NCBI GenBank assembly: GCA_963565915.1
Contig: OY751491.1
Coordinates: 2,666,001 to 2,730,000, forward strand
Direction of reading: 5' to 3'
DNA: 64,000 bases
Source: Entoloma clypeatum
Lineage: Eukaryota > Basidiomycota > Agaricomycetes > Agaricales > Entolomataceae
Below are positions 1-64,000 of this stretch, piece after piece; within the stretch, counting starts at the first letter, position 1, and each line of letters opens with the position of its first letter. A program made the position numbers and the translations under genes. A model generated the notes under the pieces. The model was not told the origin of the DNA, ran no database searches, and saw nothing but the letters and a program-made list of their open reading frames with translations.

Positions 1-2092
1 CTTCTGCGGGCAAATCTGCGACAGCTTCTATTCGAGTGGAGGTCTCCAAAGCTCCATCGGGGTCAGAAGGGGACTCCGAATCTGAATCAGAGTTGCCTTC
101 GCCTCCTGAACCGGAGGCATTCTTTTGAGGTCCTTCTGGCTTAGCGCCATCCTTGGTTTTCGCTGGAACCTTGTTATCTGACTTCGGTGTTTGTTTCATG
201 TTACTGGCCTTGGCCTTCTGTTTCTGATTATTATCAAGTGATAAGATGGTTGGCGGCAATTGCATGGGATCACCAGCCAATATCAATTTTTTTGCTTTGA
301 GGATAGGAATCCAGCAAACCTGCGGACGACTTGTCAGTATAGGATCAACGCAAGGGAAGGTGTTATCCTCACTGCTTCGAGAGCTTGTGTTGCTTCGTCA
401 ATGATGACTACGTCGAACTCCTGGTTTGCCAATTGTCTACCACCTGCAGAATGACATGTGGCGACTACGACCTGTATAGAATTTGGTCCCAAATGGTTCC
501 TTCAAAAGAATAAGGTACCTGAGACTCCGCAATGACCGACTTGACGACCCCTCCTTCCCGCTGGCGGTATCTAAAATACATCAACAATCATTCTTGAAAA
601 AGCAAGCATACGACGATACTCTTTACGCAGGGCTTTGACTTCTTCCCATAATTTCCTGCGTTCGGCTCCTCTAGGACCTTTTCCTTTTACACCTTTCCCC
701 TTCCCTGACAGGATTCCCAATGTTGTCTCCAACTCATTCTTCACATCTTTTGCTAATGCAGCCTGACAGGCGATTTAAAGAAGGAGGGTCACGAAGGAGT
801 GATGAGATACCTGATCTGTTCGAGTAGCTTTGACTTCCAGTGTTGTATCGAGGATACCTTTATGGGCCATCACTCTAGCGGGGTGCCCGATTCTTGTTAC
901 GTTGAGCCGTTCTCCCTTCTCTCCAGGCAGTAAGGCAAGCAACCGTTCCAAGATATTATCCACAGACAAGTTAGAAGCCCCACACACGAGCAAACGGAGT
1001 GGTTGAGGGTTGACAGGTGTTGCCGAGGTGAGTTGTCGAATGATCTCAATAAGTGTATGGGTTTTACCTGTTCCTGCGCCAGAAGTTGGGTTGAGGGAGC
1101 GGTGCGATTAAAGTATCGGTTTACCAGGGGGCCCATGGATACAGGAAACTTCCGGAGACTCTAAACAGAATTTGACAGCCTCTTTCTGACTGGGATTGAG
1201 TGATTCGTCAAAAAACTTGAGTCCCACTGGTAGGGGCTTTTCGGAAGGTATGGTTATTCCGAGTAAAACTTGTGTGAGTTTCAAAGACTCAGGCGACGCC
1301 TTTTCATCCTAAAATTGCCGTATGAGCTGGTGCTTTTGGTGGACATAATTACGAGGGACCTTTGCACCGGAAATACGCCTTTCTAAGTGATCTAGAGCTT
1401 TTTCCATTCTTGTGCATGTTAGAAAGTATTCACGGAAGTTGCTAAAGCGGTACCTATCGTACGTCACACTGTTGGCCAACTTCACGATGCGGCAACGTTC
1501 AGGTAGGTCTATGCCGTCCGAGGCTGTATCGGATGCATCAACGGCGACGATGATTCTGGTATCGGATACCTGAAATATTGTGTTACAATGAGCTAAAGAG
1601 ATTGACGAAACAAGACACATACCCTGTAAACCACTCCCTCAAGGGCCGAGTTCTTGGTTTCCTCCAGCTTCTTAGCCTTCCTTGAAGCCCCATTAGCTGT
1701 TGCATTGACTTCGATGCGAGCGAGGTCTCCGGGGCTTATGCTAAAATGAGCTGATCATGTCCGTGTCACCTCAGGGGGTCGACACACCGGAATGTATGTG
1801 GAGGGAAGGTGGGATTCGTATGATAAGCTGTCGGGCGTTCGAGTTCCACCAAACTGCAATGGTATGAGAAGGTCCTGCCTGAAAGCACTGAAAGTAGATA
1901 CGTTTTGCCACCCAAACCGATGGTAATGCCAACCACCCCAAGTCCCGCCAACGATAGACCCTTCCGCTCGAGAAGCTTGGGACCGCAGTTCGAGAGAAGT
2001 AGAGAGGTACGCTCTATTTCTGCATCACGCTCCTGCTTGAGGAGGGCGCGTTGCCGGGCGATGAAGATGGCGAAGGAATCGTCGGTAGTCAT
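1..2092 (-). CDS. IGHMBP2: IGHMBP2/Hcs1-like superfamily 1 helicase (3' part missing)
   Basis: 5' portion of a UPF1-like SF1 helicase; the gene leaves the window at base 1. The start is the ATG at 2092 (MTTDDSF...). The N-terminus shows the family pattern of a basic/acidic helix followed by LLSNCGPKLLERKGLSL and GLGGKTYL, then an OB-like beta domain. Walker A (IHGPPGTGKTHTLIE) is split by an intron near 1080-1120. The conserved LLVCGASNLSVDNILERL follows near 930-985, then Walker B VIDEATQALE and GDPMQLPPTILS near 240-420. Immediately after the GDPMQLPP motif lies a charged, low-complexity insertion (Lys/Glu/Ser/Asp, bases 1-245). Family members are 5'-3' DNA/RNA helicases linked to translation or replication. 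Several short introns are present. The promoter is shared with the divergent kinase gene. Assignment is firm at family level; the exact orthologue is inferred. Confidence 0.88.
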
Positions 2093-2197
2093 TGGGGAAT
2101 GATATAAGTATCTTATCAGATAGGGCCATACGCGATCACGTGACAGTTCAGTTTTGACCTGAATTAGCACAGCCACTTTGCTCAACGTCGTCTCATC
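2093..2197. promoter_or_regulatory. 105-bp bidirectional promoter with TCACGTGA octamer
   Basis: The helicase (ATG at 2092, minus) and the NIMA kinase (ATG at 2198, plus) are transcribed away from each other across only 105 bp. A perfect palindromic TCACGTGA at 2136-2143 is the E-box/CDEI type bound by Cbf1-like bHLH factors in fungi. Seen: the octamer and the spacing. Inferred: regulatory use. Confidence 0.5.
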
Positions 2198-5153
2198 ATG
2201 TCGTCTTCGTGGTTGGACCAATTTGACTCTTTGGATATCATAGGGAATGGCTCTTTTGGTATCATTCGCAAAGTTAGGCGGAAAACTGATGGTCTGGTAA
2301 GTGTCGAGCCACCAAGTCCTACGTCAGTCATGGTGCCAACTTCAGGCCTCCTCCTATAGATTTTTGCACGCAAGGAGCTGAATTTCGAGCGCATGAGCGA
2401 ACGAGATAGGAAACAAATTGTTGCAGAAGTGTGCGTCATGGATTTACCTAGTCCTTTGCTTTCACCCGCTCACGAGCATGACGCAGAAACATCCTCAAAG
2501 AGCTTCATCACGATCATATTGTAAGATATCATGACCGCTATGTGGATAGAGATGCCGGCATCCTCTACATTCTGATGGAATACTGCGGTGGAGGCGACTT
2601 GTCTTCCGTGATCAAACAAGCTGCAAAGCACAATCGACCCATACCGGAGGAGACGGTTTGGAACTATTTCATGCAAATACTTTTAGCCCTTCAACATTGT
2701 CATCATCCCAATACACCCGGAAAGAATGCATGTGGACTGAATTTGAATGGAGGCGTTGAATCCGAAGGGAATGAACGACGGTCGCAAATCTTGCATCGGG
2801 ATTTGAAACCGGATAATGGTCTGTTCTTTATCAAGTGGTGTCATGAGAACCCATTCACTTACTCTACACAGTTTTTCTTGACGAGTCGAATAAAGTCAAA
2901 CTCGGCGACTTTGGTCTCTCAAAGGCTCTGGCGCAAGCCAGTTTCGCCAATACTTACGTCGGAGTACGCTTTTGCATGTAGTTCTCGCGCGCTCATCTCT
3001 GATATTCTGCCTTAGACTCCATATTACATGTCTCCGGAACTCATGCAAGAGAAGGCATACGATTCCAAATCTGACATCTGGTCGCTTGGATGCCTTATTT
3101 TTGAGCTTTGTGCACTCAAGCCGCCTTTCCACGAAGCTAAAACACATTCAGAACTTAGCATAAGTATTCGGTAAGATCTTCGTGCCTTCTATTCGCTCCC
3201 CTATCAAGGTCGCTTTCAGGAACGGTCGTATCCCGCCTCTTCCACGAGGTTATTCCCAAAGTCTATCTACTGTTATCAAGGCCATGTTGAGTCTGAATGT
3301 ACGTTCATTGATTTCTTATCAAAACATTCCAACGGAATATTGAAAGATCATTTCAGCCTGCAATGCGGCCCTCCGCTACCCAGCTCCTCCAACACGAACG
3401 CCTGGAGTTTGCGTTCAAAGTGTCGGAGATGGAAAAAATGTGATTACTTTTCTACCCCTCTTTCCAGTATAGTCTTATCCTCCTCTTTATCTAAGGCTTT
3501 CTACAATAAAAGGACACAGAGCAAACTTAATAATCCGAGAAAGAGAGCTCGCCGCTCGGGAATCTGCTGCTTCTGAACAAGAGAAGCAGTTTGTTTCATT
3601 AATATCACAGAAAGATGCCGAGATCGCCTCTTTGCAGAAAGTTGCTGCACATCTGCAAGAGCAGCAGCAGCCACAACACTCACAACTTCAGGTGGAAACT
3701 GCAGTCAGAGATGCAGTGGCAAGGAGAGAGGAGGACCTCCGAGAATTGGTTATGAAGAGAGAGAAAGAAGTTGCCCAGGCCATGGCGCGGCGAGAGGAGG
3801 AGATAATGGAGGCAGTACGAAAGAGGGAAGCAGATGTATTCCAAGCTTGGAGCACTAGGGAGACAGAGATGCATCGGGAGATTGAAAAGAAGGTCCAGGA
3901 AATAGAGGAACGCATCTCCTGGATCGATGTCAAGGAGGAAGAACTAAAAGCAGAGGATGCCCGGCTGGAGAATGCGCGCATAGAACTCGAACAGAAGATC
4001 GCGACCTGGGACGAGAACATTGGCAAAGGTTGGTCTCAGATGATGCACAAGTATTCCGGAGGTCCTTACCTGTTTCAATTTTTACCTAGGTCGTAAAGAA
4101 AAAACGCCCCTCGAAGAAGTCAAAAATCTCATGGTACCTCTTGCACGCATAGCCGATGAAACACCTGTACAGCGACGAAAACTTGAAAATCCGACGCCAA
4201 AACCAATATCGCATTTTATCCCGCTTGTTACTCCACTTGCGCGCCCATCAAAACCAGAATATATTCCTTCAGCAATGAAAGGCGTCGTACTAACTGCAAC
4301 AGGCGAAAGTCTCGCAACACCGACACCAACAGAGGTGGCAAAGTTATTCAATAGTTCGCCCAAAGTCGGTCTGAATTTCACAAAAATATTCGACTTTGAG
4401 TCCGGCGATGAAGACGACGACGGAAGTACAACCACACCAGTGAATATTGAAAGGACCTCTGAACAAAACCCCCCACCAAGCCCAAGCTCGAGAAAAAGCA
4501 GGACGAAGTCGAAGAAGCGGGAAGGAGGGCGTCGTTCCTCGGATGGAGGTTCCTCAAATTCTTCTTCATCGTCGTCGTCATCAGCAGGAGCAACAGTGAC
4601 GACAACCACATCAAGCGCGCCACCAACGCGGTTGCGTCGGCCTTCGATCCGCACCGGATCACAGCGACCTACAATACAGAGATCCGCGACACTTCCCGCA
4701 TCCAGTTCTGAACCATCCGCCGTGAATATCTTCGGCAAAGGTTCTTCATCCACATCGCAGGTTCAACCGAAGCCTCTTCCTCATCCCCACCTAAACGCTC
4801 AGGCATCTGTCGTTCGAACAGTAGCACTCTCCGCGCGACAACGTCCCTCCCCAGAATACGACTTGGCCGATGAGGAGAATCTGCCTAGTCCTTTCCTGAA
4901 ACGCACCATCGACCGCGCTGTCACAGGGCGGATAGCAGGCTCTATGAGAGGTGGTACAAAGAAGCGACAGAGTGGCGGACATAGCCTCAGAGCTGTGGCC
5001 GCCGCCAATGCCGCCGGGAAGCGAACCTCAACAGCCTTGACAGCATTGATGCCCGGGAACGAGTCGCCAGTTGGTGCAGCTGAAGACACACGACCCGCGC
5101 TGGCGAGTGCTCGGAAGGCAAGCGAGGAGGCCCGTAAAGCCCTGTTGAGGTGA
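2198..5153 (+). CDS. nimA: NIMA/Nek2-family Ser/Thr protein kinase
   Basis: Nine exons fit one reading frame: 2198-2296, 2360-2430, 2487-2818, 2872-2963, 3016-3170, 3220-3298, 3357-3439, 3496-4028, 4090-5153. The kinase domain is N-terminal: Gly loop [29 protein letters not shown], catalytic [16 protein letters not shown] with [16 protein letters not shown], and SDIWSLGC. This combination is typical of the NIMA/Nek2/KIN3 mitotic kinases that drive mitotic entry and spindle-pole function. An Asn/Gly-rich insert lies just before HRDLKPDN. Residues from about 280 to 480 form a strongly charged coiled coil (Glu/Arg heptads, 3500-4020), as expected for NIMA dimerisation. A Ser/Pro-rich basic tail follows, ending KALLR. 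Nothing appears broken. Confidence 0.9.
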
Positions 5154-5481
5154 TGATGCTGGCACTGCAGAATACTTTTTTTTTCCGTGCGGAATTCTTT
5201 GTGGGCATAATATGTATACATGTACTATGAGGTGCGGTTAAGATATGATATATGATATGAGATAGAACGAACCTCCAGTGTTTCCATGAGCGGCACTGTA
5301 TCCTAAATAGGAACCTTAAAACGTTCATCTTTCTCGTCAATCCATAGCACTGGACTGCTTAAATCTAATTCCATACACTATTGTAATAAACAATACCCAG
5401 TGAGAAAGCGTTGATACACTACGAGCACAACATAAATCTGAATGGAATATGTAATGTCCACAGTCTGGGACGATAAGCGCG
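5154..5481. other. Convergent 3' intergenic region
   Basis: About 330 bp separate the stop codons of the NIMA kinase (plus) and the NRPS-like gene (minus). It is moderately AT-rich with no open frame of coding character; presumably both 3' UTRs. No repeat or RNA gene seen. Confidence 0.5.
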
Positions 5482-8400
5482 CTATGCCAACGAGTCCACT
5501 TGTACCATTGTCACATCTCCAAACATATATTGAGTTTCATCCATCGTCGGGTTATTGCTCATATCCCGTAGAATAGGCAACTCGCTCACTAATATCGGGG
5601 CCACCGTCACTATAGAAGAAATTGGAGAGGCACCCGCAATTGTCATATCACATGCAGGGAGTAAGGGGCCATCTTCACGACGTCGCTTTTCTGCCCCGGC
5701 CAATGCATGTAGTTCCCGTTTGTCGATCTTACCGTTCCGAGTCATCGGAAGCTCGTCCAAAGCGAGGAATCGAGAGGGAACGGCGTAGTATGGTTGTATT
5801 TTGGCAGTGGCTTCGCGGATGAGGTCAAGATCAACCGTTGATGGAGTAACGAACCCCCACAACTGGGAGCCAACCACAAGAGCGACAGCATTCTGGACGG
5901 CCTCACAGGTCTGAGTTTTTCGGTGGCATGTTCGAGGTCAGAGCTAACGGGAAGAAATGCAAGGGAACCTACCCGCATGGCCATCGTAACACCGTCCAAC
6001 TCCACACGAAAACCTTTGACCTTGACCTGGTCATCTGCCCTTCCCATATGGTCCAGCTGGCCATCCTTCCTCCACCGCCCTAGGTCCCCCGTATTGAACA
6101 TCATGCCCCCACCAGGTACGAAAGGATCTTTCTTCCACCGCTCGGCCGTTTTGTCGGGAAGGTTGAGATAGCCGTTGCTCACACCTAATCCACCGACCCA
6201 CATGCACCCCACTTGACCAATGGGGACTGCACGTGTGCTGGATGGATTGCGCGAAAGGACATAGACGTTCGTGTTCGGGATGGGCTTCCCAATAGAGAGA
6301 GGATAGCCTGCCGTGTGTGGCTGGACGGTGTTGCATATCGAGATTTCCGTCGGGCCGCAACAGTTATTGAAAGACGTGTATCGAACCCATTTATCTGCCA
6401 ATGCTAGGGTTCATGGTTTTTCGTCAGATCCAACAAACCGGACGTAAACGAAGTGACAGAAGGGAGGCTCACATGGAGGACAAGGTTCCCCTCCAACAAT
6501 GACGTGCTTGATATTAGGGTAGTCGCTCGGTTCATGACAGGTCAAGATACTGGGTGTTGCGATGACGATATCAACTGTCTTCATCAATGCTACCCAATTT
6601 TTGAAAGTGTTCCCCCGAAGACAGAGGGTGGCCCCATTGTAAAGGGACCCCAATATCTCCCAAGCACCCATATCGAATGCTATGTTGAGCAATTGCGCGA
6701 CTCGCATGCCAGGGCGCATACCAACGTTGCCGGGGGGGCCACAAATGACTGTAAATTGCTATGTGAAATTTATTGATTACAAGACAGAAACTAGAAACAC
6801 ACCATTGGTAACACCTTTATGCCTCACGTCGACTCCCTTTGGCTGTCCTAGTTGCTTCAGCGTCAGTAGGCTTATTCGAACGCATCTGAAGGGAGCTTTT
6901 ACCGGTTGTGCCTGAGGTATAGATACAATATGCGCCATCGTTAGGGGACGAGAGGTCTTCAACCTTGGTGGGATTTGGGTTGGATACCTCGTCACTGTGG
7001 ATTGAACGCTCCAGAGCGATCACATGAACTTTGCTAGAAGAAAGCCGGGGGGCGAACTCCTCCATGACCAGAAGGACCTGAGGCTCCGAATCACGAATGA
7101 CGAATTGGAGTGTGTCGTCCGTTATGGTCTGAGCATCCAGGGGAACGTATTGCGCCCCACTCTTCAATACAGCAAGGATAGCAATCACCAGAACCAGAGA
7201 GCGTCTTGCTAGGATGCAGACCCGTGTTCCGGGTACAATATTTTGCGCACGAAGCGAGTGGGCGAGTCGGTCTGCCCGCACGTCGAGTTGGCGGTACGTA
7301 ATTGATTCATTGAAAAGAGTGTGTTCAACTGCGATAGCTTGTGGCTGTATGCGAGCATGGTGCTCGAAGGCGTGATGTATGATGGGAATTTCGACTGTGC
7401 GCCTAGCACCGATACCATACTGATAGAATAAGGAGCGATCCACAGATGACAGATGGGCCAGAGGGTTGGCAGGAAGCATCTGCGGATTGTCTGCGGACAG
7501 CCAGCAGAGTTTGCAGGGTCGCTGTGACAGGGAACACTGCTTGGTTCCGGGTCGATAGGCTGCTGCCGCGAATTCGAAGTTGGTCCATTCATCACGACAT
7601 ATGAAAGGTTCAGGGCCCAAGGTCGGCCTCAGGGGGCCTCCTTACGGCCTTATCCCTTCCAAAGTGCGATCTGAATTGCAAACTTTAACAAGTCCGATCA
7701 TCATCGATTATAGATAATCGCTGTTTAAATTTGCTATTACTTAGGGGTAACAAGGAATTCCTCTACAGCGTCTTGCAACTTTTGCCAAAACGTTTCCACA
7801 AGCCCTTCTTCAAAGCCGTTTGTATCCCAACTCAAATTCAGCCATAATTTACCACCAAATGTATGTTGAAGAAGCAACAATCCACCCGCTTTCTGACGGC
7901 TGGCTGTGATGACCGAATGAAGGCAGAATGAGGGATATGAAGAACGAAGATAGATGGCATCAAGATTGCCAATGAGCGAGAGCCCCAATAATGCAGAGCT
8001 CGGGGCAGGCGGAACAGACGGCGTTGACGCTGGCCGAAAGGAAGGGAGTTCGTAAGATAAACCACGAGCTCTGCCAGCACGTATGTCTGCCATGTACAGA
8101 GCACGCGACAGAAGGAATGGTGATTGGACTGCACGTCGCGTTTGAGATTTCACGAGCCGTGCACGATGCCAAAACACTTCTACAGTCGCAGGAGGGAAGG
8201 ACGGCAGAACGACGTTGAAGTAGGTGAGCGCCAGGAACCAATACGTCGATGCCGAATGAGGTGTAAGACACGGCCTCAGGTTGATAGCAGTATACATCAT
8301 CCTGTGTTGATGTCCATGAATCTTGCCACGAAATGAGAGCTACAACGCATACATCGGATCCCGAAAGGATTTGGGAGTCGCAATTCGTGACCAGACGACG

Positions 8401-9482
8401 TTGCAGAGGACGGACAATACATGATTGATCGTTACATTGTTGGCTTTGCATCGTTTGAGAATGGCTGCCGTCTGGGGTTCGGTGAAGTGTCTTTCAACGA
8501 TGACCGTTTTTTGAGGACCCCGTTGATGTCGCGGCAAAGAGTGACCTCCCTATCACAAATAAATCTGGAAGATGAAGATATAATAAAAAGGACGTACAAT
8601 CTCTTTTTCGAGCGTCTGGATGAAGTTGATCCGAGATGCTGCCCTTGCAAGACGATTATTTGTCTGAAGACACCGTGATTCAAACGCAGGTGGTAGCTTC
8701 TCAGGCGAACATGATCAGCTATCGTCCTCATGGTCCTTCGGCTGACTTACTGAACCGGAGCAAAGGTCTAATTCCTGTGATAATTGCTCGTCTGGCAAGG
8801 TTGATGCCAACAAGGAGAGAAAGTCGTGGGTGGATTGGTGAAGGGAGGTGCCATCGCCGGTGAAATGAGGAGCGCACATCAATAGGTCATACTCTGCCAG
8901 TTCACTGTCTCCTTCTGGCGTCGATATAATAAGATAAGTTAACTTTTCATTGGAAAGCATGCGAGGTCCGTTCATGTAGTTGGAGATGAGTTCTTGTCCA
9001 TGTTATTGTTGATGTAACCCAGGGGGCAGAAACACGACTCACCATTCTTTCTTTCGTTTGTGAAGAACAAGGATTCGCTCGCTTCCTTCAGCGCAACATT
9101 CGTGTTGGTGAGAGGTGAGAATCTTTTAAGAAAGACTCGGAATTAGCTTCAGAGAAAAAATCGATGGGAAGACTCGCGAGAAACGAGGTGTGCTTGTATG
9201 ATCGTCTCCCAAGGTGATCACCTTACACCTTAGCAACGGATGCCTGTGTCGAATGATAGCCCATGATAAAATGACCCTAAAACGACGCAGATAATCTCTG
9301 GGCGCAGTAAAGGCCAAGTGCAAGAACCTATACGTTATTCAATGATGAGTAGCATGGGCCTTCGCTGATACACACATGTCACCGAGGCCATCTGCTGAAG
9401 CAGGGAAAAATGCTGATTCGCTCGGACCAAAAAGCCTCCCGAAATCATCCGTTCCGTCTGCTATCCACTCGGTAGAGTTCAT
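5482..9482 (-). CDS. NRPS-like enzyme: condensation/acyltransferase-like domain plus adenylation domain
   Basis: Start chosen at 9482 (MNSTEWIADG...), because a 48-nt GTGTGT-TAG intron then joins it in frame to FLHLAFTAPRDY. The N-terminal third resembles a condensation/alcohol-acyltransferase fold, with HFTGDGTS near 8865 matching the HxxxDG catalytic signature. The second half is an adenylate-forming domain: A3 YTSGTTG + QPKG (split by an intron near 6840-6900), A4-like FDMGAWEILGSLYNGATL, A5 CCGPTE, A7 NTGDLGRW, A8 GRADDQVKVKGFRVEL, and A10 PMTRNGKIDKREL with the catalytic Lys. After A10 only about 60 residues remain and no phosphopantetheine-site LGGDS motif is visible, so a carrier domain is missing. 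The enzyme probably activates a carboxylic or amino acid and transfers it to an amine or alcohol. The substrate is unknown. At least six short introns. Confidence 0.8.
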
Positions 9483-9571
9483 GTTCAAGTAAGGGTGTGG
9501 AGGGTGATAATGGTTCCCCCGGCCCGGGCAAGATATTGCTAATGCTATAGAATAAATACATGTATAGAAGA

Positions 9572-12500
9572 TTACAGATAGAACATCGTGTCTCGCAGAC
9601 TCGTCCCCGATACACCGTTATGCCACAAGTTGCCAGCCTCTTGTACAACCTGGTCTTCGGATCCGCTCACCGATGATCCGCCGCTCGAACTCAAGCCATT
9701 CAACAATTTGTGCAGATAACACCTCCCTCGCTCACAGGCCAAATCAGCGTAATAAGCGGGCGACACCAAGCTCACAGCTTTGGTGGCACGAGCAAACATA
9801 AAGCTGACGGAATTCGTCAGGGTTTGAAGGGCGTTTGCCGTGAAACCTATCTCATCATGAATGACATAATAATGAGTGGGCCGAGTTGTTCCCTGAAGGC
9901 CTCCATGCGCTGAAAAATCGCGTGAAACTGACTGAAAATAAATGGAAGAGGGAAGGCGTGCCTTGGAGGAAGAAGTCAAAATTATACACGGCGGTAACTC
10001 CTCTATCCACAACGGTTCCAGGCTTTGGGTTTCCGTTCGAATCTGCATTCTCCTGTTCTGTAGGATAGAAGCGCGTGTGGTGTCGTTTACCCTAGTTGAG
10101 ATTCAGAGACTGAAAGGATGTCCATAAATCATGCTTACACAGATGACAATACTCAGCTTGGGCTTGTATGGGCTCTTCGCTGTGTCAAACTTCCTGAAAG
10201 CCGCTTTGATGGCGGGTAGTTCCTCCTCGATAACAATTGGGAACTGGCCCTAGATATATGACCAATGTTGAAAACTGGTACATTCACCAAAGAAAAGGTG
10301 GGACCTCTGAAACTCCGTCACGATAGACGAGGACTCTCTGCGGCAAATGTCCAGTACGTGTTTTGTACAAAGTGAGGCGTTCATGTATCATTTTCGCGAG
10401 GTTGGTAACCATCTAGAAATATCGTGTATGAGCAGGGATGTAGATGACATATATCACTGACTTCTTTCTTGGTTTCCTGAATCTCCATACTCGCAGGATA
10501 TTGGCCAAAATGCTGGTCCGCATTGGCCACGACTGCAGCGATGGATGGCGTTCCCTTCACGGTCCCCGGCCCAGGATGTGTTACATCTATGCCTACAAGC
10601 ATTGTGGGCGCTTCTGAGAACCATTTCATACTGTTATTGTCTAGGAAATGGCTGCGGAGAATTAGGACCAGGGAAGACAGGTTAGAAGGAAACGCCTACT
10701 TGACGCCGCCCATCTTCATATTCACCTTCAAAGCCACATTTGCAAAGTATTGCAGTTGGCCTTTAAAGTCACTCGTAAAAGCCCTGTCCACGCGAAAGAG
10801 ATATGAGGTATTCACCCTTCTCTTTTCGTATCTTGCTTGAGTGAACACACACGGTCGCTGTCAAGAGATAAAAGGTCTATCGCTGCCAGCAACAATGTGA
10901 AACTTACCAACGTCAAGATATGAATCACATAGATGCTTGATGCCGGAATAAACGTGTTTATCGCCGTTCGACAAAACGACTATTATCAGGCTTGGTTTGG
11001 GCTTAAGGCCCATCACTGCTGTTCGAATGGTGCCGATAGCTCGAGTGCGAATCGGGTCACTTCGGTCTTTACGAGGAAGATCAACAGCAAAGAGGTTCGG
11101 AGGTTTTTTGCCAACCGTCATGCCACTTCGGCCACACATATCAGCAAAGCCCTTCATTGTAGCATTTAATTCGGGGTCCCCGGATCCAGAGAATTCGTCG
11201 CGCGGGTTCCCATCTTTTATAACAAGCGCCGCCCAGTTGTCAAGTGTCGCGCCCTTGGCAAACTTGACATTCCTTAGGTTCCAACTTGCTCGCTCGTCAA
11301 CGGCGGGTGTTCCTTGCCCATACTTGATACCCGGTGCAGGAAGAATCCTGCCTGGAACAACCGCCATCTCGGTTCCGATGCTTATGCCAAACGCGCCGAG
11401 GGGTGCAGCTCCTTGCCGAAACCCAAGTTCGTTCAACCCATGGTTTACAATAGCATTTCCGTTCACATTCGGGGGTTTTGCAGCGACCGTAATCATACTG
11501 GCCGTATGTTCGTCCGTCAGCTTTCCACGGTAAGGCTGGTTGGGTAGGATCTCGCAAAGCTCGGGCGGAAGGAAATTTTGCCCGCCGGCATTGATCAGAG
11601 GAAGGTCTGCGAATTCCAATTTCTTCTTGTATTCTGCGTGACGATGTTCAATGTTGATAACACATGATTTCGAGGGGAAAAGGAAGAAAAACTTTACTTT
11701 CGAGAAAATAACCTTCGACCGTAACCTCCTTAGTGCCATGCATGAATCTGTGTTGTTTCGCGGTCTTGTCAGATAGGGCCTTGACGGTCTTTGTATAGTT
11801 GAGATGGGTAACTCTGATCCTGATGCCTTTGACAAATGTGTTGACACGGGCACCAAAGCTCGAGTCCCTAAATTCTATCATTGCACGTGCAAGGCTTCCA
11901 GGTTTATAGAACGCAGTGGTGCAGACTGGATGTTATCTGTCACCAGATGTACTCAACCGTGGGCAAATCAGTGACACTAACCATTAACATTAACCATAAG
12001 TTGGTTGTGGGACGGCCGGACGGACGAGTAGAAACCTTTCCAGGCTTCGAGTCCGCCCCCCAGATCGGCTGGAGCGAGAGATGTGGAAAAGAAGAATCGA
12101 TTGCGCCCTACCATAACACCGGGACCGCGGGAGCGGTTGGGATGCGCAGCAAGGACAATGTTGAGGGCAGAGACGATAGGGAGGATATCGTATCCACGAT
12201 ACTCCGATCGTCCCGCTAAATAACTGGAATATACTAGTCAGGCCCCAGGGGGTAGAAATGAGGGAGAACAGACTTCGACAGGCCTTGAGTGTCGATGTTC
12301 CTGGCAAATTCGATGGTGAGCGTGTACTCTGTCACTTTGGACTTTTGACCAGGTTTCGGGATTTGGGCAGCATCCCTCTTGCCATCCGACTCGTCCTCGT
12401 CAGTGTAGGGAACTCTGATGACCAGTGGTTGGAGAAGTTTCTTTGCAGATATTAATTTCGTAGAATGGTCATGAGCGACATTGTTCAGAAGCCCATGTCG

Positions 12501-13095
12501 TTGCCAGTCGAGTGTCTCCTCGGCGAGTTGAAAAATTCGCCTCTTGACTCGACGTATGGCTGTGTTCTTGCTCGGCGAAATACTTACGTCGTATTCGTAA
12601 AGGGAACCTTTTGGAACCTTTACGGGAAAGAAATTAGCCCTGAGCTTTATCGGTTTTCCCAAGGTACCAAAATCGGGGCGGAAGGGGAGTTCTCCGGGCT
12701 GAGGCCTGACTCCACGCAGGGACGTGAGCACTTGGTTTTGAGAATCGTCCAATAAACGAGGTTCGAGATTCGCAATTTGGCCGGGGGAAAATATGCTTAT
12801 GAAGAAACGTGTGAGGGGCGTTGCTGTCGCGGAGGGAGGGGCAATATTCGTACCCGCCTTGTTCTCTGGGACCTCCACGGCCCGCGAAGCCGCCTCCTCG
12901 ATATGGGCCATCCCCACCACGTCCTCTGTAACTGCCTGGATCACCACCGCGACCGCGACCTCTGTCCCCGCCCCCTCCACGACCCGAAGCGAAACCTGGG
13001 CCTCCCCCGCGAGGAAAGCCAGAGTTACCACGGCCCCTTTCTCCACCTCCATGGCCTCGCTCACCGCCATGGCCTCTGTCGCCTCTGTAAGACAT
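9572..13095 (-). CDS. AGO: Argonaute (QDE-2/AGO family)
   Basis: Core protein of RNA silencing, binding small RNAs and slicing targets. The start at 13095 (MSYRGDRGHGG...) opens an RGG-rich N-terminus (12880-13090), then the ArgoN domain (FGTLGKPIKLRANFFPV), a PAZ/L2 segment ending LPLINAGGQNFLPPELCEILPNQPYRGKL, and a full PIWI domain: GIDVTHPGPG (first Asp), a Glu in QETKKEV (candidate Glu finger), VYRDGVSEG (second Asp), QGTTRPTHYYVIHDE, and YYADLACERGRCYL with Asp rather than His as the last catalytic residue. That leaves a complete catalytic set, so slicing competence is expected. The C-terminus RDTMFYL is family-typical. Multiple short introns; one (GTACGA...CATAAG near 12780-12840) joins the RGG segment to ArgoN in frame. 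It starts upstream of, and on the same strand as, the NRPS-like gene with only 89 bp between them. Confidence 0.93.
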
Positions 13096-13430
13096 TGGGT
13101 GCCTCAGACAATAGCGTTGCGAACCGCTGCTTGAGTGAAAAGGATGCTGGTACAATTGTTAATGAAATATGTACAATTTGAGCTTTTTCGACCAAAACCA
13201 AGGAATGACAAGACACCTTGGTAGTGGTAGGAAGAGCGCAACTTGCCTTTCTGCCGCTTCGTGCGGCGCCTTTATGTAGTCATAATCACGTGATCAAAGT
13301 TGTCTTTCTGACTCGGTCTGACTCCATTGACAATTTGACATCCCTGAAAATCGGAACGCTCCCAGGTCTGAACGATCTGAACGTAAGGCAAATCATACGC
13401 GGCAGCGCCGCACGCAAACATATCATTGTA
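13096..13430. promoter_or_regulatory. Argonaute upstream region with TCACGTGA at 13286-13293
   Basis: The 335 bp between the Argonaute start and the stop of the upstream reductase contain a perfect AATCACGTGATC palindrome (13284-13295), the same octamer as in the helicase/kinase promoter. No coding potential is evident. Regulatory role is inferred. Confidence 0.45.
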
Positions 13431-14942
13431 TCATCCAGATTCACCCGTCTCTATCTTGCACAGTATCTGGTTTTGTACCACCAGAAGCAGCGCATAAAGC
13501 ATTTCCACGCGCTGATGAAAAGGCAAGACCCATGAGACCTTTGTTTCCGAGGTGAAAAGGCAACTTACAGGAATTGCCACTCCTCGAGTGCTCGCCATTC
13601 GAACCACCTCTCCTAAAATGACTTCAACCTCAATCGGTTGGTCCTTTTCCATATCAAGCATCATACTGGGCTTGTGTGTGCTGTTAGGATCGACATGAAG
13701 CTTGCATGTGTTTTCCATGATAGTCTCGACCGCTGAGGAGGGTAAACCATCAGGCGAGTCGGGGTATCCGATGGCTCGACCTGGATATGTTAGGATAAGC
13801 ATTTTCAAATACCCAATGCAATATATATATACCAAGTACGATGAGCTCTTGGAGAGCTGCCTTTATTGTGGGGATTGTATATGTTGCAATGAGGTCTGCA
13901 GTGGATGGATGCACGTATGGAACATAAGAAGACGATGAACCGTTTGGAGGAGGGCGAAAAATAGCGGGAAGGCGATAACTTCTGGGTTGTCAGATCTATT
14001 GAGTCAGATCCGAAATGTAGAAAACGCACCGGGTGAGTGTGGAAAATGACGAGAATGCGACATTCCACAGGTTTTTTTCGAACTTATGGCGTTGCACCTC
14101 CGGCACAATTGTTACGGTGGAACCGCCCGCTGCCAGGATCCCTCCGACATCTTCTAAAATAGCGGCTTCCTCAGGAGTATTCTTTTCCGTTGTGAAGTTT
14201 TCATGCCTATACACTCCGAGTGTGACTCTGTCCTTGTTTGTGTTTTCGTGAATCGCGGAGCGTTGAATATTACCTTGAAACTCACAAAGAAATTGTGCTC
14301 CACAACATTTGGCGCAGCTAGATTGGTTCCGATATAAACCGCCGTACTGACGATGCTGGGTACCCCCTTGCCTACTTTTTTGGCTGCATGATACAAGTCG
14401 ACTTCGACATTTAATCCGTTTTGCAAGAGAACGTAGGTGGGCTGGGGAAACGCGTCCGCGTATGGTGAAGAAAGTAGGGGTTGTAAGATGCGTGAAGTTG
14501 GCGACAATTCTGGTATAGCCTTCGTGGCCAAGAAAACATATGAATACGGACAATCGGCAGCTTCGTTGACAGTTTTCATCACTGGGAAGATCTCAGAACA
14601 ACAGCAAAAACAGTGGATCTTGAACGCACGACGGTCAGGCTTCCAAACGTCAATGTTTCCGTATTTAGCACTCTTGAACTGAACTCCGGGCTCTTGGGTG
14701 ATACCAGTTCACGACTAGCGGGAGGGATGACTGATGGAGCCCACCATTGGCTGCATTGTAATTGCTACGAGCTACTACGGTGACGCGGGCACGCCCACTT
14801 CTCTTCAGGATCATGGCATCTGCGAACAGAGTCAAAAGCTCAATCACATATTCAACAATGCAGAGCTGTGTAAAGACTCACATACTGCGCCAACCGCGCC
14901 GAAGCCAACCAAGAGGATATCTTTAACTTCTGGGGTGGGCAT
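13431..14942 (-). CDS. Ketopantoate-reductase-like (ApbA/PanE family) oxidoreductase
   Basis: NADPH-dependent 2-dehydropantoate 2-reductase family. The start at 14942 gives MPTPEVKDILLVGFGAVGA, whose GxGAVGA is the Rossmann dinucleotide loop; an intron follows immediately, then MILKRSGRARVTVVARSNY. Next come VFLATKAIPEL, VLLQNGLNVEVDL and SIVSTAVYIG, typical of the N domain. The helical C domain has KFEKNLWNVAFSSFSTLTR and HKPSMMLDMEKDQPIEVEVILGEV, then RGVAIP. A last intron (GTAAGT...CATCAG near 13520-13567) leads to the terminal exon ending ETGESG. Fungi carry many paralogues, so the physiological substrate (ketopantoate for CoA synthesis, or another 2-oxo acid) is uncertain. Several introns; no defect seen. 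Confidence 0.85.
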
Positions 14943-15172
14943 TTTTCATGGATATGTTCAGGGGTGGGGGAAAATGTGACCTGTGTGCTTGTGGGGAATT
15001 GTCGGGATGGTAGACGAGGTGAACACCAAGTCATGTTATATCATGTCGCAGTGCTGGATCTTGTTCGGATCTCTAAGCCTTTGCGCACGGTTTCATATTG
15101 TCACAAGTATTTACATGAAGCAACGGCGCTGCTGCAACACAATCCCCGCTCCGAATTGCCACGAATTCAATT

Positions 15173-17320
15173 TCACAGCTTATCTCTCCACAGCAGATCC
15201 GCCTCAAAGTCTTTCTGGACCTGAAAAGAGTGAGGTACTTCCTTGAATAAACTTCCTGAAATACCTGTGTAAAAAAATCATCGTCAATCAAAACCCTAAT
15301 TCCAGTGGCTGCGAGGGCTTTGGTTATATCCAGACAAGCGTTATGCGCCTCAGTGGTTTTTGCGGACGCTGCAAACGCAGCTGTGTGGTTACCTCCATCT
15401 TTGACAGTTGGTATAGCTGGGGCAATTCATGAGCGAGGACAGCGAGGACGGAGAGGATCAACAGACCAAATCCAGGGTGCAGGGATGGGAGTGCTGAACG
15501 CTATGAGGATTTTTTCCATGTAAAGACATCAACAAAATGAACAATACCATATGTTACATTTCCCTGCGGCGCGGTGTCAATAGGGACAGTTATTGAAAGT
15601 GAGTCGAGTCAGTACGTACGAAATCAGTCGAAGCGCTTTTGATACCCCACTCATAATCAATCGCACCATATTTGCTGGTGACGATGTGCGCAACTTCGCC
15701 GCCTGCGAAGTTGAGTTAGTTACAATTTGATGGCGATGTAAATTTAAAGACCTAGAGCTTTGTTTTGGCGAAGGTCAAAGGTAGCTTCCGCTTGGGCAAT
15801 CTTGACCTCACACCCAGTTGCTAGGCCGGCAGCCCTGTAGGACACAAGGAAGGGCACGAGTGTAGGCACGAGTCGAAGATAAGGTTTGGCCTTACTCGAA
15901 ACAAGGAAATACGCGTTTCAAGGTAATTTGCAACTCAGCCCGCGTTGGTGCACGAACATAGCATCTGGATAAGTCTTAGTGTTCAACACAAAAGGAGCAC
16001 CAATGCCAACGTTGCATACATCATCTTGGCATAATCTGGGATGACTAAAAACCGAGCGACTGAATCAGACAAACAGCGGAACTCTGACAATTGTTTTACA
16101 AACTATTAGGCACCCAGTCCTTTCCTTCAAATATACCATGAACGCGGTGAGTCGGTGGCAATTGTTGGCGAAGGGCCGAGATATTATTATAGCCCAGAAC
16201 AGCAGCGTCCAAGGCGTTTCGACCTTCCCAAGGAGATAATGCCGCATGCGCCCTTTCAAGATTGAGGACGGACCGAAAGGTTCACGATTCTTGAGACTTA
16301 CGTGTGCCCAAAATATTCAACGGTAACACGCTGCAGAGCGAGACAGCTGGTGAGGCTGACGGAACCAATCGGACCGGGAGCTGGATGACACCTGCGGAAA
16401 GTTGGCGGAAACACGTACGGGACAATACTAAAAAAGGGCGTACATCAAACAGGCAGACATGCCTTTATATGCACCTTTTTCCAAAAGGATGATCTTGCCA
16501 GATCCCCCCTCTTCAGCTACAGGCGGGCACTAATATCTAGTGGATGATAGAGTGCGACGTGGAAAGACTTACCAGGAGTCCCGAGCAAAGTCACCCTTCC
16601 ATTGATGTTGAACTGTTGAAGAGCCGCTTTGATTGCAATCGCAACCCCAACGCCTGCCGAAATTGTTAGGGTGGGACTTTGATCGAATGAGACGAGGACG
16701 AGCACCAGAGATTGCGATCAGGTTATGACCGCACGCATGTCCAACTCCCGGTAACGCGTCCATCTGTTTATAGGGAGGGAGAGAGAGGGAGAGGTAAGGC
16801 TGAGAACCACGAGGACGCAATATATTCGAGCAGACCCACCTCTGAATTGACGCCGATCGTACGCCTGCCCTCTCCGTGCGTGAATGTCGCCACCCACGCT
16901 GTTTCCAGATGATAGTTCTTCGTGACCTCGAACCCATGCTTGGACATGAACGCGGTGAGGACATCGTGAGCATGTCTATTGGATCAGGTGCTAAGCCATG
17001 GAAGGATAACGACGATCGTCAATGGTGAAGGAAGTGCGTACCGTTCTTCAAATCTGAGCTCTGGGTGACCTAGTAGTTGTGCATTTTTGAGGTTAGATGT
17101 CCCTTCTGTGATTTTATCGAATAATCCTACTGTGTACATCGAGACTAAGCTCCCTTAATTCGTTATCGAGCGCCTTGATGGTTGTTTCGATGTATTCAAG
17201 GATGTCAGGCCTGTAGAGGCTCACAGCGCCGTCTGGGTGTGACGGGGCCGATTTGGCGGTATCGCTCGGATCCCAGACTGGGCCAGAGTTTGAAGACGCG
17301 AGTTCGCAGCCGTAGGTCAT
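15173..17320 (-). CDS. M20-family peptidase / aminoacylase-1-like (PM20D2 type) amidohydrolase
   Basis: Zinc-dependent M20 hydrolase related to PM20D2/AbgB, which cleave amide bonds of dipeptides or N-acyl amino acids. From the start at 17320 the order is: leading helix with IETTIKALDNELRELSLDVHSHPELRFEE, then an intron before MDALPGVGHACGHNLIAI (metal-binding HACGH), GVGVAIAIKAAL, LLGTPAEEGGSGK (catalytic/metal Glu pair), and VTVEYFGHTGAHAA for the dimerisation lid. The C-terminal catalytic lobe has AIPTVKDGGNHTAAF. The last intron (GTATTT...TTTCAG, about 15200-15250) leads to a short exon ending LLWRDKL with stop at 15173. About nine introns, each matching GT-AG and preserving frame. Specific substrate unknown. 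Confidence 0.86.
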
Positions 17321-17531
17321 TATTGTGATTTTTTCTCAAACAATTATTTGGATTCTCATATAGGATATAGTTATTAGACCCACGTATTAGCAGAGTAGCA
17401 ATTCTCATGTTCTACCTCCTCTCGCTCCTCTTATGGAACGTAGCTAAGCCTGACATCCCTCAGCTTGATGTGTATGTTACATCCACAAAGCGGTCTCCCA
17501 AAATACTAAGGACAGGTTTCCGCTTAGACCC

Positions 17532-18518
17532 TCATTTTCTTTTTAAACGTTGATTTTTGGTTCCGCGTTTGCGGGATCTGCGAGGTGGCGTTGATGGTGG
17601 AGGGGGCATCGGAAAATTCAATAGGGACTCCATTGGCTGAGAGAGCTGAGCTTTAAGCTTTTCTTTCGCAGTTTTGCTGCATTGTATCCGATGCGCAGCT
17701 GCAGGCAGGAGATCAGTCAATGCATCGTCGGACCACAGAATACATTCAACGAACCTAAGACAGGAGGGGTTGATTCCTCGTTCGGTTCCTCTTCATTCGA
17801 CCTGCCATACAGCGCCTCCAAACGAGCTTTCACGGAATCTATTATCCTAGATTACAGACAAGATGATCACAACGTTACATGATACAGGTTGTACACACTT
17901 TGGGTCAGCAACATCGGGATTAGCAGAGGAAGAGAGTATGTCGAGAACAGCACGCCACCCCATGGGCTCAATGCGATTCTGTTGACTATGCGGACGATTC
18001 GGCGTGTGGGCGGCAAGCAGAGCGAAGATAGAAGACAAGTGATTCGAGGTGAAGTTCGTCAGATGTGGAACGAAGGATGAAATGTTATCCTGATCGTCGT
18101 CCTCCGGTTGGATGACGGCAGGGAGAGGGGGGCGAGGGTGTCGTTTCAGAATAGCTTCAACAAGGTGTCCCATTTCGTCTTCGGGAGACCACTCAGGTTT
18201 GTATACGTCATCGATGAGAAGAGGCCAGCGTGTCCACGTATCTCGCTTTGTTGATTCGTGGATCGGTGAGGAGGACCTGGACTGGGGCGTGTGGTTGCGA
18301 CTGGACGTGTCGGGGCGGCTTTCTGGGGAAGCGTCGCGCGACTCGGAAGGACTGCTGGGGATGACGCCCGCATCCTCGTCGTCCAAATCGTGTTCGACGT
18401 CTTCGGAGATGTGAAAGGTGACGTCGAGGGCGTCGGTGGTACGCAGTGCGCGCACGAGAGAGGAATACTCGGTGAGCTCAGAGTGCAGAGCAGCAGCGAC
18501 ACGTTTCCGTTTCGCCAT
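17532..18518 (-). CDS. Conserved-looking Lys/Arg-rich protein of unknown function
   Basis: The start at 18518 gives MAKRKRVAAALHSELTEYSSLVRALRTTDALDV, a helical N-terminal block, then a long acidic/Ser-Pro stretch, then WTRWPLLIDDVYKPEWSPEDEMGHLVEAILKRHP and a helical block with GWRAVLDILSS. Two introns fit the frame (GTGTGT donor near 17896; GTTCG donor near 17760), and the C-terminus is strongly basic (SRKRGTKNQRLKRK), suggesting nuclear localisation. The N-terminal SELTEYSSLVRAL block and following Trp-rich block loosely recall Rrn9-type RNA polymerase I factors, but this is only an impression. Alternative upstream in-frame ATGs exist (for example 18554). It is divergent from the RSC7-like gene. 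Confidence 0.6.
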
Positions 18519-19133
18519 GAACGGCCCGAGAACCGATTTCGTGAAATTGTCGCCGCACATGACCGCGGGAATGATGACTAAGAGCTGTACAGTTCCTCTA
18601 GTGGACCAAACTGACCCCACCATTCTTATCTTCCCCAGCTTCATCCATTGACTTTCAAAGTGCGTCGTCCATCTATCGTGCCCTCGCGATGTTGACAATC
18701 CCTTTCACAGCATGAGAGAGAAGTGGAAGAAAAAGAGGTCGCGCAGACTCAGACGCAAACGCCGAAAGATGAGGGCCCGTTCCAGTGCGTATTACTTCCA
18801 TCCCCCACCCCGTTTTCCCAGCTGATCGATACCTTGCAGAGTAATTACCCCTTATTTTTGTGATAAGGCCAGGGCAACCTCGGGAATGCCATCTCAAGTC
18901 GCTCCACGACCCTATTGTCATTCCAGAGCTGGTCGCAATCGCCACACAAATTTATTGGGAAAAGTCAGCTTCACCAAGGACATTTGGAGTTGTCGTTGTA
19001 TTGATATCCAATAAAAACAAGAGCTTTCTCCAAGACACTGTATTCTGAGCTTTGTGTTGTCCTGAAAGTTGTGGTCTAAACAAACCCCTGAGTTGAGATG
19101 CGACACGCGTTTCTCTCTTCGCCAACTTGTACA
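18519..19133. promoter_or_regulatory. 615-bp divergent intergenic region
   Basis: Lies between the unknown basic protein (minus) and the RSC7-like gene (plus). A 90-codon minus-strand open stretch at 18673-18945 has no recognisable domain and looks fortuitous. Probably holds two promoters; no specific site can be supported. Confidence 0.4.
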
Positions 19134-21028
19134 ATGAGCAGTGCTGTCCCAAAGATCATCATCAAACCTCGGCCAGCTGCTGCTCCAACGGTCCCTACAG
19201 TGACAATCCCTGCTCCAGGAACCTTTGCGCGTCTCATTGCACCAGCCCCCGCCTCGGAACAAGGCGATGATCCTCCTGAAGGCGAAGATGACCCCCAGGG
19301 GATGGACGTCGACAGCCTGGCTGACGGGCCAGGCGGAGATGAAGACGGAGGAAGCAGAATCGGGACACCACGCCCTCGCGGACGACCCAAAGGTCGCGGA
19401 CGTGGATCGGCCAGTGGGACAAGTACTCCTCGTGCGCGTGGTAGAGGACGCGGTCGCGGAAAGGGCAAGGGTCGTGGGGCAGGTTCTTTGCTGATTCGGT
19501 TGCCCAAACGGGGGGACGAGGAGGGTGATGCAGGCGTTGAAGGCGATGTGGAGGGTGAAGGATTAGCCGAAGGCGAAGGGGAGGGCGGAGAGGGCTGGGA
19601 AGCGGAACCGGAGACGCAACAGTTTGAAGAGACAAAGGAGAAGGAGGAGCCGTTGGGTGGCGGGAAGCCGTTTAGGAAGATTCAAGGAAAGGTGTATGTC
19701 ATTGACGGAGATGAGTTTGTCACCGAAGACGATCCCAAGGGGGACGAGAAGATCGACCGTTCTGGAGTCCTCCTGGGAGGTAACCCCTCCTCTTTTTGTT
19801 CCTGTTTCCCCCTCACGGTGGCTCACGTTCTGCAGGTCGTCGTTTCAAAGCGTCTACGTTCTACCTGCCAAATAGACACCCAACCAGGCAGTACATGCTT
19901 GCCATCGACGCAGCACGCACGTCCGGTTTCCGTGATTCATTGTACTACTTTCGGCGTAACCCTCTTGCCTTCAAGCTGAATGCCACCCAACCCGAGAAAG
20001 ACCACCTCATCGCTGAAGGCAAACTTGGCTCGCATCTGAGGACGCGCAGCGTAACACTCGTCACTGCACGTAGTGCATTCAAACTTCATGGCAGCAAAAT
20101 GGTCCTCGGTACGTGCTATGTCCAAAGCCGCCGTAACTTGTTCTGATGCTGAGACTCTACTGTAGACGGCAAATGGGTCGTCGATGACTATTACGAAGAC
20201 AAAGTGATGGAAGATATCACTGCACTTGGTCTCAAACCTGGCGATCCCGTGGGGGACCTCCCTGATCCCAATGCCCCAAGTCACTCCCACGAAATGTCTG
20301 CGCTGGCGGCTGCGACGGCCTCTGCAGTCCAGGCAAAAGGCGATCGCAGCTCCGGCGGAATCTACCGTGCAGGTGGGCCCACGACTCTCTTTGGCGGGAG
20401 CGGGTGGGGTCCGTACAGTGATGGCCCGCTGAATGCGGTTAGGAAGAGCGTGTTATCGCGGGACGGGGTGTCGGAAGAGAATTGGATGCTGATGATGGCA
20501 ACAAGGGTGCTGGAGGCAGGGGAAGAGTGGTCGAAGTGGAGGAAGGAGTCTGTGATGGTGGGGGGTGGGCCGGGAGCGGAGGAGCTCTTACCGCTGGCTC
20601 CTCCTGGGGAGCGGGATAAGGAGAAGCGGAAGTTTATAGTGGCACGGGAAGAGGAGGAGGGGGAGGGGGAGGAGAGGCTTTACGACGAAGAAGGGGATGT
20701 GACCCTTGCAACGGATGTGAATTTGGAAACGCTCGGGAAACGGAGGAAGGCAGAAAAGGAAGCGGACGAGCTACCGTCGGGTGCTTATGAACCACATTCG
20801 GGTTTGGTACATTGTGGGTCTCTCCTCATCAGTCTACGACCAGCTCTAACGTAGCCCATCCTTGTAGATCGGGACTATACACAGCCGACACGATGTCGTT
20901 GGGAGGCACTGCCTGATCCGGAGAGGGAACGACACGTTGTCGGGGGTACAAAGGTGGGGAACGGGGCATGGGCGCTTGCGTGGGTCGACACGGTCATGGA
21001 GCTGGGCAATGGGGATAAGTTTTTGTAG
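19134..21028 (+). CDS. RSC7: RSC7/Swp82-type chromatin-remodelling complex subunit
   Basis: Subunit of SWI/SNF-RSC-class remodelers, acting in the nucleus. The first exon encodes a Pro/Ala-rich start (MSSAVPKIIIKPRP), an acidic patch, and an RG/AT-hook-like basic block (TPRPRGRPKGRGRG and RARGRGRGRGKGKG), followed by GGKPFRKIQGKVYVIDGDEFVTEDDPKGDEKID. After the first intron (GTAACC...CTGCAG) comes the hallmark RRFKASTFYLPNRHPTRQYM and DAARTSGFRDSLYYFRRNPL, then HLRTRSVTLVTARSAFKLHG, DGKWVVDDYYEDK and, further on, GGPTTLFGGSGWGP. A third intron (GTACATTG...TTGTAG) leads to the terminal exon ending LGNGDKFL. The protein is complete. Its stop is only 29 bp before the next ATG on the same strand. 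Confidence 0.88.
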
Positions 21029-21057
21029 TGTACGAACAGTACCGTTGATGTAGCGTC

Positions 21058-21809
21058 ATGACCTTCATCTTCAGAAACGCTGCGACCCTCCTCTGCCGTC
21101 GACACTTGACCACCGTCAAAGACAACAACCGTCCAGACCTCTTCTACCATCTCACCCAGCCCCCAACGCCTCTCTCGCCCACAAAACATGCCTTTGCCCT
21201 CTCCTTTCTCTCCTCCCCACCATCGTCTTCCAACTCCAGCACAATCATAGGTTGGCTACCAGCCTCCTCTCCGTCCGAACAGCACCCAACCTTGCGCGGC
21301 TTCAAGGAGAACCGTAAGTCGCCGTCCCTGGACGAGTCCCAACAACAGGTGTTGACTCCATCTCAAGCCAGGTTTCGTGACATTCTACACAAAGCCATCC
21401 AACAAGGTCTTCGCGACGGCGTAGATGATATACAAATCAATGGCGCGTTGCAGCTACAACAAGGGTGGATGCATATCCATGGTACGAGCTGTGATCCTCT
21501 CCGCCGCTCATCACATATGCCAAAACACTCTGCTTACACAGACGACCGCAACATTCCCCCTCTTGGCCGCATAGGTGATCCAGATGACATTCTGGCGACG
21601 GTCCTCGTCCAAGATAGCAAGGTGCAATAATTTTTCACAACGTCGTCCATCCTTTCTGAAAACTCACACTTGGATGACAGATCCTCCCAGAAACGTATCA
21701 ACCCATGCCAGCCTATCGTCTCTGCACCGCAGACGGCCCCACAAAACTCACGTCTGGCATGGCTGAACAACTCTTGGTCTTCCTTCATAAAGCAGCAGAA
21801 TCAGAATGA
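21058..21809 (+). CDS. Small putative mitochondrial protein, function unknown
   Basis: Three exons. The N-terminus MTFIFRNAATLLCRRHLTTV is Arg-rich, hydroxylated and acid-free, as expected of a mitochondrial presequence. The body contains FALSFLSSPP, IIGWLPAS, RFRDILHKAIQQGLRDGVDDIQINGA, then across an intron (GTACGA...ACACAG) DDRNIPPLGRIGDPDDILATVLVQDSK, and across a second (GTGCAATA...GACAG) ILPETYQPMPAYRLCTADGPTKL. The regular domain-like sequence and clean splice sites argue for a real gene. I do not recognise the family. It is tandem to the RSC7-like gene at 29 bp, so overlapping 3'/5' transcripts are possible. Confidence 0.72.
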
Positions 21810-22024
21810 GATAGACAACACCTGTTTTTTAACAAGAATTGAACTGATATCATATTCGATTTTCAATGAGGTGAACATGAGATAACCACTGGAAGATAAT
21901 TTCCGCAAGCATAGATGTATCTATCCATTCAATATAGTAGCATAGTATAGCAGGCATCGTCAATAGAAATGTGTGTTAGTAGCATATGAGTAAACTCGTC
22001 ATCATGTCATGAATCATTCGCCCT

Positions 22025-25000
22025 TCAGTGTCGAAGCGAGCTCGCGGGTGACCTCGGTCCAAACAATCCCGGGCTACGATCGTGCGTCTCGGGCACGAGC
22101 AGGTGTGGCGCAGGTGACTCCACGCTTGGAACATTTCCTGGATCCGCTGTCATCCAAGAACATCACATCAGTTGCAGTTCATACAAGGCACCGGAAGGAC
22201 GTACGTTGCCACGTCGCCCACGATTGCACCTGCGCTCGAGGGTCGACGTTGCGCCAGTATGTAGGGTGAGGCGGTTGAGGCGGTGGAGCTGCTGCCGGTG
22301 CTGGTTGTTCCTTTTTCTTCTTGCGGCTTTGACGCATGTGGACAGTGCGCCATCCCGGTTTCGCTGGCGGTGGGATCTCCGGTGGCTGAGGTGGCTGCTC
22401 GGGAGGTTGAGGAGGGTCAAGCGGTGGACCCCCGGGAGCCCCGGGAGCCCCGGGAGGTGGTTTCCTAGAAAGCATCCAACTTAGTCGATGTACACGGAGA
22501 CAACTGATCAGCACTGACCATTCTGGATCAAACTCTCCTCCAGGTCCGTATTTCGACTTCATGTATAACAGATAACCAAGTTCGCTGGAACAGGCATTCC
22601 TCCATCAATGTTCCCTGCAATACTTTGAGGTAAAACCTACTGTTGAAGGCCACGGCGCTCTTCTCGTAATTTACCAACTTCACCGAGAAGCATGCGGACT
22701 TCGGTCGCCAGCGCTTTGCTGAACTCATCAAGATACTATGATGAAAAAAAGAGTCAGACATTGCATGGTTTTAGGACCGAGTACAACTCATACCCCTTGA
22801 ACATTGAAAGGAACCTGTTCATTGGCAGTGGAACGGACACTTTCAATTGTTTCTTGGTGGTGTTGAGCACAGTCAGCACGCCAAGCTGCGATGAAGAGAT
22901 AAACATGAGCGAAACGTTCTCGGGAAGCTGTAATTGGACCACATACTATCGGACAAGGCCTGCAACAACTCTCTTTGCTCGGCATTTTGTTTTCTGAGCT
23001 CATCAATGACCTCTTGTGTTGCTGCCGGAGAGATCAGGGGGGGTTCGGGACCGTCGCTGATCAACTTGAATCACTCACTGGGGTTTTGGCCATTCTCAAC
23101 TTTGGCTGCGATCGCCATCTCCTTCGTTTCAGTCATATCCTCCGCGAGCTTTCGAACCATTTCCTCCAGATAAGACCACTTCCTGTCCTTCTCTTCCTGG
23201 CGGTCTTTCTTTTCTTCGTAGCGGGAATCCATCAGCGCTCTCTTTTGTTCGAGAGCGTCGCGCTGTTCTTGGACGAGGTTCGTAAGGTCGCCGAGCTGAT
23301 TCCGCACAGCTTCATCACGCTCCAAAAGGGCCTGGCTCTCTCGCTCTCGCTGTTCCGCCTCCATGGTCTGTCGTTGTTGCTTTTCATTCTCCAATTCGGC
23401 ACGAACAGCAGCGAGCTCATCTTCCAGCGCTTGGATGCGTGTTTCCCGCTCCTCCGCTAGCCGCTCTCTTTCAGCTGCTGCTTCTGCCACCAGACGTTCA
23501 CGTTCGACGGCATGTTCTTCCCTCTCGCGCTCAGATTGTTCCCTTTCAGCCCTGACTGTGTCCAATACGTCCGAAACCAGCTGAGCTGTTGCTCTGGAAT
23601 GAATCGATGCTGCGTCGCTTTCAGGCAGCACGGTTTCAGGCAGCGCCGTTTCAGGCTCAGCTGCAAGGGCCGCTGGAGGTTCAGGGGGCGGCGGAATAGC
23701 AGCCAGCCTGTTGTCCAGTTCCTGTATGATATTCTCTGCGCGCGCACGTGCCTCCTCGTCCCGCCTATCCTCCCCTTCGCGAAATAGACGATTCCTATCT
23801 TCCTCGTGCACACGAAATTCATCCTCGCGCTGGTCTTCAGCCTGTTGTGCAGTATGGCTTAGATTGTTCAAGCGTGCCTCGGCTTCAGTTAATCGTTGGA
23901 GTCGTGCCTCTGCATCTGCGAGATCAACAGGTAATGGTGTCACGCTGCGACGTGATCCAACACTTGGCGACCGTCCACGAGCTGGGTGTTGAGCCCGGAT
24001 CGGGAGTGGTCCACTTTCATCATGGAGCTGACCGGGCTCTTCCTCATCAGCGTCGCGCATGGATGCGGCTGCACTCCTAGGTCGTTCAGGGCGGTCCGAC
24101 CGCCTCTGAGAAACGGTTGGTACATAAGGCACACGTTCTGGATGCTGGCGAATTTCTTCAGCTGGACGATGGCGGTCCTGACCATCCCCTTCAAGGTATT
24201 CGGAGGGTGAAAGATGATACGGAGCTAAAATGTATTCACTTGGAAAAAAATCTGTTGCAAATCGCTACTGACATACCTGATTCAGTCCGAGCACGACCTG
24301 ACCGTCGATCGACACTGGGGACCCTTTCCCTGTGTTCATCCTCGACCCCGAAAATAGGAGGTTGGCGTCCGCGCTGGGAACGAGCTGAAGGGGGGACAAT
24401 ATGGATTGGGATGTTTGCCTGATCGTCCTCCCTCATCGAGGGCCGTCTAGGATGTCGTGGTCGTGAAGGAGTGACGGATGGGGTACGGGAGGATATCGGG
24501 GAACCTGGCCGCCTTTGATATCGTTCTGGAGTGGGGGACCGTCTTCTATACCGACCTACAGAAGCAGGCCGTCTTCCATATTCGTCGGACGAGCGGGGGT
24601 AATCAGTTCTCCGTCTCGAATGATAGCGGGGACCGGGACGCCGCTCAGGTGAAGGGCTATACCGATCCCGCGTTCGAGAACGTCCGCGGTGGTCGGGTGA
24701 ATAGGTTCTTGAACGTCGCCGCGATCGACCATGAATGGGTGATAATGTTCGAGAAGGAGACCGTCTCCTGGGCCTGTCGTCGTGGGAGGTTGAAGAGTAG
24801 CTTTCTGGCCTTCGGCCCGCGTCTCGGCGTCGCGGCCGGGAGCGGGGGGATGGACTGCGAGATCGTGAATAGTCCCGATGGGGCCTGTCACGACGCCTCC
24901 TGGGAGATGGACTACGGGAATAGGATCTCGAATAATAACGACGTCCATATCCGCGGCGAGGGGAGTATTGCCGGCGCCTAGAGCTTGAGCGAGTTGGCTG

Positions 25001-28000
25001 TCCATATATTACTTGCGGGGGTGGGGGGGATCGGGAGCGTTCACTGTGGGCGGATCCTCGCGTAATTATTATTGGAGCTGGGGCAGTAGCTGGAGCACCA
25101 AATGGGACTTGTGGCTGCATGATGACCTGTGGCTGACGAGGCGAACGGGAGCGATGTCGACTCCCTGACCTTGAACTGCGGTGTCGACCGGGATCCACCA
25201 CTGTGGGTTGCACGACGATCGGATGACCAGGTGAACGCGAGCGTGAACGCGAACGCGAAGTCGACCGCGAACGCTGGACTACAATGGGTGCTCCCATCGG
25301 TGGCACTCCCATCATCGGTGGCATTCCTGTCATAGGTGCCATGGGCATCATTGGTGGGACTGCAGATGGTTGGCTGAGCACTGGCTGGGGTGGCTGTTGA
25401 ATGATGATAGGAGGCGAATGTCGATCGTGACTACGGCTCCGACCGCGACTGCGACTGCTACTGCGACTGCGACTATGGCTACGACGGGGGCTGGGGGTTC
25501 GACTGCGCATGACGACCATTGGCTGTGGAGGTGGTCCATATGCCATCGAAGGTTGGATGCCAGCTTGTGTGGGAATGAATTGCACTGGAGGAACTGGGGG
25601 TTGCGTCGGTACATATTGGATCGGCTGGTGTTGTTGCGCAGCCGGGAAAGGTTGAATGGTAGGCTGGATGGTTTGTGCGGGTGGGGTCCGATGAGGAGAA
25701 CGGGAGCGAGAACGAGAACGAGAACGAGAACGACTAGCACGAGACCCAAAAATTATTTGCGGGGGATGAGGAGCTGGGACTGATGCCTGCTGAGGTGGGG
25801 AACGCGAACGACTGCGACTGCGGCTTCGGCTTCTACGGCGAGTCCTAATGGATGAAGAACGGCTGCGCTGCAAGATGATACCTGGCGGCACTGGACCTGG
25901 TAACATCACTGGAGGCACTGTCTGACCCATGGTCATCATTTCTGAGGGAGCTGTCACTGGGGGTTGAGGATATGGCGTAGACGGCTGTATGATGATAGGT
26001 TGCGGTGGTAATGCCTGTGGTTGTGGTTGTGATTCGTAGGCTGGGCGGTCAGATGGAACGACGACGACGGTTGGCTGTTGCGCCACTGGAGTTGTTTGCG
26101 GCAGTATTTGTTGCGACGGTGGCTGTAACATAATATGGTGCGGAGAACTCGACGAGGAACTGCTGCGATGGCTAGAATGGCTCCTGCTCGGTCTCCGTCT
26201 ATGTTCCCTACCACTGCGGCCAAACCCACTACCAGTCTGCCTGTCTTCGCCACTACCTGTTCGCCTTTGTTCACTCCCGCTTCGATCATGCCCGCTGTCA
26301 GTCCGCCTGCGTTCGCTGTCACTCCGTCGATGTCCGCTGCTGCTTCGCCGACGTTCGCTGCTACTTGTACTCCTAGATTGAGAAGACCTGGTCTTCGTGC
26401 TGCTTGAGCTGCTACTAGGCGGGGAGTCATCCATTTCAATAATCTGATGGCCAAAGGGCACTGGACGCGGTGTCATCGTGTCCGGCCTTGAAACATCTGG
26501 TGGAATGAAAGGAACCTGTTCTGTAACAGAGGCAGGCCGCATTGGAGGCATAGGACCTGGCAGGGTACCTGGGCGGGGACCAAACCCATCCATAGGAATA
26601 GGTGGCACTGGGCCCAGTGCTGGACCCGGTGGAAAACTGGGGATGACAGGAGCGTGTGCTGGTTGTGGGGTAGTCATTACGGGGGGAATGACGGGCGGGA
26701 TAACAGGGGGTTCCCCTAGTTGCTGCGGCCAAGCCTGGGGTATGAAGCCTGGGGGGAAAACCGGAGCCTGCTGTGACTGTGGTATACCCGGAATCTGAGG
26801 TTGCGGCATCTGTATACCAGGTGCCGCAACCATAGGCTGAGGCATTGACATTCTGGGAAGGGGCTGAGGGATTTCGTCGTTGTCACTGGAAGAAATGGAA
26901 GATGCATTCTCTTCTTCTGTACGACCTGCTACAATCTCAATACGAGACGATGAGGATTGGAACTGGAGTACCGACCTTCGACACGTATGTTACGAACATC
27001 TTCTCCCAGTCGATCGACAAGCGTGACGATATCATCAAGCCTCTGTCGACGCTCGTTGACTTCTTGTTCCAACCAGCTATTTAGCTGTCGCATATAGTTC
27101 ATCATATGACGTTGTTGCTCAATGGACGCAAGTTGCGCTTGGCGGTTGTCCTAGAAAATAATGATTGTTGTTGCCTTGTGGAAGAACGTGGAAATACTTA
27201 CCCTCAGAATCTCCATAAAAGCATCGTACATCGGGAATTCCACAATAGTCTGCACGATTTAATGATTAGAACTCAAAGGATAAGAAGCAGCCAGCTTACT
27301 GGACCAGGTGGCATGGGCATGTATTGGACCCTTGGTCTCGGTTCCTGTTGAGCAGCCGGTTGTGGTTGTTGCACAGGTTGCTGTGTACAGAAACAACCAA
27401 TACATTAGATAAAGAAAGTATCTATGGAATGGGAGGAAATGTACCGAAGCGGGGGCCCTTCCTTGAGATGTCTGTGGGGGCTGATACCAACTTTGCAGTG
27501 GTGGCGCTGTGTGCGACCGTGGAGTGCCATCCTGATAGGAGAATTAAATCACTTTTGTAATGGAATCCATAAAAACAGGACACACAAAAACAGGCCTAGG
27601 AGGTGGGCCGCGATGGAAGAAACCGTCAGTCCCGGGGTGCCGCTGCCGTCGGTTATTTAGAACCTCGTCCTGAAAGTTGATACCACCGTGATCAGGACCA
27701 ACGCGCGCGGGCCCCGGAGGTACCATGGGCTCAGCAGTCGGTAACGGCTCAGTGGGTGGCACGGATACAGGGATAGACTGCGGTACTCTAACCACAGCAG
27801 CTGGTGCTTGTAATTCTTCAGAGGCCGGTATATTTTCGTCTTCTCTTCGGCGAAGAGGTCGGCGGGGGGGTTGCTGGCGTAGCCATCTAACAGGCCGTAT
27901 CTGAGTAGGTGGTTCTGTGTCTGCTCTGGGTGGGAGGTCTTGGTGCGTGATAATAGGACTTCTTAAGCGGGAGCCTCTTTCGAGAGGTTCGAGAGGTTCC

Positions 28001-31000
28001 CGGGTAAAACGTTGAAGTTCAGGTGGTTCTTCAACCCGTTGATGAGGGAGGTCGGCGGCAGTTAACATATCATCGACCAATTGCTGGACCCAGCCAACAC
28101 GGCTAGGGACTGGCGCTGCGATTGGCGTTTCAGAGTCTGGGAAGGTTCTCAATAGCCTCTCCAAATCGCTCAGATCTGTTAGACTGGACCGGGGAGTGGA
28201 TACGACAAATGGCCCTGAAGGTGGATGATCTTGCGCTTGCACAGTGGTCCGTTCATGTACAATCGTGGGCTCATGTACAACATGGGTTTCTCGTGGACCT
28301 TGGTTCAGAAGGGTCTGAAGAATATCTTCTATCCGGTGGACTCTGTCCAGAAGTTCTGTATTTTCGGAAATCTGAGGAACGGGGACTCGAAGATTGTCCA
28401 GCATCTGGTTTGTTGAGGTTTGGGCCTCCCCCAATGTACGTAGTTGTTCTCGGATGGCATTCAAAGCTTCATGGAGGTCTGGAGGCGTGGGAAGCGGACG
28501 CACAGTAACTACGGAAGTGGAGGAGGATGGTGTTGGTGACGAAGGAGGAAAGGGACGACCGGATGACTCGGAGCTTTCAGGGTATGGCGCAGAAGGGGGA
28601 GATAGGGAGGTTGCAGAGTCGGAGAACATGGAAGACGAAGAACCATCGGAATCATCAGAATCCGAAAGAGAAGGGACATCCCAGTGCCGCGGCGAGGTGG
28701 GATATGTTTCAGGTGAAAGATACTCATCGTCAGAATGATGTGACGATAGGAAAGAGATAAAACTACTGCCTGAACTCAACGATCGACTCAGCGAGACTGG
28801 TGACATGTTTGTATCACGAGCGTCGGCAGGTATCAAGCTGATGACACTGCTCCTTCCAACACTCTGATTCACCATGTGGCGCTGATCTCCTGCCGGCAAC
28901 ACGAGTTGTATTGCAGCTGGACGACTATGATCAACGGGTGGGGGTGGCTGGTGAGATACTAACACAGCCGGTGCTGGAGTTGCAGGCGGGGGTGGTGTGC
29001 GATGGAGGAACTGCGACAAGTCTTCCAACTCATCCCTGAGTGCTCTCACATTGTCCGAGAGTCCTCTATTTTCTTCTCCACGCATCTCATCATATTGTCG
29101 CAGCTGATCTGCAAGGCGATCAATATCTTGGTAGATATCCCGTTGAGTGGCAGCGCTTTCGGAACTTTCAGTCCTGAAGCTCGCCCGTTCCGAGGGTCCA
29201 GAACCACGAGGAGTAGTCAAAGTCACAATGCCGGAACCTTGCGGTGTTGAAATGCGGGGGCTGCTAGCTAAAGAAACAGGCGATCGCTGAGGCAAAATCT
29301 GAGACATGATAACACAACATTATGAGAAAACTACATACCAGTTGCCGCGAGGCTTGAGATGGTGTCGTGAGCAAGGACGGTTCCGTTGACGGAGCTTCAC
29401 CAAGACCAAGACTAGATTCTTCTTCCAATAGGGATCTTGCATCAAACACGGACGAGCTGAGGGACGTCTGCGACATGAAAGAGACGGTCGAGGAATTCGA
29501 AGGCGTCCGCACAAGCAACACAGGTGACTCTATTGAGGACGACAATGTGCTGGGGGTTGCGATTTCGCCCGTTGACGGAAAAGATGATGACGATAAAGGG
29601 GTGGCTGCAGTCAGGCGAGGGAATGATGACGCGACTGAACTCGATGACTGCGTCAACGGTGTTTCGAGGTCTGTTGATGAGGACACTGACGACGGCAACA
29701 CAGGCACTGGCGTCAATGAGGGAAGCGGAGAACGTGGAGTCATCGTCGATAAGCTCGTCGGCGTTTCTGGGATGGGAAGTCGGGCAACGGAGGAAACCGC
29801 AGAACCGGTTGGCCTCAAGAATGATGTTTCGAATGAAGTGTCGAGCCCTTCCGGAATAGCAAGCGACACAGCGGAAGGCGAAGCGTTCAACTGCGATGAC
29901 TCGTAAGAATCATCTGTCTCTTGAGCCCATCGTTGAGGGCTGGGAGGTACTCGAACACCAAATGGCGGATTCAGCGCGCTAAGCCCACTGAGGCTTGAAA
30001 TTGACGAGCTTGTGGGGCTGGATATACTAGATGGTAATTCGGGAACTGGTGTGACAGGCAGTTCAGTCTGCATAGGTGAACTTGATAATGCAAATGTTGA
30101 TGGCGTCACAACGGACGTTGAGGAAGAAGCTGTTGCCGAAAGCGGAGGCAAGGAAGAAGACAAATCGGTCGAAGACAGCGGCAATGATGCTTGGGATGAA
30201 GCACGGAAGGAGGAGGGTGTCAACACGCCCGGTGAGTCTTCCGTCACTGACAGACTTGAAAGCGGACGAGATAAAGAGAGCCCCGACTGTGGTAATGGAG
30301 GTAGTGGTGGGGATGCAGAGAAGAGTGATGCTGAGTAGTTTGAGGATGTCGAGGGTGGTAGAGGGGGGTAAATCTGTGAAAATATTGACGGTGATCGACT
30401 AGGTGGAATCTCCGGTAGTGGAGATGGCAACTGAAGAATGCTTCTTTCACCGTTATCAGATGAGAGCTTTACAGACGAACGAGTCGGAGTATTATGTCCG
30501 GAAGTAGGTTCTGAAGGAATGGTGGGGCACAGTTCGGCTGTGATATATTCCGAACCCAGGGAGGGTTCGGATGACGTCCGATAGTGTGAATAACCAGTAT
30601 CTGCAGTCCTGTATTCTGATTCAGAAGGAATGCTGGGGAGGGACTCGAACGACTCAAATGAGGTCATGGACCCTTTTGGAGAAGCAAGGGAGCCTCGCAA
30701 GGAAGGACTTTTGGCGGTGAGATAGTCTGAACTCCCTTGAGAAGCTGTCCGGAAGTTGTCAGAGCCAGCTTCAGAAACTCCGTCAGGTTCGGACGGGGGC
30801 GAGGATGATGACGGAGTAAGAGAATCATCGCTGGAGGTTACTGGACAACCTGTGAGAGTGGAGAGGTCAGATGAGGGACAGACATCATATCCTGTCCCGC
30901 TCGAAACACCTGGCGTCATCGAATCAGTGCCTGAATAGCTCCCAGGATGGGTGGAGGTTCCACTTGGGGTGTAGCTTCCACTGCTGGTGTAACTGCCGCT

Positions 31001-34000
31001 GCGAGTATAGCTTCCACGACCCGAATAGGTCCCGCTCGGAGTGAGACCGGCGCTATTCGTATAGCCGTTACTGCCAGGTGTATAACTCCCACTGTCATAT
31101 GTGTAGCTCCGAGTGTCATAGATCCCCGAACCAGGAGTATAGCTCCCACTATCTGGTGTATAGCTTCCCACCGAATTCTCCTTCTCTGACGAGCCATCAG
31201 TGCGCCCAGATGAAAATGAAGTCCTCCCACCCCTTCTTCTGACTTCCCGTGCCCTGCTCAGCGGCGTGCGCGATGTGGATGTCAGAGTATAGGAAGCTGT
31301 GTCATGAGAGTCGCCCAAATAAGAGGCTGAATCACTCTGGCGTAACGACAAGGTCGAGGGGACAATTTGCGTCCCTGTATCGAACGTCGACATAGCATCT
31401 GTCCTAAGCCCAGTGGAGGTGCGCAATTCCGAAGTATAGGAGCTGTAAAAGGATGACCTTGATTCACCTCCAGATGACGAGCCAGCACTGAGAAAGATCT
31501 CATCCGATGCCTCCGAGCGACTTCGGTCGCTTCCTCTCCCGCTACCAGGAGGAGGAGTGACGACGACATCTCGCCCAAGTGTTGGGGCACTTGAAATGGT
31601 CACTGGTGCGCCACCAAGGATAACATTTGCAAACCCCAGACCGGGTTTTGCGCCTTTTGCACGCCTGAGGGCAGATGCAAACTCCTCATCTAAATCTGTC
31701 GTCGAACCACTTCGTCGCAGAGAGTTGCCTCGGGTTGGATGGATCGCACGTGGATCACCAGGGTAGATGTATTCCGAGTTGGATATGACAGTGTCGTCAA
31801 CAGTGCGCGTGTGGTATGATGAGACAAGAGAGGCACGGCGGTGGGACCCGGAGGATGACGAAACATTCGAAGCAAAGTCAGGGATAGAAGGAAGAGATCT
31901 CAATGGAGGGACAAAGATTGTCGATCGCGAGCCATTGCTGGTACAGCTGCTTGCACTATCGATCGAAAGGATGGTCCGGATGGAGCCAGCGATAGACGGG
32001 GAACGCGTGATGGATGATGAATCGGGCATAGCGACTGGCCGATTGATGGTCTCCCTACAAGATAGGGCGCGCGTTTAGGAAACACCGGAACCATCATAAG
32101 ATCATCGACGTACCATATACGATTGACCCATTTTTGCCGTTCCAATAAACTTTCCGCCGCCAATCTTTCTACACCATCTGCATACAACATCTGGAATGGC
32201 ACCAACATCTCAGTTAACGGCTGGCTATCTCGCTCCACGCTCTGCATCTTCGCAGCCGTGGTACCGACGTCGTCTCTAGCGCTGGGATGCGTGGGAGAAG
32301 GGGCTGACTGCACGCTAGTACAATTTAGCAAATCAAGGGCAACTATGCCTCGTCCTCCACCGGGGGCGAGCCAGGAAAGCAAAAGCATGTGAGGATAAAG
32401 AAGGGCCTGACATCTCTGCCAGCGATATGGAGGGGCAGTGTGGACATTAAGGTACCACAGCAAACCAATATGTTGAGGCTGTCGCCACCAAAGCATGAGA
32501 TGAATTTCTTTGAAATTGATTAAAATACGAACCGCTTCGTCACTTTGAGTGTAGGGACTCAATTCCTCTGCATCAAACCCTGGCGGCAGACTGTTACTTC
32601 TGACACTGCGCATACTTGTAACGTCCGCTTCACGCCTCGAAGGAACTAACAGATTTCCATCCCGGTCACCCAACGGAGGGGGGCGCCCGAATCCTAAACC
32701 GTGGGCGGGAGGCGATATACTGGTAACTGATGGAGCAACCGATGACTTTGCACTTGGCCTCGCGGAAGTAGGGGTTCGCTCCTTCCATAATGCCACAATG
32801 TTGCGTACAGAAGTGAGCGGAGAGCGAGGCGATGCTTGCGGGCGACGAAGAGTGGAGGGAGGGGTGATCGACGTTCGTGTGTTGCTGAAGGTCGCGGTAT
32901 CGGTATCAGTACGTCCATCGGTGCCAGTTTGTGTCAAGGTGCGGGAGAAAGTGCTAGGAGTATATGTACTCGGAGTCAAGTAGGATCCGGTACGGCTATA
33001 AATTTCTCCAGGAGACGTAGAACGGAAGGTTGTGTCATGTGACACCGACGTCTCTACGCGAGTTGGAGACAAAAAGGAAGATGTTGGGGCCCTTGACTCC
33101 ATGGCACTATACGATATTGAGGAACCTGTCCTGGACTTCGAAGGGGATGACGGCCGGGACCCATATCCATGACTGTACCCTGTGCCACTGACAGAATAAG
33201 TATATCCGGTGGTGCTCAACAAATTCGGGGTTGACTGGCTAGGTGTATACGAAGGGTTGGGGGAACGAATACCGGGAGTCGAGTGTGTACGAGAATGACC
33301 ACCACCTGGACTGCTGGTCTCGAAAACGGCAATGAGCTCAGTAGCGCGGCCAGGCGGTGGGAGGCCGCGATCTGCACCTGGATCTGTAGACGAGCGAGAG
33401 TGAAGAGATGCGTTTCCCAGAATAGCGGATCGACGGAAGGTGTCTGGTGTTGGATTAGCTGGCCGGCCAGCACCTGAAGCCGAAAAAGAAGCAGAACTTG
33501 GCCGGGACTCTTCGGTCCTCTCAGTGATTCTGCTGAGGCGCGCGACTGGATTAGAGTGTGCATTTGAGGCGGTTGGCCGTGAGGTCAGACTTGGAAGAGA
33601 AACATATGATGGCGACCCAGTATACCCTGAATAGGTTCCAGTGTATGATCCTGGAGTTGACGTATAAGACTGGCTCTGAGAGGCAGTCCGTGACCATTGG
33701 GTTAAGGCACCCTCGGCGCTGTCAAATTCGTCATCGAGGTTACTGAGAGTGGCTTCGACTTCTTCAAGCGAGTTGTCGTCGGTGTATCCGTCCGAATCTG
33801 AGTTTTGCGACACAGTGATGCGCCTCATCTGATGAGATGAGGTGTTATCGTCACCGCCAGATGGTGAATGTTGTAAATCTGCGACAAAAGTATGAGAAAG
33901 TCGAGTAATACATGAGGTAACCTCAGAAACCTGAACGAGGAGAGTACGAATAACTTGAGGATGACAGTGGTGTCTGCGTTTCTGATTGTGAGGTGAAATT

Positions 34001-34042
34001 CCCATAATGGGGAGACCACGGGTTTGTTGAGTTGCTCATCAT
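22025..34042 (-). CDS. Giant PH-like, Ser/Arg-rich, coiled-coil protein (about 3,700 residues)
   Basis: One gene of about 15 introns. Start at 34042 or 34039 (MMSNSTNPWSPHYG...). A 48-nt intron leads in frame to DLQHSPSGGDDN. The first ~480 residues are Ser/Thr-rich. Next is a PH-like module (32530-32100) with IGLLWYLNVHTAPPYRW, LYPHMLLLSW, CPFQ-like LVPFQMLYADGVERLAAES, and RQKWVNRIWETINRP. Then come about 900 Ser-rich residues with a tandem SYTPGSG-like block, an exon with short coiled coils (27544-29300), small Pro/Gln exons, a helix with IEQQRHMMNYMRQLNSWLEQ, a Pro-rich then Arg/Ser-dipeptide region (24300-26430), a long Glu/Arg coiled coil (23080-24000), and a Pro-rich tail whose last exon ends GLFGPRSPASSLRH. 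All sampled introns (for example 32490, 32060, 29300, 26930, 22200) restore frame. No named family recognised. The RS region suggests RNA-processing links, the PH-like part membranes; neither is proven. Confidence 0.75.
24300..26430 (-). repeat. Arg/Ser-dipeptide and Pro/Gln low-complexity region inside the giant gene
   Basis: Alternating RSRSRS blocks separated by Pro/Gln-rich spacers such as PPQIIF and PQPVL recur at least seven times on the minus strand. At DNA level this appears as CGN-rich hexamer periodicity that creates long spurious open frames on the plus strand (for example 24478-24981). It is coding low complexity, not a mobile element. Confidence 0.7.
30930..31185 (-). repeat. Tandem SGSYTPxSG/GSYT coding repeats
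   Basis: Within the giant gene, units of roughly 8-10 codons around GSYTP recur about ten times (GSYTPDSG, GSYTPGSG, RSYTYDSG, GSYTRSG, GSYTSSG and similar). The repeat is imperfect in DNA, indicating expansion followed by divergence. A second weaker run of SYT-type units lies near 33600-33680 (SYTSTPGSYTG). Confidence 0.7.
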
Positions 34043-34447
34043 TGAGGTTGACGACGGGACAATCAACGGTCAGCGGTCATGACAAAAGTTCCAATGATCG
34101 TGTTCCAAAGATTCAACACGGTCACGCGCTTTAGGGGAAGCTCTTTCGTGACCGCGTCTACACGTGACCACATCATCGAAGTACTTCGGTATCGAGCTTA
34201 ACCTTCTCGACCCCTGTTCTTCTTTCTTTCTTTTTTCCCTCTTGAGTGCATTGCTGTCATGTAAGACCTTTGTGAGAGACCACAGGAGATCTGACTGCTC
34301 GTACAAGTGTCTATAGACTAGTGCATAATATCTTATGCGCATAGCTTGTCTGTAGCAGCAACGAGTCCGTTTCTTGCAAGCTAGTAATCATGATTTTGGG
34401 TTCAACGTGCAACTTCAACGTTCCAACGTTTCAACGTTCAACTTGAG
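34043..34447. promoter_or_regulatory. Upstream region of the giant gene, with an AACGTT-rich tandem tract
   Basis: This 405-bp stretch is the remaining near half of what was the divergent promoter shared with RBX1 before the Ngaro insertion. Bases 34401-34442 contain four spaced TTCAACGT/CCAACGTT units ending 5 bp before the element boundary. No ORF is convincing here. Confidence 0.45.
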
Positions 34448-34603
34448 TCTTTGGCGCTGTCGTTACTGCAGGTATAACCCGAAAAATGAATGTATTTAGT
34501 GGCATACTAATACATGTGGTTTATCGATTGTGCATGATTTGGGAGAGGCCCCGCTAGGGGCTCCGACTAGCTGTGGTCTGTGATATGGGACAATGTGAGC
34601 AGC
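34448..34603 (-). repeat. Ngaro-like repeat B2 (3' terminal)
   Basis: 156-bp copy of B, beginning TCTTTGGCGCTGTCG and ending GTGAGCAGC on the plus strand. It contains a GCCCCGCTAGGGGC hairpin. Marks the 3' end of the element. Confidence 0.88.
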
Positions 34604-34718
34604 ACGGGTGGGCGGTCAAGGCACCGTTGTTCTGCGACTGTCTCGTCAGTTGTCCTCAGTGTCACATTACCACGACTGTCCAGGGGAGTGGTATGTGGAG
34701 AGGGAGTGGAGGGTGGGT
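34604..34718. other. 115-bp spacer between A2 and B2
   Basis: Unique sequence between repeats A2 and B2. I find no second copy of it in the window. Confidence 0.7.
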
Positions 34719-34853
34719 AAAAGGAAACGAGCTTATCAGCTCGTGCTGCTGGAACGTGGACGCGGCAGAGAGAAAGAGTTGATGCCGCATCCACGTGATG
34801 CGCCGAAGACAATACTCAAGTTCCCTCATGCCTCGCTCACTTGATTGATACTC
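34719..34853 (-). repeat. Ngaro-like repeat A2 (internal)
   Basis: 135-bp second copy of A, starting AAAAGGAAACGAGC with a CGAGCT-TATC-AGCTCG hairpin and ending TTGATTGATACTC on the plus strand. It abuts B1 with a 2-bp overlap (TC), which looks like the junction of a circular intermediate. Confidence 0.88.
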
Positions 34854-35007
34854 TTTGGCGCTGTCGTTACTGCAGGTATAACCCGAAAAATGAATGTATT
34901 TAGTGGCATACTAATACATGTGGTTTATCGATTGTGCATGATTTGGGAGAGGCCCCGCTAGGGGCTCCGACTAGCTGTGGTCTGTGATATGGGACAATGT
35001 GAGCAGC
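34852..35007 (-). repeat. Ngaro-like repeat B1 (internal)
   Basis: 156-bp copy of B directly downstream of the recombinase gene and joined head-on to A2. Confidence 0.88.
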
Positions 35008-35067
35008 GCTCCCCGAGACATTAGGAGTGTAGTGACGCACGCTGAACAGTTGTCCCCATGAAATTAG

Positions 35068-36345
35068 TCAATGCGCTCCGGCGTTGGTTCTCCGTCGGAT
35101 GGGCGGCATGGTGTGTCGAAGGAACTCATCGCTTAGAGTGGTGTTGTCCTGCATATAGGGAGCCATGATTTCTGTGTGGGCTCGTAGATAGACAGTGAAG
35201 GCTTCGCTGGCCCATCTTCCCTTTACTCTTAGTGCGTAAAACGGGAGTCCACGGAGGAGATATTCAAGGGTGGCTCCGATCCTGATGCTGTGGCCCTGTA
35301 GCAGTGGTTGGTTGGTTGCTTTGAGAACTTCGTTGAGACGTTTTATGAAGGCGTGTCGGGTGAGGGGGCGGAATTTTCGTTCCCCCGTCTTGCGGTACGC
35401 GAATAGCGCAGCTTCTTCAGGTGGGTTGTTGATTTTGAAATGGTTTTCGAGTGCGGCTTGGGGATCGGCTTCGTTGTTTTGTCTTGCCCAGTATACATCC
35501 TCCCCACCTGGTGAGGTCTTGGTACGTGGAAGACGGAAGACATGTTGAGTGTTTCCGTGGCGGTCGGTGATGATTTTAACATCTTTTCGCTTGACGTGTA
35601 TGTTGGGATTGAAGTGATCTAAGTTCTGTACTGTGAACTCCCCTAGACGCGCCGCGCACCAAAAGGTGGTCGTGAGGCAGGCGTAAATTGACGCGTCGAG
35701 TGGATCTGCTAAGTTTAGCAGGTTCTTGATGGTGCAAACTGTCGAGAGGAGGAGGGGGGGACGTTTGGCTTTCTTGGAATCGGGCGGCGTGAGGTTGAGG
35801 GCTGCCCTGAGAAGTGTGTTAATGGTGGGTTTGTGTACATCCAGGGGGAGGCCGTGGATGATGTGCCATGCTCGTATGGCTGCCATGTAGTTGGTGATGG
35901 TGGATACTGAGTAAACACCTGCTAGTGCTGAGGCGAAGACTTCAATGAGTTCGCGGGAGGCTGGGGCTCGATCTCTCTCTGGGATTCCGGCATGATCGCA
36001 AAATATATGAAATGCCGCCAGACCTGATCCATAAGTTTCTTCCGTGCTTGAAGCCCATGCTTCTTTTAAGATGTCTTCTACGTGAGAGACCATTGCTTGA
36101 GTGAGGGGAAGAGGTTCGCCTTGGTTGTTGAGTGGTAAACGTGTCGTAACTGGGCGCCAAAGCCTGAGTCGGTCTTTCGCAAGACAAGGGGGACGGAGGA
36201 TGATTGTGGGAGGTGTGTCATGGCCATCTGCTGGTGGGATGTTGACATTCATCACGTTGGCTGGTGTCTTCATCCTCATTAGGATCTCGGTCGTGGTTGG
36301 GGCTGATAGTGGTGCGATGCCGACCGAGGCTAGCACTGCTGTCAT
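35068..36345 (-). CDS. Tyrosine recombinase (YR) of the Ngaro-like element
   Basis: About 425 residues from the ATG at 36345 (MTAVLASVG...); the frame stays open upstream to 36996 but that part overlaps the RT-RNase H gene and looks like a shadow. The core-binding part has EDILKEAWASSTEETYGSGLAAF and ITNYMAAIRAWH. The catalytic domain shows the expected residues: Arg in CAARLGEF, HxxR in GHSIRIGATL, Trp in KGRWASEAF, and the nucleophile Tyr in TVYLRAH. It would insert a circular cDNA by strand exchange. It overlaps the preceding gene by 128 bp in another frame, so translation probably needs reinitiation or a separate transcript. Confidence 0.87.
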   Translation of the reverse strand: MTAVLASVGIAPLSAPTTTEILMRMKTPANVMNVNIPPADGHDTPPTIILRPPCLAKDRLRLWRPVTTRLPLNNQGEPLPLTQAMVSHVEDILKEAWASSTEETYGSGLAAFHIFCDHAGIPERDRAPASRELIEVFASALAGVYSVSTITNYMAAIRAWHIIHGLPLDVHKPTINTLLRAALNLTPPDSKKAKRPPLLLSTVCTIKNLLNLADPLDASIYACLTTTFWCAARLGEFTVQNLDHFNPNIHVKRKDVKIITDRHGNTQHVFRLPRTKTSPGGEDVYWARQNNEADPQAALENHFKINNPPEEAALFAYRKTGERKFRPLTRHAFIKRLNEVLKATNQPLLQGHSIRIGATLEYLLRGLPFYALRVKGRWASEAFTVYLRAHTEIMAPYMQDNTTLSDEFLRHTMPPIRRRTNAGAH

Positions 36346-38353
36346 TTTTGATGAGGTGGAGTAATTCGAGGGTTTCCTGTTCGAGTTCGCTATGTAAGTG
36401 GCAGAGCTGGCGTCGTTCGTCAAGGTTGATGAGCTTTGGTTCGTGGTGTCGCGATAGGGTAGCCATCCTGCTCTGAAAGTCTGAGATGTCATGGACGAGA
36501 TCTGCGATTTCTGGGGGAATGTCGAGACGAGGGAGGAGGAAGTGGGTGGGGGGGTATATGCCTCTTGACGGACCATCTGCTGGGTTGCGAGCTGAGGGAA
36601 CGTAGCTCGTGTGGATGTTAATTCCCAATTCTTCTTCCAGGTCGTGAATTCGTCGAAAGATGTTGTTGATGGCCTGGTTCTTGCTGCGACCTCGCCACCA
36701 ACCCTCAACAACTCCCTTGTTGTCTCCGTAGATGTAGAAATGCTTGATGCTGGGATGGAGTTTGATGACCCCGAGGACGATGAGCTCAAAGCCGACTGCT
36801 TCGGCCCACCCAATGTCCCTGCCATCCGTCTTCCAGCCCTCTGCCAGCGTCCACGCTCGCCATTGTGGTCCGAGGGTGATCCCGATTCCTGTCGTAGAGC
36901 TGGCATCCGAGAAGGCTTGAAGTTCGAGTATTTCGGTTGGTGGGGAAATGAGTCGAGGGAGTGGGGGTTTGGACAACTGCTCCGTCCACCATTCAAGGTC
37001 CTTGATGACTGATCGTGGTGGGGTGCGTGGCTTGAAGGGTTCGGCGTGAAATAAACCGAACATAATTTCCAGACCCGTGAGGTATGCGCGGCCTCGTGGG
37101 ATTACATAAGAGGCATGCAGGAGTTTACCATACAATTTCCTCAGTTCATCGAGATTGTGGGTGCGTTTTGTGGACCAGTCAACAATGGCTTTGCGGTACT
37201 TGTCATTCTTCTTGTGTGGGAGGGAGACTGTTTTATGTTCAAGGTCCCAGTGAAGTCCAATGAACTCAGCCGTCGTGGCGAAAGGTGTGTCTTTGGTGAG
37301 CTGCCACGGAATTCCCAGGTAATCGGATATGTCGTCTATGTCTTGCATGCCATATGCGTACATGTTATTAGGATTGTGGGCGGGCAGAATTTTGAGTGGG
37401 AATTTCATGTCTTCGTGCCACTGTTCGACATGGTTGTCCGGCCAGGTTCTCCCTGTGAACCATAGACGTCCCCCTTCATGCTTCTGTCCTCCGTTGTCAA
37501 TGATGGTCTGCCTCAGGTCATTACGAAGTATGTTGTAAGTTTCAATATGTTCTCGTCGCAGCCTGAAGAAAAGGTGGTCATCTACCCACTTGGCTATGGG
37601 ACCAATGCCCCGTGCTCTCATGATGTCTAACTCTGCATCTGCTATGAGGCCGTGGACTCCAGCCGACGAGGCTAACCCGAAGCAACAGCATGTGTCGATG
37701 GCGAATTCATCATCTTCTGATAAGCGCACTACGAGGCCTGGCCACTGATCTGGTCTGATGGGAACAGTGCGATATGCTTCGGCTACATCTCTTGTTGCTG
37801 CTTCGGTTCCCGCAGGTAGGGAGGATTTGAGGTTGCAGACAGTGTCGAAAGTTCCCCAGGAGCAAGGAAATTGGGAGGTGTCAATCGAGATATTGATTGA
37901 TGGGTTATTGTTGGTGTGACTTGGACATGGAAAGGACAGGTCCTGAATTAACCTATACTTTCCTGGTTGTCCTGGTTTGGGAATGATGGACATGGGTGAT
38001 GTTTGGAAGGGACCGATTTCGGCTTCGAGTTCCAGTTTTGTGAAAGGACCCAGATAACGTTGCTTGTCGAACTCGTTGTGTATCATATTGTGGAAAAAGT
38101 CTGTATACGTGGAAATGGAGGGGTTGTTAGGAGGTGTGTGTGTGTGGAAGATGCGCGTGATGCCCGCGTCGAAACCAAAGATTAAACTAGTGGGTATGGT
38201 AGGGTACTTAGCTATGAGTCCATTGTCTACTAAGGCCTGATGCCAGTGCTGTGGTATGTACGGAGTGATGGCCTCATTTCTGCGGAGAGCAAGGCTCAGT
38301 GAGAGGGCAGGTTTGGGCGCCGTGGGTGCTGACTCCGCATCCTGAGCACTCAT
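36218..38353 (-). CDS. Reverse transcriptase-RNase H of the Ngaro-like element
   Basis: 711 codons from MSAQDAESAPTAPKP. RT motifs: MSIIPKPGQPGKYRLIQDLSFP, RDVAEAYRTVPIRPDQW (catalytic Asp), FGLASSAGVHG, and KWVDDHLFF as the YxDD box with Trp in the first place. The connection has YLGIPW and EFIGLHWDLEHKTVSLP. RNase H has FSDASSTTGIG, GWAEAVGFEL, YGDNKGVVEGW and ARNPADGPSRG, giving the four acidic residues. No integrase and no methyltransferase segment follow. Its start overlaps the gag stop by 80 bp in another frame. Confidence 0.88.
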   Translation of the reverse strand: MSAQDAESAPTAPKPALSLSLALRRNEAITPYIPQHWHQALVDNGLIAKYPTIPTSLIFGFDAGITRIFHTHTPPNNPSISTYTDFFHNMIHNEFDKQRYLGPFTKLELEAEIGPFQTSPMSIIPKPGQPGKYRLIQDLSFPCPSHTNNNPSINISIDTSQFPCSWGTFDTVCNLKSSLPAGTEAATRDVAEAYRTVPIRPDQWPGLVVRLSEDDEFAIDTCCCFGLASSAGVHGLIADAELDIMRARGIGPIAKWVDDHLFFRLRREHIETYNILRNDLRQTIIDNGGQKHEGGRLWFTGRTWPDNHVEQWHEDMKFPLKILPAHNPNNMYAYGMQDIDDISDYLGIPWQLTKDTPFATTAEFIGLHWDLEHKTVSLPHKKNDKYRKAIVDWSTKRTHNLDELRKLYGKLLHASYVIPRGRAYLTGLEIMFGLFHAEPFKPRTPPRSVIKDLEWWTEQLSKPPLPRLISPPTEILELQAFSDASSTTGIGITLGPQWRAWTLAEGWKTDGRDIGWAEAVGFELIVLGVIKLHPSIKHFYIYGDNKGVVEGWWRGRSKNQAINNIFRRIHDLEEELGINIHTSYVPSARNPADGPSRGIYPPTHFLLPRLDIPPEIADLVHDISDFQSRMATLSRHHEPKLINLDERRQLCHLHSELEQETLELLHLIKNDSSASLGRHRTTISPNHDRDPNEDEDTSQRDECQHPTSRWP

Positions 38354-40246
38354 GTCGTTTGCTGTGATCTGCGCGATTGCAGCCGCTGACTCGTTGCCAG
38401 TCCAAGCATAGGACTTGGCTGAGGGGGTTGATCAGTTGCCCCTTCGAGTCCCGGGAGCATCTGGTCCTCTTACCGTTCCATGAGGATGTCGCAGCGCAGT
38501 CTGCGATCTTGTGCGCGTGTCTCCCTAGACAGACAGCGCATGCGGAGAGGCTGGTTGGGACAGTCTTCTCGGTGCTCCTTCGGGTTCGGTTCCTCTTGCC
38601 GCGTTGGGGGGAAGCCGAGCGAGAACGGCCACCTCTGCGTGCAGCTGGGGATGCAGAGCGTTGTCCATGGCGTCCTCGACCCAATCGGATGCGGTGGGAT
38701 ATCGGGGGGGAACGGGCTGGGGAAGGTGAGCGGTTGCTGGAGCTGTGGTCCATGGTCCGCCTTCCGTGATTGCGAGCGTTGGTGGCGGTGTTCTGAAGCC
38801 GAGAAGTAGGAGAGGGGGAAATCGCGATTTGGGGGAGAGTGGATTCGAAGAGAGTGGTGTGCCGCCGAGTTTTAAAGGTTGAAAGAGGGGGAGGAATGAG
38901 GGGAAGGCATGGATGTGGTGGTGATGTGATCATGCATGTGGTTGAGGCGTGTTGGTGACGCGAGAATGATAAGGTGCGCGGTGAGCGAGGAGCGGCACGC
39001 ATTGTCATCGAGGCACAGGTGTGTGTGTCCGTGAGCGAGGAATAGAAAAGAGTGAGCAACAGACCCGATGATTGGGTTGAAGTAGGATGAGTGTATGGGT
39101 TCGGTTGGTTTGGAAGCACAACGCGACACGTGATGATGCGGCGTTGGTTATGTGCGGGCCGTTTGCACGTTGCAGTCGTGAGACATGTGCGGCCAGACGC
39201 CAGTGTAGCGTGAGGTGGATGCATGACGCAAGCGAGCATCGGTGTGACGCCGGTTGTGCGCATGTGAATGGGTTTGTTTGTTGAGGTGATAGTACGGTAT
39301 GATTGGGTTGATGAGAAATGAATGGGAAAATTGTGAATAAAGCTGAATGTTGTTTGAGAAATTGAGAACGTACCATGCTTATGTTGTTCCTGACGAACGT
39401 GAGGCGGGCTTGGATGTTGAGTAGGCGTTGAGAGCTGAATTCGGCAATGTCGAAGGCATCGTCGGTGCCTAGGGTGTCGAACCACTGTTTTCGAACTATG
39501 GCCTGATATTCGATGAGGGCGTCATCTATGTCGTAAGCTTGGTTAGTGCGTTCGAAGTCTAGGCCACAGAAGAAGTCGACTATAGCGTTGATGTGGGTAG
39601 GTGGGAAACGCTCTTCTTTCATCGTGCGTGCGAAGATCTTCCCTGCGAAGGAGATTTGATCCCAGGTGAGCGCTGTGTCAGGTTGCGCGTTGCGAGAGGC
39701 TTTCGTGGTGGAGATGGAGCGTAGTTGAATAGATGTGGAGTCATCCATGGCGATGCCGAAGGTTTCGTTGGCGACAGATGTGGTCGGTCTGGCGGCTTCG
39801 AGACAGCCTTCCTTCGTGAAGTACCACAGTTCTACCCATTCACCTTTGCGCAGTTTCCCTTTGGCGTAGTCGGAGGGTTGGAGTTTGTCGTTCCTCGGTA
39901 CTCCTGCTCCCCTGGGGAATGCCCCTGCTTTGGCGACTTTCTTCTCCGAGTCTTTAGCCGCTTCTTGCGTAGCCAATCTTTCTGCTTCTCGCAGTGCCTC
40001 CTGTTCGTCCGTTTCTCTCGCGATCCTTTCCGCCTCCTCTCGCTCTCTCTGTTCCTCCGCTAATTTGGTTTGCTCCCATTGGTCGTGTCGGATTTGCCGG
40101 TAGGCTACCCATGATTCTCGTAGGAGTAGGATGACTTCGTCTGGGGCCACGTTGCGGTTGAGGAGATTCTGCCTCGAGGTGGTGTAGGCCTCTCCCTCAA
40201 AATTGGGTTCAGTGTCGAGAAGGGGGTCGGGGATGTTGAATGGCAT
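38274..40246 (-). CDS. Gag-like ORF1 of the Ngaro-like element, with an intron
   Basis: The start at 40246 (MPFNIPDPLLDTEP...) opens an Arg/Glu coiled coil (EEQREREEAERIARE), then a helical domain with FFCGLDFERTNQAYDID ending NNISM. A GTACGT donor at 39373 and a CAG acceptor at 38793 would remove 581 nt and restore frame to a basic RS-rich segment followed by two cysteine knuckles: CAVCLGRHAHKIADC (C-x2-C-x5-H-x4-C) and CSGCGVSTHGAQTC (classic C-x2-C-x4-H-x4-C). The protein ends EPCSPQK. Without splicing the two halves lie in different frames, so the intron is inferred from frame and domains. Probable nucleocapsid protein. Confidence 0.72.
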
Positions 40247-40463
40247 TAGTCGTGGTTAAGTATTGTGTGTGTGTGTAAAGGAATGACAATGAGAAAAGAA
40301 TGACAATAGGGAAAGGAGAAGATTGAAAATACGTGAGGTGTCTCGAAACGAGCTTTATCAGTTGAGGGTGTTTGGAGGTGTGGATGCGGCTGTGTGCGAT
40401 GAGTTTGACGTTCATTTCGCAAATTGCTTGGGCCTTGAAGCTTGAAGAGGTATGGTAGATGTC

Positions 40464-40598
40464 AAAAGGAAACGAGCTTATCAGCTCGTGCTGCTGGAAC
40501 GTGGACGCGGCAGAGAGAAAGAGTTGATGCCGCATCCACGTGATGCGCCGAAGACAATACTCAAGTTCCCTCATGCCTCGCTCACTTGATTGATACTC
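40464..40598 (-). repeat. Ngaro-like repeat A1 (5' terminal)
   Basis: 135-bp copy of A at the 5' end of the element, outer edge GATACTC next to host ATCGACGTCC. It should carry the element promoter. The insertion edge is 101 bp before the RBX1 ATG. Confidence 0.88.
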
Positions 40599-40699
40599 AT
40601 CGACGTCCACCTTACGTCAGCGGCTCTCATCTCATCTCCCAACCATCTCCTCAGACAATCACCACTACCTCCTCTCCGTTTGTCCGCTGACCCACTACG
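40599..40699 (+). promoter_or_regulatory. Residual RBX1 5' flank
   Basis: 101 bp of pyrimidine-rich host sequence remain between the Ngaro edge and the RBX1 ATG (many TC/CCT tracts, no clear TATA). The distal promoter now lies 6 kb away or is supplied by the element; this is inferred. Confidence 0.45.
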
Positions 40700-41325
<626 letters not shown>

Positions 41326-41504
41326 AGAGAGACAATCGGAAGTATCTTACATCTCGCTCCTTTCTATACTTTCCAGTTTCGTCTGGCGCGAGTACGTTCG
41401 ATTATTATTTGGTTTGGATGTCCAAGACCATGGAGATATATATGTCTGTGATCATTTTCAAATATGATTCTCGTGATGGGCCCAACCTGTTCTTTGTACT
41501 ACTA
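41326..41504. other. RBX1 3' flank
   Basis: About 180 bp between the RBX1 stop and the TA target of the next element; no gene seen. Probably RBX1 3' UTR. Confidence 0.5.
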
Positions 41505-42048
41505 TGGGTGACCGGGTGTTGCAAAATCACCTAGTTATGCAAAATTTCTCCGATGGGCGCATTCCTGCATCTTTAGCAACTGATGTCTCATAGATTGGGA
41601 ATCTTTAAGCACTTTAGGAGACCACTGTAACTTCAATCCATGAAATTCCTGTCTCTCAATGAAATCAGAGCTCAAAAACCATGAAAAACCACAATTTTCG
41701 AGCTTGTTCTATCTTGGTAGAATTGATGTTTGAGCGGGCACCTTCATCCTTCCGGATATGATATGTTTCATTGTTATTCATCCTTGAAACAATTTCTCCG
41801 GGACAGAAGCATGAGAAATACAAGACGTGGACACTCGTCGAATCTTGAGCGTGACAACAAAACTCATCGAGCGTCGTATGGTTCGAACTCCGACAGGACC
41901 TCCCCAAAGAGGCAGGTGCCAACCGAGGCTCTCCTGCAAGGCGGAGACGTAAATTATGATGTGACCCCAGTGTGACATATTTTGCATAACCTAGTGAAAA
42001 TGGTGTGCCAATTTCCTCCCGCTCCAGTTATTTTTCCTCGCCACATAT

Positions 42049-42368
42049 TGTTGAAGTTCCACCTGGGCGCTAGCCACAGGTGTACTGAGCAACATAGCTA
42101 CAGTGGAAGTACTCTACGATACCGCTATGGTCACTTACATGGTTTGGAGGGGGTAAGGCTAGTGAGAGCGGTTGAGGCTGGTGAGAGCGATGGAGCTGGT
42201 TAAGAGTCAAGAGACAACTTGTTGATATTGACAGTTTCCTGGTCTTATATACCGTACTACTGTTTGTACCAACCAAACAAGTATGTAATGAAGATATGTA
42301 AAGGTCACGTGATGTAATGTAATGTAATGTAATCTAATCTAATCTACGTGATGGGAAAAGTTTCAACA
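42049..42368 (-). repeat. Copia 3' LTR (320 bp)
   Basis: Differs from the other LTR chiefly in a pentanucleotide tract near 42314-42345, with six TAATG/TAATC units here versus four TAATC units in the other copy, accounting for the 10-bp length difference. Contains TCACGTGA at 42305-42312. Confidence 0.93.
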
Positions 42369-42377
42369 CCCCCCCAT
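42369..42377 (-). promoter_or_regulatory. Copia polypurine tract
   Basis: On the minus strand ATGGGGGGG immediately precedes the TGTTG of the 3' LTR, the expected plus-strand DNA primer site. Confidence 0.7.
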
Positions 42378-42444
42378 ATTTAGTACATATTTCTAAATAC
42401 ATCTTTACTTTTTCCCACATATATATATAGGTACTCTGTTTCGC

Positions 42445-45400
42445 CTAGTTTTTTATCAATCCGAAGTACAGGATAAACTTGGAAAAGAGGATTTTTCCCA
42501 GATTCTTAGTTAAAAGGTCTGCAGGGTTGTTCACTCCTTCAATGAATTCGACCGTAATTATCCCTTCGGAGACTTTTTCTCTGATGAAGTGGAATCACAC
42601 GTCAATGTGCTTGGATCGCTTCTCAGTTACAGGGTTGGATGCGATGAAGACGGAGCCGTTGTTATCTCCGTAGATCGGTACTGATCCGATCTGCATTCCA
42701 AGTTCGGCAAGCATGCTTCTCAGCCATGTTGCTGCATGACTGCAGTCTGATAACACCATATACTCTGCTTCTGTGGAAGAGAGGGCGATGGTCTTTTGCG
42801 CCGATGATACCCATGTCACTGCTCCAGACGCCAGTGATATGAAGAAGCCAGTGGTAGACCTCCTCGTGTTTTCATCTGATGCCCAGTCGGAGTCTGTGAA
42901 TGCATAGATTCCTTTCCCTGAGTCACCATCATACATGATTGCGTAATTCTTTGTCGCTTTCAGATACCTGCAAATATCCCTAGCCACTTCTAAATGGCGT
43001 TTGGTGGGATTTGCGGAAAATTGCGACATTTTGATCACGGCAAAACAGATGTCTGGCCTTGTTCCAATCATCAGATATAGAAGTGATCCGATGATGGATT
43101 GGTACTTTGATCGAAGTTCTGCATTGGGTTCATCTTCGGACATCATGGGTTTGTAGCCCGTAGGAAGTGGGGTATGGGTGGCGTTAGATTCGCTCATCCC
43201 CATTCGTTCGAGTATTTTCTCAAGGTAAGGTACTTGATCGATGAAGATACGTTTCCCGCGTTGCCTTATTTGGATAGAGAGAAATTCTTTCAGTTCCCCA
43301 TCAGGCACAAGGTGCCCTAGGTCCCTACATTCCCATGTGGTCATGAAGGCCTTCTTTTTCTCTAGCATATATTCCCGGTTTGTGCCAAGAAAAGCAGAGT
43401 CGTCGACATAGATGACGGCGATTACAATTTCCCCGCTGGTACTTTTGTGAATGAACACTCCCGCATCGGAGTGAAGCCGGACAAAGCCGAGCTTTTTCAT
43501 GGAGGAATCAAGTTCCCTCCACCAGGCTAATGCGGCCTGCTTAAGTCCATATAGAGCTTTGAATAGTTGGTACACGAGGTGTTCTTTCCCTTTTACTATG
43601 TAGCCCTCAGGCTGTCGCATGTAAATGACTTCACGGAGCGTTCCATAGAGGAAGGCTGATGAGACGTCCAAAAGTGTCATGAACCACCCTTCAAGGGCTG
43701 TCAATGCCAGTATTAGTCGGACGGTTTCATATCTTACGACTGGTGAGAAGATCTGATCAAAGTCGATCCCTTCTACCTGTGAAAAGCCTTTTGCGACGAG
43801 ACGTGCTTTTAGGCGGCCGTCGGACTTTTCGTTGTAAACCCATTTGTTCCTTAGAGCTTTCCTTCCTGCAGGCAGGGGTACTAGCTCTGTGATCACCCCG
43901 CAGCGTTTGAGCATGTCTAGCTCTTTACGTTCAGCCGCATACCAGTCTTCTTTATTTGGAAGAGGGTATATGTCTTTATGGGACATGTCGACAATGCCAA
44001 CTTGGACTGATATCGCCTCCATCAGGAGGTCATTCATCCATGCCGTTTGACCGCCCAATCTCCGTCTTCGATCTAATTTTTCAAGATCAGACGCTGGAGT
44101 GTCTTCCCCATAGATGCTTCCTGGCATCTTCCGAACTCGTCGTTCCCTGATCGGTCGATCTGGTACTTGCTCAGGTTCCGGAGTGGGTACTCGCGGTTCA
44201 TCATCAGGCTCACTGGCAGGCAATTCGTTGTCTGATTCAGGTTGATCCTGTTCAATGGGAAGTGGGTCATGAGGTGTTTCGTTGTGACTGTCGTCGTCAT
44301 TGCTGCCGGGAATGAGATCCTCAAACTCATCAGCCGGCTCTGGGTTTTCCATTTCTGGGTGGTTTTCTGGCAACGGGTCGATATGGCATCTAGGGTACTT
44401 GCTTTCATCAAAGATAGCTTTTCCTCCCATGAAAATCGTGTTGGTCTCAGGATCCATGAAGCGGTATCCTTTGACCCCTGGTTTCGATCCGAGATAAATC
44501 ATCAATCGGGATCTTGATTCCAGGGAGTTCCTACGTTTCTCCTTTGGGATATATACATATGCTTGACATCCAAATACTCTGACGCTGGACATGTCGGGGA
44601 TCTCATTGGTCACCCTGAAGTAAGGGGTTTTCCATTCAAGACGCTGCATGGGGGTTCTGTTGTAGAGAAATGCTGCATGTTCCAAACAGAATTCCCACCA
44701 CATGGGCGGTAAGCATGCATCGAAGCGCAATGCCTGAGATTTTTCCCATAGTGTTCGATTGATCCGTTCTGCTCTACCATTCTGCTGGTGCTGATATGGG
44801 AGCGTGACGTCGATCAGAATTCCATGATCGGCAAGTACATCCTTGTATTCGTCAAATTCTCCACCTCCATCAACTCGCCACTTCTTAGGGGTAGCAGCAA
44901 ATTGGTTCTGGATCATCGCAAGAAACTGTCTTAGTGCCGTGATGGCACCAGACTTTTTCCTAAGCAAGACGACCCAGACATGAGATGAAAAATCGTCCAA
45001 AAATGTGAGGAAGTATTTGTACTTGTGGTACGATGCCGTGGATATCTGTTTCAGGTCTGAATGAATCAGATTGAAGGGTTTGACAGCCCTCGTCATTGAA
45101 TTGGGGTATGACTGATTCAGCATTTTCCCTTTGAGACACCCCGTGCAGCTTTCCTGTGATTTCTCACGTACTAACGTTCTGGGTACTCCTTTGGTACTAG
45201 TGGGAATTTTATTGAGCGCCTGGTCATTTGGGTGGCCAAGGCGTTTATGCCAGGTTTCAAACAGTGATTTCGCTAGAGATCGTGTGGATTTGGTCATAGC
45301 GTATTTCAGTGTCTAGCCAGTAAATGGTTTGTCCGATGAAATGAGGCGAAAACTGTATTTTGTTCAGCCCTTTAGAGATATTAATTTCTCCACACATTCC

Positions 45401-47168
45401 ATCAACTTTGTAACCATGGTTGAGGAAGACGCCTAGGGACAATAGACGTGTGTCCATATCCGGAATATAAAATACCGGTCATAGGAGATGGGTTTTAGTT
45501 TCCCCATTTAGGGTATGCCGTACTGGAACGGCCCCAACTCCGAGTATCTCCAGTTTCTTTCTCTTTGCAGCTGTTTGGACAAATCGCTTAGCCTTGAGAG
45601 GCCTGTAGTACGCAAAGTCCTTGAACTCATGGGTAAAGTGTAATGAGGCACCGGAGTCTAAGATCCATTGTGCGCGTTCTTTCTCCTTACAGTGTGTGCA
45701 TGACGCAAAGTGCTTTGTATATTTTTTATATAGATCGCTGTCAATATGATCCATACATTCTGCACTAGTACTAGCTAATATTTTACACATCTGAAAGGAG
45801 GTGTTATTAGCTTTCCTTAATTGGTCAGATTCAGGAGAGGGAGATGACGAACCGTCAAGTTCAATAAGCCCATCTTCGAATTGATCCGGCCCCATACGCT
45901 CGCTCTGATGGTCTATGTCCATCATCCTAAGGGTTTGGTCCAGCGGCGGAGTAACTCGACGCTGCTTGGACGGTCTTTTGTCTTCTTCTGGGATAATCGT
46001 ATCCAGAATGCGAAGGTTTGACCCTGAGGGGCGAGCACCAATGCCATGCGCAAGTTTGCAAACATGGTCGTTCTTTTTCCACACGGACGGTTTTCCAGAT
46101 GGAAGTCCAGTGTACTGGGAAGGAGGCGGGTTCATACGCTGCAGGAGCGACTGCATTCTTGCGGAATCGGGCTGGGCGGTACTTGTTGTTTTCCCGCAAC
46201 CAGTGACGGTGGTGAAGGACGGTGCCAGAAGAGGAGGGAAGTGGATGGTGGGAGCAACAAACTCAACCGTTTCCTCCACATGTTCGGACGCGTTGTCCGC
46301 AGTGTTGGCGTTTTTCTTCTGATTGTGCCATCGTCCTTTTCCCTTCTTCTTTTCAGAAGCGGTACTATGGTCGGTCGAGTTAGGCTGCTCGTCAGCATCG
46401 TTCTGCGAGGTACTCGGCTTTTGCTGCTTTTCCCATTTGGGGTCCTGCCCCTTGCGCTTTGTCCCGGAGATTTTCCGGGCCTGCTCATTGGACGCATGAG
46501 TAGACCCGACCGAATACTTGCGCCTGTACTCCGAGATGATACTCTCGGCGACGGCTTTGTAGGTGAAATCGTCGGCATCGTAGACCTGGAAAAGGGCGGT
46601 GGAGTGACGACCAGGCGTTGGGGATTGCATTGGCCAGGATCATTGCCTGCATCAGATCGGGGACAACAAAGTTCAAATCGGCGAGCCGAGCGAAAAGAGA
46701 CCCCAGGCGTTCGATTTCAGGCACGGGGTCGCGTCCAGACAGCTTGAAGGTGGCGGCGGTCTTGAAGTCGCCGAAAATGACAGCCGGGGACACCTTGGAG
46801 TAGTTATCTTTCAGCGATTTCCACGCGTCAAGTGCCGAGGTGCTGTCCTTGATGTGGCGTCTGATCGCCTCAGAGACCTTCAGGCGTATTGCCCCGAGAG
46901 CTACATCGTCCCTGATCCAGGCTTTTTCTTCCTTACGGAAGCCGGGCTGGTCGATTGTGGTAGTCAGCACAGGGGGAGCAGCAGCAGTGGCCCCAGGGGT
47001 GGAGACCGTGGTGGTGAAGTCAGCGATTACGGGACGAGTGATGTCGCCAGAGACAATGCGCCAGACTCCTTGATGGAGGAGGTAAGACTTCATTTTTTCG
47101 GCCCAGCTCTGGTAGTCGATACCGTCAAAGGGGGTGATGATGTCAAGAGCAGAGCGAGAGGTAGACAT
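42445..47168 (-). pseudogene. Copia gag-pol, disrupted by two frameshifts and two TGA codons
   Basis: Gag starts at 47168 (MSTSRSALDIITPFDGIDYQSW, UBN2-like). A frameshift near 46600 moves the reading to a frame with YKAVAESIISEYRRK and the protease box WILDSGASLHFTH. An in-frame TGA lies near 45480, before PVFYIPDMDTRLLSLG, and a second frameshift near 45300 precedes the GAG-pre-integrase ETWHKRLGHP. The integrase core has HSDLKQ, RVDGGGEF and QQNGRAERINR; RT has YVDDSAF; RNase H has FTDSDWASDENTRRS and ALSSTEAEYM. A TGA after SKHIDV at about 42592 separates the last ~48 codons, ending at 42445. It cannot make a full polyprotein. Confidence 0.88.
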
Positions 47169-47518
47169 TGTAGATGAATCTAAGAAAGGGTTCCCAGTCA
47201 GTGATGTGTTATGAATATGATTCAAGAAAACAATTAAATGATTCCTTATGACATATTCCCTTTAGGAATAGCGGTCACGGGAAAACCCTTTAAATGTCAG
47301 AAACGTATAAGGTGCGATCAACGTTTCCACATGGAGTGTACTAGGTCAATCCCCTTAGGGACGTCTCATGACAGGTACTTGTCGTAATGACGTTCCCAGG
47401 TTCATATGTGAAGAAGTAAGACTCAGAACCTAGATCTTTCGATCGGTTCCTTGCCAACCAGGGTAGAGTGGGCAGGTACTCGCTGTTGCCAGCGTTTCCC
47501 AAGTCCCTCTGCTATCCG

Positions 47519-47530
47519 GGGCCCATAACC
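47519..47530 (-). promoter_or_regulatory. Copia primer-binding site, half-tRNA(iMet) type
   Basis: Directly inside the 5' LTR the minus strand reads GGTTATGGGCCC. Known Copia-group elements prime from the cut 5' half of initiator tRNA-Met, complementary to the anticodon-loop sequence GGGCCCAUAACC. The 12-nt match is visible; it does not clearly extend further. Confidence 0.6.
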
Positions 47531-47840
47531 TGTTGAAGTTCCACCTGGGCGCTAGCCACAGGTGTACTGAGCAACATAGCTACAGTGGAAGTACTCTACG
47601 ATACCGCTATGGTCACTTACATGGTTTGGAGGGGGTAAGGCTAGTGAGAGCGGTTGAGGCTGGTGAGAGCGATGGAGCTGGTTAAGAGTCAAGAGACAAC
47701 TTGTTGATATTGACAGTTTCCTGGTCTTATATACCGTACTACTGTTTGTACCAACCAAACAAGTATGTAATGAAGATATGTAAAGGTCACGTGATGTAAT
47801 CTAATCTAATCTAATCTACGTGATGGGAAAAGTTTCAACA
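47531..47840 (-). repeat. Copia 5' LTR (310 bp)
   Basis: Same sequence as the other LTR apart from the shorter TAATC tract and few if any substitutions by eye. TCACGTGA at 47787-47794. Confidence 0.93.
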
Positions 47841-47979
47841 CATATCCTCAAGATCAAGTGGAGAGAATTAAAGCCAGAAAGCCAGGCTGTACAAGGGTAA
47901 AAGAATTAAGTCATTTGAGGCAGTGGATGTAGCACGATAAGCCCTCTTTAAAAAGTTTTGCAACACCCGGTCACCCATA

Positions 47980-48715
47980 CTATCGATTCCCTAGAAGCGA
48001 CTTATTCCCCCAGTAACGACCTTTTACATTTCTAGAGACATTGACGCATATCGACACCTTCGGACCTTGAGATCGTGTTCATATGAACATGGATGTGTAG
48101 TTTGGTTGCTCAATTTAGTTTGTAAATACTTTGAAGGATGTGTTGGAAGCCGAACAGTCGCAAAATACAACAATTTTGAACATTTTTAGGCTTGGAACAA
48201 CTAACATCTCTAAAAATTCCTTGATCCTCTGAGTGATAGCCATATACATACTGTTGAAAACTAAAGCACATTTCTCTGCCAAGATATCATAGTGCAGATA
48301 GAATGGGCGAGCAGCAAAGCATTGAGTGTGACAACCAGGGATCGGACAACAATGAATCTTTCAACTCCGCTGAATCAGGGAGGTCCGCCAGGTGTCCTCT
48401 CACATCGAAATTACCGGCTTTCAGCGGCAGTAGGACCCTGTGCCAAGCAGGAACTCCAACGTTGTCATGACCCGATCGTGACAATTAGGTCGTTTCCCAG
48501 TGAATTGAGACCCTTTTGTTTCTCTTCCTTCTGGTGCTCTCGCAGCCCAAGATCTGTGAACACTGTCGCATGTGAAGTTGAAGGACAGGAGGTTAGCTCA
48601 CAATCTGTCAAGTACCGCAACTGGTTCCGGTGAGTGGATGTGGAAAGAAACATGAATCCGCGAAGGGTCTCAAAAAACGGGTCATTTCTAGGGAATTGAT
48701 AGTATCGTCCGCCCT
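47980..48715. other. Gene-poor stretch with one short orphan open frame
   Basis: AT-rich flank between the TIR element and the MITE-like nest. From 48303 a 63-codon plus-strand frame (MGEQQSIECDNQGSDNN...) runs to 48472; a GTCATG...AATTAG intron could extend it to about 48630. It has no recognisable domain and could be a decayed exon. Nothing else is supported. Confidence 0.3.
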
Positions 48716-49212
48716 CACTTCGCTGCGGCTGTGCTCTCGTCCTCATGCTGGTCACATCAGTCACGGCGGCCGGCAGAAAGTCCCCACAGCCCGCTGACAT
48801 TCTGCTCCAAACAGCCCCTGCACGGCATTACTATCACTCACCCTAAGGTCAGCGTGGCTGTGTCAAGACCTCAAGGTCGTCAGTCACATCAGGTCACAAG
48901 TCGATTCTGCACTCCGCTGTCAAGTTGGCGACATGGTGTCGAAAAGAGCATGTCCATGTGATACTTTGTTTATACTCCGACACGGCAGGGACCGACAGTG
49001 ACATACAGTGTGACTCCCCAAATTCAGCAGTTTCAACAGATGTCGAGCGATCTCAACATCCGCCACAGTTCTACCACATTTTGTGTGTCCAATTCAATCA
49101 GAGTCAATCATAAATACTGTCTGTGTTTGCCGTCAGGTCATAAAAGTAGCTGGGAAGGCGATCTGAGAAATCTGCCGACCTTGAGGATTTTGACACAGCC
49201 ACACCGACCTTA

Positions 49213-49305
49213 GAGCCTGTTCGGCTACACCTGCGCAGCCTTGTGTCAGGGTCTTCTCGCGTGTCAGGGTGCATCTGTCGCTCCGGAACCCAACAGAGTT
49301 TGAAC
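49213..49305 (+). repeat. Harbinger left TIR
   Basis: 93-bp inverted repeat partner of 58418-58510. Ends ...AGAGTTTGAAC. Confidence 0.9.
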
Positions 49306-50175
49306 TGCCCCGATGGGGGTTTTTTGTTTTTGTTTTGAATTGTATTGTTATCAAAGCCACTGATGAACCATCGGGGCGATATTGATAATCGACGAAGGCT
49401 TGAACATCTTGCTTTCCTCACTCTCATCTGTGCAGCTTTTTGGCTCCATCACATCGTCCTCACACAGTTTGTTATGGCTGAAACCCAATCCAACACCTCT
49501 CAGCCCCGTGCTCAATGGTCTCAGACAGAGACCCTGGAGCTGGTCCGATATCTTCATAATATTCGCAGCGAGGGTCCTATGTTCAAGGAAGCGGCCTTCT
49601 CCGCTGCTGCTCTGCATATTGCGAGGTTTCACGAGGCAGGCCCTATCAAAACATCGAAAATGGTCTCGAGCCGTTGGTGGACTGTACGCTCACCTTATCG
49701 CTCAATTCATTCTTGATCTTCTGATCCTTTACTAGTTGAAGCAAGCCTTCGCCCAGGTTTCCAATTATCGAAACGGTTCGGGCCTCAGCTGGAACCCTGA
49801 GACTGGTGCAGATATTCAGACTCCATCGGAAGCTACCGTCTTTCAAGCATACATCAATAGTACTTCTGTGAGTCCATATCTGTTTCAGTTTTGTGGCATT
49901 TTACTGATATCTCTCTAGGGAAAAGGCATGGCAGTTTTTCGAAATAATGGCTTCCCACTTTACGAGCTCTTATCGGAAATCATCTGGCCCGGAATGGTGG
50001 CTCGGGGGGACTTTGCTTTTCATCCAGGAACAACTTCTGCTCTGCCTCAAGAGACACATGATGAGGAAACAGACGCTCCTGGTATGGTTACTATATCCCA
50101 TCAATTTTAGTCCTATTGATCTGACCTGAGCGTAGAAATCATGATAACTCCCCTTGGCATAACAACGACCCCTGC

Positions 50176-50608
50176 TGTAAGGGCAACCACTTTCACTTTT
50201 CACTTTTCCTTTCCTTTCTTCCTTTCCTTTCTATTCCACCATCTCCGACGTCCTCCGATCGTATCCGCTGTCTCCGACATCTTATCCGCCTCTCCGCATC
50301 CGACGACTCCGCCCCCATCCACTACTCCGCACGTCGGATCGCAGGTACTATCATTCATCTCGTTTCCATTCATCCCCCATCCCTACTCCCGACCATTACT
50401 CATCATTCCTATGTCTCGTTTTATCTTTTATTTCATATCTCATTTTACTATTTATCTCGCTAGCTTGCAGGGGAATCCTTAGAACTTTCTCTTCGGATCT
50501 CCCTTGCAAGGTGTGTGTTGTATTACTTATCAGACTGCTCAATCTAATCTTCGGATCTCCCTTGCAAGTATCTGAGTTTGAGTCTTGGATCGTAAGGTCG
50601 CCCTTACA
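50176..50608 (+). repeat. Gypsy 5' LTR
   Basis: Contains a TATA-like CTATTTAT at 50448-50455 about 30 bp before AGAACTTTCT (50481-50490), which complements the primer site; this places the probable transcription start near 50481. The first part carries nine TCCG tetramers between 50244 and 50329. Confidence 0.93.
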
Positions 50609-50610
50609 GT

Positions 50611-50620
50611 AGAAAGTTCT
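50611..50620 (+). promoter_or_regulatory. Gypsy self-primer binding site
   Basis: AGAAAGTTCT two bases after the 5' LTR is the exact complement of AGAACTTTCT at 50481-50490 in the LTR, as in Tf1/sushi elements that prime from the 5' end of their own RNA. Confidence 0.7.
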
Positions 50621-50769
50621 CATCTAATTGGACCGGGTCCGATTGCATCGTTGTCACGATTCCGCGCTTCGGAGTAGCTTCGTCCGCGTCCGACTCCGAT
50701 ACATCTCACACCCCTTCCAGTTCTTCTAATTACCTCTCCGTAACCGGTGATTCTGCTCCGCGCATAGTA

Positions 50770-51924
50770 ATGGACGACCCCAATCGCCTTGAACAGCTCG
50801 AGCACGAGTTCCAGGAACAACGTCAAACTCTCGCTGATATCTCTACTCAACTTGACCAACTCCTCCTCGCCTTCAACGCAATTCCTGCCCCAGCTCCGCC
50901 ACCTATCCCACCTGCTCCCGCACCCGCACCTCCACCTGCTCCGCTCGCTCCGGCCAATCCGGGCGTGCGTCGAGCAAAACCCGCCAATCCGTCAGACTTC
51001 GACGGATCGCGCGCAAATGGCTGGACCTTTCTAAACTCCTGTGAATTGTTTATGGGGCTGGCTCCGGAACAGTTCGCAGACGACCACGCTAAAATTTATT
51101 GGGCCTTATCTTTCATGAAGAGTGGACGCGCAGCACGCTTTGCGGATCGCATTATCCGACAAGAGCGGAGGACCGGTGCTCCGCCTTATCGGACTTGGGT
51201 GGACTTCCGCGCCGTCTTTACAACGGAGTTCACTCCGAAGAATGAGGAACAGGACGCGAGACTGATCCTCGAAGGAGAATCCTATTATCAAGGTCAACGG
51301 GATGTCGAGACCTATATTGACGAGTTCAAAGACTACATTGACAAAGCAGGCTATCAGGAGGATACCAATATAGTACTCAAATTCCGCCATGGTCTCCGTT
51401 CCGACATTCAGAACGAGATCGCCACCCTGACCCACGGACGGCCTGCGGACGACAACTCCGATGAGTGGTACTCTGCAGCACGAGTCAACGACGACAATAG
51501 AATTGCCAACAAAGCCTTCAAAGCCACTGCTCCGACCCGCACATCCGCCTTCCGCAACGTCGTCGGACCAAGAGTACCTGGCACCTCAGTATTCCCTCGC
51601 CCCTACATTCCATTCACTCCGCGTCCAGCTCCGCTCGCATCCGCAACCGCTCCGCCGACAAGGGACCCTAATGCAATGGACATTGATACTTCACGCGTCA
51701 AAGGCAAGAATGCCAATGCATGCTTCAGATGTAACAAAACGGGTCACTTCAGTCGTGAATGCCCCCTTCGCTTCGACGTCCGATTCATGACGATGGAGGA
51801 ACAAGACGAGTTTATCATGGAACAACTCGTGGTCAAGGACGCGGCGGAAGGCAACTCCGTTCCGCCCACGGAGTCTGCGGAGTCGGAGGGAGGACAGGAG
51901 GATTTTCCTCCTCACAACGAGTGA
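50770..51924 (+). CDS. Gypsy gag
   Basis: 384 residues. Coiled start DDPNRLEQLEHEFQEQRQTLADI, a Pro/Ala linker, then the retrotransposon capsid domain (FDGSRANGWTFLNSCELFMGL, WALSFMKSGRAARFADRI, VDFRAVFTTEFTPKNEEQDA, DVETYIDEFKDYIDKAGY). Near the C-terminus a CCHC nucleocapsid knuckle CFRCNKTGHFSREC. It overlaps pol, which lies in the -1 frame, by up to 166 bp. Confidence 0.9.
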   Translation: MDDPNRLEQLEHEFQEQRQTLADISTQLDQLLLAFNAIPAPAPPPIPPAPAPAPPPAPLAPANPGVRRAKPANPSDFDGSRANGWTFLNSCELFMGLAPEQFADDHAKIYWALSFMKSGRAARFADRIIRQERRTGAPPYRTWVDFRAVFTTEFTPKNEEQDARLILEGESYYQGQRDVETYIDEFKDYIDKAGYQEDTNIVLKFRHGLRSDIQNEIATLTHGRPADDNSDEWYSAARVNDDNRIANKAFKATAPTRTSAFRNVVGPRVPGTSVFPRPYIPFTPRPAPLASATAPPTRDPNAMDIDTSRVKGKNANACFRCNKTGHFSRECPLRFDVRFMTMEEQDEFIMEQLVVKDAAEGNSVPPTESAESEGGQEDFPPHNE

Positions 51925-54900
51925 ACAGTGCACCCTCGTTGTCTACTAAAAATCGTTATGCTGCCTTATTTATGGAACAATATGATCCTATACCCTCCAT
52001 CTCTAAGCCTGCAAACGATCCTATAGTCGCACCCAACTCCGCAAACCCTATCCGCATCCGCTTCTCTAAGTGGGAGCGGCGGCTTCCAAAACAATATGTT
52101 CTCGCCGCAGCCGCTCGCTCCGACAATTCCCTCGAACTAGACATAGTTCTCGAAACTACCGACACTAAAGACATACTATCACAAAAGGCCTTACTCGACA
52201 GTGGGGCAACAGGATCGTTTATTGAACGTACTCTGGTCGAGAAACACCGACTCTCTACTCGAAAACTACAACGCGCAATTCCGGTATACAACATCGACGG
52301 AACTCCGAATGAGGCCGGAGCAATAACGGAGGTGTTGGACGTAGTGCTCCGCTATCGGGATCACTCGGAACGGACCCAGCTTGCAGTCACAAGTTTGGGA
52401 AAACAAGAAATCGTGTTAGGCTTCACTTGGCTCAAAGAACACAACCCCGAGGTAGATTGGACTTCAGGGGAAGTGAAGATGAGCCGGTGTCCTGCACGAT
52501 GTCGGACATGCCAACAGGAGGCAGCCCAAGAGCGGAAGGAGCGGAAGTTCGAACAAGTCCGCATCCGAGCCTGTCGGATGGGTTCCACTCCGACGTCCGG
52601 TCTAGAGGAGGAGGCTCCACGCGGCCCATGGGTGGAGGATGTCACAGAAGGAGAAGAAACGGAGGAGTTAGCGGAAGACGATGAGGAAGAGGATGAGTTT
52701 GAGGAGGGAGACCGCCTTTTTGTCGGAACAGTACCTGCGGAGGCGGAGTTCATCCGCGCTTCATCCAATATCTCGCAACGTCTATCGGAGGCCTTCCTCA
52801 GTAACCAGAAACCCAAATCTTTCCGCGATTCCGTACCAGACCACTTGTTTGATTTCGAAGACGTATTCTCAAAGACCTCTTTCGACACCTTACCGGAAGA
52901 GCGGACGTGGGACCACGCCATTGAACTTGTTCCGGACGCCTCTCCGGCGGGTTGTAAGGTATATCCGCTCACCCCGAACGAACAGAAAGAACTCGACGCG
53001 TTTTTGGAGGAAAACCTTGCAACTGGTCGGATCCGCCCTTCCAAGTCTCCGATGGCATCTCCGGTGTTCTATATCAAGAAAAAGGATGGCTCCCTTTGTC
53101 TTGTACAAGACTACCGGTCACTCAATTCCAAAACTATCAAAAACAAGTATCCGCTTCCGCTCATATCCGAACTGATCAATAAACTTCAACGCGCTCAATA
53201 CTTCACCAAACTCGACATCCGCTGGGGTTACAACAATGTACGGATAAAGCCCGGAGACGAGTGGAAGGCCGCTTTTCGGACCAATCGCGGACTCTATGAA
53301 CCATTGGTGATGTTCTTCGGCCTCACTAATAGTCCATCCACATTCCAGACTATGATGAACGAGATCTTTCAGGACCTTATCACTGAAGGTGTAGTTTGTG
53401 TTTACCTTGACGATATACTCATCTTCACGGAGACCCTTGCGGAACATCGGAGGGTCACACGGATTGTACTGGAACGACTTCGCGAACACAAACTCTATCT
53501 AAAACCAGAGAAATGCGAGTTTGAGCAAACGCGCATCGAATACTTAGGCCTTATTATTGAACAAGGACGCGTAGAGATGAATCCGGTGAAAGTAGCGGGG
53601 GTCGCGGAGTGGCCTGCTCCGACAAACGTCCGAGAAGTACAGTCCTTTCTGGGGTTCACTAACTTCTATCGCCGTTTTATTGAAGGGTTTTCGGACATCG
53701 CGCGCCCTCTTTTCGAGCTCACGAAGAAGGGGCACCTCTGGTCTTGGAAGGAAGGAGAAGTGTCCGCATTTGCGGAGTTGAAGCGGAGGATTACATCCGC
53801 TCCGATCCTGGTCTTAGCTGATCATCGAAAGGAGTGGCGGGTAGAAGCGGATAGCTCGGACTTTGCAACCGGAGCAGTACTGTCCCAACCAACAGAGGAC
53901 GGTAAGTGGCACCCTGTCGCATTCTATTCCAAAAGCCTCAGTCCGGTGGAACGCAACTACGAGATCTATGACAAGGAGATGTTGGCAGTGGTCCGCGCAT
54001 TAGAGGAGTGGAGGCACTTCCTTGAAGGAGCGGAGAAGACAGTGGAGATTTGGACGGACCACAAAAATCTTGAGTACTTCATGACAGCTCAAAAACTAAA
54101 TCGACGACAAGCTAGATGGTCCTTATACCTCGCTCGTTTCGATTTTAAAATGCACCATCGACCTGGAAAGTCAATGGGCAAGTCCGACGCTTTGTCCCGA
54201 CGAGCGGACCATGGAGACGGATCGCGGGACAACGAAAACATCATCCTTCTTCGACCAGAATTGTTTGCAGTGCGAGCAATGCGTGGGGTAACTGTTCAAG
54301 GGGAAGAACGCGACGTCCTCTGCCAGGTCCGACAGGGAATCCGAGAGGGGCTACTGGAGGATAGTGTGGCGGAGGTCGTCAGATCCCTTCCGACCGTCGG
54401 AGCGGGGTCCGTCCGAAGTGCGGAGTGGAGGCAAGCGGAAGGTTTGCTCTACTTCAGGGATCGTATCTATGTTCCTAATAATCCCCAACTGCATCATCGG
54501 ATCCTCACACAACACCACGACACTCCGGTGGCCGGACATCCGGGACGGTGGAAAACCTTGGAACTGGTGTCGCGCAATTACTGGTGGCCACACATGTCTC
54601 GTTTAATAGGTCAATATTGCAAGACATGCGACTCATGCCTCCGCACCAAGGTCCGACGCACTCCGCCCTCCGGAGAGCTCAATCCACTACTGGTCCCCAC
54701 GGAGCGGTGGCAAGTAACCAGTGTCGACTTCATTACTGAACTACCAGAAGCCCACGGCTACGACGCTATCATGGTGGTAGTGGACTCAGTAGGGAAGCGG
54801 GGACACTTCATCCCGACGCACTCCGACATCTCCACACTCGGGACTGCACGCTCCTATATTCAAAACGTCTGGAAACTCCACGGACTACCGGAGGCCATTG

Positions 54901-55828
54901 TCTCCGACCGCGGACCACAGTTTGTCGCCAAGTTCACGCGCGAACTATATAGGCTACTTGGCATTAAGATTGCTGCCTCGACAGCCTACCATCCGCAGTC
55001 GGACGGACAGACGGAGCGGGTCAATCAAGGATTGGAACAATATCTTCGCCTATTCGTCAATGAACGTCAAGACGATTGGGACGAATGGCTTCCGATGGCT
55101 GAATTTGCATACAACAACCATGTTCACGCATCGACACGTCAAACTCCGTTCTACATTGACACCGGCCGCCATCCACGCATGGGATTCGAACCTCGCGAGA
55201 AGCGGACGGAAATCGAGGCGGTAGCGGATTTCAGCGAGCGGATGAGTCCGCTCTGGAAGAGGCTCGCGCAGCACTAACAAAGGCAAAAGACGACATGGCG
55301 CGATACTACAACCAGCATCGGAGCACCACTCCGACATTCCGCCCGGGGGACAAGGTCTTTTTAGACTCATCGGACCTCAAAACCACCCGACCCACAAAAG
55401 AACTTGCACATCGGTACGTAGGCCCTTTCCCAGTGGTCCGACCTGTCGGAACACATGCCTACGAACTTCGCCTTCCCCCTTCCATGTCCCGCATTCACCC
55501 AGTATTCCACGTCGTCAAACTTTCACTAGTTCCCGACGACCCTTTCCGACGCCAAGTCCGCTCTCCTCCGCCTCCGACGGTAGTGGGAGAAGAATTGGAG
55601 TATGATGTTGAAAACCTCTTGGACAGCCGACTGCATCAAGGCAAGCTTCAATTCTTGGTCAAATGGAAGGGATATGGCTACGAAGAGAATTCCTGGGAAG
55701 CAGAAGACAATGTCCACGCTCCGCGCCTAGTCCGCGACTTCTACCGACGTCATCCGGGAGCTCCGCGTCGGATCTCCGCTGCGATATTCAACTCGTTTCA
55801 CCTGACACGTCGAGACGCCGTGCCTTGA
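51759..55828 (+). pseudogene. Gypsy pol: protease-RT-RNase H-integrase-chromodomain, one frameshift
   Basis: In the -1 frame relative to gag. Protease ALLDSGATGSFI; RT VQDYRSLNSKTIKNKYPLP, FTKLDIRWGYNNVRI, FGLTNSPSTFQ and YLDDILIF; RNase H VEADSSDFATGAVL and DKEMLAVVRALEEWRHFL; integrase zinc finger HHDTPVAGH plus CKTCDSCLRTK; DDE residues in SVDFITELP, VSDRGPQF and QSDGQTERVNQ. Near 55240 a one-base loss changes frame so the main frame ends at 55277 (LAQH). The other frame continues with DDMARYYNQHR, FRPGDKVFLD and HPVFHVVKL, then the chromodomain ELEYDVENLLDSRL, FLVKWKGYGYEENSWE, stopping at 55828. Otherwise intact. Confidence 0.9.
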
Positions 55829-55836
55829 AGGGGGGG
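55829..55836 (+). promoter_or_regulatory. Gypsy polypurine tract
   Basis: AGGGGGGG just before the 3' LTR (TGA spacer, then TGTAAGG), overlapping the pol stop region. Confidence 0.65.
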
Positions 55837-55839
55837 TGA

Positions 55840-56272
55840 TGTAAGGGCAACCACTTTCACTTTTCACTTTTCCTTTCCTTTCTTCCTTTCCTTTCTATTC
55901 CACCATCTCCGACGTCCTCCGATCGTATCCGCTGTCTCCGACATCTTATCCGCCTCTCCGCATCCGACGACTCCGCCCCCATCCACTACTCCGCACGTCG
56001 GATCGCAGGTACTATCATTCATCTCGTTTCCATTCATCCCCCATCCCTACTCCCGACCATTACTCATCATTCCTATGTCTCGTTTTATCTTTTATTTCAT
56101 ATCTCATTTTACTATTTATCTCGCTAGCTTGCAGGGGAATCCTTAGAACTTTCTCTTCGGATCTCCCTTGCAAGGTGTGTGTTGTATTACTTATCAGACT
56201 GCTCAATCTAATCTTCGGATCTCCCTTGCAAGTATCTGAGTTTGAGTCTTGGATCGTAAGGTCGCCCTTACA
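55840..56272 (+). repeat. Gypsy 3' LTR
   Basis: 433-bp copy, matching the 5' LTR over its full length by eye. Confidence 0.93.
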
Positions 56273-56960
56273 CCTGCCGAACCATCATCTAATGTTACCA
56301 CAACCTTCCCGATGCTCCCTACTCCTCCGAATTCACTTCTGCCAGTATCTTCTGCCGCTCCCGCACCCTCACATATATACGCTATGCCACCCGCACCCAC
56401 GCCGGCTCCTAGTTCTTCCTGCCCAACACTGTCTGCACCTCGATCAGGCACAGGTTCCGTTAGTAGCGGCAGCAAGCGGAAGATATCTGCCACAGGCGAT
56501 TCCCATTCCAGCCAACCGTCAAAGCACTCCAACAACTCGCAAATGACACCTTACGTTCTCCTCCATTCGGTACAGGGTACAATCAACAGTCTTGCCGATA
56601 CCATGTGGAGCCGACGCCCGAGGCTTTGGTAGGAGATGCAACAACCCTAGCAGAGTCGGAAATCTCTCCGGGTGATGATCTTACGGATTTTGGGCTGGTG
56701 CTGGCAGATAATCACTTCAAGGCAGGGGTATATCTTCATATGAAGGAATGTGAGAATCGCAATCGGTTTGTCGCAAAAACTCTGGCCGAGTATCGAGCCA
56801 AGCATCCCTTCTGACTGTTACATCCTGGATTATCATCATGCCCTCATCATCGCGCTCTCATTGTTCCATCATTGTAGCCATGTCTTCATCATTCGAAATT
56901 GTATGAATATCGGCCACGAACATTGTTGTAGTTTTGTAGCACCAATGTTTATATTTTTAT

Positions 56961-58331
56961 TCAATCCATGTCTTCGTTGTCTTCATCATCCTCATTGTTA
57001 TCATGATCCCTCACTGCCAACACCTGCTGATAGTCATCCCACATTTTCTGGGCAATTGTTGACCATCGAACATCTGCGGGTGTGTTTGCTGTTAACATTT
57101 CCAGCTCAGCACCAGGATCTTCATCAGTGTCATCCTCGTCCTCTCCTGCTCTGCTTCTGTGATCATCAACATTAAAATCATTGGCCAGATCTCCCTCTTC
57201 CAGATTGTGGATGCGAATGAAATTGTGAAGTGCCACGAGTGCTACAGGAAGGCGAATTTGGACCTCAAGCTTGTATTCGGGTGTGAGAAGTAAGATGCAG
57301 AATCGCCGTTTAAGGACCCCAAAGATGCGCTCAATGACGTTTCGAGCCTGTGCATGATGCAGATTGAATAACTCCTGGGGACTTTTTGGCCTTGTAGCCA
57401 GTTAGTGAGAAATATACTTTTGATGTTAAAATAATGTTACCGAAGACCTGTCCGGCCCCATTCTGCAAGGTGATACCGCGTTCTATGGAATGGAACAAGA
57501 AGTTGATCGCAGTGTGGAAATCCTGCATCTGCAAGATAATACCATCCCACTGGAATGACAAGACTTGTGTCAATTGCATTCTGATATACTCGTGCATCAG
57601 CAGCTGATCCTTCCCATCCAGCGAGAATGTAGCAGAAAAGAAAGTTGAACGTGCAACAAAAGAGGCCATTTTGAGATAGGAATCCTTTCCGATTTCGAAA
57701 CGATATTTGACGCCATGCCGGTGGTGCAATGTGAATATGGCTACCATCAATAGCACCTAATGCATGGCGAAAGTATGGCCAGAGCTTTCTGTTACCACAA
57801 AAATAATCACCAGGTCTATCAGCTGCAGTCGGTTGTTTGACGTATGTAGCATAAAATGGTGGTGATGAAAAGATATCACCCATCTTGCGAAAGTATCTGT
57901 AATCTGGTTTTATCTTTGAATACTGCATTTAAAAAAAAATCCTACCGTGAAATAGTCTCATTAGACCGCTGGAAACGTTCACCGACATGTCGGGTCGTAA
58001 GCCCCGTTACACATGTATAAAGAAATATCGCAAGTTGTTCCTCCAATGTCACGTACTTTGAGTCTGTATGTCCCATCCCTCGTAGAGTTTGTAGGAGCTC
58101 ATGAAAAACGTGTTTGTGCACCCCAAGCTCAGTTCGTATACGTTCGGGGTGCCCATCAAGCAGTTCCTGTACCCATGCTCGGCCAGAGAGCATTGAGTCA
58201 TGATAGGGTTGTTTGATATAAAATGTGCGGATGACCTGAAGAACCAGGGGAAGGACTACACCTATCAAGAGGGAATAGATCTGAAGTATGTACTGGTGGC
58301 GGGTCCTTGATGAAGAAGAACGTGGCGGCAT
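56961..58331 (-). CDS. PIF/Harbinger DDE nuclease (transposase), apparently intact
   Basis: Start MPPRSSSSRTRHQYILQI. The DNA-binding/helical part has LLDGHPERIRTELGV and VTGLTTRHVGERFQRSNETISR; an intron of 49 nt (GTAGGA...TTACAG) joins YFRKMGDIFSS. The DDE_Tnp_4 core follows: ALGAIDGSHIHI (first Asp), FRNRKGFLSQN, GWEGSAADARVY (second Asp), YYLADAGFPHC, LLVPFHRTRYHLAEWGR. A second intron (GTAACA...TACAAG) leads to ELFNLHHAQARNVIERIFGVLKRRF with the catalytic Glu, VALVALHNFIRIHN, and an acidic end DNEDMD. All catalytic residues are present and no stop interrupts the spliced frame. Confidence 0.88.
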
Positions 58332-58417
58332 TTCAGAGGGCACTGCGGTGGACGTGATGCAATCTGTTATCAACGATAATCAGTTGATTAAAATAATGCA
58401 TTATATAATATGTAGTT

Positions 58418-58510
58418 GTTCAAACTCCGTTGGGTTCCGGAGCGGCAGATGCACCCTGACGCGCGAGAAGACCCTGACACAAGGCTGCGCAGGTGTAGCC
58501 GAACAGGCTC
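58418..58510 (-). repeat. Harbinger right TIR
   Basis: 93-bp inverted repeat partner of 49213-49305, next to the TTA target copy. Confidence 0.9.
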
Positions 58511-58729
58511 TTAGGGTGAGGGATAGTATGCGGTGGCTTCGTACCGTAACAATTCCCAAATCTGGCAGGCAAACACTGAAAATAGTGGATCTTCACTACA
58601 ACTGTGCTTTTCCCCTTCTTTGAGTGGGATCGTGAGTCATTTGATACAATCTTTTTTGAGACCTGAGCAATGTACAGTAGAAGAGCCAGACAGAGGAAAG
58701 GAGGACGACAGCACAGCCGCAGCGAAGTG

Positions 58730-58901
58730 ATAGTACTTTGTCATGTGATCTCAACGGATCGGAATTCGGTGGCTTTTCGAGATCACTTACGGTCGCGTCT
58801 CACCTGCCGCTGCCCATGGTACCGCGCATTTCTCATTCTCGTAAAAGGATACACACACGCACCAACGCACCTCCCAGCAGGAAACTAGCAGCACTACCGT
58901 C
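58730..58901 (+). promoter_or_regulatory. VPS15 upstream region
   Basis: 172 bp between the edge of the transposon nest and the VPS15 ATG. It contains CATGTGATC near 58741 and an AC-rich leader, but no firm promoter element. Confidence 0.4.
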
Positions 58902-61900
58902 ATGGGGAATGCTCATTCGGGTGCCGCTCTAACGCGAACTACGGGGGCGCTTGACTCCTTTGTAGCCGAACTCGGAGGGGATATCATCTATGAGAAAAGG
59001 TTTGCTGCCGATGGCCTTCTCATCTCGCGCCACGACTTATCTTCCGCCCAGCTTAGGATCAGCCCGCTTCCTCAAATCTGTGAAATGTCGGCACCACAAT
59101 GTTTCTATGGTCATCAAAGTGTTTATCAAACCTGATCCTGGGTTGTCATTGCGCACCTACCACCGTCGTTTGAAAAGTGCGCACCTGCAATGCATATCGA
59201 TTCCACTTCTCGCTAACCCTTCTCCTGCACCCAGTTGAGAAGGACGCCTTGCTTGACATTGCAAACGTCTACAGCTATCAGGCTTTCGTGGAAACGGACA
59301 AGGCTGGCTATATAATACGCCAATGGATTGCGAGCAACTTATACGATCGTATAAGGTACCCATTTCAGCAATCTTTTTTGCGCGAGACTTCATGATTTAA
59401 CTGCTCTAGCACGCGGCCCTTTCTTAGCATGATAGAGAAGAGATGGATAGCATTTCAGTTACTAACGGCCCTTCGCGACGCTCGAAACCGTAAGATATCC
59501 CATGGCGATATAAAGTCCGAGAACATCTTGGTCACCTCGTGGAACTGGGTTTACCTGTCCGACTTTGCCTCTCATAAGCCCACATATCTCCCCCTTGACG
59601 ACCCTTCCGATTTCGCTTTCTTCTTCGACACCTCCGGCAAACGGACTTGCTACATTGCCCCAGAAAGGTTTTACACCGCCGCGACCAATCCAGAAATCAG
59701 CGCAAGGAAGTCCAAACTCGCAATGGACGAGAATGAAGGAAAGCGGGATGGAAGAGTAACCGAGGCTATGGACTGCTTCAGCGCTGGTTGTGTCATTGCG
59801 GAGTTGTTTTTTGAAGGCGCCCCTCTTTTTACTCTGAGCCAGCTATTTAAGTATAGGGAAGGTGAGTTTAATGTGGATGCCCAACTTTCTGCAATCGATG
59901 ACGAGGGTATTCGAGTGAGTACCATCTTCTCATTCACATAAACCGAAACTTACCGCAGGTATCAGAACCTAATCACCCAGATGATAGCCCTCGATCCAGC
60001 AGCACGACCCACATTCGATACCCTCCTCCACACATCGCGAGGTTCGGTTTTTCCAGAACCATTCTATTCATTCCTCCATAATTACGTCTCCTCTCTCAAT
60101 GACATATCCTCTCGACAACCTCCTTCCGCTCTGTCGCTCCCTAGTGCGACGACAACCATAACCTCCAACACCGTCCCGTCCACCTCAAGACAGAGCTCCT
60201 CGGTGGGCCATACAAACGCTCCCACCGTCAATGCTACCCCAGAAGCTCCACCTAATGAATCTGATCATAGATTGGAGAAGTTGTGGGCAGATTATGAAAG
60301 TGTTGAGCCATACCTGGTTCCAGAAACCCTCGATGAACCCCTGTCAGGCGTTAACGTAGAGTGCGCTGCCACGCTGGTGGTTTCGAAACCTTTTCAGGTG
60401 TGTTTGTTAGTTATCAACGGCCCATCTGAATTGTCTTTCCTACAGAATATCCTCCCAGTGGAACTTTATATACCTAACCGTGATTCCCAACTACAAAGCA
60501 TAAACACGGGACGCCGAGCTGCCACAGAAGGTGATACTCATCATCCATTTTTTTCGATGTTGTTCTTCATAATCCGAATCCTCCAGATGGCCCGGCTCTC
60601 ATAATACTAGCGCTACTCACTGCCAGCATCCGAAATTGTTCTTTGCCCACATCCAAAATCCGTGCCTTGGATGTTCTCCTGGCTCTATCTTGTCACTTGA
60701 CGGACGAAGCAAAGTTGGATCGTATGGTTCCTTACATTGTGGACTTGCTTCATGATGAAGCGGCCATCGTACGTGCTGCAGCTTTACGCACTTTGATGCA
60801 AGTGGTTCGTGATCCGCCTTCATTTCTGTCCCTTTCAACTTATGAATGAAACAGCTCATGTTGGTCACAGTCATTACACCTTCCAACGCAGCCATCTTTC
60901 CAGAATACATCATCCCAAATATCAAATATCTCGTACAAGATCCAGAGGTCTTCGTCCGATGTACATATGCACAATGTATGTCACAACTTGCGGACACGGC
61001 CATAAGATACCTTGAAATGGGACAAGCGCTGAAGGCCCATGGCATGTTCAAACTTTCTGCTGATGCACAGGAATACGATCAAACCCATTTTGAAGTATGT
61101 GACATTGACAGAGTGTTCGGCGTCTGGATGACGGTTGTTTTAGGTTTCCTACGACGTAAACATGCAGGATTTACAGAACAGCATCCAAGAACATATTTCC
61201 GCACTTTTGATGGACCCATCGAGCACAGTCAAAAGAGCGGTTTTGCATGATATCTCTTCGCTCTGCATCTTCCTGGGCAGACAGAAGACCAATGATGTCC
61301 TACTGAGTCACATGATAACATACCTGAACGACCGCGATTGGCTCTTGAGACTCGCCTTCTTCGAAAGCATTGTTGATGTTGCTGCATGTGCGGGGGGAAG
61401 AAGTCTAGAGGAGTATATCTTACCACTTATGATACAAGCTCTTTCAGGTGTGTGCTTTCCGATTTTCCTGTCATATAACTTATGAGTTATTGCACAGATG
61501 TCGAGGAGGCGGTAGTAGGAAAGGTTCTTGCTACCTTAACAAGTCTTTGCGAGCTTGGTCTATTTCAAAAGATGCGGATCTGGGAGTTGATGAGTGCCAC
61601 ATTGGGGTTCTTGTACCATCCAAACATTTGGATACGACAAGGTACGGTACTCTCCACACTTCTCAGGAAATGCTTTAACATGAAAGAAGGTGCCGTGGCT
61701 TTCATCGCAGCGGCTGACCGTCATCTACCCGCTAGCGATGTTTGGTGCATTTTGTACCCATCGTTGCGGCACTTCCTCAATTCCGATGTTGCCAATATTG
61801 ATGAAAGGAGCCTGCTCGCGGCGATAAAACCTCCGGTACAATAACCCATTATGAGTTTTACTATAGCTCACCTCTACTATAGTTGCCGAGACACATCTTG

Positions 61901-64000
61901 GATGCGGCAGTTCAGTGGGCGATGAAAGCTGACAAGACAAGTTTCTGGCGAGGACCTCGTCGAAGCACTGTTAGCAAGACAGAATCCCCTCGGGAGAGTG
62001 TCATGTCCATCCGCAAAGTGGGGACGACGATTGCAAGGAACAAGTCCGAAGAGTGAACTGAGCATCTTCTTTTTTATCAGTTAAAGCTAACGGACATGGT
62101 AGGGACGAAGTACACCTAATCAAGCTGCAGCAACTCGGAATGACTACGAGCGAAGAAAGCAAGCTGCTGGCCATGCGGGACTATATCGTTAAACTCGCTA
62201 ATTCCACATCGAGGTGTGTCACGCTTGAATTAGAAGGAGCCCCACTTGACGTACTTGCAATCCAAATCAGCTTTGCGTCTCGATTAAGTTACGAACCTGA
62301 AATGGGAAAGAATCTCAAAGTTGTTGGGGATGTCGAGCTTCAAAAGCTCGGCGTTGTACCTCAGACCGTCTTCCTCAAAGCCCGGACTTCACATTTCCCT
62401 TCCCAGTCCTCCCAGATGTACACCTCAAGGCGATCGACTAACGATGGCTCAAATCGTACATCCAATTTGGGTCCAAGACCGACCCCAAACGTGGATCATA
62501 GCAGTAATGGCACTCCCTTCGAAGATCTTCGTCGGAGGCTCGCAACTATTAACGGATCAATGTCTTCTGTCGGCCAGTCCTCTCCTCGTAGTAATATTTC
62601 ACCCCACCTTGGAGGTCCTTTTGCCTCTTCTCCGTCTCACCATGCCAACATCATTTCCAATCGACCAAGTAGTCCTACTGAATCTATCCTGTCGAATGCT
62701 AACTCGCAAACCTTCCAACCGACGAGTCGCGTACAGATTGGCAGCACTGATGGCCAAAAGGCCGCACCTGCTATTGGGTCGTCCAAAGCAAATGCCACGG
62801 GGTTGCTCGACACACATTCTCACATACGTTCAGAGGAGTCTCCTGACCTGTCTGGAAGATCCTCTCCTGTGTCGATGTCAACAACATTACGTGGGGTGCA
62901 ACGTCAACGTTTACCCTCTTTGTTGCCCATCTCTACTTATGGTATGTCATCCGTGGTTATTGCAGAACAGAGGACCGAAGATGCATATAAATATTTTTTA
63001 GACGGACAAGAACCTGGGATTAGCAACCTCCTGGAAAACTTGTACCTCGACAATAATCGCGAATTGCAGCAAGACTTTGGCCCCAAAGTCCATGATGGAC
63101 CTATACGGAAGCGCAGCGCGGCTCGGCATGCATTTGGTTCTCGCGATGGAATTTCCCGAGAAACACAGGCGACACTCGTTGCACATCTCTCATCTCATTC
63201 TGACGCAGTCACTGGGATAGCTGTCTCGCCCGATCACACGTTCTTTGTCACAGTCTCTGACGACAAGACTGTCAAGGTCTGGGACACTGCGCGACTGGAA
63301 CGCAATGTAACAAGCAAGCCCCGGCATACATATAATCAACACCATGCGAAGGTCAAATGTGTATGTATGTTGGAGAGTGCGCATTGTTTCGCAAGCGCAG
63401 CTGATGATGGGAGCTTGCATGTGGCCCGCGTGCATACTACTCAGGGTGGGGCGCTACCGAAGTATACTAAGTTGCAGGTCATTCGAGAACATCGCCTTGA
63501 TAATGTGGGCGAATACATTACATGCATGGTGCATTATAACGCAGGTAATAGGAGGAAATTTACAAAGATTTTCCACTGACTCATCCATTATCAGACGCGT
63601 CGTCAAACCTTGTGTATGCCACGACACACTCTCACATCGCCATCTTGGATCTTCGGACGATGCGAGTCCTTGAGACCATGAAGAACCCCCGACATCATGG
63701 ACCAATTACCTGTCTGTGCATTGATCGGAAGCGGTCATGGATTCTCGTTGGCACTTCGACTGGTGTTTTAACATTATGGGACCGGCGGTTCGGGCTTCTT
63801 CTAAAAAGTTGGCATGTGGGTATTTCCTCTACGGCCCGGTCAGTTCGGATAAATCAGTGTGTCGTGCATCCGTCCAAAGGAAAGGGAAAATGGGTCATTG
63901 TGTCTCTGGAGTCCTCAAGGCGGACAGGAGATCGTCCATTTACTAATCTACTAGAAGTTTGGGATATCGAGCAGACGACTCTGATGGAGACGTTCGTCAC
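58902..64000 (+). CDS. VPS15: VPS15 (phosphoinositide 3-kinase regulatory subunit), 3' end missing
   Basis: Starts [10 protein letters not shown], a myristoylation signal as in yeast Vps15. The kinase-like domain shows [47 protein letters not shown] (HGD for HRD and no classical DFG) and [10 protein letters not shown] helical HEAT region follows ([75 protein letters not shown]), and a C-terminal WD40 propeller begins near 63140 ([30 protein letters not shown]; then [28 protein letters not shown]). Many short introns. Vps15 holds Vps34 in complexes for autophagy and endosomal sorting. The gene runs off the window inside the propeller. Confidence 0.94.

Follow-up and report, generated by a model that had tools for sequence, protein, structure and literature searches.

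Retrotransposons that encode a tyrosine recombinase (YR) have been surveyed across the fungi, where 2241 of them, DIRS and Ngaro types taken together, were reported from 42 of 177 genomes, the DIRS elements in early-branching lineages and the Ngaro elements almost only in Basidiomycota (PMC3783388). As far as the available part of that survey goes, the basidiomycete Ngaro elements form groups 1-4, group 4 being represented in RepBase by CcNgaro3 (Muszewska et al. 2013, PMC3783388), VIPER elements are known only from kinetoplastids, and standard profiles find reverse transcriptase (RT) domains half as often as RNase H in such elements (PMC3783388). The replication and insertion of YR retrotransposons are so far mostly a matter of models. 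A genome that holds five close copies of one element, a checkable empty site, many related families and recombination by-products allows rules for the junctions to be read from the sequence itself.

Such a genome is the 60-Mb assembly of 20 contigs to which our window belongs (the whole stretch of DNA analysed, 64,000 nucleotides, C10:2666001-2730000). We are highly confident that the window, which comes from an agaricomycete-like fungus, contains a Ngaro-type retrotransposon (DIRS order, with a tyrosine recombinase) that inserted recently and has the life cycle proposed below. We base the Ngaro-like identity on the repeats, the gene order, the YR residues, a Cre-like predicted fold, several absences in Pfam and a sister copy that inserted with no duplication of its target. 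Three things give the element its use: a rule for the junctions, a putative intron in gag, and by-products of recombination. Among titles and the opening lines of abstracts we noticed no account of junction rules, introns or solo copies, and we claim no novelty for them.

Like the basidiomycete Ngaro elements, as portrayed in the available part of their account, the element combines an A-pol-B-A-B layout with gag, RT-RNase H and YR, has no methyltransferase, and resides in a basidiomycete-type host with several families per genome; in contrast, a gag intron, an A2-B2 spacer and solo copies are not described in that part (PMC3783388). The Ngaro elements of Cafeteria burkhardae, so far as their available description extends, are likewise about 6 kb long and organised as A1-ORFs-B1A2B2 with a gag-like ORF, RT-RH and a YR with HxxR and Tyr, but Pfam names their RT and YR, whereas the proteins of the window give no match over the cut-off (PMC8547959). 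With the DIRS1-like elements, in the excerpts available, the element shares YR insertion from a proposed circle, the lack of target duplication and frequent ORF overlaps; DIRS1 itself has inverted repeats and a methyltransferase, whereas here the repeats are direct and no methyltransferase is matched, and the 3-bp junction of DIRS1-like elements is proposed to recombine with an identical target, whereas here the targets differ from the junction (PMC3266345). The features of the element, in coding order, are as follows.

40464..40596, minus strand: A1, the 5' split direct repeat, 133 bp, 100% identical to A2, delimited by five copies with different flanks
40247..40463, minus strand: 5' leader, from comparison with four close copies, 60 bp absent at 40448/40449
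39374..40246, minus strand: gag exon 1, 291 codons, where matches in six sister copies end near the same residue
38793..39373, minus strand: predicted phase-0 intron, 581 nt, GTACGT...CAG, GT conserved, 3' site putative
38274..38792, minus strand: gag exon 2, Cys/His-rich (zinc-knuckle-like), overlapping the RT start
36218..38353, minus strand: RT and RNase H, 711 aa, WVDD box and RNase H acidic motifs, from conservation and predicted fold
35068..36279, minus strand: tyrosine recombinase, R-K-H-R-W-Y, start codon uncertain (ATG at 36279, frame open to 36996)
34852..35007, minus strand: B1, the internal counterpart (156 bp) of the 3' repeat, ending in CCAAAGA
34719..34851, minus strand: A2, internal copy of A, 133 bp, abutting B1
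34604..34718, minus strand: spacer of 115 bp between A2 and B2, with homologues in sister families
34448..34603, minus strand: B2, the 3' terminal repeat, 156 bp, 100% identical to B1

The minus (coding) strand thus reads A1-gag-RT/RNase H-YR-B1-A2-spacer-B2 over a total of 6.15 kb, the A1-ORFs-B1-A2-B2 order of Ngaro elements with the internal copies downstream of YR. Self-comparison of the window gave two exact direct repeat pairs, 34448-34603 with 34852-35007 (156 bp) and 34719-34853 with 40464-40598 (135 bp), both at 100% identity, and chance is excluded as their source. The initial annotation had called both pairs intact at 135 and 156 bp and had named divergence between their members as a ground for rejection; the identity and the length of B are borne out and no divergence is seen, but A proper is 133 bp, two target bases having been counted with it, and the element proper spans 34448-40596. 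This 5' boundary and the length of A are fixed because five copies carry differing flanks before A: the dinucleotide preceding GTATCAATC belongs to the target and reads GA in the window copy and E4, TT in E2, GT in E3 and AA in E5, and the GA at 40597-40598 resembles the B1/A2 junction by coincidence. The end of B is CCAAAGA in all five copies, B1 directly abuts A2, and the spacer between A2 and B2 is unique within the element, with homologous stretches in sister families. The 60 bp of leader that the window copy lacks are kept in 4/4 close copies, and their absence may affect replication; loss of an intron by way of RNA was considered as its origin and rejected, the ends of the 60 bp not being GT-AG.

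Four close copies, along with many diverged relatives, are found in the same genome:

C10:4242569-4248776: E2
C9:3701111-3707317: E3
C13:3928295-3932902: E4
C1:5698754-5704561: E5

In every compared piece longer than 100 bp, E2-E5 differ from the window copy at no more than 1.3% of aligned positions, gaps uncounted; E5 also has 2 differences in a 60-bp 3' piece and an 8-bp gap in A1. All four have damaged reading frames: E2 has lost one base of gag exon 2 and carries a stop in RT, E3 has a 2-base deletion and a stop in YR, 1,197 nt of RT are gone from E4, and in E5 both RT and YR are interrupted by stops. Codon changes in RT are mostly nonsynonymous (nonsynonymous to synonymous 14:4, 9:3, 5:2 and 14:4 in the close copies), an excess compatible with decay after insertion. 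The insertion in the window looks young because its A and B pairs show 0 differences over 289 bp. An isolated 74-bp piece of B, 97% identical to the window family, occurs at C1:785423-785496, with no A or coding match beside it in the 3 kb covered here.

The mode of insertion can be read most directly from E3, which sits in a high-copy repeat. Its joined flanks match all 40 places scored (of 930 first-look candidates) over all 260 bases. Three of the places were compared with E3 over 60 bases round the join: two show no difference there, and the third shows 2 mismatches. These empty sites firmly support an insertion in which the element, its terminal GA included, was added with no duplication or loss of target DNA. 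E2 lies at the edge of a repeat, where the paralogue at C10:4241872 crosses the join but covers no more than about 10 bases to its left, a partial empty site that points to the same exact insertion; the joined flanks of E5 returned solely E5's own two halves. The 3' flank of E2 belongs to a cluster of about 115-bp repeats, present in both orientations and recurring on several contigs (C10:4241872-4242420, C8:4629599-4632533).

GA stands at the right (3') junction in 17/17 tabulated cases, the two counted bases lying outside the motifs by which the junctions were chosen by eye, and in 3/15 tabulated left (5') junctions, where the two bases before A1 were taken. The table includes families without a match to the repeats of the window (L027, L037, L038); it excludes, on the left, L059 and L061, where the start of A is not fixed by an internal junction, and, on the right, L031, which has an unclear end, and L054 and L056, in which the end has diverged or been partly deleted. 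Each copy was entered once, duplicate views being dropped. The five targets, compared by eye, share no identity with the circle junction. In integron cassettes only one strand is exchanged and the remainder is settled by replication. A speculative reading of the table, which we think doubtful, is that Ngaro integration is directional, with the terminal GA on the B side, one strand exchanged and the rest completed by replication, possibly from single-stranded cDNA. Two symmetric strand exchanges across a 2-bp overlap, if resolved at random, would be expected to produce mixed ends; a more prosaic explanation is that GA lies outside the overlap. Three related A copies (L057, L058, L059) all have GAC before the start of A, hinting at a target preference or at a longer A end in that family.

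RT/RNase H lies upstream of YR on the same strand, and the two frames are both open, in different registers and with a short overlap. The catalytic residues of the recombinase are R228, K271, H347-x-x-R350, W373 and Y381; an alignment of 45 YR sequences shows K271 and R350 without exception and each of R228, H347, W373 and Y381 in at least 90% (44 of the 120 listed homologues were used for this alignment and 30 of 120 for that of RT). The R-HxxR-W-Y signature and the Asp-Asp box to which the initial annotation had pointed are both in place, the latter as WVDD, and two of its three open genes, RT and YR, are open as claimed, but gag is not a single open frame. Predicted structures (mean pLDDT 80.9 for YR and 84.1 for RT) were compared with known ones in Foldseek. 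The 27 best PDB matches of the YR model are all Cre or Cre variants (best E 3.4e-08), followed by Flp and XerD, and the structures nearest to the RT model are the RTs of foamy virus, caulimovirus, Ty3 and MMLV (best E 3.9e-13). For the RT, Cre, Flp and XerD matches listed, TM-scores are modest, at about 0.24-0.58, and rmsd is large.

Five ORFs of the window, RT and YR included, gave no Pfam match over the cut-off; Phage_integrase is matched by 13 of 45 YR family members and the window's own YR matches nothing, while among 31 RT family members none matches RVT_1 and seven match DNA_pol_viral_C. The RT assignment is made on motifs and predicted fold because Pfam gives no RVT_1 match. In searches of PDB sequences, neither the YR nor the RT profile found a match with an E value of 1 or less. 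Pfam matched no methyltransferase, aspartic protease or DDE integrase in the window ORFs, the 45 YR or the 31 RT members, at limited sensitivity; a methyltransferase in pol, a DIRS/PAT feature, is accordingly not seen in the window ORFs or the 31 RT members, and no Crypton-type model is listed for the 45 YR members. Crypton DNA transposons, which are not known to carry an RT, have YR-mediated insertion in common with the element and differ from it in that the window element has a predicted RT, recognised by motifs and modelled fold, and RNase H. Among the candidates scored, 623 YR and 797 RT proteins reached E<=0.001, and the species-named relatives among the best 120 of each are basidiomycetes. 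For the neighbour gene of the element, the top species-named hit comes from Blastosporella zonata, at 53% over 83%.

We propose that RNA would run from A1 to B2, being spliced for gag and left unspliced as the template, and that RT/RNase H would convert it into cDNA while the internal B1-A2 block would serve as a bridge from one end to the other. A circle with the B|A junction CCAAAGA|GTATC would then form, and YR would recombine this junction with many different targets to give a linear A1...B2 copy free of target duplication. The internal B1|A2 junction is the one expected of a B2-A1 circle and is consistent with a circular intermediate. The anatomy, the identity of the repeats, a sister copy's exact insertion and the fixed end of B are seen in the sequence; RNA, circle, splicing and catalysis are what we infer.

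Other identities have been weighed against the Ngaro assignment. Split direct repeats are also found in PAT and VIPER elements and, in the available part of one account, are argued to have arisen more than once (PMC4157794), so that membership in another YR retroelement group, PAT or VIPER-like, with convergence on this arrangement could be imagined. It is very improbable, given that no methyltransferase is matched in the scanned ORFs and relatives and that the species-named relatives among the matches listed are basidiomycetes. In the available part of the fungal survey, moreover, VIPER is known only from kinetoplastids and fungal Ngaro almost only in Basidiomycota (PMC3783388). Still more remote, and scarcely credible to us, is a pair of tandem elements or a chimera in which a retroelement body adjoins a Crypton-like recombinase. 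The silence of Pfam on the window's own RT and YR leaves room for it, as does the composite origin suggested for YR retroelements in the accessible text of PMC4157794. Against such a composite, however, a single repeat system surrounds all three genes, gag, RT (partly deleted in E4) and YR recur in the four close copies, gag exon 2 is followed by YR in the same order in sister families (for example C13:2336905-2340344), and no Crypton-type family is listed for the 45 YR members.

The structure of gag has two competing readings. A 413-aa gag ORF reads through a conserved 5' splice-like site, exon 1 ending as ATG|GTACGT. The Cys-rich second half is encoded in a different frame, which joins exon 1 in phase after the CAG at 38793. 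We consider gag to consist probably of two exons around a 581-nt spliceosomal intron. In 7/7 gag copies examined (the window and six sisters; L057, inspected as an eighth, gave no match to gag and was uncounted) a GT in splice-like context falls at a shared codon position, give or take one residue, with the sister contexts GTAGGT, GTATGT, GTACGT, GTGAGT, GTACAT and GTACGT in L058, L061, L062, L066, L067 and L068, where L068 falls in one family with L062 and L067. An unspliced gag, in which two separate ORFs would be read from one RNA and the second would start at its own ATG, would accord with the ATG found close to where the second ORF begins in the window, L061, L062 and L067, and with L061, where stops interrupt exon 2 and no in-frame 3' splice site is evident by eye. 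Against it, the GT has its shared position in all seven copies, in L061 and L066 the frame beyond the GT hits a stop within 12 codons, and in the window a CAG 39 nt upstream of the ATG puts the two frames in phase; we regard an unspliced gag as unlikely, though it deserves some weight. A conserved intron in gag, if real, would show the template to be unspliced RNA. Searching the same genome with gag exon 2 gave 53 matches, a number that counts the exon's match to itself and, for some copies, several pieces separately.

These observations also qualify two judgements of the initial annotation. Its description of the element as apparently complete is weakened by the 60 bp missing from the leader and by gag, which seems to need splicing. 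Its suggestion of a type element is weakened by these same two points and by the previous description of Ngaro in Basidiomycota (PMC3783388), the window copy being a well-preserved but ordinary member of its family.

Recombination between repeats predicts two kinds of product, solo A-spacer-B units from A x A and single-B copies from B x B, and structures of both kinds are present. E4 and E5 have a single B and lack B1-A2-spacer. At L064 a 428-bp A-spacer-B unit is 98.8% identical to A2-spacer-B2 of an element on C10, its flanks show no further match to that element, and no gag exon 1, RT or YR match was found in the 3.1 kb examined; L055 and L056 resemble it, as does L065 with extra sequence inside. 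These solo units, the counterpart of solo LTRs, could instead be integrated small circles, but recombination of A1 with A2 yields the same structure, as B1 with B2 does for E4 and E5. The 3' regions of 29 YR loci were surveyed, and 11 have a B1/B2-type pair; 15 of the other 18 are without a direct repeat of at least 60 bp, as for a truncated copy or an end beyond the examined DNA, and in L010, L029 and L035 the best repeat is not the B1/B2 pair. The spacing of B1 to B2 is 401-442 bp in L027, L031, L037 and L038, though their repeats do not match those of the window.

The element lies upstream of, and in opposite orientation to, a gene for RBX1 (RING-box protein 1) in the stretch 40599-41283; the gene starts at about 40701 on the plus strand, about 100 bp from the 5' end of the element. 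An exon piece matches RBX1-type chains with E down to 5e-17, and the RBX1 region flanking the 5' end is single-copy, with no second copy in the genome. Of 2401 candidates for RVT_1 in the same genome, 150 matches were scored; many of them share one score and have 1245-codon open frames, which suggests a separate, recently expanded retroelement family, probably of LTR type.
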